A stretch of 64,000 bases of DNA from Pseudomonas alcaligenes (GTDB lineage: Bacteria > Pseudomonadota > Gammaproteobacteria > Pseudomonadales > Pseudomonadaceae). How positions within the stretch are numbered: the stretch's first letter is position 1; each line of letters starts with the position of its first letter. Location of the stretch: the NCBI RefSeq assembly GCF_014490745.1, contig NZ_LZEU01000001.1, forward strand, positions 124,001 through 188,000. The letters run 5' to 3'. Shown here one piece after another: positions 1 through 64,000 of the stretch. The translations under genes and the position numbers were made by a program. The notes under the pieces were generated by a model. The model was not told where the DNA came from. It saw nothing but the letters and a program-made list of their open reading frames with translations, and made no database searches.

Positions 1-590
1 CGCTGCTGATTCCGGTGATCCTGCTGGTCGGTGCCGGTTCGCTGGGCATGAGCGGCCACCTGGAGAACTGGTTCTTTGGCGGCGACATGCGCCTGTGGAT
101 CAGCAACGACCTGGGTATCGCCTTCGACCAGCGCAATGCCCTGGTGGTCGGCCTGGCCATGGGCTTTGCGGTGATCCCGAACATCTACTCGATCGCCGAA
201 GACGCCGTGTTCAGTGTGCCCAAGAGCCTGACTCAGGGTTCCCTGGCCCTCGGCGCCACGCCCTGGCAGACCCTCACCCGGGTCGTCATCCTCACCGCCA
301 GCCCGGGCATCTTCTCGGCGCTGATGATCGGCCTCGGCCGCGCGGTCGGCGAAACCATGATCGTGCTGATGGCCACCGGTAACACGCCGATCATGGACAT
401 GAACATCTTCGAAGGCCTGCGCACCCTGGCCGCCAACGTGGCGGTGGAGATGCCCGAGTCTGAGGTCAACAGTACCCACTACCGCGTGCTGTTCCTCGCC
501 GCGCTGGTGCTGCTGAGCTTCACCTTCGTGATGAACACCCTGGCGGAAATGATCCGTACCCGCCTGCGCAAGAAATACGCGTCGCTCTGA
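1..590 (+). CDS. pstC: Phosphate ABC transporter permease PstC (3' end only)
   Basis: C-terminal part of the inner-membrane permease of the high-affinity phosphate importer; the reading frame is open to the first base, so the start lies upstream of the window. The visible 195 codons contain the binding-protein-dependent permease EAA-type loop (SLALGATPWQTLTRVV, followed by GRAVGETMIVLMATG) that docks on the ATPase PstB, and a last membrane segment near LFLAALVLLSFTFVMNTL. It ends 21 bp before pstA, as expected for one transcript. The identification rests on the loop sequence and on the pstA-pstB-phoU genes that follow. Expression is normally PhoB dependent, but the promoter is outside the window. 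Confidence 0.93.
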   Translation, partial: LLIPVILLVGAGSLGMSGHLENWFFGGDMRLWISNDLGIAFDQRNALVVGLAMGFAVIPNIYSIAEDAVFSVPKSLTQGSLALGATPWQTLTRVVILTASPGIFSALMIGLGRAVGETMIVLMATGNTPIMDMNIFEGLRTLAANVAVEMPESEVNSTHYRVLFLAALVLLSFTFVMNTLAEMIRTRLRKKYASL

Positions 591-611
591 GAACTGGGAA
601 GGTAGACGTCC

Positions 612-2288
612 GTGAAAAGCAAAGAGCAGAACCTCAAATCCTGGTTCAAGAGCGGTGCCCCCTGGGTCTGGATGACCGCCAGCGGCGTGTCCATCGCCGT
701 GATCATGACCATCGGCCTGCTGTCGGTGATCGCCGTGCGCGGTCTAGGCCACTTCTGGCCGGCCGACGTGATCGAGGCCGACTACCAGGTGCCCGGCGAA
801 GCCGCGCGAGTGATCGCCGGCGAGCTGGTGCAGAAGGAAGAAGTGCCGCGTGCACGCCTGGCCTCGGCCGGCATGCCGGTTGACACCAAGGGCGGCGAGT
901 TCATGACCCGCGAGCTGTTCAAGGTCGGCAACCGCGAAGTGTTTGGCGCCGACTTCAGCTGGGTGGTCGCCGAGTGGCTGAGCAACGTGCGCCAGCCCGA
1001 GCAGCTGCTGACCCTGGAACGCCGCGAGTGGGGCAACTTCTATGGCTACCTGGTCAACGTCAAACAGGACGGCAAGGTGGTGGCCGATGGCGATGCTGCC
1101 TGGAACGAGCTGCAAGAGCGCCTGAAGCGCAGCGACGAGCTGTTCAAGCAGATCAGTCGCCTGCAGAAGAGCGACATCGGCCACATCAACTACGGCCTCG
1201 AACAGCTGCGCCTGCAGAGCCGCAAGCTGGAGTTGGAGAAGCGCCTGGACGCCACCGCCCAGGCTGACCTGGATGCCCGCCGCGCCGAACTGGATGCCCA
1301 GTACAAGGTGCTCGAGGCCCAGCTGGTCGAGCTTCACCAGCAGTTCAACCGCGACAGCGTGACGGTGCGTACGGTCGACGGTCGCGAGCAGGAAATCGGC
1401 CTGGGCAAGGTGGTGCACGCCTACCAGCCGAACGCCATGGGCGTCGCCACCAAGCTGAGCTTCTACTTCAGCAAGCTGTGGGAATTCCTCAGCGACGACC
1501 CGCGCGAGGCCAACACCGAGGGCGGCGTGTTCCCGGCGATCTTCGGCACCGTGATGATGACCCTGATCATGGCCGTGATCGTCACCCCGTTCGGCGTGCT
1601 GGCGGCCATCTACCTGCGCGAGTACGCCAAGCAGGGCCCGCTGACCCGCATCATCCGCATCGCGGTGAACAACCTGGCCGGCGTCCCGGCGATCGTCTAC
1701 GGCGTGTTCGGCCTGGGCTTCTTCGTCTATGTGCTGGGCGGCTCGATCGACCGCCTGTTCTTCCCCGAGTCCGCCCCGGCGCCGACCTTCGGTACCCCGG
1801 GCCTGCTGTGGGCCTCGCTGACCCTGGCGCTGCTCGCCGTGCCGGTGGTGATCGTCGCCACCGAGGAAGGCCTGGCGCGCATCCCGCGGGCCCTGCGCGA
1901 AGGTTCCCTGGCCCTTGGTGCGACCAAGGCCGAGACCCTGTGGAAGGTGGTACTGCCGATGGCCAGCCCGGCCATGATGACCGGCATGATCCTCGCCGTG
2001 GCCCGCGCCGCCGGCGAAGTGGCACCGCTGATGCTGGTCGGCGTGGTCAAGCTGGCGCCGAGCCTGCCGGTGGACGGCAACTACCCGTTCCTGCACCTCG
2101 ACCAGAAGATCATGCACCTGGGCTTCCACATCTACGACGTCGGCTTCCAGAGCCCCAACGTCGAAGCCGCCCGCCCGCTGGTGTACGCCACCGCGCTGCT
2201 GCTGGTGCTGGTGATCGCCCTGCTCAACCTGAGCGCGGTGTTCATCCGCAACCACCTGCGCGAGAAGTACAAGGCGCTGGATCATTGA
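612..2288 (+). CDS. pstA: Phosphate ABC transporter permease PstA (long form)
   Basis: Second membrane subunit of the Pst phosphate importer, 558 residues, with a GTG start preceded by a GGGAAGG Shine-Dalgarno. An N-terminal membrane segment (about residues 25-45) is followed by a large hydrophilic insert of about 250 residues, predicted periplasmic and partly coiled coil (KLELEKRLDATAQADLDA region). The permease core starts near residue 310. The EAA loop reads EGSLALGATKAETLWKV and is followed by ARAAGEVAPLMLVG. The insert makes the protein much longer than the roughly 300-residue enteric PstA; a long PstA is usual in Pseudomonas. It pairs with PstC and PstB. Confidence 0.93.
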   Translation: MKSKEQNLKSWFKSGAPWVWMTASGVSIAVIMTIGLLSVIAVRGLGHFWPADVIEADYQVPGEAARVIAGELVQKEEVPRARLASAGMPVDTKGGEFMTRELFKVGNREVFGADFSWVVAEWLSNVRQPEQLLTLERREWGNFYGYLVNVKQDGKVVADGDAAWNELQERLKRSDELFKQISRLQKSDIGHINYGLEQLRLQSRKLELEKRLDATAQADLDARRAELDAQYKVLEAQLVELHQQFNRDSVTVRTVDGREQEIGLGKVVHAYQPNAMGVATKLSFYFSKLWEFLSDDPREANTEGGVFPAIFGTVMMTLIMAVIVTPFGVLAAIYLREYAKQGPLTRIIRIAVNNLAGVPAIVYGVFGLGFFVYVLGGSIDRLFFPESAPAPTFGTPGLLWASLTLALLAVPVVIVATEEGLARIPRALREGSLALGATKAETLWKVVLPMASPAMMTGMILAVARAAGEVAPLMLVGVVKLAPSLPVDGNYPFLHLDQKIMHLGFHIYDVGFQSPNVEAARPLVYATALLLVLVIALLNLSAVFIRNHLREKYKALDH

Positions 2289-2353
2289 TGACTTGCGTCG
2301 CCGCGGCACCGGCCGCGGCGGCTTGAACGAATTGTTAGCGTAGGGAGCCTCCC

Positions 2354-3187
2354 ATGCAGCACGAAGTACACACCCACGGTATCGACCTGGCCGCCCTTGG
2401 CCGGCAGAAGCAGGGCCTCAACCTGGCGCAGGAAACTGTCGCCCTGGAAGTGCCCGCCCTCAACCTGTTCTACGGCGACAAGCAGGCGCTGTTCGACGTG
2501 TCGATGAACATCCCGAAACAGCGGGTGACCGCCTTCATCGGCCCGTCCGGCTGCGGCAAGTCGACCCTGCTGCGCACCTTCAACCGGATGAACGATCTGG
2601 TCGACGGCTGCCGCGTACAGGGCGAGATCCGCCTCGACGGCCACGACATCTACAAGAAGGGCGTGGACGTCGCCGAGCTGCGTCGCCGCGTCGGCATGGT
2701 GTTCCAGAAGCCCAACCCGTTCCCCAAGAGCATCTACGAGAACGTGGTCTACGGCCTGCGCATCCAGGGCATCAACCAGAAGCGCGTGCTCGACGAGACC
2801 GTCGAATGGGCGCTGAAGAGCGCCGCCCTGTGGGACGAAGTGAAGGATCGCCTGCATGACTCCGCCCTCGGCCTCTCCGGCGGCCAGCAGCAGCGCCTGG
2901 TAATCGCCCGTACCGTGGCGGTGCAGCCGGAAGTGCTGCTGCTCGACGAACCCTGCTCGGCCCTCGACCCGATCTCCACCCTCAAGGTCGAAGAGCTGAT
3001 CTACGAGCTGAAGAGCAAGTACACCATCGTCATCGTCACCCACAACATGCAGCAGGCCGCGCGGGTCTCCGACTACACCGCGTTCATGTACATGGGCAAG
3101 CTGATCGAGTTCGGCGACACCGACACCCTGTTCACCAACCCGGCGAAGAAGCAGACCGAGGATTACATCACCGGTCGCTACGGCTAA
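2354..3187 (+). CDS. pstB: Phosphate ABC transporter ATP-binding protein PstB
   Basis: Cytoplasmic ATPase that powers PstCA, 277 residues. Walker [10 protein letters not shown] at about residues 63-71, Q-loop [17 protein letters not shown], signature LSGGQQQRL, Walker [13 protein letters not shown] and the H-loop [11 protein letters not shown] are all intact. The Q-loop sequence and the phrase FNRMNDLV are typical of PstB rather than of other ABC ATPases. The start at 2354 follows a GGGAGCC box in a 65 bp gap after pstA. The N-terminal extension of about 30 residues is common in pseudomonad PstB. Confidence 0.96.
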
Positions 3188-3198
3188 CGCAGGACAGT

Positions 3199-3305
3199 CC
3201 CCTCTCCCTCAGGGAGAGGGTTAGGGTGAGGGAGTTCCAGATGGCTGGGCCTCCCACATCCGAACGCGGCCCGCCCCACCCCCTCTCCCGCGAGTGGGGG
3301 AGAAG
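3199..3305 (+). repeat. CCCTCTCCC-type palindromic repeats between pstB and phoU
   Basis: A hairpin CCCTCTCCCTCAGGGAGAGG followed by TTAGGGTGAGGGAG, and 60 bp further a second CCCCCTCTCCCGCGAGTGGG copy. The same family recurs at 21490 and 51351. The position, inside the pst-phoU operon just ahead of phoU, means the hairpins could trim or stabilise the pstB message. The second copy overlaps alternative upstream starts of phoU. Confidence 0.8.
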
Positions 3306-3332
3306 ATGCAAATCCCGGCTCAGGACTCTCAC

Positions 3333-4064
3333 ATGATCAACAAAGACAGCCTCACCCATCACATCTCCCAGCAGTTCAACGCCGAGCTGGAGGAGGTGCG
3401 CAGCCATCTTCTGGCAATGGGCGGCCTGGTCGAGAAGCAGGTCAACGACGCGGTCACCGCGCTGATCGACGCCGACTCCGGTCTGGCCCAGCAGGTGCGG
3501 GAGATCGACGACCAGATCAACCAGATGGAGCGCAACATCGACGAGGAATGCCTGCGCATCCTCGCCCGCCGCCAGCCGGCCGCCTCCGACCTGCGCCTGA
3601 TCATCAGCATCTCCAAGTCGGTGATCGACCTCGAGCGCATCGGCGACGAGTCGTCGAAGATCGCCAAGCGCGCCATCCTGCTGTGCGAGGAAGGTGAGTC
3701 GCCGCGCGGTTACGTCGAGGTGCGCCACATCGGTGACCAGGTACGCAAGATGGTGCAGGAGGCGCTGGACGCTTTCGCCCGTTTCGATGCCGACCTGGCC
3801 CTGTCGGTGGCGCAGTACGACAAGACCGTCGACCGCGAGTACAAGACCGCCCTGCGCGAGCTGGTCACCTACATGATGGAAGACCCGCGCTCGATCACCC
3901 GCGTGCTGAACATCATCTGGGTGCTGCGCTCGCTGGAACGCATTGGCGATCATGCGCGCAACATCGCCGAACTGGTGATCTACCTGGTGCGCGGCACCGA
4001 TGTGCGCCACCTCGGTCTGGCGCGCATGCAGGAAGAAGTGCAGGGCACCGCCAAGGGCGAATGA
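3333..4064 (+). CDS. phoU: Phosphate signalling protein PhoU
   Basis: Negative regulator that connects the Pst transporter to the PhoR kinase, 243 residues, all helical, built of two PhoU repeats (about residues 20-110 and 125-215). Each repeat carries the metal-binding family signature: LERIGDESSKIAKRA in the first and LERIGDHARNIAELV in the second. I start at MINKDSLT (3333), the start I remember for the P. aeruginosa protein. An ATG at 3306 and a GTG at 3294 are in frame, but they lie in the preceding palindromic repeat. It belongs to the pst operon. Confidence 0.94.
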   Translation: MINKDSLTHHISQQFNAELEEVRSHLLAMGGLVEKQVNDAVTALIDADSGLAQQVREIDDQINQMERNIDEECLRILARRQPAASDLRLIISISKSVIDLERIGDESSKIAKRAILLCEEGESPRGYVEVRHIGDQVRKMVQEALDAFARFDADLALSVAQYDKTVDREYKTALRELVTYMMEDPRSITRVLNIIWVLRSLERIGDHARNIAELVIYLVRGTDVRHLGLARMQEEVQGTAKGE

Positions 4065-4185
4065 GTCACTGGGCAGACACCGGGCCGCGGCCCGGTCGTC
4101 TGCTGGGGAAATCACCGAGGCCTGCCAGTTGGCCTTGGGCCATCATCCGCAGCTATGCTTACCGACATTCTGTCAGGAGTGGTCG

Positions 4186-5109
4186 ATGAGCAAAGTCAGC
4201 GTGCTGGTAGTGGACGACGCAACCTTCATTCGTGATCTGGTGAAGAAGGGGCTGCGCGATCATTTTCCCGGTATCCAGATCGAAGAAGCGATCAATGGGC
4301 GCAAGGCCCAGCAGATGCTCAGCCGGCAGCCGGTCGACCTGATCCTCTGCGACTGGGAAATGCCCGAGCTGTCGGGCCTCGAACTGCTCACCTGGTGCCG
4401 CGAGCAGGACAGCCTGAAAATCGTGCCGTTCATCATGGTGACCAGCCGTGGCGACAAGGAAAACGTCGTTCAGGCGATCCAGGCCGGCGTCTCCGATTTC
4501 ATCGGCAAGCCCTTCTCCAACGAACAGCTGATCACCAAGGTGAAGAAGGCCCTGCACCGCGCCGGCAAGCTGCAGGCCCTGGCCGCCAGCGCGCCACCGA
4601 AGATGCTCAGCAGCGGCGCTTTCGCCAACGACTCGCTGGCTGCCCTCACCGGCGGCAAGAGCGAAGTGGTCAAGCCCGCCGCCAAGCCTGCCGCGCCGGC
4701 CGCTGCCGCTGCTTTTGCCAAGCCAGAAGCCGCGGCCAAGCCGGCGCCCAAGGCTGCCAGCGCAGCGCCCAGCGGCCGTGGCCAGGGCCAGCTGCGACTG
4801 CCCGGCGGCAGCATGGACTGCGTGATCAAGGCGCTCAGCCTCAAGGAAGCCTTGCTGGTGGTCAGGCGTGGCGAGCTGCTGCCGCAGGTGCTGGAAAGCG
4901 CGGTGCTCGATCTGGAGCAGGGCGAGGCCGCCGAGACCGCGCGCCTCAACGGCTACCTGCATGCGGTGGCGGCGCTGGAGCCGAAGCCGGACAGCGAATG
5001 GCTGCAGCTGACCTTCAAGTTCGTCGACCGCGACCCGCAGAAGCTCGACTACCTGTCGCGCCTGATTGCCCGCGGTAGCGCGCAGAAGCATTTCACCCCT
5101 GGCGCCTGA
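4186..5109 (+). CDS. CheY-like response regulator with Ala/Pro linker and unassigned C-terminal domain
   Basis: 307 residues. Receiver domain about residues 1-122 with the acidic pair (VVDDATF), phosphoacceptor Asp56 (LILCDWEMP), Thr in VTSRGD and Lys108 (FIGKPF). A low-complexity Ala/Pro/Lys linker (about 160-200) leads to a C-terminal domain of about 100 residues that I do not recognise; it starts RGQGQLRLPGG and ends HFTPGA. There is no HTH, GGDEF or EAL motif, so the output is probably protein-protein or nucleotide binding. It follows phoU at 121 bp, the same order I recall for PA5364 beside phoU in P. aeruginosa. The cognate kinase is not in the window. Confidence 0.85.
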   Translation: MSKVSVLVVDDATFIRDLVKKGLRDHFPGIQIEEAINGRKAQQMLSRQPVDLILCDWEMPELSGLELLTWCREQDSLKIVPFIMVTSRGDKENVVQAIQAGVSDFIGKPFSNEQLITKVKKALHRAGKLQALAASAPPKMLSSGAFANDSLAALTGGKSEVVKPAAKPAAPAAAAAFAKPEAAAKPAPKAASAAPSGRGQGQLRLPGGSMDCVIKALSLKEALLVVRRGELLPQVLESAVLDLEQGEAAETARLNGYLHAVAALEPKPDSEWLQLTFKFVDRDPQKLDYLSRLIARGSAQKHFTPGA

Positions 5110-5126
5110 GCGCCACGCGGCAACGC

Positions 5127-5158
5127 CAACGGCGCCTCAGGGCGCCGTTGTGCATTCA
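5127..5158 (+). terminator. Hairpin downstream of the response regulator
   Basis: A 10 bp perfect stem (CAACGGCGCC / GGCGCCGTTG) with a short loop, 18 bp after the stop codon, followed by TGCATT rather than a clean U run. It is a plausible but not canonical intrinsic terminator closing the pst-phoU transcript. A near twin follows the rubredoxin gene at 43596. Confidence 0.6.
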
Positions 5159-5187
5159 GGAAAGGCCGTAGTGGATGGGCGAGGCGC

Positions 5188-5236
5188 GTAGGGCGGGTGA
5201 AACCTGCGTGCGACGCGCGGGTTTCACCTGCCCTAC
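5188..5236. repeat. GTAGGGCGGGTGAAAC inverted repeat
   Basis: Imperfect palindrome: GTAGGGCGGGTGAAACCTGC on the left and GCGGGTTTCACCTGCCCTAC on the right, around a short loop. A sister copy lies at 45691-45742. Extragenic palindromes of this kind are dispersed in many pseudomonads. It lies in the gene-free stretch 5110-5505. Confidence 0.8.
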
Positions 5237-5261
5237 ATGGCTGCAGCTCCGCGCGCTCTGG

Positions 5262-5400
5262 ATTATCTCCCTTAGGGCCAGCGCAAGTGCTGTTCAGCGA
5301 TACAGCTGTTCCTGCCTGCGCGGGAATGACGAGGCATGGGGGTACACAAGGGCATCCAACCCACGCCGTCATTCCCGCGCAGGCGGGAATCCAGCAGGAG
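5262..5400. repeat. Composite element with two dRS3-like palindromes
   Basis: Contains CCTGCCTGCGCGGGAATGAC (5311-5330) and, in opposite orientation, GTCATTCCCGCGCAGGCGGG (from 5368). To the left, the stretch CCAGCGCAAGTGCTGTTCAG is the reverse complement, with few changes, of 23522-23565. The element is therefore larger than the palindrome alone and has at least one partner copy at 23449-23575. Together with the palindrome at 5188 it fills the intergenic region 5110-5505; I see no gene there. Confidence 0.8.
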
Positions 5401-5505
5401 CAACGGCAACTGCAGGAGCTGCTCTCCGCACTATCCGACAGCCCAAAAGCCACCGGTCGTGCGGAGCCGTGGTGGATGGATGAAGCGCCATCCGCTCTAC
5501 GTGAC

Positions 5506-6999
5506 TCAGCCCGCGAGCATGCGTCCGCACTCTTCCAGGTTGATATGCCACTGCATGGCTTCGCGCAGGATGTGCGGGGTGTGGCCGCCCTTGGCGCAGG
5601 CACGCACGAAGTAGTCGTTCAGCACGCCGCGGAAGTCCGGGTGCACGCAGTTGTCGATGATCGCCCGCGCCCGCTCGCGCGGGGCCAGGCCGCGCAGGTC
5701 GGCCAGGCCGATCTCGGTGACCAGGATGTCGACGTCGTGCTCGCTGTGGTCGACGTGGCTGACCATCGGCACCACGCTGGAAATCGCCCCGCCCTTGGCG
5801 ATCGACTTGGTGACGAAGATCGCCAGGTGCGCGTTGCGGGCGAAATCGCCCGAGCCGCCGATGCCGTTCATCATTTTGCTGCCGCCGACGTGGGTCGAGT
5901 TGACGTTGCCATACAGGTCGAACTCCAGCGCCGTGTTGATGCCGATGATGCCCAGGCGGCGAACGATCTCCGGGTGGTTGGAGATTTCCTGCGGGCGCAG
6001 CACCAGCTTGTCCTTGTACTGCTCCAGGTTGCCGAACACCCGCGCGTTGCAGCGCTCCGACAGGGTGATCGAGCAGCCCGAGGCGAAGCGCATCTTGCCG
6101 GCGTCGATCAGCTCGAAGGTGGAGTCCTGCAGCACCTCGGAGTACATCACCAGGTCTTCGAAGGGCGACTCCAGCAGGCCGCACATCACCGCATTGGCGA
6201 TGCTGCCGATGCCGGCCTGCAGCGGGCCGAGGTTGGACGGCAGGCGCCCGGCATCGACCTCGCGGCCGAAGAAGGCGATCAGGTGGTCGGCGATGGCCTG
6301 GGTGTCGGCGTCCGGCGCGGTGACGGTGGAGTAGGAGTCGGCCTGCTCGGTGATGACGATGGCGGCGATCTTCTCCGGCGGGATCGGGATGGCGCCGCTG
6401 CCGATGCGCTGCTCGGCGCTGACCAGCGGGATCGGCGTACGGGTCGGCCGGTAGGTCGGGATGTAGATGTCGTGCAGGCCTTCCAGATTGGGGTTGTGCG
6501 CCAGGTTGATCTCGACGATCACCTGCTCGGCGAAGATCGCGAAGCTGGCCGAGTTGCCCACCGAGGTGGTCGGCACTATGTGGCCGTCCTCGGTGATGGC
6601 CACCGCCTCGATCACCGCGATGTCCGGTTTCTTCAGTTGCAGGTTGCGGATCTGCTCGACGGTATCGGACAGGTGCTGGTCGATGAACATCACCTCGCCG
6701 GCGTTGATCGCCTTGCGCAGGGTGCTGTCGACCTGGAACGGCATGCGCCGCGCCAGCACGCCGGCCTCGGTGAGCTGCTTGTCGAGGTCGTTGCCCAGGC
6801 TGGCGCCGGTCATCAGGCTGATCTGCAGAGGCTGGCTCTTGGCTCGCTCGGCCAGGGCACGCGGCACCGCCTTGGCTTCACCGGCGCGGGTGAAGCCGCT
6901 CATGCCGACGGTCATGCCGTCTTCGATCAGGGCGGCCGCCTCGGCGGCGCTCATGACCTTGTCCAGCAGGGCAGGCAGACGGATGCGTTCGGCGTACAT
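5506..6999 (-). CDS. Class I CoA-transferase / acetyl-CoA hydrolase family protein
   Basis: 497 residues; reading starts at MYAERIRLPALLDKV. The protein belongs to the acetyl-CoA hydrolase/succinyl-CoA:acetate CoA-transferase family (AarC/ScpC/Ach1 type), which moves CoA between acetate or propionate and succinate or hydrolyses acetyl-CoA in the cytoplasm. The active-site Glu is in MYSEVLQDS, and the glycine-rich oxyanion and CoA-binding motif IGGSGDFARNA is intact. Other matching blocks are NLGPLQAGIGSIANA and FDLYGNVNSTHVGGSKMMNG. The gene stands alone on the minus strand between plus-strand neighbours and has its own expression unit. I recall a P. aeruginosa homologue far from phoU, so its position here may be a rearrangement. 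Transferase and hydrolase activity cannot be told apart from sequence. Confidence 0.9.
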   Translation of the reverse strand: MYAERIRLPALLDKVMSAAEAAALIEDGMTVGMSGFTRAGEAKAVPRALAERAKSQPLQISLMTGASLGNDLDKQLTEAGVLARRMPFQVDSTLRKAINAGEVMFIDQHLSDTVEQIRNLQLKKPDIAVIEAVAITEDGHIVPTTSVGNSASFAIFAEQVIVEINLAHNPNLEGLHDIYIPTYRPTRTPIPLVSAEQRIGSGAIPIPPEKIAAIVITEQADSYSTVTAPDADTQAIADHLIAFFGREVDAGRLPSNLGPLQAGIGSIANAVMCGLLESPFEDLVMYSEVLQDSTFELIDAGKMRFASGCSITLSERCNARVFGNLEQYKDKLVLRPQEISNHPEIVRRLGIIGINTALEFDLYGNVNSTHVGGSKMMNGIGGSGDFARNAHLAIFVTKSIAKGGAISSVVPMVSHVDHSEHDVDILVTEIGLADLRGLAPRERARAIIDNCVHPDFRGVLNDYFVRACAKGGHTPHILREAMQWHINLEECGRMLAG

Positions 7000-7239
7000 G
7001 GGGCAGTCCTCGGGCAGCGGAAAACAGGCCGGCAGTCTAGGCGCTGGGCCTGCGGGCGCCTGTTCGACCAAGGTCGGATTGAGCGCTCTGCCGCGCGCCT
7101 TTCGTCGGATAGCCGGGGAAAACCCCGCTGCGCTCTGCCGATTGCCGCACAGGCCACGGTGGCCGGGCTCGCCGCGCCGCGGGGGCGCTGCTAGTCTTCT
7201 CAGCCCCGGATACCAATAACCATTAAATTCCGCGAACTT

Positions 7240-8145
7240 ATGCTAGGGCGTTCATTCATTTTCTTGGCGCTGCTGTTGGCCGCGAGTCAGGCCGGCGCGC
7301 TGACCATCTACAAGTATGTCGACCGCAACGGCACGGTGACCTACAGCGACAAGGCCGTGCCCGGCGCCCAGGTGTTCGTGTTCCGCGATCGCATGGTCGA
7401 GCGCCTGGACAACCTGGTGAAGCTGGAAACCAAGAAGCACGACGCCGGCGAGACCCTGCTGGTGCGCAACGACCTGTACGCCCCGGTGGAGATCGAGCTG
7501 GGCTTCAGCCGCGTGAGCAACGTGGTCGGCGCGCCCGAACAGCCGATTCGCTGGGTGCTGCCGCCGCGCAGCAATATCCGCCTGGCCACCCTGGCGCCGC
7601 TCGATCCGGCCCAGCCGATGCACTACAAGCCGCGCCTGCGCTACGCCATGGGCGACCCACGGCTGCAGCCGCTGCTGTTCCGCTACCCGCTGCCGTGGCG
7701 CGGCGGGCCGTTCAAGCTGACCCAGGGCGCCAACGGCAAGTACAGCCACTTCACCCCCAAGGGCCGCTATGCCCTGGATATCGCCATGCCGGTGGGCACG
7801 CCGATAGTTGCGGCGCGCGCGGGCATGGTGGTCAAGGTGGAGAACCACCAGAGCGGGCGCGGCAACAACCCGTCCGGCAACTATGTGCGCATCCTGCATG
7901 ACGACGGCACCATGGGCGTGTACCTGCACCTGACCCGCGGTTCGGTGCGCGTGCAGGAAGGCCAGCGGGTGGAGGAGGGCGATTCCCTGGCGCTGTCCGG
8001 CAACACCGGCAACAGCACCGGCCCGCACCTGCACTTCGTGGTGCAGCGCAACGTCGGCCTGGCCCTGGAGTCGATCCCCTTCGACTTCGCCCAGCCGGTG
8101 GACAGCCTGCCCAACTTCGCCACGGCCACCGCCGCCCGGCACTAA
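7240..8145 (+). CDS. M23 (LytM) family metallopeptidase with DUF4124 N-terminus
   Basis: 301 residues. Signal peptide MLGRSFIFLALLLAASQAGA. A DUF4124-like segment (YKYVDRNGTVTYSDKAV) follows directly, and a C-terminal peptidase M23 domain occupies about residues 165-290. Zinc-ligand signature: the HFTPKGRYALDIAMP region supplies His and Asp (variant of HxGxD), and HLHFVV supplies the second His pair. It is predicted to be a periplasmic peptidoglycan endopeptidase or amidase activator. No transmembrane helix beyond the signal is visible. I believe this is the orthologue of the gene next to the CheY-like regulator in P. aeruginosa, so it would mark the left edge of the accessory insertion. Confidence 0.88.
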   Translation: MLGRSFIFLALLLAASQAGALTIYKYVDRNGTVTYSDKAVPGAQVFVFRDRMVERLDNLVKLETKKHDAGETLLVRNDLYAPVEIELGFSRVSNVVGAPEQPIRWVLPPRSNIRLATLAPLDPAQPMHYKPRLRYAMGDPRLQPLLFRYPLPWRGGPFKLTQGANGKYSHFTPKGRYALDIAMPVGTPIVAARAGMVVKVENHQSGRGNNPSGNYVRILHDDGTMGVYLHLTRGSVRVQEGQRVEEGDSLALSGNTGNSTGPHLHFVVQRNVGLALESIPFDFAQPVDSLPNFATATAARH

Positions 8146-8282
8146 AAACAGGCGGCCTGCCTGGCTCTGGTGCGCGCACCTGGGCCGGAGGCGCCGCCGG
8201 CTCCTTGCGACTGATCCTGTCCATTTCGCCAAGTTGCTGAATCGCTGCGGTTTTTTCTGTGCGTTCGGGAATTGGCGCGCGC

Positions 8283-8299
8283 CTGGCACCGGACTTGCA
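8283..8299 (+). promoter_or_regulatory. Sigma-54 (-24/-12) promoter
   Basis: CTGGCACCGGACTTGCA fits the RpoN consensus YTGGCACGRNNNTTGCW at 16 of 17 positions, with invariant GG (8285-8286) and GC (8297-8298) at the correct spacing. Transcription would begin near 8310, placing the riboswitch (8388) in the leader. Sigma-54 control in pseudomonads commonly means nitrogen (NtrC) or substrate-activator regulation. I see no clear NtrC pair upstream in 8146-8282; that stretch holds only G+C-rich inverted repeats after the peptidase gene. Confidence 0.75.
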
Positions 8300-8387
8300 A
8301 AATCCCCCTCGAACGGGATGAGTCACCCGCGCCGGCAGCAGTCGGCTGGCGCTCATGACGCTTGGCACATTGGAGCTGCACCAGAGG

Positions 8388-8503
8388 CGAACTAGGGTTC
8401 CGGTCTACAGGAGTAGACGCTGGTCCGAGAGTTTTCCGGCCCTAAGGATCAGGGCTACACGGCGGGAGAAAAGCCCGGGAGACGTGACGTCATCCCGTGC
8501 CCG
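8388..8503 (+). promoter_or_regulatory. Guanidine-I (ykkC) riboswitch
   Basis: Conserved ykkC blocks appear in order and at normal spacing: ACTAGGGTTCCG (8391-8402), CTGGTCCGAGAG (8420-8431), and ACACGGCGGGAGAAAAGCCC followed by GGGAGA (8457-8482). Variable hairpins lie between them (GTCTAC/GTAGAC at 8403-8418; GCCCTAAGGATCAGGGC at 8439-8455). ykkC subtype 1 binds guanidinium and turns genes on; other subtypes bind ppGpp, PRPP or (d)ADP. The NitT/TauT-type binding protein immediately downstream is a classic subtype 1 partner. CGGGA at 8476-8480 in the aptamer can pair with TCCCG at 8493-8497, a possible expression switch ahead of the TAGGAG ribosome site (8516-8521). Confidence 0.9.
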
Positions 8504-8528
8504 AATTCCAACGTGTAGGAGCAATGCC

Positions 8529-9533
8529 ATGACCCTGCTGTCCCTGCGTTCGCTGCGCAAGACCCTGCTCTGCGCCAGTCTCGCCACCGTTGCCGGTGTG
8601 CTGCCGTTTACCGCCCAGGCCATCGAGAAGATGAAGATCGGCACCGTTGTCTGGGCCGGTTACGCACCCTTCTACGTCGCCGACGAACTCGACCTGTACA
8701 AGGCCCACAACCTCAAGGTCGAGCTGCAGTTCTTCAACGATCCGGCGCTGATTCCCTCGGCCATGGTCGGCAGCGCCCTCGACGGCGGCATGCTCACCTA
8801 CGACCAGGTGGTCGGCGGTGCAGCCAAGGGCCTGAACCACAAGGTGGTGATGCCGATCGACTTCTCCAACGGCGGTGACGCCATTGTTGCCGACAAGTCG
8901 ATCACCTCGGTGGCCGACTTCAAGGGCAAGAAGGTCGGCTTCAACCCGCTGTCGCCGTCCGACTTCCTGCTCGCCTACGCGCTGAAGAGCCACGGCCTGA
9001 CGGACAAGGACATCAGCCCGGTGAACATGACTCCCGAGGGCATCCCCGGCGCCATGGCCAGCGGCAGCCTGCCGGTCGGCGTGACCTACGAGCCCAACGT
9101 GTCGCAGATCCTCGGCATGCCCGGCGACAAGTTCCACGTGGTGTATTCCTCCAAGGACGCCCCGGGCCTGATCACCGACGTGCTGGTGTTCGACGACAAG
9201 GTGATCGCCAAGCGCCCGGCTGCGATCAAGGCGCTGATCCAGGGCTACCTGGATGGCCTGGCCTACATGCAGAGCCACCCGGACGAGGCGGCCAAGATCA
9301 TCGGCAAGGTGCTTGGCGTCAGCGCCGAGGAAGCCAAGGCGCAGATGAGCGGCGTGTACAACATCCCGCTGGCCGAGATGGGCAAGAACTTCACCCAGTC
9401 CGACGCCACCAGCTCGTTCTTCGGCAGCGGCGCGGTGATCGGCCAGCTGCTCAAGGACAACGGCCAGATCCCGGCCATTCCCGACTTCGCCAGCACCTTC
9501 GACGCCCAGTTCGTCGAGACCCTGAGCAAGTAA
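8529..9533 (+). CDS. NitT/TauT-type ABC transporter substrate-binding protein (riboswitch-controlled)
   Basis: 334 residues, Sec signal peptide ending near FTAQA. Mature protein is a two-lobed periplasmic binding protein of the nitrate/sulfonate/NMT1 class: IGTVVWAGYAPFYVADELD at the start, the LTYDQVV loop, KGKKVGFNPLSPSDFL hinge region, and VTYEPN. It lies directly under the guanidine-I riboswitch with a TAGGAG ribosome site 7 bp from ATG. Its permease and ATPase genes are not adjacent but close the same operon (16099-17783), with the enzymes in between. Likely ligand: guanidine or a guanidino compound, inferred from the riboswitch only. A paralogue is at 33644. Confidence 0.88.
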   Translation: MTLLSLRSLRKTLLCASLATVAGVLPFTAQAIEKMKIGTVVWAGYAPFYVADELDLYKAHNLKVELQFFNDPALIPSAMVGSALDGGMLTYDQVVGGAAKGLNHKVVMPIDFSNGGDAIVADKSITSVADFKGKKVGFNPLSPSDFLLAYALKSHGLTDKDISPVNMTPEGIPGAMASGSLPVGVTYEPNVSQILGMPGDKFHVVYSSKDAPGLITDVLVFDDKVIAKRPAAIKALIQGYLDGLAYMQSHPDEAAKIIGKVLGVSAEEAKAQMSGVYNIPLAEMGKNFTQSDATSSFFGSGAVIGQLLKDNGQIPAIPDFASTFDAQFVETLSK

Positions 9534-9567
9534 AAGGCGCTACCCCGTAGGCACCCTGACTACCACT

Positions 9568-9634
9568 GTCATCCCCGCGCAGGCGGGGATCCAGCCAGGC
9601 AGCGCAATGGATTCCCGCCTGCGCGGGAGTGACG
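9568..9634. repeat. Paired dRS3-like palindromes
   Basis: GTCATCCCCGCGCAGGCGGG ...ATCCAG, then after 17 bp ATTCCCGCCTGCGCGGGAGT GAC in inverse orientation. It sits inside the riboswitch operon, between the binding protein and the desaturase, so it would be transcribed as a large hairpin. It may cap the abundant binding-protein mRNA, as REP elements do elsewhere. Confidence 0.85.
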
Positions 9635-9738
9635 AGGATTGAGGGCGGGTAGTTATCCACACCGCTCGGCGTTGCTCCAAGCCGACGAAGGTGGTTATCC
9701 AGGCCGCCCATGACTCCACCCGTAACCCGGAGGAACCC

Positions 9739-10764
9739 ATGTCCACCCAGCTCTATCGCTACGCCGACGGCAAGCTGGCCAACAGCCTGGCCCTGGCCTA
9801 CGCCTTCGGTGGCTACGCTGCCGGCTTCGCCCTGCTGTTCGCCGACAGCTGGCTGCTCAACCTGGCCGGCACCCTGCTGCTTGGCCACGCGATGATCATC
9901 GCCGCCTACCTGATTCACGAATTCGCCCACGGCACCATCTTCGCCAAGCCGCTGAACAACGAGCGCGCCGGCGAGCTGTGCAGCTGGCTGTGTGGCAGCT
10001 GCTACGCCGGCTTCCAGGACTTGCGCAAGAAGCACATGCGCCACCATGTCGACCGCGCCGACGTGATCACCTTCGACACCAAGCGCTTCCTCAACCAGCA
10101 GTGCCCCGGCTGGCTGCGCAAGCTGGTGCTGGCCGCCGAGTGGGCCTATGTGCCGGCGGTGGAGCTGATCATGCATTACTACGTGATCGTGCTGCCGTTC
10201 ATCACCCGCAACGAGAAGCACCGTGCCAACCGGCGCAAGGTGGTGCTGACCCTGCTGCTGCGCACGGCGTTGTTCGCCCTGGTCGCGGCCGTGTCGCTGA
10301 AGGCTGTGCTGCTGTACTTCGTGGCCTGGTCGATCATGCTCACCGTGCTGCGCTTCACCGATGCCTACCAGCACACCTACGACGCCTTCGCAGTGCTCGA
10401 GGACAGCGGCAAGATCCCCGACGACAAGTTGCGCGACCGCCCCTACGAGCAGATGAACACCTTCAGCAACGTGGTCTCGGTGCGCTGGCCGGTGCTCGAC
10501 CTGCTGCTGCTCAACTTCGCCTACCACAACGCCCACCACGAGAAACCGGTGGCGCCCTGGTACCGCCTGCCCAAACTGCACGCCGAGCTGTACGGCGACA
10601 GTTACGCCCAGGTGCTGCCGATGCACCTGCTGTTCAAGAGCTTCCACCAGCACCGCCTGCGCCGGGTGCTCGACGACGACTACGGGCTGGTCGAGCCGCA
10701 GGGCCCGCACCGCGCCGATGGCTTCTACGGCGCGGTTGGCGTGTCCTTTCTGACGGCGGTATGA
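9739..10764 (+). CDS. Membrane di-iron fatty-acid-desaturase/hydroxylase superfamily protein
   Basis: 341 residues, integral membrane protein with hydrophobic spans near residues 15-60 and 165-205. Three histidine clusters match the desaturase/alkane-hydroxylase superfamily: HEFAHG (about 60), KKHMRHH (about 98) and NAHHEK (about 264). A further TDAYQHTYD block contributes a His. These bind a di-iron centre used for O2-dependent hydroxylation or desaturation. The start follows GGAGG 8 bp upstream, and the stop overlaps the next gene by ATGA. The operon contains no acyl-carrier or fatty acid genes, so a non-lipid substrate such as an N-alkyl guanidine or amine is my inference. No dedicated ferredoxin or rubredoxin is in the operon; a rubredoxin is found at 43394. 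Confidence 0.82.
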   Translation: MSTQLYRYADGKLANSLALAYAFGGYAAGFALLFADSWLLNLAGTLLLGHAMIIAAYLIHEFAHGTIFAKPLNNERAGELCSWLCGSCYAGFQDLRKKHMRHHVDRADVITFDTKRFLNQQCPGWLRKLVLAAEWAYVPAVELIMHYYVIVLPFITRNEKHRANRRKVVLTLLLRTALFALVAAVSLKAVLLYFVAWSIMLTVLRFTDAYQHTYDAFAVLEDSGKIPDDKLRDRPYEQMNTFSNVVSVRWPVLDLLLLNFAYHNAHHEKPVAPWYRLPKLHAELYGDSYAQVLPMHLLFKSFHQHRLRRVLDDDYGLVEPQGPHRADGFYGAVGVSFLTAV

Positions 10765-11540
10765 CGATGATCGATTACCGCGGCAAACAGGTAGTGCTCA
10801 CCGGCGCCGCCAGCGGCATTGGCCGTGGCCTGGCGCGCGCCTTCGCCGAACAGGGCGCGCACCTGGAACTGCTCGATCGCAACGCCGAGGCCCTGGCCGC
10901 AGTGGCCGACGAACTGGCGCCGCTGACTGTGGTCAGCGCGGCCGCCGTCGACCTGGCCGACAGTGACTCCATCGCCGCCTATGCCGCCCAGCGCGGCGAG
11001 CGGCCGCTGGATGTGCTGATCAACAACGCCGGGGTCGAGTACGCCACCCCGCTGGCCGATCTCGGCGCTGCAGCCGATGCCCACTGGCAGGCGCTACTGG
11101 ATAACAACGTGGCCTCCATGCTGCGCCTGACCCGCGCCCTGCAGCACCAGCTGCGCGCCGGCAGCAGCGTGATCAACCAGGCCTCGATCTGGGGCCTGAA
11201 AGGCGTGCCGGGCTTTTCCGCCTATGTCGCCAGCAAGCACGCGGTGATCGGCCTGACCCGTTCGCTGGCCTGGGAGCTGGGGTCGCGGCGCATCCGGGTC
11301 AACGCCGTGTGTCCGGGCTGGATCGGCACCGAGGCGGCGATGCGTTCGCTGCGGGTGATGGCCGCCGCCAGCGGGCGCAGCGAGGGCGAGGAGCTGGCGC
11401 TGATCCTCGCCGCCCAGGCGGTACAGGAACTGCTGACCCCGGCCGATCTCGCCGGTACTTTCCTGTTCCTCGGCAGCGCACTGGCTGCGCCGCTGACCGG
11501 GCAGGCGCTGTCGGTCAGCCATGGAGAGGTGATGCATTGA
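10761..11540 (+). CDS. Short-chain dehydrogenase/reductase (first of two)
   Basis: 259 residues, Rossmann fold: TGAASGIG nucleotide motif (about 14-21), NNAG (about 91), catalytic Ser in INQASIWG, YxxxK in YVASKHAV, and the VNAVCPGWIGTE loop. Asp following the second strand (LLDRN) suggests NAD rather than NADP preference. ATG at 10761 overlaps the desaturase stop (ATGA); MIDYRG at 10767 is an alternative. Role inferred from position: oxidation of an alcohol, or reduction of a carbonyl, produced by the upstream di-iron enzyme. Substrate unknown. Confidence 0.85.
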   Translation: MTMIDYRGKQVVLTGAASGIGRGLARAFAEQGAHLELLDRNAEALAAVADELAPLTVVSAAAVDLADSDSIAAYAAQRGERPLDVLINNAGVEYATPLADLGAAADAHWQALLDNNVASMLRLTRALQHQLRAGSSVINQASIWGLKGVPGFSAYVASKHAVIGLTRSLAWELGSRRIRVNAVCPGWIGTEAAMRSLRVMAAASGRSEGEELALILAAQAVQELLTPADLAGTFLFLGSALAAPLTGQALSVSHGEVMH

Positions 11541-12304
11541 GTCGTGCAGGACAAGAGCGGCCATTGGCCGGACAGACCGCGCTGGTTACCGGCGCCACCC
11601 AGGGCATCGGCCGGGCCATCGCCCTGGCGCTGGCCGAGGCGGGCGCCGCGGTGTGGATCAACCATCTTGACCAGCCGCAGGCGGCCGCCGCGCTGGTGGC
11701 ACGCATCGCCGCTGCTGGCGGGCAGGCGCGCGCGGTGCAGGCCGATGTCGGCTCGCGTGGGCAGGTCGCCGACATGTTCGGCTGGGTGCTCGCCGAGGGC
11801 GACCTCGACATCCTGGTCAACAATGCCGGGATCATTCTGGAGAAGCCCTTCCTCGAGACCAGCGAGGACGACTGGGCCAAGCTGCTCGGCGTCGACCTCA
11901 CGGCGGTCTACCGCTGCTGCCGGCACGCCCTGGCGCATATGCAGTCGCGCGGCAGCGGCAGCATCGTCAACATCGCCTCGGAGCTGGGCCAGCTCGGCCG
12001 CGAACACTACGCCGCTTACTGCACGGCCAAGGCCGGAGTGATCGGCCTGACCAGGGCGCTGGCCCGCGAATTCGCCCCGGCCATCCGCATCAACGGCGTG
12101 GCGCCGGGCCCGGTGGATACGCCGATGGTTTCCGCCGACTTCATGAGCGCCGAGATGATCGCCCGCGAAACGGCGATCCCCGCCGGCCGCCTCGGTCGTC
12201 CGGAAGAGATCGCCGCCGCCGTGCTGTTCCTCGTCTCGCCCGGCGCCAGCTTCTTCCATGGGCAGATGCTCGGCGCCAATGGCGGCGCCTGGATGGGGGG
12301 CTGA
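11537..12304 (+). CDS. Short-chain dehydrogenase/reductase (second of two)
   Basis: 255 residues. TTG start at 11537 overlapping the previous stop (TTGA), supported by GGAGAGG 8 bp upstream; no ATG exists near the N-terminus. Motifs: VTGATQGIG, NNAGI, SELGQLG with the catalytic Ser, YCTAKAGV, and RINGVAPGPVDTP. It resembles FabG/glucose-dehydrogenase-like SDRs that use NAD(P)H. With the SDR before it, it forms a pair of probably sequential oxidoreductases in the riboswitch operon. The two share only family-level similarity, so they are not a recent duplication. Confidence 0.84.
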   Translation: MSRAGQERPLAGQTALVTGATQGIGRAIALALAEAGAAVWINHLDQPQAAAALVARIAAAGGQARAVQADVGSRGQVADMFGWVLAEGDLDILVNNAGIILEKPFLETSEDDWAKLLGVDLTAVYRCCRHALAHMQSRGSGSIVNIASELGQLGREHYAAYCTAKAGVIGLTRALAREFAPAIRINGVAPGPVDTPMVSADFMSAEMIARETAIPAGRLGRPEEIAAAVLFLVSPGASFFHGQMLGANGGAWMGG

Positions 12305-12305
12305 G

Positions 12306-13193
12306 ATGCGTACCCTGTTGCGACCTGAGCTGGTTCTGCTGCTCGGCGCCAGCTTCTGGGGCCTCGGCTGGCTGCCGCTGGAATACCTGGCCGGGCGCGG
12401 CCTGGCCGGCATGCCGGTGGTGCTCTACACCTACGGCCTGCTCAGCCTGCTGGCCATCCCGCTACTGTGGCGCCAGCGCGCCGCCTGGTGGCCGCAACGC
12501 CGCGCCTTGCTGGCGATCTGCGTATGCGGCGGCTGGGCCACGGCCGGGCTGGTCGGCGCGCTGTCGGAAGGCGACGTGGTGCGCGCCATGCTGCTGTTCT
12601 ACCTGGCGCCGGTGTGGGGCCTGCTCGGTGGCTGGCTGCTGCTTGGCGAGCGGCTCACCGCATTGCGCGTCGGCGCACTGCTGCTGGCCATGCTCGGCAT
12701 CGGCCTGACCCTGGGCATCAGCCCCGACACTTTCCGCCCGCTGACCCTGACCGACTGGCTGGCGCTGTCCGCCGGCCTGGCGTTCGCCCTCAACAACCTG
12801 GCTACCCGCGCCGCCGAGCGAGTGCCGCTGGCCAGCAAGGCGGTGGTGGCCTTTATCGGCAGCGCCGTGCTCGGCGGTCTGTTCTGCCTGCTGCAGGCCA
12901 CGCCGCTGCCCGCCATCGGCGCGCCGCTGTGGGGGCTGATCGCCCTGTTTGGGGTGTTCTGGCTGGTCGCCATGGGCGCCGCGCAGTACGGCTTCACCCA
13001 TGTCGAAGCCGGCCGCGCGGCGGTACTGGTGGTGGTCGAACTGCTGGTGGCGGTACTCACTGCCGCTTGGCTCGGCGAGCGCGAACTGGGCCTGCGCGAA
13101 TGGTGTGGTGGCGCCCTGGTGCTGGCCGCCGCACTGCTGGCGGCGCGGCCGACAACGGAATCTTCTGCAGTGTTATGCGAGGCCAAACCATGA
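12306..13193 (+). CDS. EamA/DMT-family transporter
   Basis: 295 residues with ten predicted membrane helices and two EamA repeats (about 10-135 and 150-285); GASFWGLGWLPLEYLAGRG is a typical first helix. DMT exporters move small metabolites or amines across the inner membrane. ykkC riboswitches are well known to control small exporters of the DMT superfamily (EmrE/SugE guanidinium exporters), although those are four-helix proteins and this one is a ten-helix relative. Export of guanidine or of a toxic intermediate is therefore plausible, but uptake cannot be excluded. The stop overlaps the creatininase-like start (ATGA). Confidence 0.84.
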   Translation: MRTLLRPELVLLLGASFWGLGWLPLEYLAGRGLAGMPVVLYTYGLLSLLAIPLLWRQRAAWWPQRRALLAICVCGGWATAGLVGALSEGDVVRAMLLFYLAPVWGLLGGWLLLGERLTALRVGALLLAMLGIGLTLGISPDTFRPLTLTDWLALSAGLAFALNNLATRAAERVPLASKAVVAFIGSAVLGGLFCLLQATPLPAIGAPLWGLIALFGVFWLVAMGAAQYGFTHVEAGRAAVLVVVELLVAVLTAAWLGERELGLREWCGGALVLAAALLAARPTTESSAVLCEAKP

Positions 13194-13954
13194 GCGTACG
13201 GATGGATCAGATCAGCTGGGTCGAGTACGAGCGCCGCGTGCGCAGCGATTCGCCCGTGGTATTCCTGCCCTGCGGCGCCACCGAGCAGCACGGCCCGCAC
13301 CTGCCGCTGGGCACCGATGCGCTGCTGGCCAGCGCGCTGTGCGAGGACGTCGCCGCGCGCGTCGGCGGCCTGGTCGCCCCGGCCCTGTCCTACGGCTACA
13401 AGTCGCAGCCCAAGTGCGGCGGCGGCAACCATTTCTGCGGCACCACCAGCCTCGACGGGCAGACCCTGATCGCCCTGGTGCGCGACGCCGTGCGCGAGTT
13501 CGCCCGCCACGGCGTGACCCGCCTGGTGCTGGTCGACGGCCACTACGAGAACCAGTGGTTCGTCACCGAAGGTATCGAGCTGGCCATGCGCGAGCTGGGT
13601 CCGACGGCGAAGCTGCAGGTGATGCGCCTGGAGCACTGGGACTTCTGCAGCGAGCAGACCCTGGCCGACGTGTTCCCCGATGGCTTCCCCGGTTTCGCTC
13701 TGGAGCACGCGGCAGTGATCGAGACCTCGCTGATGCTGCACTACCTGCCGCATCTGGTGCGCATCGACCTGATCCCCGACGAACCACCGGCCGACTTTCC
13801 GCCCTACGACATGTACCCGAGTCGCACCGAGTGGGTGCCGCCGTCCGGCGTGCTGTCCTCGGCCAAGGGCTCGACGGCGGAGAAGGGCGCGCTGATGGCC
13901 GCCGACATCGCCGGCGGCATCGCCAGTGCGGTGCGCAAGGAGTTCGCCCTGTGA
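13190..13954 (+). CDS. Creatininase-family amidohydrolase, close to true creatininase
   Basis: 254 residues. Unusually similar to Pseudomonas creatinine amidohydrolase: the stretch YGYKSQPKCGGGNHFCGTTS is nearly that of the known enzyme as I remember it. Binuclear metal ligands are conserved: Glu32, His34, Asp43 (GATEQHGPHLPLGTD), His118 and Glu120 (VDGHYEN). The gating Trp154 of the known enzyme corresponds to Trp150 (HWDF), but the second one (Trp174) is Phe169 (GFPGFALEH). Creatininase opens the cyclic guanidino compound creatinine to creatine. No creatinase or sarcosine oxidase is present, so a different lactam or guanidino substrate is possible. Start and stop overlap both neighbours by 4 bp. 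Confidence 0.88.
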   Translation: MSVRMDQISWVEYERRVRSDSPVVFLPCGATEQHGPHLPLGTDALLASALCEDVAARVGGLVAPALSYGYKSQPKCGGGNHFCGTTSLDGQTLIALVRDAVREFARHGVTRLVLVDGHYENQWFVTEGIELAMRELGPTAKLQVMRLEHWDFCSEQTLADVFPDGFPGFALEHAAVIETSLMLHYLPHLVRIDLIPDEPPADFPPYDMYPSRTEWVPPSGVLSSAKGSTAEKGALMAADIAGGIASAVRKEFAL

Positions 13955-14580
13955 GCACGGCACTGATCGTCATCGATATGCAGCGCGACTTCTGCGCGCC
14001 GGGCGGTTACGCCGACCAGGCCGGTCTGGATATCGGCCTGCTGCGCGCGCCGATCCCGGCGATCCAGGCCCTGCTTGCTGCCGCCCGCGTGCGTGGCCTG
14101 CTGGTGCTGCACACCCGCGAAGGCCATCGCCCTGATCTGTCCGACCTGCCCGAGCCCAAGCGCCTGCGCGCGGCCAATGCCGGTGCGCCCATCGGCAGCC
14201 AGGGGCCGCTGGGCAGGCTGCTGGTGCGCGGCGAATACGGCCACGATCTGATCGACGAGCTGCAGCCGTTGCCCGGCGAACCGGTGATCGATAAGCCCGG
14301 CTACAGCGCCTTCGCCGCCACCGATCTGGAGCTGCTGCTGCGCAATCGTGGCATCAGCGAGCTGATCATCACCGGCGTCACCACCGAGGTCTGCGTGCAC
14401 TCGACCCTGCGCAGCGCGGTCGACCGTGGCTACGCCTGCACCCTGGTCAGCGACGCCTGCGCCTCGGCCTACCCCGAGCTGCACGCCGCCGCCCTCGCCA
14501 TGGTCGATGTGGAAGGTGGCCTGTTCGGCCGGGTGTGCGACAGTCGGCGTCTGCTCGCCGAATGGAAGGACGCCCCATGA
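13951..14580 (+). CDS. Isochorismatase-like cysteine hydrolase, biuret/ureidoacrylate amidohydrolase type
   Basis: 209 residues, GTG start overlapping the previous stop (GTGA). Catalytic triad Asp9 (VIDMQRDF), Lys115 (IDKPGYSAF) and Cys148 (GVTTEVCVH), with the cis-peptide at GVTT. The blocks HTREGHRPDLSDLP and GPLGRLLVRGE ...DLIDEL resemble what I remember of biuret hydrolase (BiuH) and RutB-like ureido amidohydrolases more than of true isochorismatases. N-carbamoylsarcosine amidohydrolase, a creatinine-pathway enzyme, is in the same superfamily. The inferred role is release of ammonia from a ureido or carbamoyl intermediate. Confidence 0.85.
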   Translation: MSTALIVIDMQRDFCAPGGYADQAGLDIGLLRAPIPAIQALLAAARVRGLLVLHTREGHRPDLSDLPEPKRLRAANAGAPIGSQGPLGRLLVRGEYGHDLIDELQPLPGEPVIDKPGYSAFAATDLELLLRNRGISELIITGVTTEVCVHSTLRSAVDRGYACTLVSDACASAYPELHAAALAMVDVEGGLFGRVCDSRRLLAEWKDAP

Positions 14581-15353
14581 CCCAAGTGACCAAACTCTGG
14601 CCGCTGCTCACCGCCACCCACCGCTACGACAAGTCGATCTCCACCTGGCAGCGCGGCCACGGCCAGATGATCGAGGCGCCGATCCTCGCCTACCTGATCG
14701 AGACCAGGCACGGGCGCATCCTCTACGACGTTGGCTGCGACTACCAGAAGATCGCCGACCCGGCCCAGCGCGAACGCTGGTACGGCGGCTTCTCCATGGG
14801 CGCGCCGCAGATGAGCGAGGAACAGCGCCTGCCGGCGCACTTCGCCCGCCTCGGCCTGACCCCGGCGGACATCGACCTGGTGTTCCTCGGCCACCTGCAC
14901 TTCGATCATGCCGGCGGCCTGTGTGAAGTCTGCGGCGCCGAGGTGCATGTGCACGCCGCTGAGTTGGCAGCGGCCAGGGCCCAGGCCGACGACGCCTATT
15001 TCGGCGACGATTTCGCCGGCGACTACCAGTGGAAGATCCAGACCGACGAGTACGAGCTGGTGCCCGGCGTGCGCGCGATCAACACCCCCGGCCACACCGC
15101 CGGGCACATGTCGCTGCTGATCGAGCTGCCCCAGGGCAAGCCGGTGATCCTCGCCGGCGACGCCGCCGACCTGACGGAAAACCTCGAGCAGGAAATCGCC
15201 CCCGGCACCCTCTGGCAGGAACGCGAGGACATGGCCATCGCCAGCATCCGCAAGCTCAAGGTGCTGGCTGCGGAAACCGGCGGCGAGCTGTGGCCCAACC
15301 ACGACATGGCCTTCTACCGAGGGCTGCGGCAGTTCCCGGAGTTCCATTCATGA
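14577..15353 (+). CDS. Metallo-beta-lactamase-fold hydrolase, AHL-lactonase-like
   Basis: 258 residues. Binuclear zinc motif His106-x-His108-x-Asp110-His111 (HLHFDHAGG), the third-ligand His in NTPGHTAGH, the bridging Asp in LAGDAADL, and a distal His in WPNHDMA. The domain layout (long N-terminal strand region, YDVGCDYQ) is like AttM/AiiA N-acyl homoserine lactonases. In a catabolic operon it more likely opens a lactone or cyclic ester or amide made upstream than quenches quorum signals. ATG overlaps the previous stop by 4 bp. Confidence 0.83.
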   Translation: MTQVTKLWPLLTATHRYDKSISTWQRGHGQMIEAPILAYLIETRHGRILYDVGCDYQKIADPAQRERWYGGFSMGAPQMSEEQRLPAHFARLGLTPADIDLVFLGHLHFDHAGGLCEVCGAEVHVHAAELAAARAQADDAYFGDDFAGDYQWKIQTDEYELVPGVRAINTPGHTAGHMSLLIELPQGKPVILAGDAADLTENLEQEIAPGTLWQEREDMAIASIRKLKVLAAETGGELWPNHDMAFYRGLRQFPEFHS

Positions 15354-16102
15354 AACCCATTCCCGACGCCTACCTCGGCGTGTGGCAGCGCACTTTGCTG
15401 ACCACCACCAGTGGCGTGCACGACACTGCCACCCAGGTCTATTGGCTGCAGACCGCCAGCCTGTTCGCCGACCTGCGCATTCCCCAACCGGCGCCCGCCA
15501 GCGCGGCTGAGCTGGCGACCCAGGCCGGTTTCGCCGGCGTTACCGAGATCAGCGGCGAGCTGTGTCAATGGCACCGCGCCATCGACTTCCAGCCGCCCAG
15601 CGGACGCGACGACATCGGCCGCATGCGCTTCGAGCGCCCCGACTACCTGCTTGAAGACGGCCTCGACGGCAGCTATCACGAAGTCTGGGAGCGCCTGCCG
15701 GAATCCCTCGGGCGCAACTGGGGCGTGTGGCTGGCGGCGTTCGACGGGCGCCAGGGCTGCCTGCTGCTGGCCGGCGACTACTTCCTGTTCGCCGCCTGCC
15801 GGGGCGAACAGCTGCCGCCCGCCGAGTCGCTCGGCGTGCTGCTGGAGCAGGGCCATGACGGCCGCCTGCTGGATTTCGAACTGTCCTTCGGCCGCCACCA
15901 GGGCGGCGCGCAACCCTGGCGCATCGAGCTGTCGACCCTGCCCGAGCGCCGCGGCCAGGCGCTGCTGCCGGCCACCATCGATCCCGATCAGCCCGACCAG
16001 TTGCTCACCCCGGCCGTGCTCGCCGGCCTCGGCGCCACGCCGCCGCTGGGTGGCTGGCAGGTACGCGAGCGACCGCTGTTTCCCGAGGAGGTAAGCCCAT
16101 GA
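15350..16102 (+). CDS. HRI1-like protein of unknown function
   Basis: 250 residues, no signal peptide or membrane segment. The opening AYLGVWQRTLLTTTSGVHDT, followed by VYWLQTASLFADLRIP, resembles the HRI1 family (a lipocalin-like double-barrel fold known from yeast), an assignment from memory with moderate certainty. The C-terminal half has WGVWLAAFDGRQGCLLLAGD and YFLFA, compatible with a second barrel. No catalytic residues are known for the family; a ligand-binding or isomerase role would fit the fold. It is coupled by ATGA overlaps to the lactonase-like gene and to the ABC permease, so it is a true member of the operon. Confidence 0.7.
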   Translation: MKPIPDAYLGVWQRTLLTTTSGVHDTATQVYWLQTASLFADLRIPQPAPASAAELATQAGFAGVTEISGELCQWHRAIDFQPPSGRDDIGRMRFERPDYLLEDGLDGSYHEVWERLPESLGRNWGVWLAAFDGRQGCLLLAGDYFLFAACRGEQLPPAESLGVLLEQGHDGRLLDFELSFGRHQGGAQPWRIELSTLPERRGQALLPATIDPDQPDQLLTPAVLAGLGATPPLGGWQVRERPLFPEEVSP

Positions 16103-16935
16103 CCGCCCATCAACCTTTGCCCACCCGTGAGGCCGGCGTGCCGCCGGCGCGCCCGAGCTGGTGGGTGATTCGCGGCGAGCTGCCGCGCGGCGCCGTCTGG
16201 TGCCTGGCCGGCGCCGGCCTGCTGTTGCCGCTGTTGCTGTGGTGGCTGGCCAGTTATCTCGGCCTGAGCAACCCGATGTTCATGCCCGGCCCGGATGCGG
16301 TGCTGGCGCGGGTCGGTCGCTGGTGGAGCGAGGAGGGCCTGCTCGCCGATATCGGCATCAGCGTGTACCGGGTCATGGCCGGCTTCGCCGCCTCGGCGCT
16401 GATCGCCCTGCCGCTGGGCCTGTACATCGGCACCTACCGCCCGGTACAGGCGTTCCTCGAACCACTCACCGACTTCATCCGCTACATGCCGGCGGTGGCC
16501 TTCATCCCGCTGATCATGCTGTGGGTCGGCATCGACGAAGGCTCCAAGGTGCTGATCATCTTTATCGGCACCTTCTTCCAGATGGTGCTGATGGTCGCCG
16601 AGGACGTGCGCCGCGTGCCCATGGCGCAGATCGAGGCGGCGCAGACCATGGGCGCCTCGCGCAGCGAGATCGTCAAGCTGGTGATCCTGCCGTCGGCGCG
16701 CCCGGCACTGCTCGACACCCTGCGCATTACCTGCGGCTGGGCCTGGACCTACCTGGTGGTGGCCGAACTGGTCGCGGCCAACTCCGGCCTTGGCTACGCC
16801 ATCCTCAAGGCGCAGCGCTACATGCACACCGACAAGATATTCGCCGGGATCATCCTGATCGGCATCATCGGCCTGCTCACCGACCAGGCGTTCCGCTGGC
16901 TCGGCCGCGTGGCCTTCCCCTGGATGAAGAGGTAA
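16099..16935 (+). CDS. ABC transporter permease, NitT/TauT type (SsuC/TauC-like)
   Basis: 278 residues, six predicted helices. The EAA loop reads EAAQTMGASRSEIVKLVILP, and the hallmark GWAWTYLVVAELVAANSGLG matches taurine/nitrate/sulfonate permeases. It starts with the ATGA overlap after the HRI1-like gene and is followed at 5 bp by its ATPase. With the binding protein at 8529 it completes an importer whose three genes bracket the enzymes of the operon. Confidence 0.9.
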   Translation: MTAHQPLPTREAGVPPARPSWWVIRGELPRGAVWCLAGAGLLLPLLLWWLASYLGLSNPMFMPGPDAVLARVGRWWSEEGLLADIGISVYRVMAGFAASALIALPLGLYIGTYRPVQAFLEPLTDFIRYMPAVAFIPLIMLWVGIDEGSKVLIIFIGTFFQMVLMVAEDVRRVPMAQIEAAQTMGASRSEIVKLVILPSARPALLDTLRITCGWAWTYLVVAELVAANSGLGYAILKAQRYMHTDKIFAGIILIGIIGLLTDQAFRWLGRVAFPWMKR

Positions 16936-16940
16936 GCGCC

Positions 16941-17783
16941 ATGACTGACAGCAAGATCCAGATTCGCCACGTCGACAAGCTGTTCAAGAGCAAGGGCCGA
17001 GAGGTGCAAGCGCTGCAGGATGTCAGCCTGGATATCCGTGGCAACGAATTCATCACCTTCGTCGGCGCTTCCGGCTGCGGCAAGTCGACCCTGCTGCGTA
17101 GCATCGGCGGCCTGGAGCAGCACAGCGCCGGCTCGATCCAGGTCGACGGCGCGCCGATCCACGGCCCCGGCATCGACCGCGCCATGGTGTTCCAGCACTA
17201 CAGCCTGTACCCCTGGCTGACGGTGATGGAGAACATCAAGTTCTGCCGCCAGCTCAAGGTGGTCAGCGACACCGTGCGCAACGATGCCGATGTGGAAGTC
17301 GCCAGCGGCCGCGCCGATGCACTGCTGACCCTGATGGGCCTGTCGGCCTTCGCCAGGGCCTACCCCAACCAGCTCTCCGGCGGCATGCAGCAGCGCGTGG
17401 CGATTGCCCGCGCGCTGATGCCCAAGCCGCAGATCCTGCTGATGGACGAGCCCTTCGGCGCCCTGGATGCGCAGACCCGCGAGGTGATGCACGACCTGAT
17501 CCGCCATGTGCACCGGCTGGAGAAGAGCACCATCCTGTTCGTCACCCACGACGTCGAGGAAGCCATCTACCTCGGCGGCCGCGTGGTGCTGATGGCGCCG
17601 CGTCCGGGGCGCATCGACACCATCTACGAGGTGCCGCTGCCGGCCGAGCGCAATCAGGACATGAAGCTGGCGCCGGAGTTTCTCGCCCTGAAGAAGGAGA
17701 TCCTCGGCCGCATCCGCGAGACCTCGGGGATGAACACCGACCTGGAGCTGCTGGAACAGCTGACCCGCACCGTGCCGGCCTGA
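16941..17783 (+). CDS. ABC transporter ATP-binding protein, NitT/TauT type (SsuB/TauB-like)
   Basis: 280 residues. Walker A GASGCGKST (about 43-51), Q-loop MVFQHYSLYPWLTVMENI, signature LSGGMQQRV, Walker [14 protein letters not shown]-loop VTHDVEEAIYL. Asp-Glu-Pro-Phe-Gly-Ala-Leu-Asp is the typical sequence of the nitrate/sulfonate/taurine branch. It is the last gene of the riboswitch operon; a paired palindrome follows at 17817. Confidence 0.92.
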   Translation: MTDSKIQIRHVDKLFKSKGREVQALQDVSLDIRGNEFITFVGASGCGKSTLLRSIGGLEQHSAGSIQVDGAPIHGPGIDRAMVFQHYSLYPWLTVMENIKFCRQLKVVSDTVRNDADVEVASGRADALLTLMGLSAFARAYPNQLSGGMQQRVAIARALMPKPQILLMDEPFGALDAQTREVMHDLIRHVHRLEKSTILFVTHDVEEAIYLGGRVVLMAPRPGRIDTIYEVPLPAERNQDMKLAPEFLALKKEILGRIRETSGMNTDLELLEQLTRTVPA

Positions 17784-17816
17784 GCGGCTGCTCCGGTACT
17801 GCTGACTTTCAGGCCC

Positions 17817-17905
17817 GTCATCCCCGCGCAGGCGGGGATCCAGGGTGCTTGACGGGAATGCGCCGGGTTGCCGGCCACTGGGTTCCCGCCTGCGCGGGAA
17901 CGACG
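17817..17905. repeat. Paired dRS3-like palindromes
   Basis: GTCATCCCCGCGCAGGCGGG near the 3' end of the riboswitch operon and GGTTCCCGCCTGCGCGGGAA CGAC in inverse orientation 40 bp later. The transcribed region can fold into a long hairpin. It is the second such element in this operon and may mark its 3' end; no U-rich terminator is visible before the next gene. Confidence 0.85.
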
Positions 17906-18010
17906 GTGGTGGAGCGAGTCGCTGCGCTGACACAATCAGCTGCACATGCGCGATGACAAGCCTTGTGCCCTGCGCTAGCGTCTGCGCACCCTCACCAAGG
18001 AGCAACAACG

Positions 18011-18394
18011 ATGATTGGTTACGTGATGCTGGGCGTTGACGATCTGAACAAGGCCCGCGAATTCTACGACCCGCTGCTGGCCAAGCTCGGCGCCGTGCCC
18101 GGCGACTGGAGCAGCGAGCGCAGCACCTTCTATGTGAGCCAGCCGGGCAAGCCGATGTTCGCCATCACCAAGCCGTACGACGGCCAGCCGGCCAGTGCCG
18201 GCAACGGCACCATGGTCGCCCTGCCATGCGCCTCGCCGGCGCTGGTCGATGAAATCTACGCCTGGGTGCTGGCCAACGGCGCCCGCGACGAAGGCGCCCC
18301 GGGCGAGCGCGGCGGCGAAGGCAGCGGTTTCTACGGCTGCTACTTCCGCGATGCGCTGGGCAACAAGCTCTGCGTATTCCACTTCGCGCCCTGA
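18011..18394 (+). CDS. VOC (glyoxalase/bleomycin-resistance) family protein
   Basis: 127 residues, a single two-module vicinal-oxygen-chelate domain. Recognisable segments: MIGYVMLGVDDLNKAREFYD at the N-terminus, FAITKPYDG, and YFRDALGNKLCVFHF at the C-terminus. The usual metal ligands are only partly present (Glu or His at strand ends), so the enzymatic class is open. It has an AAGGAG ribosome site and its own start region downstream of the repeat, thus probably a separate transcription unit, closed by the hairpin at 18401. Confidence 0.82.
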   Translation: MIGYVMLGVDDLNKAREFYDPLLAKLGAVPGDWSSERSTFYVSQPGKPMFAITKPYDGQPASAGNGTMVALPCASPALVDEIYAWVLANGARDEGAPGERGGEGSGFYGCYFRDALGNKLCVFHFAP

Positions 18395-18400
18395 GCGGGC

Positions 18401-18430
18401 GCGGGATCAGGGCGCAAGGCCCTGATCCGC
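18401..18430. terminator. Hairpin between convergent genes
   Basis: GCGGGATCAGGGC / GCCCTGATCCGC around a GCAA-type loop, placed between the plus-strand VOC gene and the minus-strand small gene at 18447. The stem is about 12 bp, with no long U run on either side, so it is a likely bidirectional terminator of moderate strength. Confidence 0.7.
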
Positions 18431-18446
18431 TAGTGGCGGTCGGGCG

Positions 18447-18695
18447 CTAGTTCAGCGCCCGGCCGTGATCCAGATGCTGATCCACCAGCCATTTGCCGTG
18501 GGCCAGTGCCGCGTGCTGGGCGTTGTCCAGCTCGGCGAGAAAGCGCTGCTGCAGCGGCAGCGCCAGGCGCCGGGTAGTGTGCCCGTCGGGTTGGGTGATC
18601 TGGCAGCCGGCAGCCCAGGGCGTGGGAATGCCGGGGTGTTCGACAACGTCGGCGCGGATGGCGTGGTTGCGGTGGGTGCAGTGCAGCGTGGTCAT
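18447..18695 (-). CDS. Small conserved-looking hypothetical protein, 82 aa
   Basis: I do not recognise the family. The start MTTLHCTHRNHAIRADV has a strong GGAGGT ribosome site 6 bp upstream, which supports a real gene. Soluble, with His-rich N-terminus (HCTHRNHAIR), a beta-type central part and a helical C-terminus (LQQRFLAELDNAQHAALAHG). One cysteine and several histidines could bind metal, but no known motif is present. It is convergent with the VOC gene and shares its terminator. Confidence 0.65.
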   Translation of the reverse strand: MTTLHCTHRNHAIRADVVEHPGIPTPWAAGCQITQPDGHTTRRLALPLQQRFLAELDNAQHAALAHGKWLVDQHLDHGRALN

Positions 18696-19019
18696 GGCCG
18701 TACCTCCAGCTGGGCCGCCGGGCGTTGGCGCCCGAGTGCGCGGCGTGGGTGTCAGGCCCACCTTAAGGCACGCAGGCCGCCAGCCTGCTCGTAGCTGACC
18801 AAGGGTCGTGTCCGGCCTTAGCCGATTTGTCGTGGTTGACGCTAAAAAGCCTATGGCCCGGGCCTTTCAGCCTGCAGGCCTGATGGGGTGCGGGCGTGCA
18901 GCTTTTTCCTAGCCAGCGACTACAAAAAACATAATTTCGCGAATCCCCGGCTCTGAACAGAATGCGGCCAACACCCACAGATGGCCGCAACAGCAGAACA
19001 TGCGCCGAGGAAGCAAGCC
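18696..19019 (+). other. Intergenic leader of the monooxygenase operon
   Basis: A 324 bp stretch with no gene. It must contain the divergent promoters for the small gene at 18447 and the monooxygenase at 19020. The only distinctive item is TTTTTCCT at 18903-18910, the 3' part of the 11-mer found before 29377 and 30560, followed by an A-rich patch (ACTACAAAAAACATAATTTC). G+C-rich hairpins occur at 18850-18895; I could not match them to a known riboswitch. Confidence 0.5.
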
Positions 19020-20375
19020 ATGACCGACCTGAATCAAGCCGCCTTCGCGCAGCGCCCAGGCAGCAAGGTTGAACCCGTTGAAATCGACACCCTGGTGGTC
19101 GGTGCCGGCCAGGCCGGCGTGGCCGTCAGCGAGCACCTGAGCGCGCTCGGTGTGCCGCACCTGGTGCTGGAGAAGAACCGCATCGCCGAAGCCTGGCGCA
19201 GCGGGCGCTGGGATTCGCTGGTGGCCAACGGGCCGGTCTGGCACGACCGCTTCCCAGGGCGCGAATTCGACCTCGACGCCGACGCCTTCGCCCCCAAGGA
19301 AATGGTCGCCGATTACTTCGAGGCCTATGCCCGCCAGTTCAACGCACCGATCCGCACCGGCGTGGAAGTGCACAAGGTGGTGCGCAACGCCAACCGCCCC
19401 GGCTTCACCGTCGAGACTTCTGCCGGAGTGATTCAGGCCCGCCGCGTGGTCTCGGCCACCGGGCCGTTCCAGCGCCCGGTGATCCCGCCGATCGCGCCGC
19501 AGGATGAGCGCATCCTGCAGATCCACTCCGCCGCCTACCGCAACCCGCAGCAGCTGCCCGAAGGCGCCGTGCTGGTGGTCGGGGCCGGTTCGTCCGGGGT
19601 GCAGATCGCCGATGAATTGATGCGTTCCGGCCGCCAGGTCTACCTGTCGGTCGGTGCCCACGACCGCCCGCCGCGCAGCTACCGCAACCGTGATTTCTGC
19701 TGGTGGCTGGGCGTGCTCGGCCTGTGGGATCTGGAAGCGGCGCAGCCGGGCAAGGAACACGTGACTATCGCCGTGAGCGGTGCCCGCGGCGGCCAGACCA
19801 TCGACTTCCGCCGCCTGGCCCATGAGGGCATGACCCTGGTCGGCCTGACCAAGGCCTTCAAGGACGGCGTGGTGAGCTTCCAGGACGACCTGGCCGACAA
19901 CCTGGCGCGTGGCGACGAGAACTACCTGTCGCTGCTCGACGCCGCCGATGCCTATATCGCCCGCAACGGCCTGGATCTGCCGGAAGAACCGCAGGCACGG
20001 CAGACCTACGCCGACCCGGCCTGCGTCAGCCAGCCGATCCTCGAACTGGATCTGGCCCAGGCCGGCATCACCTCGATCATCTGGGCCACCGGCTACGCCG
20101 TGGACTTCAGCTGGCTGCAGGTGGATGCCTTCGACGCCAAGGGCAAGCCGCAGCACCAGCGCGGCGTGTCCAGCGAGCCGGGGGTGTACTTCGTCGGCCT
20201 GCCGTGGCTGTCGCGCCGTGGCTCGACCTTTATCTGGGGTGTGTGGCACGACGCCAAGCACATCGCCGGGCACATCGCCACGCAGCGCCAATACGCCGAT
20301 TACCGCGATGCCGCGCAGCGTCAGGCCGACGCCGCGGCAGCCGCCCCCACTGTCAGAACCCTGGGAGTAAGTTGA
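19020..20375 (+). CDS. Flavin-dependent monooxygenase (FMO/CzcO-like)
   Basis: 451 residues. FAD-binding GAGQAG at 28-33, then RSGRWDSLVANGPVWHDRFP (typical of this branch), a second Rossmann site VVGAGSSG for NADPH (about 195), an FMO-like ILQIHSAAY segment, and a C-terminal WATGYAVDFSWLQ. Cytoplasmic enzyme that would hydroxylate or oxidise a small N-, S- or C-nucleophile. I prefer MTDLNQ (19020, GAGGAAG ribosome site) to the in-frame ATG at 18981. Translationally coupled (TGATG) to a RidA gene, and followed by DUF1028 and an M20 deacylase, so it starts a four-gene catabolic operon. Confidence 0.85.
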   Translation: MTDLNQAAFAQRPGSKVEPVEIDTLVVGAGQAGVAVSEHLSALGVPHLVLEKNRIAEAWRSGRWDSLVANGPVWHDRFPGREFDLDADAFAPKEMVADYFEAYARQFNAPIRTGVEVHKVVRNANRPGFTVETSAGVIQARRVVSATGPFQRPVIPPIAPQDERILQIHSAAYRNPQQLPEGAVLVVGAGSSGVQIADELMRSGRQVYLSVGAHDRPPRSYRNRDFCWWLGVLGLWDLEAAQPGKEHVTIAVSGARGGQTIDFRRLAHEGMTLVGLTKAFKDGVVSFQDDLADNLARGDENYLSLLDAADAYIARNGLDLPEEPQARQTYADPACVSQPILELDLAQAGITSIIWATGYAVDFSWLQVDAFDAKGKPQHQRGVSSEPGVYFVGLPWLSRRGSTFIWGVWHDAKHIAGHIATQRQYADYRDAAQRQADAAAAAPTVRTLGVS

Positions 20376-20797
20376 TGCCTACCCACACCCGCATTCGCAT
20401 GTTCAACACCAAGGACACCTACCCCAACCAGTCCCTGGACAACGACCTGTGCCAGGCCGTGCGCGCCGGCAACACGGTGTACGTGCGCGGCCAGGTCGGC
20501 ACCGACTTCAACGGCAACCTGGTCGGCCTCGGCGACCCGGCGGCCCAGGCCGAGCAGGCGATGAAGAACGTCAAGCAACTGCTCGAAGAGGCCGGCAGCG
20601 ACCTCAGCCATATCGTCAAGACCACCACCTACATCATCGACCCGCGCTACCGCGAGCCGGTCTACCGCGAAGTCGGCAAATGGCTCAAGGGCGTGTTCCC
20701 GATCTCCACCGGCCTGGTGGTGTCGGCCCTCGGCCAGCCGCAGTGGCTGATGGAAATCGATGTGATCGCGGTCATCCCGGATGACTGGAATCAGTAA
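20375..20797 (+). CDS. RidA/YjgF family protein
   Basis: 140 residues, a full-length Rid domain. Typical features: start of the fold at NTVYVRGQVGTDFNGNLVG, LLEEAGSDLSHIVKTTTYI, and a C-terminal LMEIDVIAVI. The usual substrate-binding Arg seen in true RidA (in the R.P segment near the C-terminus) is not obvious, which places it in one of the Rid subfamilies without proven imine deaminase activity. Trimeric enzymes of this kind hydrolyse reactive enamine/imine intermediates. Coupled to the FMO gene, it could process an unstable product of that oxidation. Confidence 0.86.
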   Translation: MPTHTRIRMFNTKDTYPNQSLDNDLCQAVRAGNTVYVRGQVGTDFNGNLVGLGDPAAQAEQAMKNVKQLLEEAGSDLSHIVKTTTYIIDPRYREPVYREVGKWLKGVFPISTGLVVSALGQPQWLMEIDVIAVIPDDWNQ

Positions 20798-20806
20798 GGA
20801 GCGTCC

Positions 20807-21481
20807 ATGACCTTTTCCATCGTCGGCCGCTGCGCCGAGACTGGCCAGCTGGGCATCGCCATCAGCTCGTCGAGCATCGCCGTCGGCGCCCGCTGCCCCT
20901 GGCTGCGCGCCGGGGTCGGTGCGGTGGCCACGCAGAACATCACCCTGCCGGCCCTCGGCCCGCAGGTGCTCGATCTGCTGGAAGCCGGCCTGGAGCCCTC
21001 GGCCGCTCTGGACAAGGCCCTGGGCAGCAACGGCTACGGCCAGTTCCGCCAGGTCACGGTGGTCGATAGCCACGGCGCTACCGCGCTGTTCACCGGTAGC
21101 GAGGCCCTAGGTGTGCACCATGCGCGGGCCGGCGAGCAGTGCGTGGCGGCCGGCAACCTGCTGAGCTCTCCGGGCGTGATCGACGCCATGGTCATCGCCT
21201 TCGAGCAGGCCGGCGGCTGCCTGGCCGAGCGCCTGCTGGCGGCCATGCAGGCGGCGCTGGACGCCGGCGGCGAAGCCGGCCCGGTGCATTCGGCGGCGCT
21301 CAAGGTGGTGGGCGAGCTGGTCTGGCCGATCATCGACCTGCGCGTCGACTGGGCCGAGCAGGATCCCATCGGCGAGCTGGCCGGCCTCTGGCGTGCCTAC
21401 CAGCCGCAGATGCAGGATTACATCACCCGCGCCCTCGACCCGACCCAGGCGCCGAGCTACGGCGTGCCGGGCGACGAGTAA
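20807..21481 (+). CDS. DUF1028 family protein
   Basis: 224 residues. MTFSIVGRCAETGQLGIAIS at the N-terminus and ARCPWLRAGVGAVATQ are diagnostic of DUF1028, a family with an Ntn-hydrolase-like fold whose activity is not established. No signal peptide. It is 9 bp downstream of the RidA gene with a GGAG ribosome site. Co-occurrence with RidA and an M20 peptidase suggests an amide-cleaving step. Confidence 0.85.
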   Translation: MTFSIVGRCAETGQLGIAISSSSIAVGARCPWLRAGVGAVATQNITLPALGPQVLDLLEAGLEPSAALDKALGSNGYGQFRQVTVVDSHGATALFTGSEALGVHHARAGEQCVAAGNLLSSPGVIDAMVIAFEQAGGCLAERLLAAMQAALDAGGEAGPVHSAALKVVGELVWPIIDLRVDWAEQDPIGELAGLWRAYQPQMQDYITRALDPTQAPSYGVPGDE

Positions 21482-21489
21482 GCTTCGAA

Positions 21490-21528
21490 CCACCCCCTCT
21501 CCCTCCGGGAGAGGGCCGGGGTGAGGGG
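21490..21528. repeat. CCCTCTCCC-type palindromic repeat
   Basis: CCCCCTCTCCCTCCGGGAGA GGG followed by CCGGGGTGAGGGG, the same element as at 3199. It is located within the operon, between the DUF1028 gene and the M20 gene. Confidence 0.8.
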
Positions 21529-21557
21529 CAACCCCGCCCACCACGGAGATACCTGGC

Positions 21558-22715
21558 ATGTCCGACAGCCGCGCCCTGCTGGCAAAACTGATCGCCTTCG
21601 ACACCACCAGCCGCGAGTCCAACCTGGCGCTGATCGAGTTCGTCCGCGACTACCTGGCCGGCTTTGGCATCGCCAGCCAGCTGCTATTCAACGCCGAGCG
21701 CACCAAGGCCAACCTGCACGCGCGCCTGGGCCCGAGCGGGGCGGGCGGGGTGATGCTGTCCGGGCATAGCGACGTGGTGCCGGCCGACGGCCAGGCCTGG
21801 AGCGTGCCGCCGTTCCAGCTCAGCGAGCGCGACGGCAAGCTCTACGGCCGTGGTACGGCGGACATGAAGGGCTATATCGCCTGCGTGCTGGCCGCCGTGC
21901 CGGCCTTGCTCGCCCAGCCGCTGCGCCTGCCGCTGCATATCGCCATCTCCTACGACGAGGAAGTCGGCTGCCTCGGCGTGCGCAGCCTGGTCGAACAACT
22001 GCGCGCCAGCCCCGAGCGCCCGGCCATCTGCATCATCGGTGAACCGACCGAGATGCGCCCGGTGCTCGGCCACAAGGGCAAGCTGGCGATGCGCTGCCAG
22101 GTGCACGGCGCCGCCTGCCACTCGGCCTATGCGCCGCAGGGCGTCAACGCCATCGAGTACGCGGCGCGGCTGATCGGCAAGCTCGGCGAAATCGGCCAGC
22201 GCCTGGCCGCGCCGGAACGCCACGACGCCCGCTTCGACCCACCCTACTCGACGGTGCAGACCGGCGTGATCAGCGGTGGCCGTGCCCTCAACATCGTGCC
22301 TGCCGAATGCCAGTTCGACTTCGAAGTGCGCGCCCTGCCGGCGGATGACCCGCAACAGGTGGCGGAGGAGCTGCAGGACTATGCCGCGCGTGAACTGCTG
22401 CCGCGCATGCAGGCGGTGCAGGCCGACACGGCGATCCGCTTCACCCCGCTGAGCGCCTACCCCGGCCTGTTCACCGACGCCCGCAGCGAAGCCGCCGAAC
22501 TGCTGGCCCTGCTCAGTGGCTCGCGGGATTTTTCCACCGTGGCCTTCGGCACCGAAGGCGGCCTGTTCGACGAAGCCGGCATCGCCACCGTGATCTGCGG
22601 CCCCGGCAGCATGGAGCAGGGCCACAAGCCGGACGAATACGTCAGCCTCGATCAACTGGCCCAGTGCGACGCCATGCTGGCGCGGCTGGTGGCATGGCTG
22701 CAGCAGACGGCCTGA
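21558..22715 (+). CDS. M20 family deacylase (acetylornithine deacetylase-like)
   Basis: 385 residues. Zinc ligands: His in LSGHSDVVP, bridging Asp in YGRGTADMKGY, Glu pair in SYDEEVG, and the downstream Glu in GEPTEM. The dimerisation domain lies about residues 180-290, and the final His in GSMEQGHKPDEYVS is present. This is the ArgE/DapE type that removes an acyl group from an amino acid. The protein may not be biosynthetic ArgE, because it sits in an FMO-RidA-DUF1028 operon and not with arginine genes. A truncated copy of its C-terminal region lies at 23366. Confidence 0.88.
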   Translation: MSDSRALLAKLIAFDTTSRESNLALIEFVRDYLAGFGIASQLLFNAERTKANLHARLGPSGAGGVMLSGHSDVVPADGQAWSVPPFQLSERDGKLYGRGTADMKGYIACVLAAVPALLAQPLRLPLHIAISYDEEVGCLGVRSLVEQLRASPERPAICIIGEPTEMRPVLGHKGKLAMRCQVHGAACHSAYAPQGVNAIEYAARLIGKLGEIGQRLAAPERHDARFDPPYSTVQTGVISGGRALNIVPAECQFDFEVRALPADDPQQVAEELQDYAARELLPRMQAVQADTAIRFTPLSAYPGLFTDARSEAAELLALLSGSRDFSTVAFGTEGGLFDEAGIATVICGPGSMEQGHKPDEYVSLDQLAQCDAMLARLVAWLQQTA

Positions 22716-22794
22716 ACCGATCACCTGTAGGCTATTCGCAGCTAGGCTTGCTGCTGTCCATCACCCGGGACGGCCCATCGGCTGCGGATACGCC

Positions 22795-23346
22795 ATGACT
22801 ACCAACGCAAACCGCTCCACCTTCAGCGCGACCTTGCGCCGTCCCGCCAAGCCCGGCGGCGATGCCTTCTGGGCCTTCGTCGTGCTGCCCGAGGCAGTGA
22901 GTGCCGAGTTGCCCCGCCGCGGCCGGGTAACGGTGGCGGTGTCGCTCGCCGACCAGCAGTTCCAGGCCACCCTCGAGCCGGACGGCCAGCTCAGCCACTG
23001 GTTGCCGCTCAGCCGGCAGCTGTGCGAGGCGGCCGGAGTGACGGCCGGCGACAGCGTCACCCTGGAGCTCATGACCCTGGCGCAGGAGCCGGAGCCCGAG
23101 GTTCCTGCCGATCTGCACGAGGCCCTGCAGGCCGCCCCGGCGGCGCTGGCGGTGTGGCAGGCGACCACCACCCTCGCGCGCCTGGACTGGATTCACTGGA
23201 TCACCTCCGCCAAGCAGCCCAAGACCCGCGCCAAGCGCATCGCCGATGCCTGCGACATGCTGGCCTCCGGCAAGAAACGTGTGTGCTGCTTCGATCCTTC
23301 CGGCTACTACAGCAAGGCCTTTTGCGTACCCGAAGCGGCGGAATAA
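22795..23346 (+). CDS. DUF1905/YdeI family protein (OmpD-associated type)
   Basis: 183 residues. N-terminal DUF1905 beta-barrel (about 5-95, with GGDAFWAFVVLPEAV), then a C-terminal YdeI-like bacteriocin-protection helix-rich segment (WIHWITSAKQPKTRAKRIAD). Cytoplasmic; function in the family is only loosely described. An ATG preceded by a weak ribosome site follows an 80 bp gap after the M20 gene, so it is possibly separate from that operon. Confidence 0.78.
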   Translation: MTTNANRSTFSATLRRPAKPGGDAFWAFVVLPEAVSAELPRRGRVTVAVSLADQQFQATLEPDGQLSHWLPLSRQLCEAAGVTAGDSVTLELMTLAQEPEPEVPADLHEALQAAPAALAVWQATTTLARLDWIHWITSAKQPKTRAKRIADACDMLASGKKRVCCFDPSGYYSKAFCVPEAAE

Positions 23347-23365
23347 GCCCGCTGCAGAGCCGTGT

Positions 23366-23433
23366 GTCCTGTTCGATGAGGCCGGCATCGCCACCGTGAT
23401 CTGTGGCCCCGGCAGCATGGGCCAAGGCTGCTC
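23366..23433 (+). pseudogene. Fragment of an M20 deacylase gene
   Basis: A 68 bp stretch almost identical to 22557-22624 of the intact M20 gene; translated it reads LFDEAGIATVICGPGSMGQG against LFDEAGIATVICGPGSMEQG. Nothing of the gene remains on either side. Substitutions are mostly silent third-position changes (GAC to GAT, GAA to GAG, TGC to TGT). It is therefore an old duplicate, or a relic of a related copy, and not a sequencing artefact. Confidence 0.85.
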
Positions 23434-23448
23434 AACGCTAAAGCGGCT

Positions 23449-23575
23449 GTCGGAATGACGGAGTGAGAGGAATAACTCCGCGCCATACCCCCTACCTCGT
23501 CATTCCCGCGCAGGCGGGACAGCGGCTTTATCGCTGAACAGCGCTTGCGCTGGCCTGAAGGGGAATCATCCAGCA
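23449..23575. repeat. Composite repeat, left flank of the GIY-YIG gene
   Basis: The first 60 bp (23449-23512) are the near-perfect reverse complement of 24040-24102. They contain GAATGACGGAGTGAGAGG, ACTCCGCGCCATACC and CGTCATTCCCGCGCAGGCGG. The right part (CTGAACAGCGCTTGCGCTGG) is homologous to 5262-5305 in reverse orientation. This makes it a mosaic of two repeat modules. Confidence 0.85.
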
Positions 23576-23637
23576 GCGCCAGCGCCAGACCTGCAGAAGA
23601 ATCGGCCAGCCTTGTGCCAACCTCACGGCCCCAAGAC

Positions 23638-23931
23638 CTACCTCACAATCTCCTCCCACAAGTCCCGCCACTCAGGATTGCTCGCCTCGATCAACCTCAG
23701 CTTCCACTCCCGTCGCCATTTCTTCAGCTGCTTCTCCCGCTCAATGGCGCCAGGCATGGACTCATGCATTTCGTAGTAGACCAACTGATGCACGTCATAG
23801 CGCTGCGTGAAGCCTTCGATACAGCCATCACGGTGTTCCCAGATACGTTTGATCAGGTCGCTGGTTACGCCAACGGAGAGCGTTCCATTGCGCTGGCTGG
23901 CGAGAATGTAAACGGCAGGTCCTTTAAGCAT
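23638..23931 (-). CDS. Small GIY-YIG domain protein with degenerate YIG motif
   Basis: 97 residues, a single GIY-YIG fold. VYILASQRNGTLSVGVTSDL corresponds to the GIY...YIG strands; the second motif reads SVG, so its Tyr is replaced by Ser. The Arg in LIKRIWEHR and the Glu in GAIEREKQLKKWRREWK are retained. Proteins of this size are stand-alone nuclease-like domains of unclear function. Loss of the YIG tyrosine may reduce or abolish cleavage. The gene lies between composite palindromic repeats in inverted orientation (23449-23575 and 24021-24113). I recall such genes often lying near repeats of this type. Confidence 0.82.
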   Translation of the reverse strand: MLKGPAVYILASQRNGTLSVGVTSDLIKRIWEHRDGCIEGFTQRYDVHQLVYYEMHESMPGAIEREKQLKKWRREWKLRLIEASNPEWRDLWEEIVR

Positions 23932-24020
23932 GGCTGTCCTTCCTGGACGTTGTTGTTCCTTCGGCAGCGCCTTGAGTGGCTGGAGAGTTTTGTATCAAGG
24001 CAGGCTCTGGAGTTGCCAAC

Positions 24021-24113
24021 CTGGATTCCCGCCTCCGCGGGAATGACGAGGTAGGAGGTATGGCGCGGAGTTATGCCTCTCACTCCGTCATTCCCGCGAA
24101 GGCGGGAATCCAG
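24021..24113. repeat. Paired dRS3-like palindromes, right flank of the GIY-YIG gene
   Basis: Outer palindromes CTGGATTCCCGCCTCCGCGG and, at the other end, CGTCATTCCCGCGAAGGCGG ...AATCCAG, enclosing GACGAGGTAGGAGGTATGGC and CGGAGTTATGCCTCTCAC. The enclosed part is the inverse of 23449-23512. The element ends 18 bp before the MAPEG gene stop. Confidence 0.88.
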
Positions 24114-24130
24114 TGGCCCGGCACAGATAT

Positions 24131-24535
24131 CTACCCAGCCATCCACACCTGCAGTACCACCGCCCAAAGCCCAAGCACAGCCAGAAAATTGATCGTGAAC
24201 ACCAACCCGCGCAACCGAACATTGCTGGTGAATATCTGCACGCCACTATGCAACAACCGCCCACCGATAAACACCCAGGCCAGCACCACCGCCGCGGCAC
24301 TATCCACCTGCGCCTGGATCAGCAGCAGACAGGCCGCATAGAAAAACAGCGGCCACTCGAACTGGTTGGACAGATTGGCGCTGATGCGCGGCTCGATCAT
24401 CGCCCAGGGATTGGAACCATCCGCCCGCTGGCCAATACCCCAGATCTTCGGTGCGCGGGCAATGGTGAGCAGCACATAGAGCAGAGCGGCGAGTGCTACG
24501 TGGGCGGCCATGGGCAGAAGCAGGGGGCTTGGCAT
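24131..24535 (-). CDS. MAPEG family membrane protein
   Basis: 134 residues, four predicted membrane helices. The MAPEG hallmark lies in the region RISANLSNQFEWPLFFYAAC (conserved Asn and Glu/Phe of the RxxxNxxE type), followed by FIGGRLLHSGVQI. MAPEG proteins include glutathione transferases and eicosanoid enzymes; bacterial members are mostly uncharacterised inner-membrane proteins. It lies alone on the minus strand between the repeat at 24021 and a degraded gene. Confidence 0.82.
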   Translation of the reverse strand: MPSPLLLPMAAHVALAALLYVLLTIARAPKIWGIGQRADGSNPWAMIEPRISANLSNQFEWPLFFYAACLLLIQAQVDSAAAVVLAWVFIGGRLLHSGVQIFTSNVRLRGLVFTINFLAVLGLWAVVLQVWMAG

Positions 24536-24625
24536 ATGGACTCCAGGTGGTGGTTAGTTGGGCTTTGGGCTAAGTCGCGTAGTGCGAAAGTGTTGGAGCA
24601 AAGTGAGAGGCAGTTGAGAGCATTG

Positions 24626-24880
24626 CTAAACTTCGGCGGAAATGTAACCGGCTTTCAATTTGTGTTTCTTTGCAACTTCTGAGATGTGATCGTTTTGGCC
24701 TATTTCTTGATATAAGTCGGAAAGAATTTTTATTACTGCTTGCACCGCTGCTTCGTATTAATTTACTGAATTTATAAGTGAGTGCTCTGCAAGCGTTTAT
24801 TGAAGATAGTTGATTGCGACATCAATTCGATCAATGGCCTCGTGGATGTGGCCATCGTTGAGTTCGTAGTTGTCAGTCAT
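24626..24880 (-). pseudogene. Small gene with two in-frame ochre codons
   Basis: One minus-strand frame runs 85 codons from ATG (24880) to TAG (24626) with TAA at codons 28 (24797-24799) and 41 (24758-24760). Either side reads as a normal soluble helical protein: it begins MTDNYELNDGHIHEAIDRID and ends KKHKLKAGYISAEV, with no frameshift. Each TAA is one C-to-T change from CAA (Gln). Codon use is A+T-richer than the neighbours. I do not recognise the family. It fills the stretch 24536-24960, which otherwise holds an 8 bp-stem hairpin (CGCTGCGC/GCGCAGCG, 24891-24915) upstream of this start. Confidence 0.7.
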
Positions 24881-24943
24881 TTTACACCGGCGCTGCGCGG
24901 CTTTATTGCGCAGCGTCCTGTAGATTGATGGGTTGGGAAAGCT

Positions 24944-24964
24944 CTAGATATGCGCAATATCTAG
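24944..24964 (-). terminator. Perfect inverted repeat at the end of the orphan gene
   Basis: CTAGATAT-GCGCA-ATATCTAG, an 8 bp perfect stem that includes the TAG stop of the minus-strand gene at 24961. There is no U run. It could be a weak terminator or a protein-binding palindrome. Confidence 0.4.
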
Positions 24965-26223
24965 AAATTCTCGGTGACCTTCCTAAAGAGGCACATCGGC
25001 TGAAACGTCTTGTTTGGCATTGGCTTTACGACAGCAACGAAATTCTTCGTATCCTCTGACTGACTATTTACCCCGATGTAGCTTTCGCCATTGAAGTTGA
25101 AAGGGGAAACGGTCGAATATCGAGCCCGGAAATATACAGATTCCTTTCCTCCTTGCTGCATCCAGAAACCAGCATCATCGCCTTTTTGAGAAAAGATGGG
25201 ACAGTCACGAATTCCATATCGTGTGGCACTCATCTGGCAAGGAATAAGCCAAGAAGCTTCATCCATGGGTGAGGCGGGTACGCTTAGCTTTGTTGCAGAG
25301 CTTCCACGCTCAACAAGAAGCACAGACCCATCCATGTAATTTGATTCAAAGTTTCGGTGAAGAACACGATCAAGCTTTCCATCGTTGTCAAAGTCAAAAA
25401 CACTTTCGCTACTGCCTGCCAACTCCGTGGGTAGCTCGGCTGAAGGACTGCCCCAATCGGGACGACGTAGTTTGATCGCCGCTTGATTTGGATAGGAGCC
25501 GAACGAATAGAAATCTCCTCTTAGCTCTTCAAGTGTGGCCTTACAGACTTCATGCGAGCCTGTCAGAAGCTCAATCGTACCAACGGTCGGAGCTTTCTGA
25601 GTTGAACGGGGGTATTCCAATTCGTCGCGAGGGAAACGCGATATATCTGGAAAATCTACACAGACTGACAGGGGCTGCCTCGATCTGGATTTTGAATTAT
25701 TTTCACTCGTTTCTGGCTCAATAACTCGTTCTGTATGACATTTCTGAACTGATACATTCTGGTAACCAGAGAATTTGAAACTCACGTCAGGATTTTCGCT
25801 TTCTTCCCAGCAGTGCCCCGTAAACCAGATACGGGATGCGATCTTTCTTTTATTCACCCAAACGGAAGCAAAAACCTCAGGATCACCACCGCACATACCG
25901 TAGGGACGGGCCGCTCCTTCCCCGACCTTCGCACGAACTCTATTGCCTGAGGGAAAAATACACTCTGCAATTTCGCCCGGCTTGACAGTATAGGTAGCGC
26001 TTTGTGTTTTCCCCCCTCTTTGAAATTCCTTGATCGAGGCCGGTTCACCAACTCCTATTTTTGTTCCCTCAACTGAGACTGTCTCAAATTGAAATGTCTT
26101 GTAGTCTGAGTAACTGCATTGAATGGTTAGTGAGCGCGTAATGTCGTCATCGAACTCAGCAAAGGAATGTCCGGATGTGCCTAATAGCGCCAATCCAAGA
26201 ACTACGGCTAAAGAGCGCTTCAT
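24961..26223 (-). CDS. Exported hypothetical protein of lower G+C
   Basis: 420 residues, unrecognised. Start MKRSLAVVLGLALLGTSGHS with a Sec signal peptide; an in-frame upstream start at 26253 adds only 10 residues and is less likely. Cysteines are frequent (IQCSYSD, AECIFPSG, YGMCGG, GHCWEE, VQKCH, SVCVD, CKATL, IPCQM, DCPIF), compatible with several disulfides in the periplasm. The segment FDFDNDGKLDRVLHR is FG-GAP/EF-hand-like and may bind calcium. Base composition is clearly below that of the flanking genes, so it is probably acquired DNA. No partner gene is evident. Confidence 0.75.
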   Translation of the reverse strand: MKRSLAVVLGLALLGTSGHSFAEFDDDITRSLTIQCSYSDYKTFQFETVSVEGTKIGVGEPASIKEFQRGGKTQSATYTVKPGEIAECIFPSGNRVRAKVGEGAARPYGMCGGDPEVFASVWVNKRKIASRIWFTGHCWEESENPDVSFKFSGYQNVSVQKCHTERVIEPETSENNSKSRSRQPLSVCVDFPDISRFPRDELEYPRSTQKAPTVGTIELLTGSHEVCKATLEELRGDFYSFGSYPNQAAIKLRRPDWGSPSAELPTELAGSSESVFDFDNDGKLDRVLHRNFESNYMDGSVLLVERGSSATKLSVPASPMDEASWLIPCQMSATRYGIRDCPIFSQKGDDAGFWMQQGGKESVYFRARYSTVSPFNFNGESYIGVNSQSEDTKNFVAVVKPMPNKTFQPMCLFRKVTENF

Positions 26224-26515
26224 TGCGGTTTCACCCTGTTGCTCAACTATCATTAGGCGACATCACTGTCGCATCACACACTGCAAGTGTGTTGGAAAAT
26301 TCCCTGTCGCTAACTAAGTCGCTACGCACTCAAGGCTCTTCGTGGAGATCACGACAAACTGCGCAAGAAAATACGTCCAGCACGACAAGCCCGATGACCT
26401 AGCATCCGCTTGCTCATCCAAGTCTGACGCTACGGTTTTGCCATCCCGCTGTCCATCGGCCACTGAAACATTACCTTGAGTGTGCTGAAACCTGTCGGCT
26501 AGGGCCGGAGCGGAC

Positions 26516-28147
26516 TCAGTCGCCGGGCGGTTGTTCTGCCGGTTTGGCCGGGGCCGCATACCAGTGTTCGCGTGGCACCCACTTGGCATCCTTGGGATCG
26601 CCCAGGTAGTGCGGCGACATGATCTGCACGCCGTACTGGTTGAACACATCCTGGATATTGGCGTGCAGCTGGCTCAGTAGCTCGGCGCGTGGGCGCGGTT
26701 GGGTGGGTAGGGCCAGGGCCACCAGGTGGTACTCCGGATAGAAGTCCGAGAGAGCCGTCTGGAATACCCGTGGTGCGGTCTTGTCGGAGATGCCGGGCGT
26801 GCGCAGGGCGGCTTCTATCAGCATGGCTTCGACCTGGCGCCAGGGGGTGTCATAGCCGATGGTGACCACCGTATCGACGATATAACCCTGGCCCTCCACG
26901 GCCCGCGAGTAGTTCTTGGTCACGCTGCCGGTGATCAGTGAGTTGGGTAGGGTCAGTTCTTCGCCCAGGCCGGTGCGGATGCGCGTATTGAACATGCCGA
27001 CCTCGCTGACCGTGCCCTCGTATTCGCCGATGCGCACGTATTCGCCGGCCCGAAAGGTGTGTGAGTAAGTCAGGATCAGGCCCGCGGCCGCCTGGCCGAC
27101 CACGCTGGAGGCGCCCAGGGAAATCATCAGGCCGACCAGTACCGACAATCCCTTGAATGCCTCGGTGCCGGCGCCCGGCAGGTAGGGGTAGGCCATCGCC
27201 AGGGCGAACAGCCAGATGGCCAGGGCGGTCAGGCGCATGGTGGGCTGCAGGGTTTCCTGGGTCAGCCAGTTGCGCGTCGGGCCGGGGCTGGCCAGGCGTC
27301 GCAGCAGGCTTCTGGAGAAGCTGCTGGCGGCGCGGGCGAGAACAAAGATGATGGCGGCAATCACCAGGCCCGGCACGGCATCGACGGTGTTGTTCAGCAG
27401 ATAGAGTGCAACTTCCTGCAGGTAGCTGTTGAGGTTCTCGCCCCAGGGCCGGGTGTAGGGAAATTGCGACAGGACGAAGCTCAGCCATTCGTAGCTCAGC
27501 AGCAGGATCAGCAGCCAGCGCAAGCCCCAGAACAGACGGGTAATCACCGGGTAGAGCTGACGCGTGTCGATCAGTGGCGTCTGCCCCAGCTTCACGGCCA
27601 GGTTGTGCCGGTGCAGGAGGTGCGGCAGGCGCTCCAGCAGCCGGCGCCTGGCATAGGCGATAGCCGCGAGCAGCAGGGCATACACGCTGGTGGCGATGGC
27701 GCTGAACAGCAGTGCCCTGAGCATCAGCTGCAGGTTGCGTCCTTCGTGGGTTTCGCTGACGACCAGGCGCAAGTTGTCTGCCGCCGCCTGGGCCATGGTC
27801 TGGGCGGATGGATACAGCAGCGGATCGAGGTCTTGCGGGGTGACGAAAAAGGCCCGCTGGTCGCCCAGCAGCACCACATAGCTGTCGTGGATCGGCTCGA
27901 TCCGCACCGCCGGCTCGTCCATATCGGCCAGCACATCGCGGATGACCTGTTCGGCCCGGTGCACCCGCTGCTTGGGGGCTTCGCCGAGCAGGCTGGCGCG
28001 AAACAGCATGATGCTGCGATTGGCGATCTTGAGTTCGACGGCCGGCTGCTCGGCGGTCTGCGCGACCAGGGGGACGGGTTCTGCCAGGCTCAGGCCGGGA
28101 AGGGCGGCGATCCAGCCAAGCAGTACGGCGCAAAGCAGTTTAGCCAT
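26516..28147 (-). CDS. MscS-family mechanosensitive channel
   Basis: 543 residues. Signal peptide (MAKLLCAVLLGWIAALPGLS), a periplasmic region to about 140, then five hydrophobic spans. The MscS pore helix and beta domain is at about 350-460: GLMISLGASSVVGQAAAGLI, AGEYVRIGEYEGTVSEVGMF and LPNSLITGSVTKNYSR. This is the YnaI/MscM-like multi-TM type, which relieves turgor during hypoosmotic shock in the inner membrane. I start at MAKLLC (28147) because the upstream residues interrupt the signal peptide. The 292 bp downstream (26224-26515) show no gene. Confidence 0.9.
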   Translation of the reverse strand: MAKLLCAVLLGWIAALPGLSLAEPVPLVAQTAEQPAVELKIANRSIMLFRASLLGEAPKQRVHRAEQVIRDVLADMDEPAVRIEPIHDSYVVLLGDQRAFFVTPQDLDPLLYPSAQTMAQAAADNLRLVVSETHEGRNLQLMLRALLFSAIATSVYALLLAAIAYARRRLLERLPHLLHRHNLAVKLGQTPLIDTRQLYPVITRLFWGLRWLLILLLSYEWLSFVLSQFPYTRPWGENLNSYLQEVALYLLNNTVDAVPGLVIAAIIFVLARAASSFSRSLLRRLASPGPTRNWLTQETLQPTMRLTALAIWLFALAMAYPYLPGAGTEAFKGLSVLVGLMISLGASSVVGQAAAGLILTYSHTFRAGEYVRIGEYEGTVSEVGMFNTRIRTGLGEELTLPNSLITGSVTKNYSRAVEGQGYIVDTVVTIGYDTPWRQVEAMLIEAALRTPGISDKTAPRVFQTALSDFYPEYHLVALALPTQPRPRAELLSQLHANIQDVFNQYGVQIMSPHYLGDPKDAKWVPREHWYAAPAKPAEQPPGD

Positions 28148-28262
28148 GAGCAACTCCTGTAAGGGCAGCCGCCACGGCTGCCATCCAAGCCAAGGCAAGC
28201 TTATGGCAAGTGTGGCCAGTGTGCCTGGTTGCTGTTGCCGAAGCGGTGCTGCTGGGTGGGCC

Positions 28263-29174
28263 TCATTTGCCGGCGGGCGCCAACTGCTCCTTGCAGTACT
28301 CGACGAACAGCTGCGCCGGTTTGGTCAGCTGGGCGCGCTTGAGCCAGCCGGCGACCAGGGCGGAGCCGGTGACGTTTTCGCTGATGTCGATGCACACCAC
28401 CTTCTTGCCGTCGTAGGTGCATTCCGAATGCGGCTTGGTGACCAGCACCGAGAAGCCGAAGCCCTGGCCGACCATACCGCGCACCATCTCGATGGAGGGC
28501 GAGCCGAAGACGATGTTGGGACTCAGGCCGAGTTCCTCGAACAGGCTGACGAAGTAGGTGCGGCTGGGTTGCACGTCGAGCAGGATCATCGGCTCCAGGG
28601 CCAGGTCGCGCAGCGAGACCTGGGCTTGGCTGGCGAAGCGGTGGCCTTCCGGCAGCAGGGCGTAGGGCCGTTGCGCCGGCATCAGTGGTTCGGTCTCGAT
28701 GGTGCCGTCGAGGTCGTGCTCGTAGAAGATCGCCAGGTCGAAGCGGCCGCCGGTCAGGCCCTGCACCAGCTCCTGCTGTTCGCCGTCGTGCAGGCGGATT
28801 TCCACCCCCGGATAGCGTTCGCGGAAACCGGCGATCAGGCGCGGCAGGTACAGCGGGGCGACGGTCTCGAAGCAGCCGATGTCGATCTGTCCGGATACCA
28901 CGTCGTTGTCGGCCAGGGCGTTCTGCTCGAACTCCCGGGACATGCGCAGCAGCTCCTGGGCCTTGCGGTAGAAGCGCGCGCCGCTGGGGGTCAGCGATAC
29001 GCCCTGGGCGTGGTGGCGGATGAACAGCTGCACGCCGAAGCTTTCTTCCAGGCCCTTGATCGCCGTGGAGATCGACGGCTGGGCGATGTACAGCTTGCGC
29101 GACGCCTCGGCGACACTGCCGCATTCCACGGTGGTGACGAAGTACTTCAACTGACGCAGGGTATAGGAAGCCAC
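28263..29174 (-). CDS. LysR-type transcriptional regulator
   Basis: 303 residues: N-terminal winged HTH (about 4-63, LRQLKYFVTTVECGSVAEAS and PSISTAIKGLEESFGVQLF) and a C-terminal effector domain from about residue 92. It is divergent from the C-N hydrolase gene with a 202 bp intergenic region, the usual arrangement for a LysR regulator and its target. An 11-mer ATATTTTTCCT is present in the target promoter and again before the aldehyde dehydrogenase gene. Candidate regulator of the 29377-38131 catabolic genes. Confidence 0.9.
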   Translation of the reverse strand: MASYTLRQLKYFVTTVECGSVAEASRKLYIAQPSISTAIKGLEESFGVQLFIRHHAQGVSLTPSGARFYRKAQELLRMSREFEQNALADNDVVSGQIDIGCFETVAPLYLPRLIAGFRERYPGVEIRLHDGEQQELVQGLTGGRFDLAIFYEHDLDGTIETEPLMPAQRPYALLPEGHRFASQAQVSLRDLALEPMILLDVQPSRTYFVSLFEELGLSPNIVFGSPSIEMVRGMVGQGFGFSVLVTKPHSECTYDGKKVVCIDISENVTGSALVAGWLKRAQLTKPAQLFVEYCKEQLAPAGK

Positions 29175-29266
29175 AACAAACCTCGGTAGATCCGCTTGCG
29201 CTCACCATAGCGCGTTCAGGGCCGGTAGGCGGCAGGTGCTGGTGAGCATTTTGTTCGGCAGCGACG

Positions 29267-29277
29267 ATATTTTTCCT
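29267..29277 (+). promoter_or_regulatory. Shared promoter motif ATATTTTTCCT (copy 1)
   Basis: An A+T-rich 11-mer in a G+C-rich intergenic region, 100 bp before the C-N hydrolase start. The identical 11-mer occurs 63 bp before the aldehyde dehydrogenase (30487-30497), and TTTTTCCT occurs 110 bp before the monooxygenase (18903-18910). Candidate LysR site or -10 element. Confidence 0.45.
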
Positions 29278-29376
29278 GCTGCCGGCTCCTGTTCCGCCGG
29301 CCGGCGGGGAGCGATAGTTGCTTGCAAGAGCCGTACACGAAATCCTGACAGCTCAAACAGGTAATAAGGAGCTCAT

Positions 29377-30177
29377 ATGCGCTTGGCCCTTTGGCAAACC
29401 CAAGGCTTTCCCGGCGATGTCGCCGCCAACCTCGCCGCTATCGATGGCCAGCTGCGCGCCGCGGCTGCGGCCGGGGCGCAGCTGTTGCTGTGTCCGGAGC
29501 TGTGGCTGGGCGGCTACAACGTGCCGGCGCAGATGGCGGAGCTGGCCGAGGCGGCTGACGGCCCGGCGGCGCAGCAGCTCGCCGAACTGTGCCGCCGGCA
29601 TGGCGTGGCGCTGTGCTACGGCTATGCGGAGCGCCACCCGCAGGGCGGCAAGCCGTACAACTCGGCGCAGCTGATCGACGTCGCCGGCCAGCGCCTGGCC
29701 AACTACCGCAAGACCCATCTGTTCGGGCCCATGGAGCAGGCGGTGTTCACTCCTGGCGAGCAGCTCGATGCGCCGTTCGAGTTCGCCGGCTGGCGGGTCG
29801 GCCTGCTGATCTGCTTCGACGTCGAGTTCCCGGAAAACGTGCGTCACCACGCCCTGGCCGGTGCCGAACTGGTGCTGGTGCCGACCGCGCTGACTCCGGA
29901 ATACCGCGCGGTGCCGGAGCTGATCGTGCCGACCCGGGCGGTGGAGAGCCAGCTGTTCGTCGCCTACTGCAACCACAGCGGGATCGAGAACGGCCTGGCG
30001 TTTCTCGGCGGCTCCTGCGTGGCCGCGCCCGATGGTCAGCGCCTGGGCGCCCTGGCCGGTGGCGAGGGGCTGTTGCTGGTCGATCTCGACCGCAGCCAGC
30101 GTGGCGAATGGCAGGCGACTTTCCCCTATATGGCCGAGCGCCGCGCCGAGTTGTACGGCGCTTTGACCCGCCGCTGA
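29377..30177 (+). CDS. Carbon-nitrogen hydrolase (nitrilase superfamily)
   Basis: 266 residues with the complete nitrilase-superfamily triad Glu41 (LLLCPELWLGGYN), Lys112 (YRKTHLFG) and Cys146 (GLLICFDVEFPE). Length and motif spacing fit amidases and N-carbamoyl hydrolases (omega-amidase, AguB, NLP1-like) rather than true nitrilases. A clear AAGGAG ribosome site precedes ATG. Under divergent LysR control and followed by an aldehyde dehydrogenase, aminotransferase and importer, it probably hydrolyses an amide or carbamoyl amine made in the same pathway. Confidence 0.88.
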   Translation: MRLALWQTQGFPGDVAANLAAIDGQLRAAAAAGAQLLLCPELWLGGYNVPAQMAELAEAADGPAAQQLAELCRRHGVALCYGYAERHPQGGKPYNSAQLIDVAGQRLANYRKTHLFGPMEQAVFTPGEQLDAPFEFAGWRVGLLICFDVEFPENVRHHALAGAELVLVPTALTPEYRAVPELIVPTRAVESQLFVAYCNHSGIENGLAFLGGSCVAAPDGQRLGALAGGEGLLLVDLDRSQRGEWQATFPYMAERRAELYGALTRR

Positions 30178-30559
30178 GGGTGGTGCGCAAGGCGGCGCCG
30201 GGAGCGTTTTTCCACACTCCTAGCGCGCCGAAATAGTGCGCTCGACAGGTCGATTTCACCCGCTTCCGGCCGCTCGCTGACGCGCCCTCGCAAGCGCCCG
30301 GCGAGCGCTCTGGATGGCGCCTGCCCAGTCCCGGCGCGGCCTGCGTCGGAGTGCCCGGCGTAGCTGTGGACGCTGGGTCGACGGTGGCTGGCTGGCCCCG
30401 GCGCAAGCCTGCCCAACAAGCTGGCGTGCTGCCCTGTGCTGGTGCGGCGCAAGGCAGCTTTTTCGTATGTCCCGAAGACATTTTTAATATTTTTCCTATC
30501 CCCCGGTTTCGGCCACCATCGGTTCGCAACAGCAATCCAATTGCGAGAAGGGGATAGCG
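30178..30559 (+). other. Intergenic region before the aldehyde dehydrogenase
   Basis: A 382 bp gene-free stretch. The only notable signal is the A+T-rich patch 30479-30500 (ATTTTTAATATTTTTCCT) holding the second copy of the 11-mer at 30487-30497; TAATAT could serve as a -10. The remainder is G+C-rich without clear repeats. I conclude that a second promoter of the LysR-flanked cluster lies here. Confidence 0.5.
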
Positions 30560-32050
30560 GTGTACGAGCTCAGTGACTGGCAACGACGTGCCGAACAGCA
30601 GCGCTTCATCGACCGGGCCATCATCAATGGTCGCCAGGTCGGCGCCGAGTCGGGCGCGACCTTCGCTTCGCGCAACCCGGCCACCGGCGCACTGCTGGCC
30701 AATGTCGCCGCCTGCGGTGCAGCCGATGTGGAGCTGGCGGTGCAGGCCGCACGGCAATCCTTCGAGGCCGGCAGCTGGTCGCGCTGCGCCCCGGGCGAAC
30801 GCAAGGCCGTGCTGCTCAAACTGGCCGAGCTGATCCTGGCCAACCGCGACGAACTGGCCCTGCTCGATTCGCTGAACATGGGCAAGCCGGTGATGGACGC
30901 CTGGAACATCGACGTGCCGGGCGCCGCCGGGGTGTTCCGCTGGTATGCCGAAAGCCTCGACAAGCTGTACGACGAAGTGGCGCCGAGCGCGCCCAACGTG
31001 CTCGCCACCATCACCCGCGAAGCGCTGGGCGTGGTCGCCGCCGTGGTGCCGTGGAACTTCCCGCTGGACATGGCCGCCTGGAAGCTCGCCCCGGCCCTGG
31101 CCGCCGGCAACTCGGTGATTCTCAAACCGGCCGAGCAGTCGCCGTTCTCCGCTCTGCGCCTGGCCGAACTGGCCCTGGAAGCCGGCATCCCGGCCGGGGT
31201 GTTCAACGTGGTGCCGGGCCTCGGCGAGGAAGCCGGCAAGGCTCTCGGCCTGCACATGGACGTGGACTGCCTGGCCTTCACCGGCTCCACCGAAGTGGGC
31301 AAGTACTTCATGGCCTACTCGGCCCAGTCCAACCTCAAGCAGGTGTGGCTGGAGTGCGGCGGCAAGAGCGCCAACCTGGTGTTCGCCGACTGCCAGGATC
31401 TCGACCTGGCCGCGGAGAAGGCGGCCTTCGGCATCTTCTTCAACCAGGGCGAAGTGTGTTCGGCCAACTCGCGCCTGCTGGTCGAGCGCAGCATCCACGA
31501 TGAATTCGTCGAGCGTCTGGTGGCCAAGGCCCGCGCCTGGCTGCCGGGCGACCCGCTGAACCCGGCCAGTGGCGCCGGCGCCATAGTCGAGGAGCGGCAG
31601 ACCGCACGGGTGCTGGAGTTCATCCGCAGCGCCCAGGGCGAAGGCGCCCAGCTGGTCTGCGGCGGCCGTCAGCTCAGCTACAACGGCTCCAGCAACTTCA
31701 TCGAGCCGACCATCTTCACCGGCGTGCGCCCGGACATGCGCCTGGCCCGCGAAGAGGTGTTCGGCCCGGTGCTGGCGGTCATGCCGTTCGACAGCGAAGA
31801 AGAGGCCGTGCGCCTGGCCAACGACAGCATCTACGGCCTGGCCGCCTCGGTGTGGAGCGACGACCTCAATCGCGCCCACCGCGTGGCGCGCGCCCTCAAG
31901 GCCGGCACCGTGTCGGTGAATACGGTGGACGCTCTCGACGTCAGCGTCCCTTTCGGCGGCGGCAAGCAGTCCGGCTTCGGCCGCGACCTGTCGCTGCACT
32001 CGTTCGACAAATACACCCAGTTGAAAACGACCTGGTTCCAACTCCGTTGA
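30560..32050 (+). CDS. NAD-dependent aldehyde dehydrogenase, PuuC/KauB type
   Basis: 496 residues, GTG start after GAAGGGG. Catalytic Cys300 (NQGEVCSANS) and general base Glu265 (VWLECGGKS), NAD site FTGSTEVGK and PWNFPL. The N-terminus (YELSDWQRRAEQQRF) and the C-terminus (SLHSFDKYTQLKTTW) place it with gamma-glutamyl-aminobutyraldehyde/4-guanidinobutyraldehyde dehydrogenases (PuuC, KauB), cytosolic enzymes of polyamine and arginine-derivative breakdown. Likely substrate: an omega-amino or guanidino aldehyde formed by the next gene's transaminase or by the GMC oxidoreductase. Confidence 0.9.
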   Translation: MYELSDWQRRAEQQRFIDRAIINGRQVGAESGATFASRNPATGALLANVAACGAADVELAVQAARQSFEAGSWSRCAPGERKAVLLKLAELILANRDELALLDSLNMGKPVMDAWNIDVPGAAGVFRWYAESLDKLYDEVAPSAPNVLATITREALGVVAAVVPWNFPLDMAAWKLAPALAAGNSVILKPAEQSPFSALRLAELALEAGIPAGVFNVVPGLGEEAGKALGLHMDVDCLAFTGSTEVGKYFMAYSAQSNLKQVWLECGGKSANLVFADCQDLDLAAEKAAFGIFFNQGEVCSANSRLLVERSIHDEFVERLVAKARAWLPGDPLNPASGAGAIVEERQTARVLEFIRSAQGEGAQLVCGGRQLSYNGSSNFIEPTIFTGVRPDMRLAREEVFGPVLAVMPFDSEEEAVRLANDSIYGLAASVWSDDLNRAHRVARALKAGTVSVNTVDALDVSVPFGGGKQSGFGRDLSLHSFDKYTQLKTTWFQLR

Positions 32051-32081
32051 GTTGCGTACCGGCATGCCAGGAGCCCTTGCG

Positions 32082-33464
32082 ATGACTGCCCAGATCAACC
32101 CGACCCGTTCCACCCAGGATTACCAGGCGCTGGATGCGGCCCACCACATTCACGCCTTCCTCGATCAGAAAGCGCTCAACGAGAAAGGTGCGCTGGTGAT
32201 CGCCAAGGGTCAGGGCCTGCACCTGTGGGACACCGACGGCAAGCGCTACCTGGACGGCATGTCCGGCCTGTGGTGCACCGCGCTCGGTTACGGCCGCGAA
32301 GACCTCAACGCCGCCGCTACCCGCCAGCTGGCCGAGCTGCCGTATTACAACCTGTTCTTCCACACCACTCACCCGCGGGTGATCGAGCTGTCCGAGCTGC
32401 TGTTCAGCCTGCTGCCGGCCCACTACAGCCACGCGATCTACACCAACTCCGGCTCCGAGGCCAACGAGGTGCTGATCCGCAGCGTGCGCCGTTACTGGCA
32501 GATCCTCGGCCAGCCGCAGAAGAAGATCATGATCGGCCGCTGGAACGGTTACCACGGCTCCACCCTGGGCAGCACTGCGCTGGGCGGCATGGGCTTCATG
32601 CACGAGATGGGCGGCATGCTGCCGGACTTCGCCCACATCGGTGAGCCGTACTACTTCGCCGAGGGCGGCGACCTGAGCGAAGAAGCCTTCGGCCTCAAGG
32701 CGGCCCGCGAGCTGGAAGCCAAGATCCTCGAACTGGGCGCCGAGAACGTCGCCGCCTTCGTTGCCGAACCCTTCCAGGGCGCCGGCGGCATGATCTTCCC
32801 GCCGGCCAGCTACTGGGCCGAGATCCAGCGCATCTGCCGTCAGTACGATGTGCTGCTGTGCGCCGACGAAGTGATCGGCGGCTTCGGCCGTACCGGCGAG
32901 TGGTTCGCCCATGAGCACTTCGGCTTCCAGCCGGACACCCTGACCATCGCCAAGGGCCTCACCTCCGGCTACATCCCCATGGGTGGCCTGGTGTTCTCCA
33001 AGCGCATGGCCGAGGTGCTGGTCGACCGCGGCGGCGTGTTCGCCCACGGCCTGACCTACTCCGGCCACCCGGTGGCGGCGGCGGTGGCCATCGCCAACCT
33101 CAAGGCGCTGCGCGACGAAGGCATCGTCAGCCGAGTGAAGAACGACACCGGCCCGTACCTGCAGAAGCTGCTGCGCGAGACCTTCGCCAACCACCCGCTG
33201 ATCGGTGACGTGCAGGGCGCGGGCATGGTCGCCGCGCTGCAGTTCGCCGAGGACAAGGCCAGCCGCAAGCGCTTCGCCAACGAGAACGACATCGCCTGGC
33301 ACTGCCGCACCGTCGGCTTCGACGAAGGCCTGATCATCCGCTCCACCCTGGGCCGCATGATCATGGCCCCGGCACTGGTGGCGACCCACGCCGAGCTTGA
33401 CGAGCTGGTGGAGAAAACCAAGCGCGCGGTGGATCGCACCGGCCGCGAGCTCAAGCTGCTCTAG
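32082..33464 (+). CDS. Class III aminotransferase (SpuC / omega-amino acid:pyruvate type)
   Basis: 460 residues. PLP lysine Lys291 (LTIAKGLTSGYIPMGG), Asp262 (CADEVIGGFGR) and the GSEAN phosphate site (YTNSGSEANEV). The opening QALDAAHHIHAFLDQKAL and the block MSGLWCTALGYGRED are those of putrescine/diamine and omega-amino acid transaminases. Start chosen at 32082 (AGGAG upstream) over ATG 32064. Thirty-one bp after the aldehyde dehydrogenase, so one transcript: amine to aldehyde to acid. Confidence 0.9.
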   Translation: MTAQINPTRSTQDYQALDAAHHIHAFLDQKALNEKGALVIAKGQGLHLWDTDGKRYLDGMSGLWCTALGYGREDLNAAATRQLAELPYYNLFFHTTHPRVIELSELLFSLLPAHYSHAIYTNSGSEANEVLIRSVRRYWQILGQPQKKIMIGRWNGYHGSTLGSTALGGMGFMHEMGGMLPDFAHIGEPYYFAEGGDLSEEAFGLKAARELEAKILELGAENVAAFVAEPFQGAGGMIFPPASYWAEIQRICRQYDVLLCADEVIGGFGRTGEWFAHEHFGFQPDTLTIAKGLTSGYIPMGGLVFSKRMAEVLVDRGGVFAHGLTYSGHPVAAAVAIANLKALRDEGIVSRVKNDTGPYLQKLLRETFANHPLIGDVQGAGMVAALQFAEDKASRKRFANENDIAWHCRTVGFDEGLIIRSTLGRMIMAPALVATHAELDELVEKTKRAVDRTGRELKLL

Positions 33465-33476
33465 ACCGCGCACCGC

Positions 33477-33562
33477 CCTCTGCCGGTTGCGGCAGAGGAG
33501 CGTTTCACCCCAGGCCCCGCAGAGGGCCCTGTAATGCAGAGCCGCCGGCCAGGTGCCGGCGG
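33477..33562 (+). promoter_or_regulatory. Structured leader RNA before the second ABC importer (candidate riboswitch)
   Basis: Immediately after the aminotransferase stop, CCTCTGCCG/CGGCAGAGG (33477-33498) forms a 9 bp hairpin. The same CTCTGC (33478-33483) can instead pair with GCAGAG at 33536-33541, enclosing GTTTCACCCCAGG and CCCTGTAATGCAG. AGGCCC/GGGCC(C)T forms an inner helix, and CCGCCGGC/GCCGGCGG (33542-33562) a third. Mutually exclusive pairings upstream of an NMT1-type binding protein are what one expects of a riboswitch. NMT1 (xanthine-I) RNAs precede such genes, and the internal loop looks similar to my memory of them, but I cannot verify this. A simple attenuator or terminator remains possible. 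Confidence 0.45.
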
Positions 33563-33643
33563 ACAGGAGAGGTTTTGGCCGAAATCGGCCCGCTGCCCCG
33601 AGATTTCAATAACTAAAGCCAACAGGCTGAGGGAGTGCTCCAC

Positions 33644-34633
33644 ATGAACAAGACCTTGCGCCACCGCATCGCCCGCTCTTTTGCATGTACCGCTCTGGCC
33701 GCCGGCATGGCCGCCACGGCCCAGGCCGGCACGCTGTCCATCGGCCATACCACCTGGGTCGGCTACGGCACCCTGTACCTGGCCCGCGACCTCGGCTACT
33801 TCAAGGAGCAGGGGCTGGACGTCGAGTTCAGCGTGATCGAGGAGTCGGCCATGTACATGGCGGCCCAGGCCTCCGGCAAGATTTCCGGCTCGGCCTCGAC
33901 CATCGACGAGATCCTCAAGTACCGCTCCAAGGACTTCTGCTTCAAGGCAGTGGCCGCCCTCGATGAATCCCACGGTGGCGACGGCGTGCTGGTGGGCAAG
34001 GACGTGACCAGCCTCGACCAGCTCAAGGGCAAGGCCGTGGCGGTCAACGAAGGTTCGGTGTCGCAGTTCTGGCTGAGCTACCTGCTCAAGCAGAAGGGCA
34101 TGAGCATGAGCGACCTGGAAATCCAGAACATGACCGCCGACGACGCGGCTACCGCCTTCATCGCCGGCCGCGTACCGGCGGCGGTGACCTGGGAGCCGCA
34201 CCTGTCGCTGGTCAAGGCCAAGGGCCAGGGCAAGGTGCTGATCGACAGCACCGAGACCCCCGGCGTGATCGTCGACGTGGTGGCGCTGTCCTGCGATGTG
34301 GTCGACAAGCAGCCGGACGACGTCAAGGCGCTGGTCAAGGGCCTGTACAAGGCGGTCGAGTACACCAAGGCCCATCCGCAGGAGGCCTACGCGATCATGG
34401 CCAAGGGCGTCGGCGGCTACCTGTCCGATCCCAAGGATCTGGCCGAGGCCGCCAAGGGCGTGAAGTTCTATGACCAGGCCATGAGCGAGAAGCTGCTCGG
34501 TACCGCCGGCAAGTCGGGTGATATCGCCGAGATCATCAAGCTGGCCAACGAGACTTGGACCCAGCTGCAGGGCAAGACCTACGACGTGAAGTACGAAGAC
34601 CTGGTGGATACCGCCTTCGTGACTCCCCAGTGA
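33644..34633 (+). CDS. NMT1/TauA-type ABC transporter substrate-binding protein
   Basis: 329 residues; start MNKTLRHRIA at 33644 (GAGGG ribosome site), with signal peptide cleavage after ATAQA. Periplasmic binding protein: LSIGHTTWVGYGTLYLARDL, SASTIDEI, LKGKAVAVNEGSVSQF and VTWEPHLS. It is a paralogue of the riboswitch-controlled protein at 8529 (same motifs in the same order). Forms an importer with the permease at 34868 and the ATPase at 35659. Ligand unknown; purine-like or amine ligands are conceivable. Confidence 0.88.
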   Translation: MNKTLRHRIARSFACTALAAGMAATAQAGTLSIGHTTWVGYGTLYLARDLGYFKEQGLDVEFSVIEESAMYMAAQASGKISGSASTIDEILKYRSKDFCFKAVAALDESHGGDGVLVGKDVTSLDQLKGKAVAVNEGSVSQFWLSYLLKQKGMSMSDLEIQNMTADDAATAFIAGRVPAAVTWEPHLSLVKAKGQGKVLIDSTETPGVIVDVVALSCDVVDKQPDDVKALVKGLYKAVEYTKAHPQEAYAIMAKGVGGYLSDPKDLAEAAKGVKFYDQAMSEKLLGTAGKSGDIAEIIKLANETWTQLQGKTYDVKYEDLVDTAFVTPQ

Positions 34634-34687
34634 TCGGCTACTGACTCTTCGTCCCGGCCGCGGCTGTTAGGGAAGTACAGAGCAAAC

Positions 34688-34757
34688 GTCATTCCCGCGT
34701 AGGCGGGAATCCAGATGCTCCGTGGCACCTGGGCTCCCGCCTGCGCGGGAGCGACGG
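34688..34757. repeat. Paired dRS3-like palindromes
   Basis: GTCATTCCCGCGTAGGCGGG ...AATCCAG and, 19 bp later, GGCTCCCGCCTGCGCGGGAG CGAC. As at 9568, the element sits just downstream of a binding-protein gene and upstream of the membrane genes, the position where differential mRNA stability would be useful. Confidence 0.85.
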
Positions 34758-34867
34758 TAAATGAGTTGTTCGGCGTTTGCCTGGTTCGAGAAGTCATGAA
34801 GTACCCGCGCCGCCGCACCCTTCGAGGTGTGCGGCGGACATTCCTGCTGTTGATGTGGAGGTGGTTA

Positions 34868-35671
34868 ATGGCCACGCAAAAATCCTGGCTGCAACGCTGC
34901 CTGACCCCCAAGGTCGAGCTGCCCGGCCGCCTTATTTTCGGCGCCAGCACCCTGTGCTGGTTGCTGGTGATCGGCCTGTGGGCCGGTCTGTCCTACGGCG
35001 GCGTGGTGCCGTCGATGTTCCTGCCGACCCCCGGCGATGTAGTGGCTGCCGCCGTGCGCCTGGCGGGCGATGGCACCCTCGGCAAGCACGTGTGGGCCAG
35101 TATCGAAGTGGTGATGATCGGCTTCATCGTCTCGTCCCTGGTGGCGGTGCCGCTGGGCCTGCTGATGGGCAGCTTCCGCATCGTTCAGGCGCTGCTTGAG
35201 CCGCTGGTGAACTTCATCCGCTACCTGCCGGTGACCTCCTTCGTGCCGCTGTTCATCCTGTGGATCGGCATCGGTCTTGAGCAGCGCGTGGCGGTGATCA
35301 TCTTCGGCGTGTTCTTCCAGCAGCTGGTGATGGTTGCCGACGTCTCCAAGGGCGTGGCCAAGGATCTGGTCAATGCCAGCTACACCCTTGGCGCCAACCG
35401 CCGCGACGTGATCTTCCACGTGCTCGGCCCGGCCTCGCTGCCCGGCGTGCTCGACACCCTGCGCGTCACCATGGGCTGGGCCTGGACCTACCTGGTGGTG
35501 GCCGAGCTGGTCGCCGCATCCAGCGGCCTGGGTTACATCAGCCTCAAGGCCATGCGTGGCTTCCAGGTCGACGTGATCTTCCTCGCTATCGCCATCATCG
35601 GCCTGCTGGGCCTGGTGACCGACCAACTGTTCCGTCTGCTCCGACTGAGGATTGCCGCATGGGCGCACTAG
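34868..35671 (+). CDS. ABC transporter permease, NitT/TauT type
   Basis: 267 residues, six helices. EAA loop NASYTLGANRRDVIFHVLGP and the signature GWAWTYLVVAELVAASSGLG; closely related to the permease at 16099. Start MATQKSWL (34868) has GGAGGT upstream; ATG 34853 is an alternative. The 3' end overlaps the ATPase gene by 13 bp. Confidence 0.9.
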   Translation: MATQKSWLQRCLTPKVELPGRLIFGASTLCWLLVIGLWAGLSYGGVVPSMFLPTPGDVVAAAVRLAGDGTLGKHVWASIEVVMIGFIVSSLVAVPLGLLMGSFRIVQALLEPLVNFIRYLPVTSFVPLFILWIGIGLEQRVAVIIFGVFFQQLVMVADVSKGVAKDLVNASYTLGANRRDVIFHVLGPASLPGVLDTLRVTMGWAWTYLVVAELVAASSGLGYISLKAMRGFQVDVIFLAIAIIGLLGLVTDQLFRLLRLRIAAWAH

Positions 35672-36492
35672 CCGTTAAACCGCATATCGTGACTGCGCCG
35701 AGCGAGCACACCGATGCCCCGGCCCGTCTGCAGGTAAAGAATGTCAGCCTGCGCTACCAGTCGCCCAAGGGCGAGACCTTCACCGCCCTGGACAACGTGT
35801 CCTTCGAGGTGCCGGATCAGCAGTTCTCGGTAATAGTCGGGCCGTCCGGTTGCGGCAAGTCGAGCCTGCTCTACCTCACCGCCGGCCTGGCCGAGCCGAG
35901 CGACGGGGAAATCTACGTCGGCGGCAAGAAGGTCGAGGGGCCGGGCGCCGACCGTGGCATGGTGTTCCAGAGCTACACCCTGTTCCCCTGGCTGACGGTG
36001 CGCAAGAACGTCGAGTTCGGCCTCAAGCGCCGTGGCCTGCCGGCCAACGAGATCCGCTCCATCGTCGACTTCTACCTGGGCGAAGTCGGCCTGGCCAAGT
36101 TCGCCGAGCATTACCCCAAGCAGCTGTCCGGCGGCATGATGCAGCGCGTGGCAATCGCCCGGGCGCTGGCCAACGACCCGCAGATCCTGCTGATGGACGA
36201 GCCGTTCGGCGCCCTCGACAGCCAGACCCGTCTGCAGATGCAGCAGCTGCTGCTGCAGGTGTGGGGCAACAGCAAGAAGACCGTGGTGTTCGTCACCCAC
36301 GACATCGACGAGGCGATCCTGCTGGCCGACCGCATCTACGTGATGGGCGCGCGGCCGGGGCGGATCAAGGAGATCCTGCAGGTGCCGATCGAGCGCCCGC
36401 GCCACCTCGACGTGGTCATGGAGCCGGAGTTCATCCGCATGAAGCGGCACATCCTCGAACTGCTCCACGACGACATGGAAGAGGTGCACTGA
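35659..36492 (+). CDS. ABC transporter ATP-binding protein, NitT/TauT type
   Basis: 277 residues. Walker [10 protein letters not shown], with Ser in place of the usual final Thr; Q-loop [14 protein letters not shown]; signature LSGGMMQRV; Walker [14 protein letters not shown]-loop [10 protein letters not shown]. It overlaps the permease and ends 1 bp before the GMC oxidoreductase start, so the oxidoreductase is cotranscribed with the importer. Confidence 0.92.
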
Positions 36493-36493
36493 G

Positions 36494-38131
36494 ATGACGG
36501 CCGAGCACGGCTTCGACTATCTGATCGTCGGCGCCGGCTCGGCCGGCTGCGTGCTGGCCAACCGCCTGAGCGCCGACCCGAGCGTGCGCGTGTGCCTGAT
36601 CGAGGCCGGCGGCAGCGATGCCAGTCCGCGGGTACAGGTGCCGGCCGGCACCATCAGCCTGTACAAGAGCAAGGTGTTCAGCTGGAACTACTTTTCTGCG
36701 CCGCAGCGGCAGCTCAACAACCGCAGCCTGCACACCCCGCGCGGCAAGGCCCTGGGCGGCTCCAGCGCGATGAACAGCATGATCTACATCCGTGGCGATG
36801 CCAGCGACTACCAGCGCTGGGAAGCCGCCGGTTGCCCCGGCTGGGGCTGGGACGACGTGCTGCCGTACTTCAGGAAATCCGAGGGCAACCGCCTCGGCCA
36901 GTCGCTGCACTACCACGGCACCCAAGGCGAGCTGTGGGTGGACAAACCGCGCGATCCCAACCCGCTGTCCGAGTTGTATGTGCGCGCCGCCGCGCGTCTG
37001 GGCCTGGCGCGCAACGACGACTTCAATGGCGGCACGCTGGAAGGCGCGGGCATCTACAACGTCACCCAGAAGCATGCCCGGCGGCTGTCCAGCTACCGCG
37101 CCTTCGTTCATCCGCTGCGCGGGCGCGCCAACCTCAGCGTGCTCAGCGGCTGCGAGGTGCAGCGGCTGCTGCTCGATGGCAGCCGGGTGACCGGCGTGGA
37201 GCTGCGCCAGGGCGGCCAGACGCGGGTGCTGCAGTGCCGGCGCGAGACCATTCTGTGTGCCGGCGCGCTGGGCTCGCCGCACCTGCTGCTGAAGTCCGGC
37301 ATCGGCCCGAGGGCCGAGCTGGAAGCCGCCGGCGTGGCCTGCCAGGTCGACCTGCCGGGAGTCGGCAAGAACCTCCAGGATCATATCGACGGGCTGGTCA
37401 CCGTGCGTTCGCCGAGCCCACTGTCGCTGGGCTTTTCCCTTGGCTCGCTGGGCAAGGTGCTGGCCGCGCCGCTGCAGTATCTGGCGCGGCGGATGGGCTG
37501 GCTGACCACCAACTACGTCGAGGCCGGCGGCTTCGCCCGCACGCCGCTGGCGGACGGGCTGGCGGATGTGCAGATGCACTTCGTGCCCGGTTATCGCAGC
37601 CATCGCGGTCGCCTGTTCGAGTGGGGTCACGGCTACGCCATCCACACCTGCGTGCTGCGCCCGCAGAGCATCGGCGAGGTGCGCCTGGCGGCCGACCGCA
37701 GCCTGGCCATCGACTTCAACTTCTTCAGCGACGAGCGCGATGCCCGGGTGCTGGTGGAGGGGGTCAAGCTGGCGCGGCGGATTCTCGCCCAGCCGGAGTT
37801 CGATGGCCTGCGCGGCGCCGAAATGCTGCCGGGGCCGCAGGTGCAGACGGATGAGCAGTTGCTGGCGCACCTGCGCCAGTACGCGGCCACGGTGTTCCAC
37901 CCGGTGGGCACCTGCAAGATGGGCACGGACGAGCTGGCGGTGGTGACCCCGCAGCTGCGGGTACGCGGGCTGGACAACCTGCGGGTGGCGGATGCCTCGA
38001 TCATGCCGACGCTGATCAGCGGCAACACCAACGCGCCGTGCATCATGATCGGCGAGAAGGCCGCCGATCTTATCCGCGAGCACGCGGCGCCGGCAGTCGC
38101 GGCGCAGCGGCAGGTGCTCAGTCCAGCTTGA
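36494..38131 (+). CDS. GMC-family FAD oxidoreductase (choline/alcohol dehydrogenase type)
   Basis: 545 residues. FAD-binding GAGSAGCVLANRL (about 14-26), GMC signature 1 region PRGKALGGSSAMNSM, signature 2 GALGSPHLLLKSGIGP, and the active-site pair His in VFHPVGTCKMG with Asn in SGNTNAPCIMIGEK. Oxidises a primary alcohol to an aldehyde with FAD; choline dehydrogenase and AlkJ are relatives. It would feed the aldehyde dehydrogenase at 30560. Its 3' end overlaps the convergent CorC-like gene by 14 bp, which marks the right edge of the accessory block. Confidence 0.9.
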   Translation: MTAEHGFDYLIVGAGSAGCVLANRLSADPSVRVCLIEAGGSDASPRVQVPAGTISLYKSKVFSWNYFSAPQRQLNNRSLHTPRGKALGGSSAMNSMIYIRGDASDYQRWEAAGCPGWGWDDVLPYFRKSEGNRLGQSLHYHGTQGELWVDKPRDPNPLSELYVRAAARLGLARNDDFNGGTLEGAGIYNVTQKHARRLSSYRAFVHPLRGRANLSVLSGCEVQRLLLDGSRVTGVELRQGGQTRVLQCRRETILCAGALGSPHLLLKSGIGPRAELEAAGVACQVDLPGVGKNLQDHIDGLVTVRSPSPLSLGFSLGSLGKVLAAPLQYLARRMGWLTTNYVEAGGFARTPLADGLADVQMHFVPGYRSHRGRLFEWGHGYAIHTCVLRPQSIGEVRLAADRSLAIDFNFFSDERDARVLVEGVKLARRILAQPEFDGLRGAEMLPGPQVQTDEQLLAHLRQYAATVFHPVGTCKMGTDELAVVTPQLRVRGLDNLRVADASIMPTLISGNTNAPCIMIGEKAADLIREHAAPAVAAQRQVLSPA

Positions 38132-39458
38132 GCACCTTGGCCAGGACGATCTTCGGGCCTTTCATCTTCTTGATGATCACCCGCAGGCCTTCGCCGTCGA
38201 CCACTTCTTCCTCTTCCGGCACCCGGTTGAGGCTTTCGTAGACCAGCCCGGCCAGGGTCTCGGCCTCGAGGTGGTCGAGGTCGATGCCGAGCAGGCGCTC
38301 GATCTTGAACAGCGGGGTGTCGCCGCGTACCAGCAGCTTGCCTGGCTGGTAGGCGAGGATGCCGCGCTCGGCCTTGTGGTGTTCGTCCTGGATATCGCCG
38401 ACCAGGGCTTCCAGCACGTCTTCCATGGTCAGGAAGCCGACCACCTTGCCGTCGGCCTCTTCGACCAGGGCGAAGTGCGCGCCGCCCTGGCGGAACTGTT
38501 CCAGCAGGCTGGACAGCGGCATGTGCTTGGTCACCCGCTCCAGTGGATGGAGCAGCTCGGTGAGCTTGAACTTGGACGGCAGCATCTCGAACAGCGACAG
38601 CTGCAGGAGCAGATCCTTGATGTGCAGCAGGCCGACGAAGCTGGCGGTTTCCTCGTCGTACACCGGGAAGCGGCTGTACTTGTGGCGGCGGAACAGGCTG
38701 AACACTTCATCCAGCTTGGCGTTGCTGTTGAGGTAGACCAGATCCTCGCGCGAGTTGGCCCAGTCCACCACTTCCAGTTCGCCCATTTCCACGGCCGAGG
38801 CCAGCACGCGCATGTCCTGGTCGCTGGGGTCGCGGGCGCGGCTGGAGTGGAGGATCAGCTTGAGTTCGTCGCGGCTGTAGTGGTGCTCGTGGTGCGGCCC
38901 CGGCTCGCCCTGGCCGGCGACGCGCAGGATGGCGTTGGCGCTGGCGTTGAGCAGGTAGATGGCCGGGTACATGGCCCAGTAGAACAGGTACAGCGGCGCC
39001 GCCGTCCACAGCGACAGCAGCTCGGGTTTGCGGATTGCCCAGGACTTCGGTGCCAGTTCGCCGACCACGATGTGCAGGTAGGAAATGATGAAGAAGGCGA
39101 AGAAGAAGGCGATGCCGTGAACCAGCTTCTCCGACTCCACGCCGAGCATGCTCAGCAGCGGGGTAAGCAGTTCGGCAAAGGCCGGCTCGCCAACCCAGCC
39201 GAGACCGAGGGAGGCCAGGGTGATACCCAGCTGACAGGCCGACAGGTAGGCGTCGAGCTGGTTGTGCACGGTGCGCAGGATGTGTCCGCGCCAGCCGTTT
39301 TCCTCGGCGATGGCTTCGACCTTGGTCGCGCGCAGCTTGACCATGGCGAACTCGGCGGCAACGAAGAAGCCGTTGAGCAGAACGAGGAAGAGGGCGAACA
39401 GCACGAGGCCGATATCGGCGAAATAGGTGGCGGCGGAGTGACTAGAGGAGGGATCCAT
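38118..39458 (-). CDS. CorC/HlyC-family membrane protein (CNNM, CBS and CorC_HlyC domains)
   Basis: 446 residues from MDPSSSHSA. N-terminal CNNM/DUF21 membrane domain with three to four helices (about 15-190, including GFFVAAEFAMVKLRATKVEA), two CBS domains (about 215-340), and the C-terminal CorC_HlyC domain (GDTPLFKIERLLGI ...GEGLRVIIKKM). Inner-membrane protein thought to export or sense Mg2+/Co2+. Next to phoR, as I recall for P. aeruginosa; regulation unclear. Confidence 0.9.
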   Translation of the reverse strand: MDPSSSHSAATYFADIGLVLFALFLVLLNGFFVAAEFAMVKLRATKVEAIAEENGWRGHILRTVHNQLDAYLSACQLGITLASLGLGWVGEPAFAELLTPLLSMLGVESEKLVHGIAFFFAFFIISYLHIVVGELAPKSWAIRKPELLSLWTAAPLYLFYWAMYPAIYLLNASANAILRVAGQGEPGPHHEHHYSRDELKLILHSSRARDPSDQDMRVLASAVEMGELEVVDWANSREDLVYLNSNAKLDEVFSLFRRHKYSRFPVYDEETASFVGLLHIKDLLLQLSLFEMLPSKFKLTELLHPLERVTKHMPLSSLLEQFRQGGAHFALVEEADGKVVGFLTMEDVLEALVGDIQDEHHKAERGILAYQPGKLLVRGDTPLFKIERLLGIDLDHLEAETLAGLVYESLNRVPEEEEVVDGEGLRVIIKKMKGPKIVLAKVLKLD

Positions 39459-39549
39459 TGGGGGGTAGGGGTGACCAGAGAAGGCTAAAGGGTGGCGGCA
39501 GATGCAGGCGATTGCAAGTCGCAAAAGCCGGCACGATGTTTCTGCCGGC

Positions 39550-40860
39550 TCAGGCCGGCTGGCGGGTGGCGACCTGCTGCACGGGGAAATGGCAGGTGAA
39601 GGTGCTGCCCTTGCCCGGCACGCTGGCGATGTCCAGGCGCGCGCGGTGGCGCAGCAGCACATGCTTGACGATGGCCAGGCCGAGGCCGGTGCCGCCGGTG
39701 TTGGCGGCTCGGCTGGAGTCGACCCGGTAGAAGCGCTCGGTGAGGCGCGGCAGGTGCTTGGCCTCGATGCCGATGCCGTTGTCGGAAACGCTGAAGTGCG
39801 CGCCCTGTTCGTCGCCCCACCAGCGGATGCGGATCTCGCCTTCTTCCGGCGAGTACTTCACTGCGTTGAACACCAGGTTGGAGAAGGCGCTGCGCAGCTC
39901 GGCCTCGCTGCCCTTGAGCTTGAGGCCGGCGTCGGCCTCCAGGCTGATGCGGTGGTTGCGCGTGGCGGACAGCGCCTGGGCGTCGTTCTTGATCGACAGC
40001 AGCAGGAGGTCGACCGCCACCGGCAGGTTGTCCGAGGGGTAGTCGGTGGCTTCCAGCTTGGCCAGCAGAAGCAGGTCATTCAGCAGGTTCTGCATGCGCG
40101 CGCCTTGCTGCTGCATCTGCTGCAGGGCGCGCAGCCAGCGTGGATTCACGTTCTCGACGTTGTCCAGCAGGGTTTCCAGGTAGCCGGTGATCACCGTCAG
40201 CGGCGTGCGCAGCTCGTGGGAGACGTTGGCCACGAAGTCTTTGCGCATCTGTTCCAGCTGGTGCAGGCGGGTGACATCGCGCACCAGCATCAGGTGCTCG
40301 CGGTTGCCGTACTGGGTGATCTGCACCTGCAGGCGCAGGCGGTCATTGATCGGCGAGGGCAGCTCCAGGGTGTCGCGGTAGTTGCCCTGCTCGAAGTACT
40401 CCTTGAAGCGCGGGTGGCGCAGCAGGTTGCTGATCGGCTGGCCACTGTCCTGCGGAGTCTTCAGGCCGAGCAGGGTTTCCGCGGCGCGGTTCCACCACTC
40501 CAGGTTGCCGTCGCTGTCGAGCATGATCACCGCATCGCGCAGGGCCGCAGTGGACTCCTGCACGCGGTCGATCACCGCCTGCAGGCGGCCGCGCACGCGC
40601 TGGTCGCGGCGTTGCAGGTGGTAGATGCTGTCGAACACTTCGCCCCACAGGCCGTAGCCTTCCGGCGGGGCCTCGTCGGCCTGGCGCTCGCTCAGCCACT
40701 TGTGCAGGCGCAGCAGCTGCTTGAGGTGCCACAGCAGGTAGCCGCCCAGGCCCAGTACCAGGCACCAGGCGTACTGGCCGCTGAGCAGGCCGAGCAGGCC
40801 GCAACCGGCGAGCAACAGCAGCAGGCGGCGTGCCAGGGCGCCGCGCCAGTTTTGATTCAC
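39550..40860 (-). CDS. phoR: Phosphate-regulon sensor kinase PhoR
   Basis: 436 residues, GTG start. Two adjacent membrane helices (about 11-45) without a periplasmic domain, a PAS domain (about 90-195), HisKA with phosphoacceptor His215 (ANVSHELRTPLT), and HATPase_c with N (SNLVFNAVKYSPE), G1 (SDNGIGI) and G2 (GGTGLGLAIVKH) boxes. Receives the Pst/PhoU signal and phosphorylates PhoB under phosphate limitation. Thirty-nine bp after phoB, one operon. Confidence 0.95.
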   Translation of the reverse strand: MNQNWRGALARRLLLLLAGCGLLGLLSGQYAWCLVLGLGGYLLWHLKQLLRLHKWLSERQADEAPPEGYGLWGEVFDSIYHLQRRDQRVRGRLQAVIDRVQESTAALRDAVIMLDSDGNLEWWNRAAETLLGLKTPQDSGQPISNLLRHPRFKEYFEQGNYRDTLELPSPINDRLRLQVQITQYGNREHLMLVRDVTRLHQLEQMRKDFVANVSHELRTPLTVITGYLETLLDNVENVNPRWLRALQQMQQQGARMQNLLNDLLLLAKLEATDYPSDNLPVAVDLLLLSIKNDAQALSATRNHRISLEADAGLKLKGSEAELRSAFSNLVFNAVKYSPEEGEIRIRWWGDEQGAHFSVSDNGIGIEAKHLPRLTERFYRVDSSRAANTGGTGLGLAIVKHVLLRHRARLDIASVPGKGSTFTCHFPVQQVATRQPA

Positions 40861-40899
40861 CTAGCGCTTCCTTTCGTGACTGCAGGCAAGCCGGACGGC

Positions 40900-41589
40900 T
40901 CAGCTCTTGGTGGAGAAACGATAACCGGTGCCGCGCACCGTTTGCACCAGGTCTTCGTAGACCTCGCCGAGGGCCTTGCGCAGGCGGCGGATATGCACGT
41001 CGACGGTGCGCTCCTCGACATACACGTTGCCGCCCCAGACCTGGTCGAGCAGCTGGCCGCGGGTGTAGGCGCGCTCCTGGTGGGTCATGAAAAACTGCAG
41101 CAGGCGGTATTCGGTGGGGCCCATCTCGGCCGGCTTGCCGTCGATGGTGACGCGGTGGCTGATCGGGTCGAGCAGCAGGCCGCCTACTTCGATCGGCGAC
41201 TCGCCGTCGTTCGGCGCGGCGCGGCGCAGCACGGCCTTGAGGCGGGCGACCAGCTCGCGCGGCGAGAACGGCTTGGTGATGTAGTCGTCGGCGCCGACTT
41301 CCAGGCCCTGGATCTTGTTGTCCTCTTCGCCCTTGGCGGTGAGCATGATGATCGGGATGTCGTCGGTCAGCTCGTCGCGCTTGAGCCGGCGGGCCAGCTC
41401 GATGCCGCTGGTGCCGGGCAGCATCCAGTCGAGCAGGATCAGGTCGGGCTTGCGGTCGACGATCAGGGCGTGGGCCTGCTGGGTGTTTTCCGCCTCCAGG
41501 CAGTCGTAGCCGGCCATTTCCAGCGCCACCGCGATCATCTCGCGAATCGGCGCTTCGTCGTCAACGATCAGGATGTTCTTGCCAACCAT
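40900..41589 (-). CDS. phoB: Phosphate-regulon response regulator PhoB
   Basis: 229 residues. Receiver domain with Asp10/Asp11 (IVDDEAP), phosphoacceptor Asp54 (LLDWMLPG) and Lys in [10 protein letters not shown]; OmpR-type winged-helix domain from about 130 with [32 protein letters not shown] and [10 protein letters not shown]. Activates the pst operon at the left of the window and its own operon through Pho boxes; one such box lies 50 bp upstream. Confidence 0.97.
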
Positions 41590-41638
41590 GGGTTCCCGCC
41601 TCGGTTTATCTGTCTGCGCCGCATTAGATAACGGAATT

Positions 41639-41656
41639 ATTGCAGCGATGTGACAG
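41639..41656 (-). promoter_or_regulatory. Pho box upstream of phoB
   Basis: On the minus strand CTGTCAC-ATCG-CTGCAAT, two 7-mers separated by 4 bp, fits the PhoB recognition pattern (CTGTCAT direct repeat, 11 bp period) with 4 mismatches in total. A TATCTA -10-like hexamer follows at the right distance. Indicates autoregulation of phoBR. Confidence 0.75.
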
Positions 41657-41675
41657 GCCTGCGGCAGCCGCTGAT

Positions 41676-42569
41676 CTAGCGCAGCGCATAGTCGATGACG
41701 ATGCCCAGCAGGATCGCCAGGCCGGCCCAGTGGTTGTGCAGGAAGGCGGCGAAGCAGGCCTGCGGCTCGCGCTCGCGAGTGCTCCAGAACTCCCAGGCGA
41801 AGCAGGCGGCGGCGCCGCACAGGCCGAGGAAGAACCAGATGCCCAGGCTGAAACGCGCGCCGGCCATGGCCAGGCACAGCAGGGCCAGGCCCTGCAGGGT
41901 GAGGATGATGACCCGGTCGGCGTCGCCGAACAGGATGGCGGTGGATTTGACCCCGATCTTCAGGTCGTCCTCGCGGTCGGTCATCGCGTAGTAGGTGTCG
42001 TAGGCCACCGTCCACAGCAGGTTGGCCAGGTACAGCAGCCAGGCCGCCGGCGGTGGCAGCTCGCCGGTCACCGCGCTGAAGGCCATCGGCATGCCCCAGG
42101 AGAAGGCCGCGCCAAGCACCACCTGCGGGTAGAAGGTGAAGCGCTTCATGAACGGGTAGCAGGCGGCCAGGGCCAGGCCGCCGAACGACAGGAGGATGGT
42201 GGTCAGGTTGGTGAACAGCACCAGCACGAAGCTCAGCGCCACCAGCACGGCGAACAGGGTCAGCGCCTCGCGCACGCTGATCTTGCCGCTGGCCAGCGGG
42301 CGTGCCTGGGTGCGCGCCACGTGGCCGTCGAAGTGGCGGTCGGCGTAATCGTTGATCACGCAGCCGGCGGCGCGCATCAGTAGCACGCCGGCCACGAAGA
42401 TGAACAGCAGGCCGGCACTCGGTACGCCCTTGCTCGCCACCCACAGGGCCCACAGGGTCGGCCACAGCAGCAGGTAGATGCCGATCGGCTTGTCCAGGCG
42501 CATCAGCTGGATGAAGTCCCAGGCGCGCGGGTGCAGGCGGTTCAGCGATTGCAGCAGGGTGGTGTACAT
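41676..42569 (-). CDS. ubiA: 4-hydroxybenzoate octaprenyltransferase UbiA
   Basis: 297 residues, eight to nine membrane helices. Prenyl-diphosphate Asp-rich motifs [12 protein letters not shown] (about 70) and [13 protein letters not shown] (about 195). Catalyses prenylation of 4-hydroxybenzoate in ubiquinone synthesis at the inner membrane. Preceded on the same strand by ubiC, with a REP element between them. Confidence 0.95.
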
Positions 42570-42620
42570 CGGCGGCTCTCCGGACACGATGCGGCGATTA
42601 TACGGGCAGGGCGCCAGGCT

Positions 42621-42685
42621 GTAGGAGCGAGCTCTGCTCGCGAAGCGGACGCAGCGCAAAAATCGCGAGCAAAGCTCGTTCCTAT
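42621..42685. repeat. Pseudomonas REP pair (BIME) between ubiC and ubiA
   Basis: GTAGGAGCGAGCTCTGCTCG CG and the inverse CGCGAGCAAAGCTCGTTCCT, two head-to-head REP sequences of the classic GTAGGAGCGAGCTTGCTCGC family. Overlaps the last bases of ubiC. It is a genus marker and may shape the ubiCA mRNA. Confidence 0.92.
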
Positions 42686-43230
42686 GAGTGCCCGGCGTGC
42701 TGCCAGAAGGTCGGCAGGAATACCTCGGCCACCAGCACGCCGAGGCCGTCGCGCCAGAAGCACGAGCGGCGGCCCCACAGGCGTTCCTCGCGCACCTCGG
42801 CGGGCAGCCAGGCGGCCGGGTAGCGACACACCTGCAGCTCCTCGCGGGAGAAGGCGCGGTCGCTGAACAGCAGCTCGCCGAGGGAGCGGCTGCCGAGCTT
42901 GCCGAGGTCGAGCCCGGAGCCTTCCAGGGCGCTGCGTGCGGCCACGCTGCGGGCGAACACCCAGGCCTGGCCGGCGCCGCGCAGGAACACCTCGCGCACC
43001 CAGCCCTGGCTGCCGGCCGGCAGCTGCAGGGCGGCACACTCGTCGACGCGCAGCACCTGCCAGCCCTGCTGCAACGGCAGCACGCTGAACTGCCCGGCGC
43101 TCAGTGCGGTCAGGCGGCGGGTCAGCGAGTCGCGATCGAACAGCCAGTCGCGCTGGAGCGGCGCGGGGGCCGGGTGCAACTGGGCGGCATTCAGCCAGCG
43201 GGGCGGGTGGGCGAGCGAGGCGGGGGGCAC
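42682..43230 (-). CDS. ubiC: Chorismate pyruvate-lyase UbiC
   Basis: 182 residues with GTG start. UbiC signatures: [16 protein letters not shown] near the N-terminus, [10 protein letters not shown] with the substrate-binding Arg, [13 protein letters not shown], and [16 protein letters not shown] with the catalytic Glu. Makes 4-hydroxybenzoate from chorismate for UbiA. The sequence diverges from E. coli but matches the pseudomonad type in length and gene context. Confidence 0.9.
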
Positions 43231-43393
43231 GGCAACGGCTTCGGCTGAGTCGGGAGGCGCGAGCTTAACATGCCCGTTCAGCTCGCTGGGGCTTGCGCAG
43301 CGGCGCGCGGGCCAGTAAAAAGCCTGCTGATTTTTTGACCAGGCATCCGCCCGCAGAGGCGGCGCCTGCAGCCCGAACGACGAGGTGGATGCG

Positions 43394-43561
43394 ATGAAGA
43401 AGTGGCAATGTGTGGTCTGCGGCCTGATCTATGACGAGAGCCAGGGCTGGCCGGATGACGGCATTGCTGCCGGCACCCGCTGGGAAGACGTGCCGGCCGA
43501 CTGGCTGTGCCCGGACTGCGGCGTCGGCAAGGGCGATTTCGAGATGATCGAAATCGCCTGA
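43394..43561 (+). CDS. Rubredoxin (first copy)
   Basis: 55 residues. Two CxxCG knuckles, CVVCGLIYDE and CPDCGVGKGDF, bind one iron; the ends of the fold ([19 protein letters not shown]) are typical. Electron carrier to alkane hydroxylases or oxidative-stress enzymes. GAGG ribosome site near the start. It is highly similar to the copy at 52126. A P. aeruginosa rubredoxin gene near ubiCA occupies the same place as I recall. Confidence 0.95.
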   Translation: MKKWQCVVCGLIYDESQGWPDDGIAAGTRWEDVPADWLCPDCGVGKGDFEMIEIA

Positions 43562-43595
43562 TCAACGGCCCGTACAGGGCCAGCAAGACCCGGTG

Positions 43596-43625
43596 AACGG
43601 CGGCCCCAGGGCCGCCGTTTGCATT
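43596..43625 (+). terminator. Terminator after rubredoxin
   Basis: AACGGCGGCC / GGGCCGCCGTT stem followed by TGCATTTT. It closes the rubredoxin gene. The remaining part of the gap to 43912 must contain the promoter of the HU gene; I see no other gene there. Confidence 0.75.
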
Positions 43626-43912
43626 TTCGGCGCGGGATGACGGGCGACCGCTGGTCAGGATCGGCGCCGGGCAAGTGGGCCGAACAGCCTCTAAAACGGG
43701 GATTTGTCGGGCTTTTGGCGAGAACGTCACTGGTTCTGTCGTAAACGCCATGTCATTGCCCGAACAAACCGTTCCAGCGGCACTGGCGCAGTGCCGGATG
43801 GCGTGCCATCCTCCCTCGGGTCTGCCGCAGCGCAGAGCTGTTGCGGCGCCTTGGGCGCTGTTCCGGACGGACAGCACGGACACAAAAACAACAAACCGTC
43901 AAAGAGGCATCT

Positions 43913-44185
43913 ATGCGTAAACCTGAACTCGCCGCGGCTATCGCCGAAAAGGCAGATCTGACCAAAGACCAGGCCAACCGCGTTCTCAACGCCGTTCTGG
44001 AAGAAATCACCGGCGCCCTGAACCGCAAGGACAGCGTGACCCTGGTGGGCTTCGGCACCTTCCTGCAACGCCATCGCGGTGCCCGCACCGGGAAAAACCC
44101 GCAAACCGGTCAGCCGGTGAAGATCAAGGCCAGCAACACCGTTGCCTTCAAGCCGGGTAAATCGCTGAAAGACGCCGTCAACTAA
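43913..44185 (+). CDS. DNA-binding protein HU (HupB-like)
   Basis: 90 residues, full-length HU/IHF fold: MRKPELAAAIAEKADLTKDQ helical dimerisation part, GFGTFLQRHRGARTGKNPQT arm with the DNA-intercalating GKNPQTG loop, and KIKASNTVAFKPGKSLKDAV. Nucleoid architecture. AAAGAGG ribosome site 6 bp from ATG. I cannot assign it to a specific HU paralogue from sequence alone, though its place after rubredoxin is the position of the HU gene near PA5348. Confidence 0.93.
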   Translation: MRKPELAAAIAEKADLTKDQANRVLNAVLEEITGALNRKDSVTLVGFGTFLQRHRGARTGKNPQTGQPVKIKASNTVAFKPGKSLKDAVN

Positions 44186-44312
44186 GCACCCCGCATCCGG
44201 GGTCGCCAGGCCCCGGATCACCCGCTGCATAGCCTGCTTCGCGCAGGATGTAGTCCTCCTCGCAAATCGCTACAATGCGCCGCCGATTTCCCCCCCAATT
44301 CGAGGCTGCGCC

Positions 44313-44708
44313 ATGAAATTCCGCTTTCTTCTCTGGATGCTGGGTCGCCTGATGGCCAAGGCCAGCCGCACCAATCCCGAGTTCCAGCAGCAGCTGGCCG
44401 GCAAGGATCTGGTGTTCCAGTTGCACACCCTGGACGGCAAGGTCTCCCGCCAGTTCATCATCAAGGATCAGCGCGTCAGCAGCCGTGCCGGCAAGGCGGG
44501 CGAGCCGGCGTTCGCCATCGGCTTCAAGGATGCGCTGTACGGCTTCGCCACCATGCAGGCGAAGAACAAGCAGCTGGCCTTCATGCAGGGCATCCAGAAC
44601 AAGGACATCCAGATCCAGGGCAACCCGGCACTGGTGATCTGGTTCCAGGGCCTGCTCAAGTACGTAGTGCCGAAGAAAAAGAAGGTCGAGCCGAAAAAGG
44701 CCGCCTGA
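44313..44708 (+). CDS. SCP2 sterol-binding-like protein
   Basis: 131 residues. The N-terminal hydrophobic helix (MKFRFLLWMLGRLMAKAS) may anchor it or be part of the fold. The region about 25-115 (LVFQLHTLDGKVSRQFII, FAIGFKDALYGFATM, IQIQGNPALVIWFQGLLKYV) matches the SCP2/UbiJ-like lipid-binding fold. A Lys-rich C-terminal tail (PKKKKVEPKK) follows. Probably lipid or quinone handling at the membrane, inferred. Confidence 0.75.
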   Translation: MKFRFLLWMLGRLMAKASRTNPEFQQQLAGKDLVFQLHTLDGKVSRQFIIKDQRVSSRAGKAGEPAFAIGFKDALYGFATMQAKNKQLAFMQGIQNKDIQIQGNPALVIWFQGLLKYVVPKKKKVEPKKAA

Positions 44709-44831
44709 GTCCTGCGCGCGCAGATGCCGGCCGGCATCTGCGGCGTTCCCCGCGCGTCGCCGAAGCTGGCGCCAAGCCCCATGCCAGAGCTGGTCTGGCC
44801 GCCTGGCATTGACTAGGCTGAAGATATTTCC

Positions 44832-45575
44832 ATGGAATCCCCCGGCATGCGTCTGCTGACTTTCATCCCCCTGTTGTTTGCCCTTGCCAGTGCCCAGGCG
44901 GCCGAGCCGAGCCCGGTGCTCGACCAGGTTCTGGATCTGGCCGGAGTGCGCCTGCTCTGCGAGCAGACTGCGCCGCTGCTGCAGCGCGGCATGCCGGCCA
45001 AGCAGCAGAAGCAGCTGGCCCAGGCCTTCGCCGCCGGCCCGCTGTGCGCTGACCTGGCCCGCCAGCTGAGCCGCGAGCTGCCCAAGGCGCAGCTGGATGA
45101 GGCGTTGGCGCTGCTCAATAGCCCGCTGGCCCGCCACTTCACCGAGGCCGAGCGCGCGGTGGGCACGGATGGTGGCCTGGCTGCCTATCGTGCCCAGCTG
45201 GGCGAGCGCCCGCCGCGCCAGGATCGCCTGGAGCTGGTACGCCGCCTGGACAAGGCCGCGCACACCACCGACCTGGCCACCCTGCTGCGCTACGAAGTGG
45301 GCAAGACCCAGGCGCTGCTGACCCTGCGCAGCCGCGGCAAGAACATCGACGAGAAGGCCCTGGGCGAGCAGACCGCGGCCCAGGTCGCGCCGCTGCGCGC
45401 CTCCAGTGCCAGCGGCGTGGAGGCCTTCATGCTGTACGCCTACCGGCGTACCCCCAGCGCGCAGCTTGGCGAGTACGCCGCGCTCTACGAGCAGGCACCG
45501 CTGCGCGCGGTGCTGGAGGCCAGCACCCGTGCCCTGCCCAAGCTGTTTGCCGAACGCCGCGCCAAGCTCAAGTAG
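44832..45575 (+). CDS. Exported hypothetical protein, 247 aa
   Basis: Unrecognised. Signal peptide in MRLLTFIPLLFALASAQAAE; the likely real start is MRLLTF at 44847, five codons inside the ATG at 44832. The mature part is all helical and Ala/Leu-rich (LDQVLDLAGVRLLCEQTAPL, SRELPKAQLDEALALLNSPL), resembling periplasmic DUF2059-type proteins in style but not clearly in sequence. It ends shortly before a strong terminator at 45597. Confidence 0.75.
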   Translation: MESPGMRLLTFIPLLFALASAQAAEPSPVLDQVLDLAGVRLLCEQTAPLLQRGMPAKQQKQLAQAFAAGPLCADLARQLSRELPKAQLDEALALLNSPLARHFTEAERAVGTDGGLAAYRAQLGERPPRQDRLELVRRLDKAAHTTDLATLLRYEVGKTQALLTLRSRGKNIDEKALGEQTAAQVAPLRASSASGVEAFMLYAYRRTPSAQLGEYAALYEQAPLRAVLEASTRALPKLFAERRAKLK

Positions 45576-45596
45576 GGGCCGCACCGGATCACCAAC

Positions 45597-45623
45597 AAGG
45601 GGCCGTGAGGCCCCTTTGTTTTG
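45597..45623 (+). terminator. Rho-independent terminator
   Basis: AAGGGGCC-GTGA-GGCCCCTT followed by TGTTTTG; an 8 bp G+C stem and a T-rich tail, 22 bp after the stop of the exported protein gene. Confidence 0.88.
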
Positions 45624-45690
45624 TCCGTTAAAAGCACGAGCCAGTGTTGGCCTGGCCGCACGCGGCGCCCTGTGATCGGCGCACAGCCGG

Positions 45691-45742
45691 GTAGGGCGGG
45701 TGAAACCCGCGTTGCCAGTGGCGCGGGTTGCACCCGCCCTAC
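45691..45742. repeat. GTAGGGCGGGTGAAAC inverted repeat (second copy)
   Basis: GTAGGGCGGGTGAAACCCGC and GCGGGTTGCACCCGCCCTAC form a long imperfect stem. Same family as 5188-5236. It lies between two convergent terminators in the 317 bp gap 45576-45892, which has no gene. Confidence 0.82.
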
Positions 45743-45777
45743 GACTCGCTTACCAACACAAAGCCTGAATCGCAGGC

Positions 45778-45811
45778 AAAAAAAGGCCCGCAACCTTGGG
45801 TTGCGGGCCTC
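45778..45811 (-). terminator. Rho-independent terminator of gabDT
   Basis: On the minus strand an 11 bp stem GGCCCGCAACC / GGTTGCGGGCC is followed by seven T residues. It lies 82 bp downstream of the gabT stop and ends the gabD-gabT transcript. Confidence 0.9.
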
Positions 45812-45892
45812 AAAGAAACGCCTGGCCTGGTGAGCCTCAGGCGGGTTCTGAGCGTCGCCCCGCAGGAGAGCAAGGGCGACGCGGCAGAGTGG

Positions 45893-47170
45893 TTACGCCA
45901 GTTCGTCGAAGCACTCGGCGACGATGGCGATGCCCTTCTCGAGCTGGGCATCAGGGATGGTGACCGGCATCAGGAAGCGAATGACGTTGTAGTAGGTGCC
46001 GCAGGACAGCAGGATCAGGCCCTTGTCGCGTGCACGGGCAACGATCTTGCCAACCAGCTCGGCGGCCGGCTTGCTGTGGTCGCCGCCTTCGAACAGCTCG
46101 ATGGCGACCATCGAACCCAGGCCGCGCACGTCGCCGATCACCTTGTGCTTGGCGGCGATGGCGTTGAGGCCGGCCTTGAGCTTCTCGCCCACGGCTTGCG
46201 AACGCTCCAGCAGTTTCTCTTCCTCGAACACTTCCATCACGGCCAGGGCCGCGGCGCAGGCGATCGGGCTACCGGCATAGGTACCGCCCAGGCCGCCCGG
46301 GGCGATGCTGTCCATGATCTCGGCCTTGCCGCAGACGCCGGAGATCGGGAAGCCGCCGCCGACCGATTTGGCGAAGGTGGTCAGATCAGGCACCACGCCC
46401 AACTGCTCGGTGGCGAAGAAGGTGCCGGTACGGCCAGCGCCGGTCTGTACTTCGTCGGCGATCAGCAGGATGCCGTGCTGGTCGCACAGGGCGCGCAGGC
46501 GCTGCATGAACGGCTTGGAGTTGACGTAGAAACCGCCTTCGCCCTGTACCGGCTCGATGATGATGGCGGCGATGTCTTGCGGCTGGGCGTCGTTCTTGAA
46601 GATGCGTTCGATGCTGGCGATCGACTCGTCTTCGCTCACGCCGTGCAGCGGGCACGGGGCCAGGGCACGGAACACGCCGCCCGGCATCAGGCCCATGCCG
46701 GCGGAGTAGGGCACCACTTTACCGGTCAGCGACAGGGTCATCATGGTGCGGCCGTGGTAGGCGCCGGTGAAGGCGATCACGCCGGCGCGGCCGGTGGCGG
46801 CACGGGCGATCTTCACGGCGTTCTCGACGGCTTCGGAGCCGGAGGTGACCAGCAGGGTCTTCTTGGCGAAGTTGCCCGGTACGCGCTTGGCGATCTCTTC
46901 GCACAGGGCGATGTAGGGCTCGTAGGCCAGCACCTGGAAGCAGGTGTGGGTCAGCTTGGTCAGCTGTTCCTGCACGGCAGCGATCACTTTCGGATGCAGG
47001 TGACCGGTGTTCAGCACGGCGATACCGCCGGCGAAGTCGATGTACTCGCGGCCGTCGACGTCCCACACGGTGGCGTTCTCGGCGCGCTCGGCGACGATCG
47101 GGTGGATCTGGCTGACGCCACGGGCCACAGCGGCCTGGCGACGTTGCAGGAGGGATTCGTTCTTGCTCAT
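45893..47170 (-). CDS. gabT: 4-aminobutyrate aminotransferase GabT
   Basis: 425 residues, class III aminotransferase. SGSEAVENAVKIARAATGR phosphate site, IIEPVQGEGGF, IADEVQTGAGRTG with the PLP Asp, and the PLP lysine in TFAKSVGGGFP. Converts GABA and 2-oxoglutarate to succinate semialdehyde and glutamate; gabD follows the same substrate. It lies 194 bp after gabD on the same strand. Confidence 0.95.
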   Translation of the reverse strand: MSKNESLLQRRQAAVARGVSQIHPIVAERAENATVWDVDGREYIDFAGGIAVLNTGHLHPKVIAAVQEQLTKLTHTCFQVLAYEPYIALCEEIAKRVPGNFAKKTLLVTSGSEAVENAVKIARAATGRAGVIAFTGAYHGRTMMTLSLTGKVVPYSAGMGLMPGGVFRALAPCPLHGVSEDESIASIERIFKNDAQPQDIAAIIIEPVQGEGGFYVNSKPFMQRLRALCDQHGILLIADEVQTGAGRTGTFFATEQLGVVPDLTTFAKSVGGGFPISGVCGKAEIMDSIAPGGLGGTYAGSPIACAAALAVMEVFEEEKLLERSQAVGEKLKAGLNAIAAKHKVIGDVRGLGSMVAIELFEGGDHSKPAAELVGKIVARARDKGLILLSCGTYYNVIRFLMPVTIPDAQLEKGIAIVAECFDELA

Positions 47171-47364
47171 GGTGTCCTCATAAGCCGCTCTTGTGCGGCC
47201 CGGTCCAAGGATGATGACGGTTGCCGGGAGCGACAGCTAACGATGATCGAACTGTCGCGCACCTGCAGGCCCGTCGCAGGGTTCGCCGGTGCCACCACCG
47301 GAAACGCCGACGCCGGGTGACCACGGCTCCTGCCTGTCACCCGACACCCACGGAAATTCTTGAC

Positions 47365-48816
47365 TTAGATACCGCCGAGGCAGAGGTACTTGATCTCCAG
47401 GTAATCCTCGATGCCGTACTTGGAGCCTTCGCGGCCCAGGCCGGAGGCCTTGACGCCGCCGAACGGCGCTACTTCGTTGGAGATCAGGCCGGTATTGATG
47501 CCGACCATGCCGTATTCCAGGGCCTCGGCCACACGGAACACGCGACCCAGGTCACGGGCATAGAAGTAGGAAGCCAGGCCGAACTCGGTGTCGTTGGACA
47601 TGGCGATCACGTCGGCTTCGTCCTTGAAGCGGAACACCGGCGCCAGCGGGCCGAAGGTTTCTTCCTTGGCCACGGCCGCAGTGTTCGGCACGTTGATCAG
47701 AATGGTCGGCTCGAAGAAGCTGCCGCCCAGAGCGTGCGGTTTGCCGCCCATGGCCAGGGTGGCGCCTTTGCCGAGGGCGTCTTCGATGTGCTCTTGCACC
47801 TTGGCCACAGCCTTGTTGTCGATCAGCGGGCCGGTGGTGGTGCCGGTTTCCAGGCCGTTGCCGATGTTCAGCTTGGCCACGGCGGCTTTCAGCTTGTCGA
47901 CGAAGGCGTCGTACACGCCGTCCTGTACATACATGCGGTTGGCGCACACGCAGGTCTGGCCGTTGTTACGGAACTTGGAGATCAGCGCGCCTTCCACGGC
48001 GGCATCCAGGTCGGCGTCGTCGAAGACGATGAACGGTGCGTTGCCGCCCAGTTCCAGGGACACTTTCTTGATGTCCTTGGCGCATTCGGCCATCAGCTGG
48101 CGACCGATTTCGGTGGAGCCGGTGAAGCTCAGCTTGCGCACGATCGGGTTGCTGGTCAGCTCGTTACCTACGGCGCCGGCGCTGCCGGTGACGACGCTGA
48201 ACACGCCGGCCGGAATGCCAGCACGCTCGGCCAGCTCGGCCAGGGCCAGAGCGGAGTACGGAGTCTGCGAAGCGGGCTTGAGCACCATGGTGCAGCCAGC
48301 GGCCAGGGCCGGGCCAGCTTTACGGGTGATCATCGCGGCCGGGAAGTTCCACGGAGTGATGGCGGCGGTAACACCGATCGGCTGCTTGATGACGATCAGG
48401 CGCTTGTCCGGCTGGTGGCCCGGAATCACGTCACCGTAGACGCGCTTGGCTTCTTCAGCGAACCACTCCAGGAAGGAGGCGGCATAGGCAATTTCGCCCT
48501 TGGCTTCGGCCAGCGGCTTGCCTTGCTCCAGGGTCATCAGACGGGCCAGATCGTCCTGGTTTTCCATCATCAGTTCGAACCAGCGGCGCAGCTTGCCAGC
48601 GCGCTCTTTGGCGGTCAGTGCACGCCAGGCCGGCAGGGCGCGGTCGGCCGCTTCGATGGCGCGGCGGGTTTCAGCAGCACCCATCTTCGGCACGCTGCCG
48701 AGGATTTCGCCAGTAGCCGGGTTGTTGACTTCGAGGGTCTGGCCGCTGTCGGCGTCCTGCCAGGTGCCGTCGATATAGGCTTGCTGACGGAACAGCTGGG
48801 CGTCTTTCAGTTGCAT
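47365..48816 (-). CDS. gabD: Succinate-semialdehyde dehydrogenase GabD
   Basis: 483 residues, NADP-preferring SSADH type. Catalytic Cys in NNGQTCVCANR, catalytic Glu in LELGGNAPFIV, cofactor site FTGSTEIGRQL, and PWNFPAAMITRK. The start MQLKDAQLFRQQAYIDG has an AGGAG site. Oxidises succinate semialdehyde to succinate and completes GABA degradation with GabT. The 265 bp upstream to 49081 contain its promoter region; no other gene is visible. Confidence 0.95.
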   Translation of the reverse strand: MQLKDAQLFRQQAYIDGTWQDADSGQTLEVNNPATGEILGSVPKMGAAETRRAIEAADRALPAWRALTAKERAGKLRRWFELMMENQDDLARLMTLEQGKPLAEAKGEIAYAASFLEWFAEEAKRVYGDVIPGHQPDKRLIVIKQPIGVTAAITPWNFPAAMITRKAGPALAAGCTMVLKPASQTPYSALALAELAERAGIPAGVFSVVTGSAGAVGNELTSNPIVRKLSFTGSTEIGRQLMAECAKDIKKVSLELGGNAPFIVFDDADLDAAVEGALISKFRNNGQTCVCANRMYVQDGVYDAFVDKLKAAVAKLNIGNGLETGTTTGPLIDNKAVAKVQEHIEDALGKGATLAMGGKPHALGGSFFEPTILINVPNTAAVAKEETFGPLAPVFRFKDEADVIAMSNDTEFGLASYFYARDLGRVFRVAEALEYGMVGINTGLISNEVAPFGGVKASGLGREGSKYGIEDYLEIKYLCLGGI

Positions 48817-49081
48817 ATTGTTCTCCTGGTGCGCGGCGCCGACGGGGCATCAAGCAAAAAAGCGGGCAGCCGAATGCGGCCGCCCAGCGTTTGAAATCTC
48901 AAACGAATCCTAGGGCCAGCGTCGACAAAGGGCAAGAGCGACGTTCGATAAAACCAACAAAATAGCCAAAAAGAATGAGCGACCCCCCAGCCTTGGTGAT
49001 TTTCTCCTTAGCTGTGTCCCCGCCAGGGCAGGCCTGCGTTGTACGGGAATCGGGGTGCGCGGGCGGTGCGTACAGCAATGT

Positions 49082-50146
49082 TCAATATTCAGAACGTTTG
49101 TGCCGGCGCCGCTGTAGTGCCGTTCGCTCTGCGCTACAGGCGCCGCGCAGGCGCTCGCGGTACTGGCTCGGGCTCTGCCCGTTCCAGCGTTTGAAGGCGC
49201 GGCTGAAGCTGCTGCTGTCGGCGAAACCGAGCAGGTAGGCGATCTCGCTGATCGAGCAGTCGGCGCTCTGCAGATGTTGCACGGCGAGGGCGTGGCGGGT
49301 GTCGGCGAGCACCTGTTCGTAGCTGCTGCCTTCGTCGCTGAGGTGGCGTTGCAGGCTGCGCAGGCTCAGGTGCAGACCGTGGGCCAGGGCTTCGGCGGAC
49401 GGCTCGCCGTTTGGCAGGCATTGCTCCAGGGCGCGGCGCAGGCGGCGCACCACGGTGTCCGGTTGCAGCGCTTCGAGGCGCTTCTGCAGCACCGTCTCGT
49501 TGTGCGCGGCCAGCTCGGGGTTGCCGTCTTCCAGGGGGCGGTCGAAGTCGGCGCGGGCGAAGCACAGCATGTCTTCGGCGGCGGCGAAGTGCAGCGGCGC
49601 GCGGAACACGTCCAGCCAGGGTTGCGGGTCGGCTGGTGGCGGGCGGCGCAGGTGCACGGCCAGTGGCGCGTAGTTGCGATCCAGGCGATTGCGGCAGGTG
49701 CGTACGTAGATGGCGGCGAAGGCGTCGATGGCCTCGGGGGCCGGCGCCAGGGCGCCCGGCGGCAGGCGCAGGTGCAGTTCGCAGACTTCGCCTATTTCGC
49801 GCAGCTCCAGCTCCAGGGCATCGCTGACCACCTGGTGGTAGCGCACGATGCGCTCGAAGATCTCGCGCAGGCTGCCGCTGGCCACCAGGGCCAGGCCGAG
49901 GGCGTGAAAGGTGGTGGGGGCGACATGCCGCGAGGTGCTCAGGCCCAGCGCCGGATCGCCGCTGGCGGCCACCGCCAGTTGCCACAGACGGGTGGTGGCG
50001 GACAGCGGGTAGCGCGCATTGGGGTCGTCGAGCTGGCTCGGGTCGAGGCCGGCCTGCTGGCACAGCGCGGTACTGTCCAGGCCGAGCGAGTCGAGCTGGC
50101 GGCGCAGGGCGCGAGTCCAGCTGGCCAGGGTGGAGGCTTCAGTCAT
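49082..50146 (-). CDS. AraC-family transcriptional regulator
   Basis: 354 residues from MTEASTLASW. N-terminal Arabinose_bd/OruR-like effector domain (about 15-215; LSATTRLWQLAVAASGDPAL and HALGLALVASGSLREI are typical), C-terminal AraC HTH pair (about 240-335; LHLSLRSLQRHLSDEGSSYE and ISEIAYLLGFADSSSFSRAF). It is divergent from the desaturase operon, and the tandem 21 bp repeats begin 1 bp upstream of its start codon. Thus it is probably both autoregulator and activator of 50283-52290. Confidence 0.9.
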   Translation of the reverse strand: MTEASTLASWTRALRRQLDSLGLDSTALCQQAGLDPSQLDDPNARYPLSATTRLWQLAVAASGDPALGLSTSRHVAPTTFHALGLALVASGSLREIFERIVRYHQVVSDALELELREIGEVCELHLRLPPGALAPAPEAIDAFAAIYVRTCRNRLDRNYAPLAVHLRRPPPADPQPWLDVFRAPLHFAAAEDMLCFARADFDRPLEDGNPELAAHNETVLQKRLEALQPDTVVRRLRRALEQCLPNGEPSAEALAHGLHLSLRSLQRHLSDEGSSYEQVLADTRHALAVQHLQSADCSISEIAYLLGFADSSSFSRAFKRWNGQSPSQYRERLRGACSAERTALQRRRHKRSEY

Positions 50147-50147
50147 G

Positions 50148-50189
50148 CAGGTTGGCATTCTCGGTCAACAGGTTGGCGTTGTCGGTCAG
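50148..50189. promoter_or_regulatory. Tandem 21 bp direct repeats, candidate AraC-regulator operator
   Basis: Two direct repeats with a period of 21 bp share GTTGGCRTTSTCGGTCA (first in 50148-50168, second in 50169-50189; 18 of 21 positions identical). Two helical turns of spacing is the usual arrangement for AraC-type dimers. They abut the regulator's start codon and lie about 95 bp before the desaturase start. Confidence 0.65.
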
Positions 50190-50282
50190 GCGGCTGACGG
50201 CGGCGGCGCGCACTCTAGCCTGGCCTGATTACTACAACGATCCGTGGCGCCCCGCATGGCGCCGCTACAAGAGGATGCGTGC

Positions 50283-51350
50283 ATGACCCCGACTCCTGCA
50301 ACCCATGCCCTGCACAATGACCAGCAGCGCGCCGCCCACATCCGTAGCGTGGTGATGGCGCGTGGCGAGGAGCTGCGCCAGCGCTACCCTATCCTGCAGC
50401 ACCAGGACGCCCTCGGCGCCGCCATCCTGGCCTTCGCCCTGGCCGGCATGCTCGGCTCGGCCTGGCTCTACCTGGAAGGTGCTATCGCCTGGTGGGCCTG
50501 CCTGCTGGCCAATGCCTTCTTCGCCTCGCTGACCCACGAGCTGGAGCACGACCTGATCCACTCCATGTACTTCCGCAAGCAGCGCGTGCCGCACAACCTG
50601 ATGATGGCGCTGGTGTGGCTGGCGCGGCCGAGCACGATCAACCCGTGGATTCGCCGCCACCTGCACCTCAACCACCACAAGGTGTCCGGCAGCGAGACCG
50701 ATATCGAGGAGCGCGCCATCACCAACGGCGAGCCCTGGGGCATCGCTCGCCTGCTGATGGTCGGCGACAACGTGATGTCCTCGCTGATCCGCTTGCTGCG
50801 CGCCAAGACCTGGGCGCACAAGAAGATGATCGTCAGCCGCACCCTCAAGGGCTATGCGCCGCTGGGCCTGCTCAACTGGAGCACCTGGTATGTGTTCCTC
50901 GGCTTCCATCTGATCGACTTCATCGCCAGCCTGGCCGGCGCGCCGATCGCCTGGTCGGCCACCACCCTGAGCGTGATGCATGGCGTGACCATCGCCGTGG
51001 TGGTGCTGGTCGGGCCCAACGTGCTGCGCACCTTCTGCCTGCACTTCATCAGCTCGAACATGCACTACTACGGCGACATCGAGGCCGGCAACGTGGTGCA
51101 GCAGACCCAGGTGCTCAACCCCTGGTGGCTGTGGCCGCTGCAGGCGTTCTGCTTCAACTTCGGCAGCACCCACGGCATCCACCACTTCGTGGTCAAGGAA
51201 CCCTTCTATATCCGTCAGCTGACCGCGCCGGTGGCGCACCAGGTGATGCGTGAGGCCGGGGTGCGTTTCAACGACTTCGGCACCTTCGCCCGCGCCAACC
51301 GCTGGCAGCCGCTGAACAAGCCGGCCGCTGAATCCGCGCAGACCGCCTGA
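50283..51350 (+). CDS. Membrane fatty-acid desaturase/hydroxylase family protein
   Basis: 355 residues from [10 protein letters not shown]. Membrane spans near 45-80 and 200-270. His boxes: HELEHD (about 95), HLHLNHHK (about 133), and the C-terminal [13 protein letters not shown] (about 300), plus [12 protein letters not shown], together able to bind two irons. More distant from the protein at 9739 than family average. Followed by a flavodoxin-fold oxidoreductase and a rubredoxin, a complete electron chain for a membrane di-iron oxygenase. Controlled presumably by the divergent AraC regulator. Substrate unknown: alkyl or acyl chain. Confidence 0.86.
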
Positions 51351-51390
51351 TCCCTCCCCCCCGGCCCCTCTCCCGGCGGGAGAGGGGAGC
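51351..51390. repeat. CCCTCTCCC-type palindromic repeat
   Basis: CCCCTCTCCCGGCGGGAGAG GGG hairpin between the desaturase and the oxidoreductase gene, same family as 3199 and 21490. Confidence 0.8.
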
Positions 51391-51409
51391 CGCACTGCTC
51401 GAAGACCCC

Positions 51410-52129
51410 ATGAATATCCTGATCGTCCACGCCCATCCCGAGCCGCAGTCCTTCTGCACGGCGATGAAGGACCTTGCCGTGACCACCCTGCAGCAGGCCG
51501 GGCACAGCGTGCAGGTCTCCGACCTGTATGCGATGAACTGGAACCCGGTGGCCAGCGCCGCCGACTTCCAGCAGCGCAGCAACCCGGACTACCTGGTCTA
51601 TGCCCTCGAACAGCGCCACGCCCATGGCCAGCAGGCGCTGGCCGCCGACATCGCCGGCGAGCTGGACAAGCTGCTCTGGGCCGACCTGCTGATCCTCAAC
51701 TTCCCGCTGTTCTGGTGCTCGGTGCCGGCCATCCTCAAGGGCTGGATCGACCGCGTGCTGGTCTCCGGCGTGTGCTACGGCGGCCTGCGCTTCTACGACC
51801 GCGGCGGCCTGGCCGGCAAGCGCGCGCTGCTCAGCTTCAGCCTTGGCGGCCAGCAGCACATGTTCGCCGATGAAGAAGCCGTGCACGGCGCCTGGGAGCC
51901 CATGCTGCGCCCGCTGCAGCGCGGCACCCTGGCCTACACCGGGTTCAGCGTGCTGCCGCCGTTCGCCGCCTACCATGTGCCCTATATCAGCCAACAGGGG
52001 CGTGAAGACATTCTCGAGCAATACGCCGACTACCTGCTTCAGCTGGAAAGCCTCGAACCGCTGGGCTTCCCCTCGCTGGCCGACTTCGACCGCCACCTGC
52101 ACCCGCTGCGCAGCCAGGTGCCGGTATGA
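51410..52129 (+). CDS. NAD(P)H oxidoreductase, flavodoxin-like fold (NQO/MdaB type)
   Basis: 239 residues. FMN/FAD-binding opening [16 protein letters not shown], the central [20 protein letters not shown] (quinone-reductase signature) and [14 protein letters not shown]. Two-electron reductase with NAD(P)H; in this context it may reduce the rubredoxin encoded next to it, though its usual substrates are quinones. ATGA overlap with the rubredoxin gene. Confidence 0.88.
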
Positions 52130-52290
52130 AGCGCTGGATCTGCGTGATCTGCGGGCTGATCTACGACGAAGCCGCCGGCTGGCCGGACGACGGCATCCCC
52201 GCCGGCACGCCCTGGGCCGAGGTGCCGGATGACTGGCTGTGCCCGGATTGCGGGGTGAGCAAGGCCGATTTCGCCATGCAGGAGCTCTGA
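52126..52290 (+). CDS. Rubredoxin (second copy)
   Basis: 54 residues with both iron knuckles: [10 protein letters not shown] and [11 protein letters not shown]. Shares about three quarters of its residues with the copy at 43394 (same [13 protein letters not shown] loop layout). Translationally coupled to the reductase (ATGA), which supports a functional link: NAD(P)H to flavoprotein to rubredoxin to the di-iron desaturase at 50283. Confidence 0.95.
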
Positions 52291-52354
52291 GCAAAAGCCC
52301 CGACGGCCCGCATGGACGCCTGCCCATCGGATGCGTATGATTGCGCCCCGCAAC

Positions 52355-52431
52355 GCACCAGTAGCTCAGCTGGATAGAGTACTGCCCTCCGAAGGCAGGG
52401 GTCGTGGGTTCGAATCCCGCCTGGTGCGCCA
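52355..52431 (+). tRNA. tRNA-Arg (anticodon CCG)
   Basis: Cloverleaf with acceptor GCACCAG/CTGGTGC, discriminator G and encoded CCA, D-arm AGCTCAGCTGGATAGAGT, anticodon arm CTGCC-CTCCGAA-GGCAG with anticodon CCG (reads CGG), and the T-arm GTGGGTTCGAATCCCGC. No second copy of its 3' end is seen in the window, so there is no evidence of an integrated island using it. Confidence 0.97.
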
Positions 52432-52445
52432 GACTGCAATAAAAC

Positions 52446-52476
52446 GAAGGCCCCGTGGCAGATGCCCGGGGCCTTC
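52446..52476. terminator. Terminator between tRNA-Arg and the Hint-protein operon
   Basis: GAAGGCCCC / GGGGCCTTC stem with A residues on the left and TTT to the right; suitable for stopping transcription in both directions (the tRNA on plus, the large operon on minus). Confidence 0.8.
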
Positions 52477-52496
52477 GGCGTTTGTGCGTCGGCGGA

Positions 52497-54854
52497 TTAG
52501 GTCGGGATGGCGCTGTCGGGGCCGGCCTGGCGCTCTGCCTGGTGGGCCCGGAACTCCTGCAGCTGGGCGGGCAGGGCCTGCAGCACGGCCTGCAGCAGGT
52601 TGTTCAGGTAGTGCTCGGCCTGGGCCTGATCCCAGTGCTGTCGGCGCTGCTGTTCACGCTCGATGGCGGCGCTACTGAGCAGGCGCAGGTCGAGGCGGCA
52701 GATGCCGGCGACTTGGTCGCGGTGGTCGCGCAGCAGCCCTTCGCAGGCGCGCCAGCCGGTGTCCAGGCGCGGCGGCAGGTAGATCTGCGCCCGCAGCGTC
52801 TGGCCGGTGCCGTCCTGGCAGGCGAGGCTCAGCTGTTCCGCCAGTTCGCCGTTGTCGGCCAGCGGGCAGTAGAGCACCTGGTCGATGGCCCGGCTGAAGG
52901 GGCCGGACGGGCGCTGGCGGCTTTCTTCCAGCACATGGCGCTGCTCGCCGAGGCTCAGCTGCAGCTCGAGCGGTGCTGCGGCGAAGGCCTGGCCGTTGAG
53001 CAGGCTGACCTCGAACAGGCTGATGGCCAGGGTGTCGCCCTCGGCACTGCCCGCCTCGCGCCAGCCCAGGGCCAGCTGCGCCAGCAGGGTGTCGCCAAGG
53101 TTGCCGAGCAGCTGTTCGGTGAGCAGGTTGAGTTGCCAGTTGAAGTCGCTGGGCTGGGCGCTGCTGCGCAGGTTCGGGCCGTGGGGGCGGGCGAGCAGGT
53201 CGAAGAAGGCGCTGGTGGCACTGTGCGCGTCGGCGTTGGCCAGGTTGCTCTGGCGCAAGGCCGGCGGGCGCTGGCGCACCTGCTGCAGGGCGCTGCCCAG
53301 CAGCTGCTGGCCCAGTTGCACGGCGAGGCGCTCCAGCAGTGGTGCCAGCTCGTCCTGGTGCAGCCCGGCGATATCGTTGTGCAGCTCGTGGTACAGGCTC
53401 TGGGTGAGGGCGAGGAAGCCCGGCGCGATGTCGGCATGGGCGCCGATATCGGGCATTTCCGCACTCACCGCCAGGTAGGTGCCGGCGCCGCCGACCAGGT
53501 AGCCGGCCGGCTCCGGGCCGGGCTCCAGCAGCAGGTCGTAGAGCTGCTCGTCGGCGCTGCCGCTGCCCTCCAGTGGCTGCAGCTGGCGCAGCGGGTAGGC
53601 TTGCGGGCTGCCGTCCGCGGTCAGACGCAGCAGCGGGCTGCCGGCGCCCAGCGGGGCGATGCCCAGCGCGGCCAGGCCGGGGATGCGCGCGTTGAGCAGC
53701 AGCGGGTCGATGCTGCACAGCGCCGGTTGGCCGGCCTGGGGGAAGCGCAGAAAGGGGTGGGTGGCCGTGACCGCGATCGGCAGCTCGTCGAGCCGATACA
53801 GCGCGCGTCCGGCCCGCCACGGCCGGGCGACCAGGGCCAGGCGCCGCGGCCCGGCAGTGGTGGCCAGTTGCGCGCCGGGTTGCAGGGTCTCGATCGGTCG
53901 TTCGCTGCCATCGGCCAGCAGCACGCCGGTGCCGGCGGCGAAGCAGCAACCGCCCCCGCCAGTGTCCCGGTAGCCGGTGCCGGGCTGGCCATTGGCGGTG
54001 AATTCGTAGGAGTTTTCCTCGTCCATGCACGACATCGAACGGGCGCCCGGGTAGTAGGTGCAGACCCGCTCCAGGATGCCGGCGCGGGCGGCGCCGGCGA
54101 TATCGTTCCAGTCGAGCCGGCGGCGGCCCGGGTCGGTGGTGGACATCCAGCTGTTGTAGGTGAGCCAGGTGCCGGCATCGACGTTGCCGGGCAGCGGCAC
54201 CTGCAGGCTGGCCAGGCTGCTTTTCACACTGGCGATGATGCCGTTGATGCTGCTGCTCGGGCTGCCAAGGATGCTGAGCTTGACCCAGTGGTGCCACAGC
54301 AGCCAGTCGAAGTTGGGCAGGCCGCCCTGGCCGTGGTACTGCACGGCCAGGGCGTTGAGGTAGTTGCTGCTCTGCAGCTGGGCGCTGTAGGCAGCCAGGG
54401 CCTGGGGTTTGTCCGGGCAGTCGTTGTAGGCCTGGGTGAAGGGCGCATAGCCCTGTTGCAGGGCCACGGCATAGAGCGGCAGGGCGCTGCTGGTGATCTG
54501 CGCGTTGCAGTTGTTGACGGCGTTGTCGATGTCCCCGGACTTGAGCTGTTTGCGCAGGCTCGAGGTGATGTTGTACATCGCCTGGCACAGAGTGGCGACG
54601 GCGAAGCCGGACCAGAAGTCGTCGTTCAGGCCGGTACTGCCGCTGACGTTGTCGGTGTAGGCGGCCGGCGTGTAGCCGGGAAAGAAGATGTCGCGAAAGC
54701 TCGGCCCGGCGGAGCGGGGCCACGGCTGGGTGTGCTTGCCCGGCGTGGCCCCTTCCAGGCGACTGAGCAGGGCCGCCTTGGCCACGACCCCCACGGGGTT
54801 CGCGCCGAAAGCGGGGAGGGCGGTGAACATCGCTTCTACAGGATCGTTGGACAT
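52497..54854 (-). CDS. Large protein with internal Hint (hedgehog/intein) autoprocessing domain
   Basis: 785 residues, no signal peptide. An N-terminal part (1-300, unrecognised) leads to a Hint domain at about 303-462. It shows Cys303-Cys304 in [20 protein letters not shown], followed by [10 protein letters not shown], block B His366 in TATHPFL, and the closing strand LYDLLLEPG ...[12 protein letters not shown]. The usual terminal His-Asn is absent (AV), so an N-S shift and thioester cleavage at Cys are possible but full splicing is not. The C-terminal 320 residues are helical, unrecognised. It follows the 1321-residue gene at 18 bp, so they are cotranscribed. Hint domains of this kind occur in secreted and polymorphic-toxin proteins. 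Confidence 0.82.
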
Positions 54855-54872
54855 GCTGGCGGCCCTCCTGGC

Positions 54873-57800
54873 TCAGGCTACGGCGAACTGCAGATCGTCA
54901 TCGGCGCGGCGCAGCAACACCGGCGGGACGAAGATCTGCACGCGTACCGAGAAACTGCAGTCGGTACTGCCGTAGTCGTTTTTGACGGTCAGCTTGTAGC
55001 TCTGCGCCGCCATGCCACGGGGTGCCACCCCGGTTTTCTGCGAGATGGCGCCGCTGCTGGCGTCGAACTGCAGGAAGTCCGGCAGTGCCGGATTGATCTC
55101 CCATTTGCGCGGGGCGCTGCCGGGCTGGCCGAGGAAGGGCGTGATGCGCTGGTCGCGGTTGTAGTCCCACAGGTCGAAATCGCGGATCGCCAGCAGGCTG
55201 GGGGCCATGGTGGTGAGGGCCACCGTCCAGGCCGTGCCGTTGCTGCCGGTAGAGACTGTCTGGCCGTCGCTGTTGAGGTAGAGCTTCTGCTTCTGGTCGT
55301 TCCAGTAGCAGTTGTAGAAGCGGAACTTGGCAGCCACCAGGGTGCCCTGGCTGTCGAACTGCGGGTCGCCGGCATACTCGCTGGCCCACAGCTGCTGGCT
55401 GGCCTTGTTCGTGTCGGCGATGGGCGGCACGGCACAGACCTTCTTGTTGTCGTCCAGGGTGAGGATCACCAGCTTCTGCCGCGGCGTGTTGTTCACCGTC
55501 TCGCCACCGAGCGCCAGCAGGGTGGAGAGGGTGGTGCGGCCGAGGGCATCGGAACCGAGGAAGAAGTCGGTGCTGAAGTCCAGCTTCTGCGCGCCGATGC
55601 CCAGCGAGCCATCGGTGTTGAAGGTCAGCGTCTGCTGGTAGTTGCCGTTGTACTGCAGGCCGATGCCGACCAGTTTCGGCGAGGTCTGGTTGGCGGCGCC
55701 GCCGGTGATGTTGAGGGCATCGATGGCGGCCTTGTCCTCCATGTAGAAACCGGCCTTCTTGGCCTGGTCTTCGGCGAATTTCTGGATCGGCGTCTTCTGT
55801 GGACGGAAGGCCAGTACCAGCAGGATGATCGCCCCGGCGATCGCCGCGAAGGCCGCCAGTACCGCCACCCCGGAGGCGATGGTGGCCACCGCCAGGCCGC
55901 CGATGACCTCGACGCCGGCGGCCCCCAGCGCCCATTCACCGAGAATGGCGATCAGCTCCAGCGACGCCGAGGCCAGCAACAGGGCGTTGCCGGCGGTCTC
56001 CAGGCCGGACTCCGAGTTGGCGATGGCAATGGCACTGAGCACGATGTTGGCCACCGCGAACAGCGCGCCGAGGCGGGTGGCGATGAACTCGTCGAGGTTG
56101 CGCCCGAAGATCTTCGCCACCACCCCGAGGTCTTCTTCCGCGCCGGCGACCAGCAGCTTGGCCTCCAGCGAGGCGTCGCGCACCAGCCAGCGCGACAGGC
56201 CGTTGCTGCCGCGGGTATTGGCCAGCTCCAGCACATCGTTCTTCCATACGCTCTTGAAGAACGAGCCCCAGGTGTTCTCCGTGCGGAAGATGGTGGTGTA
56301 GGCGGTGCCCCGGCGGATCACGGTGCCGAGCAGCTGGGCGAACACCTGCATGCCGCCGAGCACCACCTGGGTGCGCTGGGCATCGCTGAGGTTCTTCCAG
56401 TCCATCACCCCGTAGACAAAGGCAGCGATGCCCACGGAGGCGGCGGCCAGGGTGATCGCCTTGGCCGCGAGCAGGCTGACCTTGCTGGTGATGGGCCAGC
56501 TGGCGGCGAACTTGGCGGCCAGCTGTTCCCACTCGTAGATGCCGGCGAAGCTGGCGGACAGGCTGGCGAAGGTGTCGAGCACCTCGCGGATCTGCCCCTG
56601 CTGCTGGGCCTCGCGCAGCTGACGGATCATGTCGAGGATCTGCGGGTCGGTGGAGTTGCCGTACTGCTTGATGAACTCGCTGATGACCTTGTCGACCGAG
56701 TAGGCGTACTGATCCATGTTGCCGCTGTAGTCGATCAGGGTCGGCAGGATGTTGCCGATCTGGAAGGTCTGGATCACCTGGGTGTACTGGTTGCAGAAGA
56801 AGCCGCTGGGGTCGAGCACGTTGAGCACGGCCAGGTTGGTCTGCACGCGCTGGGCGAAGGCCGAGCCGTCGAGACCGGTGTTGCTGTTCAGCGAGATCAT
56901 GCGCAGGTAGTTGAGGGCCGAGGGCTGGGTCGAGTAGCGGAACATCAGGTAGGCCCAGTACAGGCTCTGTTTACCCTTGCTGGCGGCCTCGGTGACCATG
57001 GTGATCAGCTCGTCGATCTGCTTCTGGTCACCGGTGACGGTGGCGCGAATCTGGGTGATCCAGCTGGCCAGATCCTGGTCGATCAGCGGCGCGTACTGGC
57101 CGTTGTTGTCGATCTGATCCTGGAGGAACAACGCGGTGTCGGGGAACTGCATGCGCCAGCGGTTGGCATACAGCTGCGGCGACTGGGCCTGGTACACCTC
57201 GTCGATGGCCACCTGCTGCGACAGCCATTTGCCGGCGCGGTCGCCGTTCAGGTAGGGCGCGCCGGGGTCGTCGGTACGCGCCAGGGCGCTGCTCAGGTAG
57301 GCCACGCTGAGGCTCTTGTACCAGTCCTGCGGCAGCTGGCCCTTGGCCCCCTTGATGGCGGCGATGGCCTTGAGTTCGGCGCTGAGCTGCGGCGGGTTGG
57401 GCGAGATGAATTCGCTGCGCAGTTCGGGATCCATGTAGTACTGCAGGATCAGGTAGAAGTCCTGCATCGAGTTGTCGCGCACCACCTCGCTCCACACCTT
57501 CTTCGGCACGCCGTGGCTGTCCACCGTGGTTTGCTGGAACGGCGACATGCCGAGCAGGGTATGGATGTTCAGCGGGGTGCCGGCCAGCAGCTGGTTGTGC
57601 AGGGAGCTGCGGGTGCTGGCGATGGTCTGGCGCAGGCTGGCCTGTGGCGCGCTGAGGTGGTCGGCCAGGCGTACCAGCGAGGCGGCGCAGTGACGCTTGC
57701 CGACCCCGGCGTGGCTGCCGTTGAGTATGCGCTCGCCATTCTCGGAGAACTCCAGATGGCCATCGGCACCCAGGCCGCTGGCCTGGGCCTGGGCGGCGCT

Positions 57801-58838
57801 GAGGCCCTGCCAGATGAGGCGGTTGCCCTGCACCCGGGAATTGGCCACGGCCTGGCCGTCGATCACCAGCTGGCCGTCGTGTACCTGCACCAGGCCGCTG
57901 TGCTGGCCGCTGGTGTGGTCGATCAGGCCGTAGAAGCCGGCGATGGCCGGGTTGTCGACTATGCCGCGGATGGCGTAGGGCGTACCGAGGATGGTGTTCT
58001 CGCCGGTCAGGTAGGCGCCCTCGAAGCTGCTGGCGAAGCCGTCGAAGTTGAAGGCCAGCTGGTAGGGGAACACGCTTTTCACCGGGCTGCTGCCGCGGTC
58101 GTCGGCGTCCGGGTTGACGCCCTGGTTGGCGCTGAAGATCAAACGGAACTCCGCGGTGAGCAGCAGGGTGAAGTCGAAGTCCGGCTGCGGCGCCCAGTCG
58201 GTGCGGGTCTGCAGGTCGGAGAATTCCACCAGCACATGGGGGTCGGGCTGGCCGATGAAGGGGCCCTTGTCGGTCAGGCCGTAGGTGAAGCGCAGGGCCT
58301 GGTCGATCCAGGTGGCGTTCTTCCACTCGGCGGATTTCACGTCCCAGTTCAGCTTGGGCCCGCTGGCGTCGCCGGATACGTACTGCCCGGCATTGGCCGA
58401 TACGGCACAGGTGTAGGACACCGGCTTGAGGTCGATCTCCACCGAGAAGTGCGCGTCGCCGCGGGTGATGTAGCCGTAGCCCTTGGTGTGGTCGGGGAGC
58501 AGCTCGATGCGCCCGCTGACCGCCTGCGCGCCGCTGCCCTGGTGCCAGCTGAGCAGGTGGTTGTGCGGATCCCAGTCCAGCGCCTCGCGGGCGATCGGCT
58601 GGTCGCCCAGCAGCAGGTGATCCTGGCTGCGATCCTGTGGCGCCGGCGTGAGCAGGGTCAGCAGCTCGGCGCCCAGCGGGCTGCTGCCGACGAAGTTGTT
58701 CAGCAGCTTGATCGAATAGGTGCGGGCGAACTGGTGGCGGGCCGCCAGCAACGCGCCGGTATGGGTGTGCTGCGGGTTGACTGCGCGGCGGGTGCGCAGT
58801 TGCAGACGGGCCAGTTCGCTTTTGTTGATCCCTTTCAT
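54873..58838 (-). CDS. Giant protein with internal hydrophobic region and C-terminal Ig-like domain
   Basis: 1321 residues from MKGINKSELARLQ (GAAGAGG ribosome site 6 bp upstream); an in-frame ATG at 59108 would add 90 Arg/Pro-rich residues that look non-coding. No signal peptide. Residues 1-380 are beta-rich; 380-780 helical; hydrophobic segments at about 787-812, 921-942 and 950-1011 could insert into a membrane. The end (about 1244-1303, FDASSGAISQ ...YKLTVKNDYGSTDCSFSVRV) looks like a putative-Ig (He_PIG) domain. I do not recognise the whole. Large size, mid-protein hydrophobic hairpins and a Hint-protein partner suggest a secreted or pore-forming factor, inferred. Confidence 0.8.
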   Translation of the reverse strand: MKGINKSELARLQLRTRRAVNPQHTHTGALLAARHQFARTYSIKLLNNFVGSSPLGAELLTLLTPAPQDRSQDHLLLGDQPIAREALDWDPHNHLLSWHQGSGAQAVSGRIELLPDHTKGYGYITRGDAHFSVEIDLKPVSYTCAVSANAGQYVSGDASGPKLNWDVKSAEWKNATWIDQALRFTYGLTDKGPFIGQPDPHVLVEFSDLQTRTDWAPQPDFDFTLLLTAEFRLIFSANQGVNPDADDRGSSPVKSVFPYQLAFNFDGFASSFEGAYLTGENTILGTPYAIRGIVDNPAIAGFYGLIDHTSGQHSGLVQVHDGQLVIDGQAVANSRVQGNRLIWQGLSAAQAQASGLGADGHLEFSENGERILNGSHAGVGKRHCAASLVRLADHLSAPQASLRQTIASTRSSLHNQLLAGTPLNIHTLLGMSPFQQTTVDSHGVPKKVWSEVVRDNSMQDFYLILQYYMDPELRSEFISPNPPQLSAELKAIAAIKGAKGQLPQDWYKSLSVAYLSSALARTDDPGAPYLNGDRAGKWLSQQVAIDEVYQAQSPQLYANRWRMQFPDTALFLQDQIDNNGQYAPLIDQDLASWITQIRATVTGDQKQIDELITMVTEAASKGKQSLYWAYLMFRYSTQPSALNYLRMISLNSNTGLDGSAFAQRVQTNLAVLNVLDPSGFFCNQYTQVIQTFQIGNILPTLIDYSGNMDQYAYSVDKVISEFIKQYGNSTDPQILDMIRQLREAQQQGQIREVLDTFASLSASFAGIYEWEQLAAKFAASWPITSKVSLLAAKAITLAAASVGIAAFVYGVMDWKNLSDAQRTQVVLGGMQVFAQLLGTVIRRGTAYTTIFRTENTWGSFFKSVWKNDVLELANTRGSNGLSRWLVRDASLEAKLLVAGAEEDLGVVAKIFGRNLDEFIATRLGALFAVANIVLSAIAIANSESGLETAGNALLLASASLELIAILGEWALGAAGVEVIGGLAVATIASGVAVLAAFAAIAGAIILLVLAFRPQKTPIQKFAEDQAKKAGFYMEDKAAIDALNITGGAANQTSPKLVGIGLQYNGNYQQTLTFNTDGSLGIGAQKLDFSTDFFLGSDALGRTTLSTLLALGGETVNNTPRQKLVILTLDDNKKVCAVPPIADTNKASQQLWASEYAGDPQFDSQGTLVAAKFRFYNCYWNDQKQKLYLNSDGQTVSTGSNGTAWTVALTTMAPSLLAIRDFDLWDYNRDQRITPFLGQPGSAPRKWEINPALPDFLQFDASSGAISQKTGVAPRGMAAQSYKLTVKNDYGSTDCSFSVRVQIFVPPVLLRRADDDLQFAVA

Positions 58839-59614
58839 GGCAAACCTCTTCGAAGTGGAATGACGACCCTCGGCCGGGCCGAGCGGGCTCATGCAGCCAG
58901 GGCATCTGGCCCGGGCTCGAACGCACAAGGAGAGGCTGCCCGGCGGCCGCACAGCAGGCGGCGGGGGCGACGCGGCGCCGGCTCGGCGTACCCGCGGCGG
59001 GTCAGTGCGCGTGGGCAGTGACCGGGGCGGGCGGCTGGCGAGCCGGTTGCACGGCAGATGAAGGGGTAGATCGAACCTGAACAGGTAATGCGGAAATAAT
59101 GCATCCATTCATCAAGCGAACTCCTTGTACCCGGCCGGATCGCCCGTTCAGCAGGCAGCCCGGTGCGGGTCAGCGCCAGCCAACGGCTGTCCTGATGGCG
59201 CTGTGTAGATCGGTTTAGCCGACCAGGCAGGGCCGTCAAGCTAGCCAAGGGCCAGTATCGGCAGCGCCTTCGGCGATGTTCTTGTGCCTGTCGAGGCTTC
59301 TGGCACGGGGCTTTCAGGTCAGTCTGCCGGTTCCTGAGGGCAAGCCCCGGCGAGTGCCGTTCCGGGCGGCAGGTGGCGGATTCCGGGGCCTGCGGCCCGG
59401 TCGAGAATGCTTAGACGGTTTGACGATCAGGTAGCCCGTTCTAATCGCCAACCGGCGAATCTGCCCTTGGGCCGGGGCGCTGCGGCGATTGTTTCGTCCG
59501 GGGTAATGATCTATCACCCATCCGTGCGCTTATCCGCCCCTGCCGCACTGCCTAGAATCCTCCTGCCGCCCGGGTTCACGGGCGTTTCGCGCCAAATCAG
59601 CAGGATCATCCACA
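58839..59614. other. Long intergenic region between the giant-protein operon and the efflux operon
   Basis: A 776 bp stretch separating divergent operons. The left half could be leader of the minus-strand operon (it includes the small ORF at 59002-59112); the right half must hold the promoter of the efflux genes. No palindromic repeat, tRNA or known RNA is visible; an A+T-richer patch occurs at 59410-59530. Confidence 0.6.
59002..59112 (-). CDS. Possible small leader ORF, 36 aa
   Basis: ATG at 59112 has a near-ideal ribosome site (AAGGAG, 8 bp upstream), better than anything else before the giant gene. It encodes a 36-residue peptide beginning MNGCIISALPVQVRSTPSSA. It ends 163 bp before the start of the giant protein. 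It could be a leader peptide or a chance ORF; Pro/Ala-rich composition argues against a stable protein. Confidence 0.3.
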   Translation of the reverse strand: MNGCIISALPVQVRSTPSSAVQPARQPPAPVTAHAH

Positions 59615-61123
59615 GTGTCGCGTCACCTTGTGCAGGGACTGGCGTTCGTCGGCTCCTTCGTCGTTTTTGCCGGCCTCGCCGGCTGCATCAGCACCCATGG
59701 CATCGCCCCCCGCCAACAGCGCCTCGGCAACCCCGAACTGGCCAGCGATGCGGCCATTCAGGAGGCCGCCAAGGCCGCGCAGTGGCCGCGCCAGCACTGG
59801 TGGCAGGACTACCGCGACCCGCAGCTGGACGCCTGGATCGCCCGCGCGCTGGATGGCAGCCCGAGCCTCGATGAAGCCACCGCGCGGGTGCGCCTGGCCA
59901 TGGCCATGGCCGGCGCGGCGGAGGCCGTCGAGGCACCGCAGGTTGGCGCGGATATCTCGCTGAGCCGCCACCGCTGGCCGGACGACTACTTCTACGGCCC
60001 CGGCGAGCTGGCCAAGACCACCAGCTGGAACAACAACGCCGCCCTCGGCCTGAGCTACGCCCTCGACCTCTGGGGCCGCGAGCGCAGCAACAGCGAGCGC
60101 TACCTGAACCTGGCGCAGATGGCCGCCGCCGAACTGCGGGTGGCGCAGCTGGAGCTGGAGAGCAACATCGTTCGCACCTACATCCAGTTCTCCCTGCACC
60201 ATGCCGAGCGCGACATCGGCCTGGCCCTGCTGCACCAGCAGGAGCAGATCCTCGACCTGGCCCGGCGGCGCCTGGCCGGCGGCCTGGGTACCCAGTTCGA
60301 GGTCAGCCAGGCCGAGGTGCCGCTGCCCGAGACCCGCCGCCAGCTGGAAGCGCTCGACGAGGCCATCGCCCTCGACCGCAACCGCCTGGCCGCCCTGGCC
60401 GGCCAGGGGCCGGGTGCCGGCGCCGTGCTGCAGCGCCCGCGCCTGAGCCTGGCCGGCCAGCCGGGGCTGCCCAGCCAGCTGCCGCTGGAGCTGCTCGGCC
60501 ATCGCCCGGACGTGGTTGCCCGGCGCTGGCAGGTGGCCGCCGAGGCGCAAGGCGTGGAGGTGGCGCGCGCCGACTTCTATCCCAACGTCGACCTGGTCGC
60601 CAGCCTTGGCTACAGCGCGGTGGGCGGCGGCATGCTGGAGTTCTTCAAGGGCCAGAAGTCCAGCTGGGGCATCGGCCCGGCGATTTCCCTGCCGATCTTC
60701 GACGGCGGCCTGCGCCGCGCCCACCTGGGCGAGGCGGCGGCCGGCTACGATGCAGCGGTGGCGCAGTACAACCAGACCCTGGTCGGTGCCCTGCGCGAGA
60801 TTTCCGACCAGCTGATCCGCCTGCACTCGCTGCGCCAGCAGCAGGATTTCGCCGCCGCCTCGGTGGCCAGTGCCCAGCGCACCTACGACATCGCCACCCA
60901 GGCCTACCGCGGCGGTCTTACCGACTACCTCAACGTGCTCAATGCGCAGTCGCGCCTGTTCCAGCAGCAACAGGTCGAGCAGCAGGTGCAGGCCGCGCGC
61001 CTGGCAGCCCACGCCGGCCTGCTGGTGGCCCTCGGTGGCGGCCTGCTGGAGGCGGCGGACAGCCCGGCCGAGGCGCAGCTGCAGCCGCACAGCGTGGCCG
61101 TACGGCCGCAGGCCGCGCGCTGA
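59615..61123 (+). CDS. Outer-membrane efflux channel (OprM/NodT family lipoprotein)
   Basis: 502 residues with GTG start. Lipobox LAGC in FVVFAGLAGCIS, so the N-terminus is lipidated. Two outer-membrane efflux (OEP) repeats from about 60 and about 270, with WWQDYRDPQLDAWIARAL, LELLGHRPDVVARRWQVAA, ADFYPNVDLVASLGY and the conserved YRGGLTDYLNVLNAQ. A TolC-like trimer that works with the FUSC pump and HlyD adaptor encoded next to it. Confidence 0.9.
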   Translation: MSRHLVQGLAFVGSFVVFAGLAGCISTHGIAPRQQRLGNPELASDAAIQEAAKAAQWPRQHWWQDYRDPQLDAWIARALDGSPSLDEATARVRLAMAMAGAAEAVEAPQVGADISLSRHRWPDDYFYGPGELAKTTSWNNNAALGLSYALDLWGRERSNSERYLNLAQMAAAELRVAQLELESNIVRTYIQFSLHHAERDIGLALLHQQEQILDLARRRLAGGLGTQFEVSQAEVPLPETRRQLEALDEAIALDRNRLAALAGQGPGAGAVLQRPRLSLAGQPGLPSQLPLELLGHRPDVVARRWQVAAEAQGVEVARADFYPNVDLVASLGYSAVGGGMLEFFKGQKSSWGIGPAISLPIFDGGLRRAHLGEAAAGYDAAVAQYNQTLVGALREISDQLIRLHSLRQQQDFAAASVASAQRTYDIATQAYRGGLTDYLNVLNAQSRLFQQQQVEQQVQAARLAAHAGLLVALGGGLLEAADSPAEAQLQPHSVAVRPQAAR

Positions 61124-61124
61124 G

Positions 61125-63299
61125 ATGGGCGCGCCCCTGTCCCTGCGCCCGGCGAGCGCTGGCGAACGCCTGCAGCGTGCCCTGTACGAGTGGGCACGCA
61201 GCGATGGGGTGACCTGGCTGTACATCGCCAAGGTGCTGCTGGCCGCCCTGCTGACCCTGTGGCTGGCCCTGCGCCTGGAGCTGCCGCAGCCGGGCACGGC
61301 CACCGTTACCGTGTTCATCGTCATGCAGCCGCAGAGCGGCCAGGTGTTCGCCAAGAGCTTCTACCGCCTGCTCGGCAGCCTGGTCGGCCTCGGCGTGATG
61401 CTGCTGCTGATCGCCCTGTTCGCCCAGGAGCGGGTGCTGTTCCTGCTCGCCGTGGCCCTGTGGATCGGCCTGTGCACCGCCGGTGCCGCGCGCTACCGCG
61501 ACTTCCGCGCCTATGCCTGCATGCTTGCCGGCTACACCGCGACCCTGGTCGGCCTGCCCGCCGCCGAGCAGCCGGACATCGCCTTCATGCAGGCAGTGTG
61601 GCGCCTGCTGGAAGTTGCCCTGGGCATTCTCTGCGCCAGCGTGGTGAGTGCCACCCTGTGGCCGCAGACGGCCAGTGCGGCCCTGCGCAATGCCCTCTAC
61701 CAGCGCTTCGGCAGCTTTGCCGAGTTCGCCCTCGCGCACCTCGATGGCGGTGCGCGGCCGGCCTTCGAAGCGGCCAGCCTGGCGTTCGCCGCGCAAACGG
61801 TGAGCCTGGAAACCCTGCGCAGCGCCACCGGTTTCGAAGACCCGCACATGCGCCTGCGCAGCGGTCGCCTGGCCCGCCTGAACAGCGAGTTCATGCGCCT
61901 GAGCACCCGCTATCACGCCCTCCACCAGCTGCTCGAACGCCTGCGCGGGCAGGGCGCCGAGGCCGTGTTGCAGGCCCTGCACCCGAGCCTGCAGCGCCTG
62001 CGCGAGATGCTCGAGCCCTGGCGCGGGCGGCCGCTCACCGACCGCGACGCGGCCAGCCTGGCCGCCCAGCTCGACGCCCAGCGCCCGGGGCTGATGCAGG
62101 ACATTCGCCTGGCCCGTGCCGCCCTGCGCGTGGAGCCCGAGCAGCGGCTCGACTTCAACACCGCCGCCGAGCTGCTCTATCGCCTGGCCGACGACCTCCA
62201 CCAGTACGCCCAGACCCACGCCTCGCTGGCTGCCCACCGCCACGCGCGGGAGGACTGGCCGCACCGCTTCGCGACCAAGGCCAACCTGCTCGCCGCCCTG
62301 GTGGCTGGCGCACGCACTGCGCTGATGGTGCTGCTGCTCGGCCTGTTCTGGATCGCCACCGCCTGGCCCAGCGGCAGCACCTTCGTGCTGATCGCCGCAG
62401 TGGTGGCGGCGCTCAGCTCGAGCGCCGCCGACCCGGCCAAGCTGGCCATGCAGATGGCCGCGGGCACCCTGCTGGCGGCGCTGCTCGGCTTCGCCGTGAC
62501 CTTCTTCGTGCTGCCGCACCTGGACGGCTTCCCGCTGCTGGCCCTGGCCCTGGCGCCGGTGTTCGCCCTCGGCGTGTTCTTCACCCTGCGCCCGCGCTGG
62601 GCTGGCGCCGGCCTCGGCCTGCTGGTGTTCTTCAGCTTCGGCGCGATCCCGGCCAACCTGGCGCTGTACGACCCCGGGCGCATGCTCAACACCTACCTGG
62701 CCATGCTCCTGGCCCAGCTGCTGGCCGCCGCCTTCGCCGCCGTGTTGCTGCCACCGACCAGCGCCTGGCTATGGCGGCGCCTGCAGCGTGACCTGCGCCT
62801 GCGCGTGGTGCAGGCGGTCAGCGCGCGCCTGGCGGGGCTGCAGCCGGCCTTCGAGAGCGGCACCCGCGACCTGCTCAGCCAGGCCTACGGGCTGGCCGCG
62901 CGCAACCCGCAGGTGCAGCGCGACCTGCTGCGCTGGATGCTGCTGGTGCTGGAAATCGGCCATGCGGTGATCGAGCTGCGCCACGAGCAGGAAGCCCTGC
63001 CGGCCCAGCCCTGCTACGCCGAGGACATGCCCTGGCGCCTGGCGGTGCGGGTGCTCGGCCGGGCGCTGATCCGCCTGTTCGTGCAGCCCTCGGCGGGCAA
63101 CCGCGGGCGTGCCCTGGCGGCGGTCGAACAGGCCATCGCCACCACCCGGCGCACCGCCGAGCCTTGCGCGCCGGACTTCGAGAGCTCGCCGCTGCGCCGG
63201 GTGCTCAGTTACCTGCACTTCATCCGCAGCTCGCTGCTCGACCCGCAGTCGCCGCTGTACCCCAGTTCCCCAACCGGAATCCCGCGCCATGCTGCCTGA
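61125..63299 (+). CDS. FUSC-family inner-membrane pump (AaeB/fusaric-acid resistance type)
   Basis: 724 residues, starts 1 bp after the previous stop. Two blocks of about six membrane helices (about 30-190 and 390-545) and two cytoplasmic domains, the FUSC layout of AaeB. Typical motif GTATVTVFIVMQPQSGQVFA; conserved SGSTFVLIAAVVAALSSS in the second half. Exports aromatic carboxylates such as 4-hydroxybenzoate or fusaric acid. Its 3' end overlaps the small DUF1656 gene by 11 bp. Confidence 0.92.
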   Translation: MGAPLSLRPASAGERLQRALYEWARSDGVTWLYIAKVLLAALLTLWLALRLELPQPGTATVTVFIVMQPQSGQVFAKSFYRLLGSLVGLGVMLLLIALFAQERVLFLLAVALWIGLCTAGAARYRDFRAYACMLAGYTATLVGLPAAEQPDIAFMQAVWRLLEVALGILCASVVSATLWPQTASAALRNALYQRFGSFAEFALAHLDGGARPAFEAASLAFAAQTVSLETLRSATGFEDPHMRLRSGRLARLNSEFMRLSTRYHALHQLLERLRGQGAEAVLQALHPSLQRLREMLEPWRGRPLTDRDAASLAAQLDAQRPGLMQDIRLARAALRVEPEQRLDFNTAAELLYRLADDLHQYAQTHASLAAHRHAREDWPHRFATKANLLAALVAGARTALMVLLLGLFWIATAWPSGSTFVLIAAVVAALSSSAADPAKLAMQMAAGTLLAALLGFAVTFFVLPHLDGFPLLALALAPVFALGVFFTLRPRWAGAGLGLLVFFSFGAIPANLALYDPGRMLNTYLAMLLAQLLAAAFAAVLLPPTSAWLWRRLQRDLRLRVVQAVSARLAGLQPAFESGTRDLLSQAYGLAARNPQVQRDLLRWMLLVLEIGHAVIELRHEQEALPAQPCYAEDMPWRLAVRVLGRALIRLFVQPSAGNRGRALAAVEQAIATTRRTAEPCAPDFESSPLRRVLSYLHFIRSSLLDPQSPLYPSSPTGIPRHAA

Positions 63300-63504
63300 C
63301 GGTCTGCCCCGCGAAATCGCCCTGCACGGCCTGTACATGCCGACCCTGACCCTGCTGTTCGTGGTCGCCGCCGTGCTCTGCTGGTGCCTCGACCGCCTGC
63401 TGGCCGGCGCCAACCTGTACCGCTTGGTCTGGCACCCGGCGCTGTTTCGCGTGTGCCTGTTCGCCTGCCTGTTCGCCGGCATGGCGTTGCCCCTCTACCG
63501 CTAA
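63289..63504 (+). CDS. DUF1656 (AaeX-like) small membrane protein
   Basis: 71 residues, two membrane helices (about 14-36, 48-68), GLPREIALHGLYMPTLTLLF being typical of AaeX. Always found between FUSC and HlyD genes; accessory subunit of unknown function. ATG lies within the end of the FUSC gene. Confidence 0.9.
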   Translation: MLPDGLPREIALHGLYMPTLTLLFVVAAVLCWCLDRLLAGANLYRLVWHPALFRVCLFACLFAGMALPLYR

Positions 63505-63517
63505 CCACGAGCCGACC

Positions 63518-64000
63518 ATGACCCTGAAATCCGTCTTCAGCCTGCTGGCGACCCTGCTCATCCTGCTGGCCGCCACCCTGCTCGGGCGCAGCCTGTGGCT
63601 CAACTACATGGACAGCCCGTGGACCCGCGATGGCCGTGTGCGTGCCGACATCATCAACGTCGCCGCCGATGTCTCCGGCATCGTGGTGGCGGTACCGGTG
63701 CGCGACAACCAGCAGGTGCGCAAGGGCGACCTGCTGCTGCAGATCGACCCCGAGCACTACCGCCTCGCCGTGCAGCAGGCCGAAGCCCTGGTGGCTTCGC
63801 GCCGCGCCAGCAGCGCCATGCGCCGGCAGAACGCCAGCCGCCGCGCGGCGATGGACGAGCAGGTGGTTTCGCGCGAGAGCCTGGACGATGCCAGCAACCT
63901 GGCCGCGGCGGCGGCGGCCGACCTGCAGCAGGCCGAGGCGGCGCTGGCGGCGGCGCGTCTCAACCTGCAGCGCACCGAAGTGCGCGCCGCGGTGGACGGC
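63518..64000 (+). CDS. HlyD-family membrane fusion protein (partial, AaeA-like)
   Basis: The 5' 161 codons; the frame is open at the window end. One N-terminal membrane helix (SVFSLLATLLILLAATLLGR), the lipoyl half (VRADIINVAADVSGIVVAVP, QVRKGDLLLQIDPEHY) and a helical hairpin (LAVQQAEALVASRRASSAMR). Periplasmic adaptor linking the FUSC pump to the outer-membrane channel. Confidence 0.92.
   Translation, partial: MTLKSVFSLLATLLILLAATLLGRSLWLNYMDSPWTRDGRVRADIINVAADVSGIVVAVPVRDNQQVRKGDLLLQIDPEHYRLAVQQAEALVASRRASSAMRRQNASRRAAMDEQVVSRESLDDASNLAAAAAADLQQAEAALAAARLNLQRTEVRAAVDG

Follow-up and report, generated by a model that had tools for sequence, protein, structure and literature searches.

A riboswitch-headed operon of Pseudomonas alcaligenes predicted to release guanidine by means of a membrane di-iron oxygenase and an MgdL-type lyase

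What is the role of an operon that is headed by a guanidine riboswitch when none of its products is known to degrade guanidine? The question is raised by eleven genes in a 64,000-nucleotide stretch of the Pseudomonas alcaligenes genome (hereafter the window), since profile searches with all eleven products detected neither guanidine carboxylase (Gca), nor Cgd proteins, nor allophanate hydrolase (AtzF).

The eleven genes occur on the forward strand downstream of the aptamer, from 8529 to 17783, and the mostly 4-bp overlaps described in the initial annotation are found at 7 of the 10 junctions; the other three are gaps of 205 bp (substrate-binding protein-desaturase), 1 bp (SDR2-EamA) and 5 bp (permease-ATPase), distances that depend on the start codons chosen in the present analysis. 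Gene 1 (8529..9533) encodes an NMT1/SsuA-like ABC substrate-binding protein (SBP) according to profile matches, distant from the SBP family of carboxylase operons (TIGR03427, 100 bits for a cutoff of 334), and forms with the permease of gene 10 (16099..16935) and the ATPase of gene 11 (16941..17783) a complete ABC importer, the last two being 64% and 58% identical to proteins encoded next to a plasmid cysteine hydrolase. Gene 2 (DES, 9739..10764), a proposed N-alkylguanidine hydroxylase, has a Pfam FA_desaturase match and the histidine boxes HEFAH, HMRHH and HNAHH (HxxxH, HxxHH, HxxHH), which place it in the membrane di-iron FA_desaturase/AlkB superfamily, and a PDB sequence search with it returned no match. 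Genes 3 (SDR1, 10761..11540) and 4 (SDR2, 11537..12304, TTG start) correspond to short-chain dehydrogenases and gene 5 (12306..13193) to an EamA-family transporter, all by profile matches; they are followed by a creatininase-family amidohydrolase (gene 6, CRN, 13190..13954), a guanylurea/biuret-hydrolase-like cysteine hydrolase (gene 7, CHY, 13951..14580, GTG start), an AiiA/4-pyridoxolactonase-like metallo-hydrolase (gene 8, MBL, 14577..15353, profile match) that is missing from some copies of the operon, and gene 9 (HYP9, 15350..16102). The profiles thus agree with the families first proposed, namely FA_desaturase, two SDRs, EamA, creatininase, an isochorismatase-family protein nearest BiuH and a lactonase-like MBL.

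The aptamer, initially described as ykkC subtype-1-like, was recovered at 8381..8483 of the forward strand by a covariance search of the whole window as a Guanidine-I riboswitch (RF00442, E 2e-12), with a score of 79.1 bits for a gathering threshold of 63, and its invariant columns are common to the aptamers that head Gca operons. Between 7900 and 9000, no other Rfam family was found over the same RNA at E values up to 5, and a ppGpp/PRPP aptamer was dropped on these grounds; the same interval contains one further Rfam match, of 15.8 bits, far under the cutoff of its own family. In the minimum free energy fold, the 3' arm of the aptamer (CTACACG, 8455..8461) would act as an anti-RBS strand by pairing with CGTGTAG at 8512-8518, in an element, CGTGTAGGAG (8512..8521), that combines the Shine-Dalgarno of gene 1 with the complement of the arm. 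Taken alone, this fold exceeds shuffled sequences just weakly (z-score -1.46); the switch mechanism is argued from comparative pairing across relatives, in which the potential of 8455-8461 to pair with 8512-8518 recurs and both strands change together by lineage. At least 6 pairs can form in 60 of 75 leaders and fewer than 5 in 7, while in 16 of the 75 (hand count) more than one tenth of the shuffles equalled the arm/RBS pairing. The leader is accordingly predicted to be a translational ON switch.

Further upstream, a putative sigma-54 (RpoN) -24/-12 element, TGGCAC-N5-TTGCA (8284..8299, forward strand), is the sole match in the 64 kb, where 0.18 would be expected and where 17 of 100 shuffles contained at least one. 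Such a match in a single genome is not strong evidence; the comparative evidence is. Of 76 evaluable relatives, 75 carry TGGCAN-N5-NTGC in the 200 nt that precede the aptamer, versus 7 of 3591 control windows placed elsewhere, and the suggested RpoN promoter was thereby upheld.

Conservation was assessed in 80 fetched loci carrying a relative of gene 2, mostly from gamma- and betaproteobacteria, 61 of which had sufficient flanking sequence to be evaluated. The aptamer is present upstream in 77 of the 80, and all eleven genes occur on one strand in 32 of the 61 evaluable loci, the remaining ones carrying subsets, so that the arrangement is more than chance. None of SDR1, SDR2, EamA, CRN, CHY, MBL and HYP9 is missing in 35 of the 61. 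The DES and HYP9 genes, which are found together in 60, are more constant than those for CRN (57), SDR2 (56), CHY (55), SDR1 (53), EamA (51) or MBL (44), and the pair is retained in the minimal operons L154 and L145. Among the top 25 neighbour-gene clusters of the 80 loci, no further operon gene recurring across lineages was detected.

HYP9 itself has no Pfam, NCBIfam or PDB sequence match, its alignment against PDB gave chance matches alone, and a plasmid search with it found nothing. It does resemble the MgdL family (34% identity, E 2e-20 by BLAST; hhalign probability 99.9, E 3.5e-36), and the homology spans the barrel of a beta-barrel model with a pLDDT of 94. As given in excerpts of PMC12508155, MgdL is an N-(hydroxymethyl)guanidine lyase with catalytic Asp49 and Arg51, encoded in V. 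boliviensis in the order Gca-2OG dioxygenase-MgdL-AtzF. The same order is seen at L081 (genome G330), and the proteins of L081 and L082 were used for numbering in place of V. boliviensis MgdL; D41 and R43 of HYP9 align with D49 and R51 of L081, matching the published catalytic numbering. The D-x-R motif occurs in 17 of 17 aligned MgdL-family members, D41 and R43 are invariant across 47 operon rows, and in a tree the lyases of the operon type group together on one side of a branch (SH-aLRT 80), adjoining L081 and L082. Gene 9 is thus an MgdL homologue in which the catalytic Asp/Arg pair is kept, an identity that the initial annotation had missed, and its product is predicted to have lyase activity.

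In 15 of 17 other MgdL loci, mgdL adjoins the gene for the 2OG-Fe(II) dioxygenase MgdH, whereas none of the 80 operon loci carries this partner; no MgdH was found in the P. alcaligenes genome with a query that detects relatives in 5 of 7 genomes, one of which is the source of the query. Given this difference and the pairing of DES with HYP9 in 60 of 61 loci, the membrane di-iron protein is likely to be a non-homologous replacement of the 2OG-Fe(II) dioxygenase. The Asp/Arg pair of gene 9 and the constancy of its DES partner also support the earlier proposal that an N-substituted guanidine would be split oxidatively into guanidine and an aldehyde.

Where such guanidine would go is suggested by the rest of the genome. 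The region C1:1.433-1.445 Mb encodes two UAAP/Cgd-type proteins and an allophanate hydrolase besides a urea/guanidine carboxylase that scores 1878 bits for a cutoff of 1304, and it contains two further Guanidine-I aptamers. The absence of known guanidine enzymes therefore holds for the operon but not for the genome, and an organism devoid of a known guanidine pathway was ruled out. The idea of a guanidine operon standing outside the known pathways has to be abandoned, as Gca and/or AtzF also lie inside the fetched stretch in 25 of 80 operon loci. Among genomes, a urea/guanidine carboxylase accompanies DES in 18 of 26 (hand-tallied) versus 98 of 364 others (p 1.9e-5, kinship being ignored). The carboxylase operon elsewhere, together with Gca/AtzF near 25 of the 80 relatives, makes the present operon most likely a peripheral, guanidine-making route.

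The two hydrolases bear on the substrate. CRN scores 377 bits against TIGR04448 (equivalog cutoff 235), and its alignment with 1J2T shows E34, H36, D45, H120, E122, W154, E177 and H178 to be present. Across 66 operon copies, H36, D45, H120, E122 and H178 are kept in all and E34 in 65, positions which with E34 we take to be the metal-site/catalytic positions of creatininase. In the presumed substrate loop of P. putida creatininase, W174 (wild-type letters from 1J2T) is replaced by F in 63 copies and Y in 3, and D175 by A in all 66; the corresponding residues here are F169 and A170. The creatininase-like assignment is thus sound at the level of the family, but plain creatinine is not assured as substrate because both loop positions are changed in every copy, and CRN as a plain creatininase was set aside. 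CHY was likewise not retained as a true biuret hydrolase, as it falls under the equivalog cutoff of BiuH (NF050097, 277 bits for 370), and so does the cysteine hydrolase of P. mendocina plasmid pMET-2 (271 bits), to which CHY is 65% identical. Its D9, K115 and C148 (Asp9-Lys115-Cys148), presumably the Asp-Lys-Cys catalytic triad of the isochorismatase-like family, occur in 60 of 60 aligned rows. The pMET-2 protein, on account of its plasmid, family and adjacent deaminase, we take to be the assayed guanylurea hydrolase BB_00025. Given the 65% identity to that hydrolase and the related ABC genes adjoining it, CHY probably cleaves an acylguanidine; the biuretase-like reading remains valid as regards the nearest family but not for the ureido product that had been proposed.

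Overall, these data favour, at somewhat better than even probability, a peripheral catabolic route by which larger guanidino compounds would yield guanidine for guanidine carboxylase, all its reactions being inferred. Nitrogen limitation would switch on transcription through sigma-54, and guanidine bound to the aptamer would expose the ribosome-binding site. N-substituted guanidines would enter via the ABC importer, cyclic forms being opened by the creatininase-like enzyme and acylguanidines cut by the guanylurea-hydrolase-like enzyme. The membrane di-iron enzyme would then hydroxylate the carbon adjoining the guanidino nitrogen, the MgdL-like lyase would split the resulting hemiaminal, giving guanidine plus an aldehyde, and the aldehyde or alcohol would be processed by the SDRs. 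A creatinine-type compound is the lead candidate substrate.

The same genes could be arranged as a single linear ring-oxidation route, in which a creatinine-like cyclic acylguanidine is hydroxylated by DES on a ring carbon and oxidised to the dione by an SDR, after which CRN opens the ring and CHY cleaves the acylguanidine to guanidine or methylguanidine plus oxalate, HYP9 being auxiliary. Such a route mirrors the abiotic chain from creatinine through creatol to methylguanidine. This scheme employs SDR, CRN and CHY together, in keeping with the 35 of 61 loci that miss none of the seven accessory genes, and it accommodates the altered substrate-loop positions of CRN, the resemblance of CHY to an acylguanidine hydrolase and the abiotic conversion of creatinine to creatol and methylguanidine, known from excerpts of PMC3775425. 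It is nonetheless rather unlikely, for loci that have lost SDR, CRN and CHY still keep DES and HYP9 (L154, L145), which points to hydroxylase plus lyase as the most constant step.

Detoxification, with the oxygenase acting on guanidine itself, EamA exporting the products and the hydrolases repairing by-products, would explain the transporter, and many of the genes under guanidine riboswitches are exporters according to the excerpted text of PMC12186494; it appears improbable in view of the complete importer, a sigma-54 element that points to nitrogen scavenging, and the 25 of 80 loci in which Gca and/or AtzF are close by. Still far less credible is a subtype 2 RNA sensing ppGpp, PRPP or a nucleotide in an operon unrelated to guanidine: EamA genes do figure as subtype 2 targets in excerpts of PMC7266159, but the RF00442 score well above threshold, the lack of other families up to E 5, the columns held in common with Gca-operon aptamers and the link to Gca/AtzF all argue against it.

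If guanidine release by hydroxylation and lyase cleavage is retained, the operon predicts a concrete enzymatic source of natural guanidine, the origin of which is called a major gap in the excerpted part of a 2025 review (PMC12186494). The chances are about even that a second, unrelated oxygenase family, as a membrane di-iron hydroxylase coupled to an MgdL-type hemiaminal lyase, has taken over the oxidative N-dealkylation of guanidino compounds in a funnel operon widespread in Pseudomonas, Stutzerimonas and Betaproteobacteria; a natural guanidino compound, possibly of creatinine type, would there be turned into guanidine, and the operon would be one natural source of the guanidine that riboswitches sense. 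Several enzymes are thereby offered for test: the membrane di-iron protein as a predicted N-dealkylase, the MgdL homologue with its new partner, the creatininase subfamily whose substrate loop is altered, and the chromosomal guanylurea-hydrolase-like enzyme, which may bear on metformin breakdown. Literature searches in which guanidine riboswitches were combined with desaturase, creatininase, isochorismatase or SDR brought up no relevant paper among the matches listed; on this basis, which is not proof of absence, no published account of the operon was found. A similar arrangement may exist around GuuH in P. mendocina GU.

Several known systems share parts of this operon. The pMET-2 guanylurea hydrolase locus of P. 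mendocina MET (CP098607; excerpts of PMC9800807) has a similar hydrolase (65%), permease (64%) and ATPase (58%), but its SBP is just 31% identical, and the 16.6 kb fetched contain no oxygenase, lyase, creatininase or Guanidine-I aptamer. GntB, the guanitoxin L-arginine hydroxylase (NF041365), belongs to the same membrane di-iron superfamily and has a guanidino substrate by family description, yet DES scores 20.5 bits for a cutoff of 380. The creatininase of Pseudomonas putida (1J2T) is of the same fold family as CRN but differs from the operon copies at W174/D175. The guanidine carboxylase operon (Gca-CgdAB-AtzF) is likewise under guanidine-I control, but it degrades guanidine whereas the DES/HYP9 operon would make it. 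Finally, MgdH-MgdL of Vreelandella boliviensis, as far as the excerpts of PMC12508155 describe it, combines guanidine-I control, an oxygenase with an MgdL-type hemiaminal lyase and carboxylase linkage, as here; its oxygenase is a 2OG-Fe(II) dioxygenase instead of a membrane di-iron protein, and the present operon adds a creatininase, a cysteine hydrolase, SDRs, MBL and EamA and probably has a different substrate.

The operon lies on the plus strand behind a Guanidine-I aptamer (8381-8483, +; 79.1 bits against a gathering threshold of 63) and a sigma-54 element matching TGGCAC-N5-TTGCA (8284-8299, +), a motif that occurs once in the whole window (0.18 expected; at least one match in 17 of 100 shuffles). 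Its eleven co-directional genes end at 17783, overlap by 4 bp at seven of ten junctions and encode, in order, SBP, DES (a membrane di-iron protein), SDR1, SDR2, EamA, CRN (creatininase family), CHY (isochorismatase family), MBL (metallo-beta-lactamase fold), HYP9 (an unnamed protein), an ABC permease and an ABC ATPase. Aptamer, sigma-54 element and same-strand genes are thus as the initial annotation described them. REP-like palindromic CCCCGCGCAGGCGGGGATCC-type repeats were seen by eye in the gap between genes 1 and 2 (ca. 9568-9640) and directly after gene 11 (ca. 17816-17905).

The claim that known guanidine pathways are missing has to be corrected. Two more Guanidine-I aptamers occur elsewhere in the host genome (C1:1.443-1.445 Mb), adjoined by a urea/guanidine carboxylase scoring 1878 bits against a cutoff of 1304, two proteins of the UAAP/Cgd type, an allophanate hydrolase and a substrate-binding protein of family TIGR03427, every one above cutoff. 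TIGR02712 alone cannot separate urea from guanidine carboxylases, and it is the adjoining aptamers that argue for an enzyme acting on guanidine rather than urea. With this pathway present, the operon need not itself degrade guanidine. Among 390 genomes of the order, 26 have a DES relative and 116 a carboxylase, the latter found in 18 of the 26 genomes with DES versus 98 of the 364 others (p 1.9e-5, kinship not corrected).

Scanning genome contigs with the DES alignment gave 408 relatives, of which the best 80 loci, mostly labelled as Pseudomonas, Stutzerimonas, Halopseudomonas and Betaproteobacteria, were compared. Using a model built in this analysis, the aptamer was found upstream of DES in 77 of these 80; in two loci counted without it (L137, L160) the contig starts within 0.5 kb of DES, whereas the L117 leader lacks an aptamer. 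This copy, labelled Tepidiphilus (L117:8500-8960), retains the operon together with a sigma-54-like element. In the 61 loci with sufficient flank among the best 80, the genes present were SBP (60), HYP9 (60), CRN (57), SDR2 (56), CHY (55), SDR1 (53), ATPase (52), permease (51), EamA (51), MBL (44) and the guanidine carboxylase Gca (24), with all eleven operon genes on one strand in 32 and the dioxygenase MgdH in none. Gca and/or the allophanate hydrolase AtzF occur in 25 of the best 80. L154 retains SBP-DES-MBL-HYP9-permease-ATPase and L145, downstream of Gca and AtzF, DES-EamA-MBL-HYP9; DES and HYP9 together form the most constant core of the operon. In two loci, the Cgd-Gca genes that follow the DES operon are preceded by a second Guanidine-I aptamer (L148:15412-15554, L155:15392-15534).

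Searching with HYP9 detected homologues in 20 of the 390 genomes and led to loci where the homologue lies beside a 2OG-Fe(II) dioxygenase, in L081 (dioxygenase identified by Pfam) between Gca and AtzF. The same arrangement is published for mgdH/mgdL of Vreelandella boliviensis (PMC12508155). The catalytic residues given there for the lyase MgdL, located through L081 and L082, fall at D49 and R51 of these two proteins; in the alignment their counterparts in HYP9 are D41 and R43. The D-x-R motif is found in 17 of 17 aligned family members, and all 47 operon rows retain D41/R43. HYP9 matches an MgdL-type protein by BLAST (34% identity, E 2e-20) and the MgdL-type profile by profile comparison (probability 99.9%), and by these sequence criteria is a relative of MgdL. 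Its AlphaFold model is a predicted beta barrel (pLDDT 94), like that reported for MgdL. At L088:2740-10688, an MgdH-MgdL pair is adjoined by an ABC importer and by creatininase-family and glutamine-synthetase-like genes.

CRN scores above the creatininase equivalog cutoff and is of the same family as P. putida creatininase, but two positions of a putative substrate loop differ from that enzyme in 66 of 66 aligned operon copies. CHY shares 65% identity with a cysteine hydrolase of plasmid pMET-2, whose neighbours also resemble operon products (ABC permease 64%, ATPase 58%, SBP 31% identical). By plasmid, family and adjacent deaminase, we identify this hydrolase with BB_00025, the guanylurea hydrolase assayed in PMC9800807, although the locus tags differ.

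The earlier idea of oxidative guanidine release is strengthened, HYP9, with D41/R43, being the candidate lyase. A guanidino compound would be imported, CRN would open its ring and CHY would cleave the acylguanidine; DES would hydroxylate the substrate, HYP9 would lyse the product into guanidine and an aldehyde, the SDRs would process the aldehyde, and guanidine would pass to Gca. Creatinine-type compounds are compatible with CRN and CHY. Methylguanidine by itself is a poorer fit, since one genome (G094) holds both the operon and a 56% MgdH relative; in another (G360) the MgdH relative reaches only 39% and has an in-frame stop. Elsewhere, a single gene run (L078:4290-18721) comprises an ABC importer, a distant creatininase-family protein (26%), a glutamine-synthetase-like protein, a DES relative, a TIM-barrel protein and Cgd-Gca-AtzF, and is a putative further guanidino route. 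In L064-L068 and L071, DES relatives are accompanied by their own ABC transporter genes, and in L064 by a xylose-isomerase-like TIM barrel; no Gca was found within these fetched stretches, and their genomes each carry two urea/guanidine carboxylase genes outside them.

Regarding expression, 75 of 76 evaluable relatives have a TGGCAN-N5-NTGC element (strict form in 24, TGGCAC form in 52) in the 200 nt that precede the aptamer, versus 7 of 3591 control windows placed elsewhere; an earlier control that did not exclude the site gave 63 of 4000. The aptamer 3' arm is complementary to the ribosome-binding region, as CTACACG/CGTGTAG in many gammaproteobacteria, and in betaproteobacterial leaders GGCTCC could pair with GGAGCC. 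In the 75 leaders scored (2 of 77 had no recognisable Shine-Dalgarno), this pairing reaches at least six pairs in 60 and at least five in 68, falling to four in five Pseudomonas leaders; by hand count, more than a tenth of shuffles pair equally well in 16 of the 75. Whereas Guanidine-I riboswitches are usually transcriptional, according to a review (PMC12186494), this potential pairing across relatives suggests that the operon aptamer acts by translational control.
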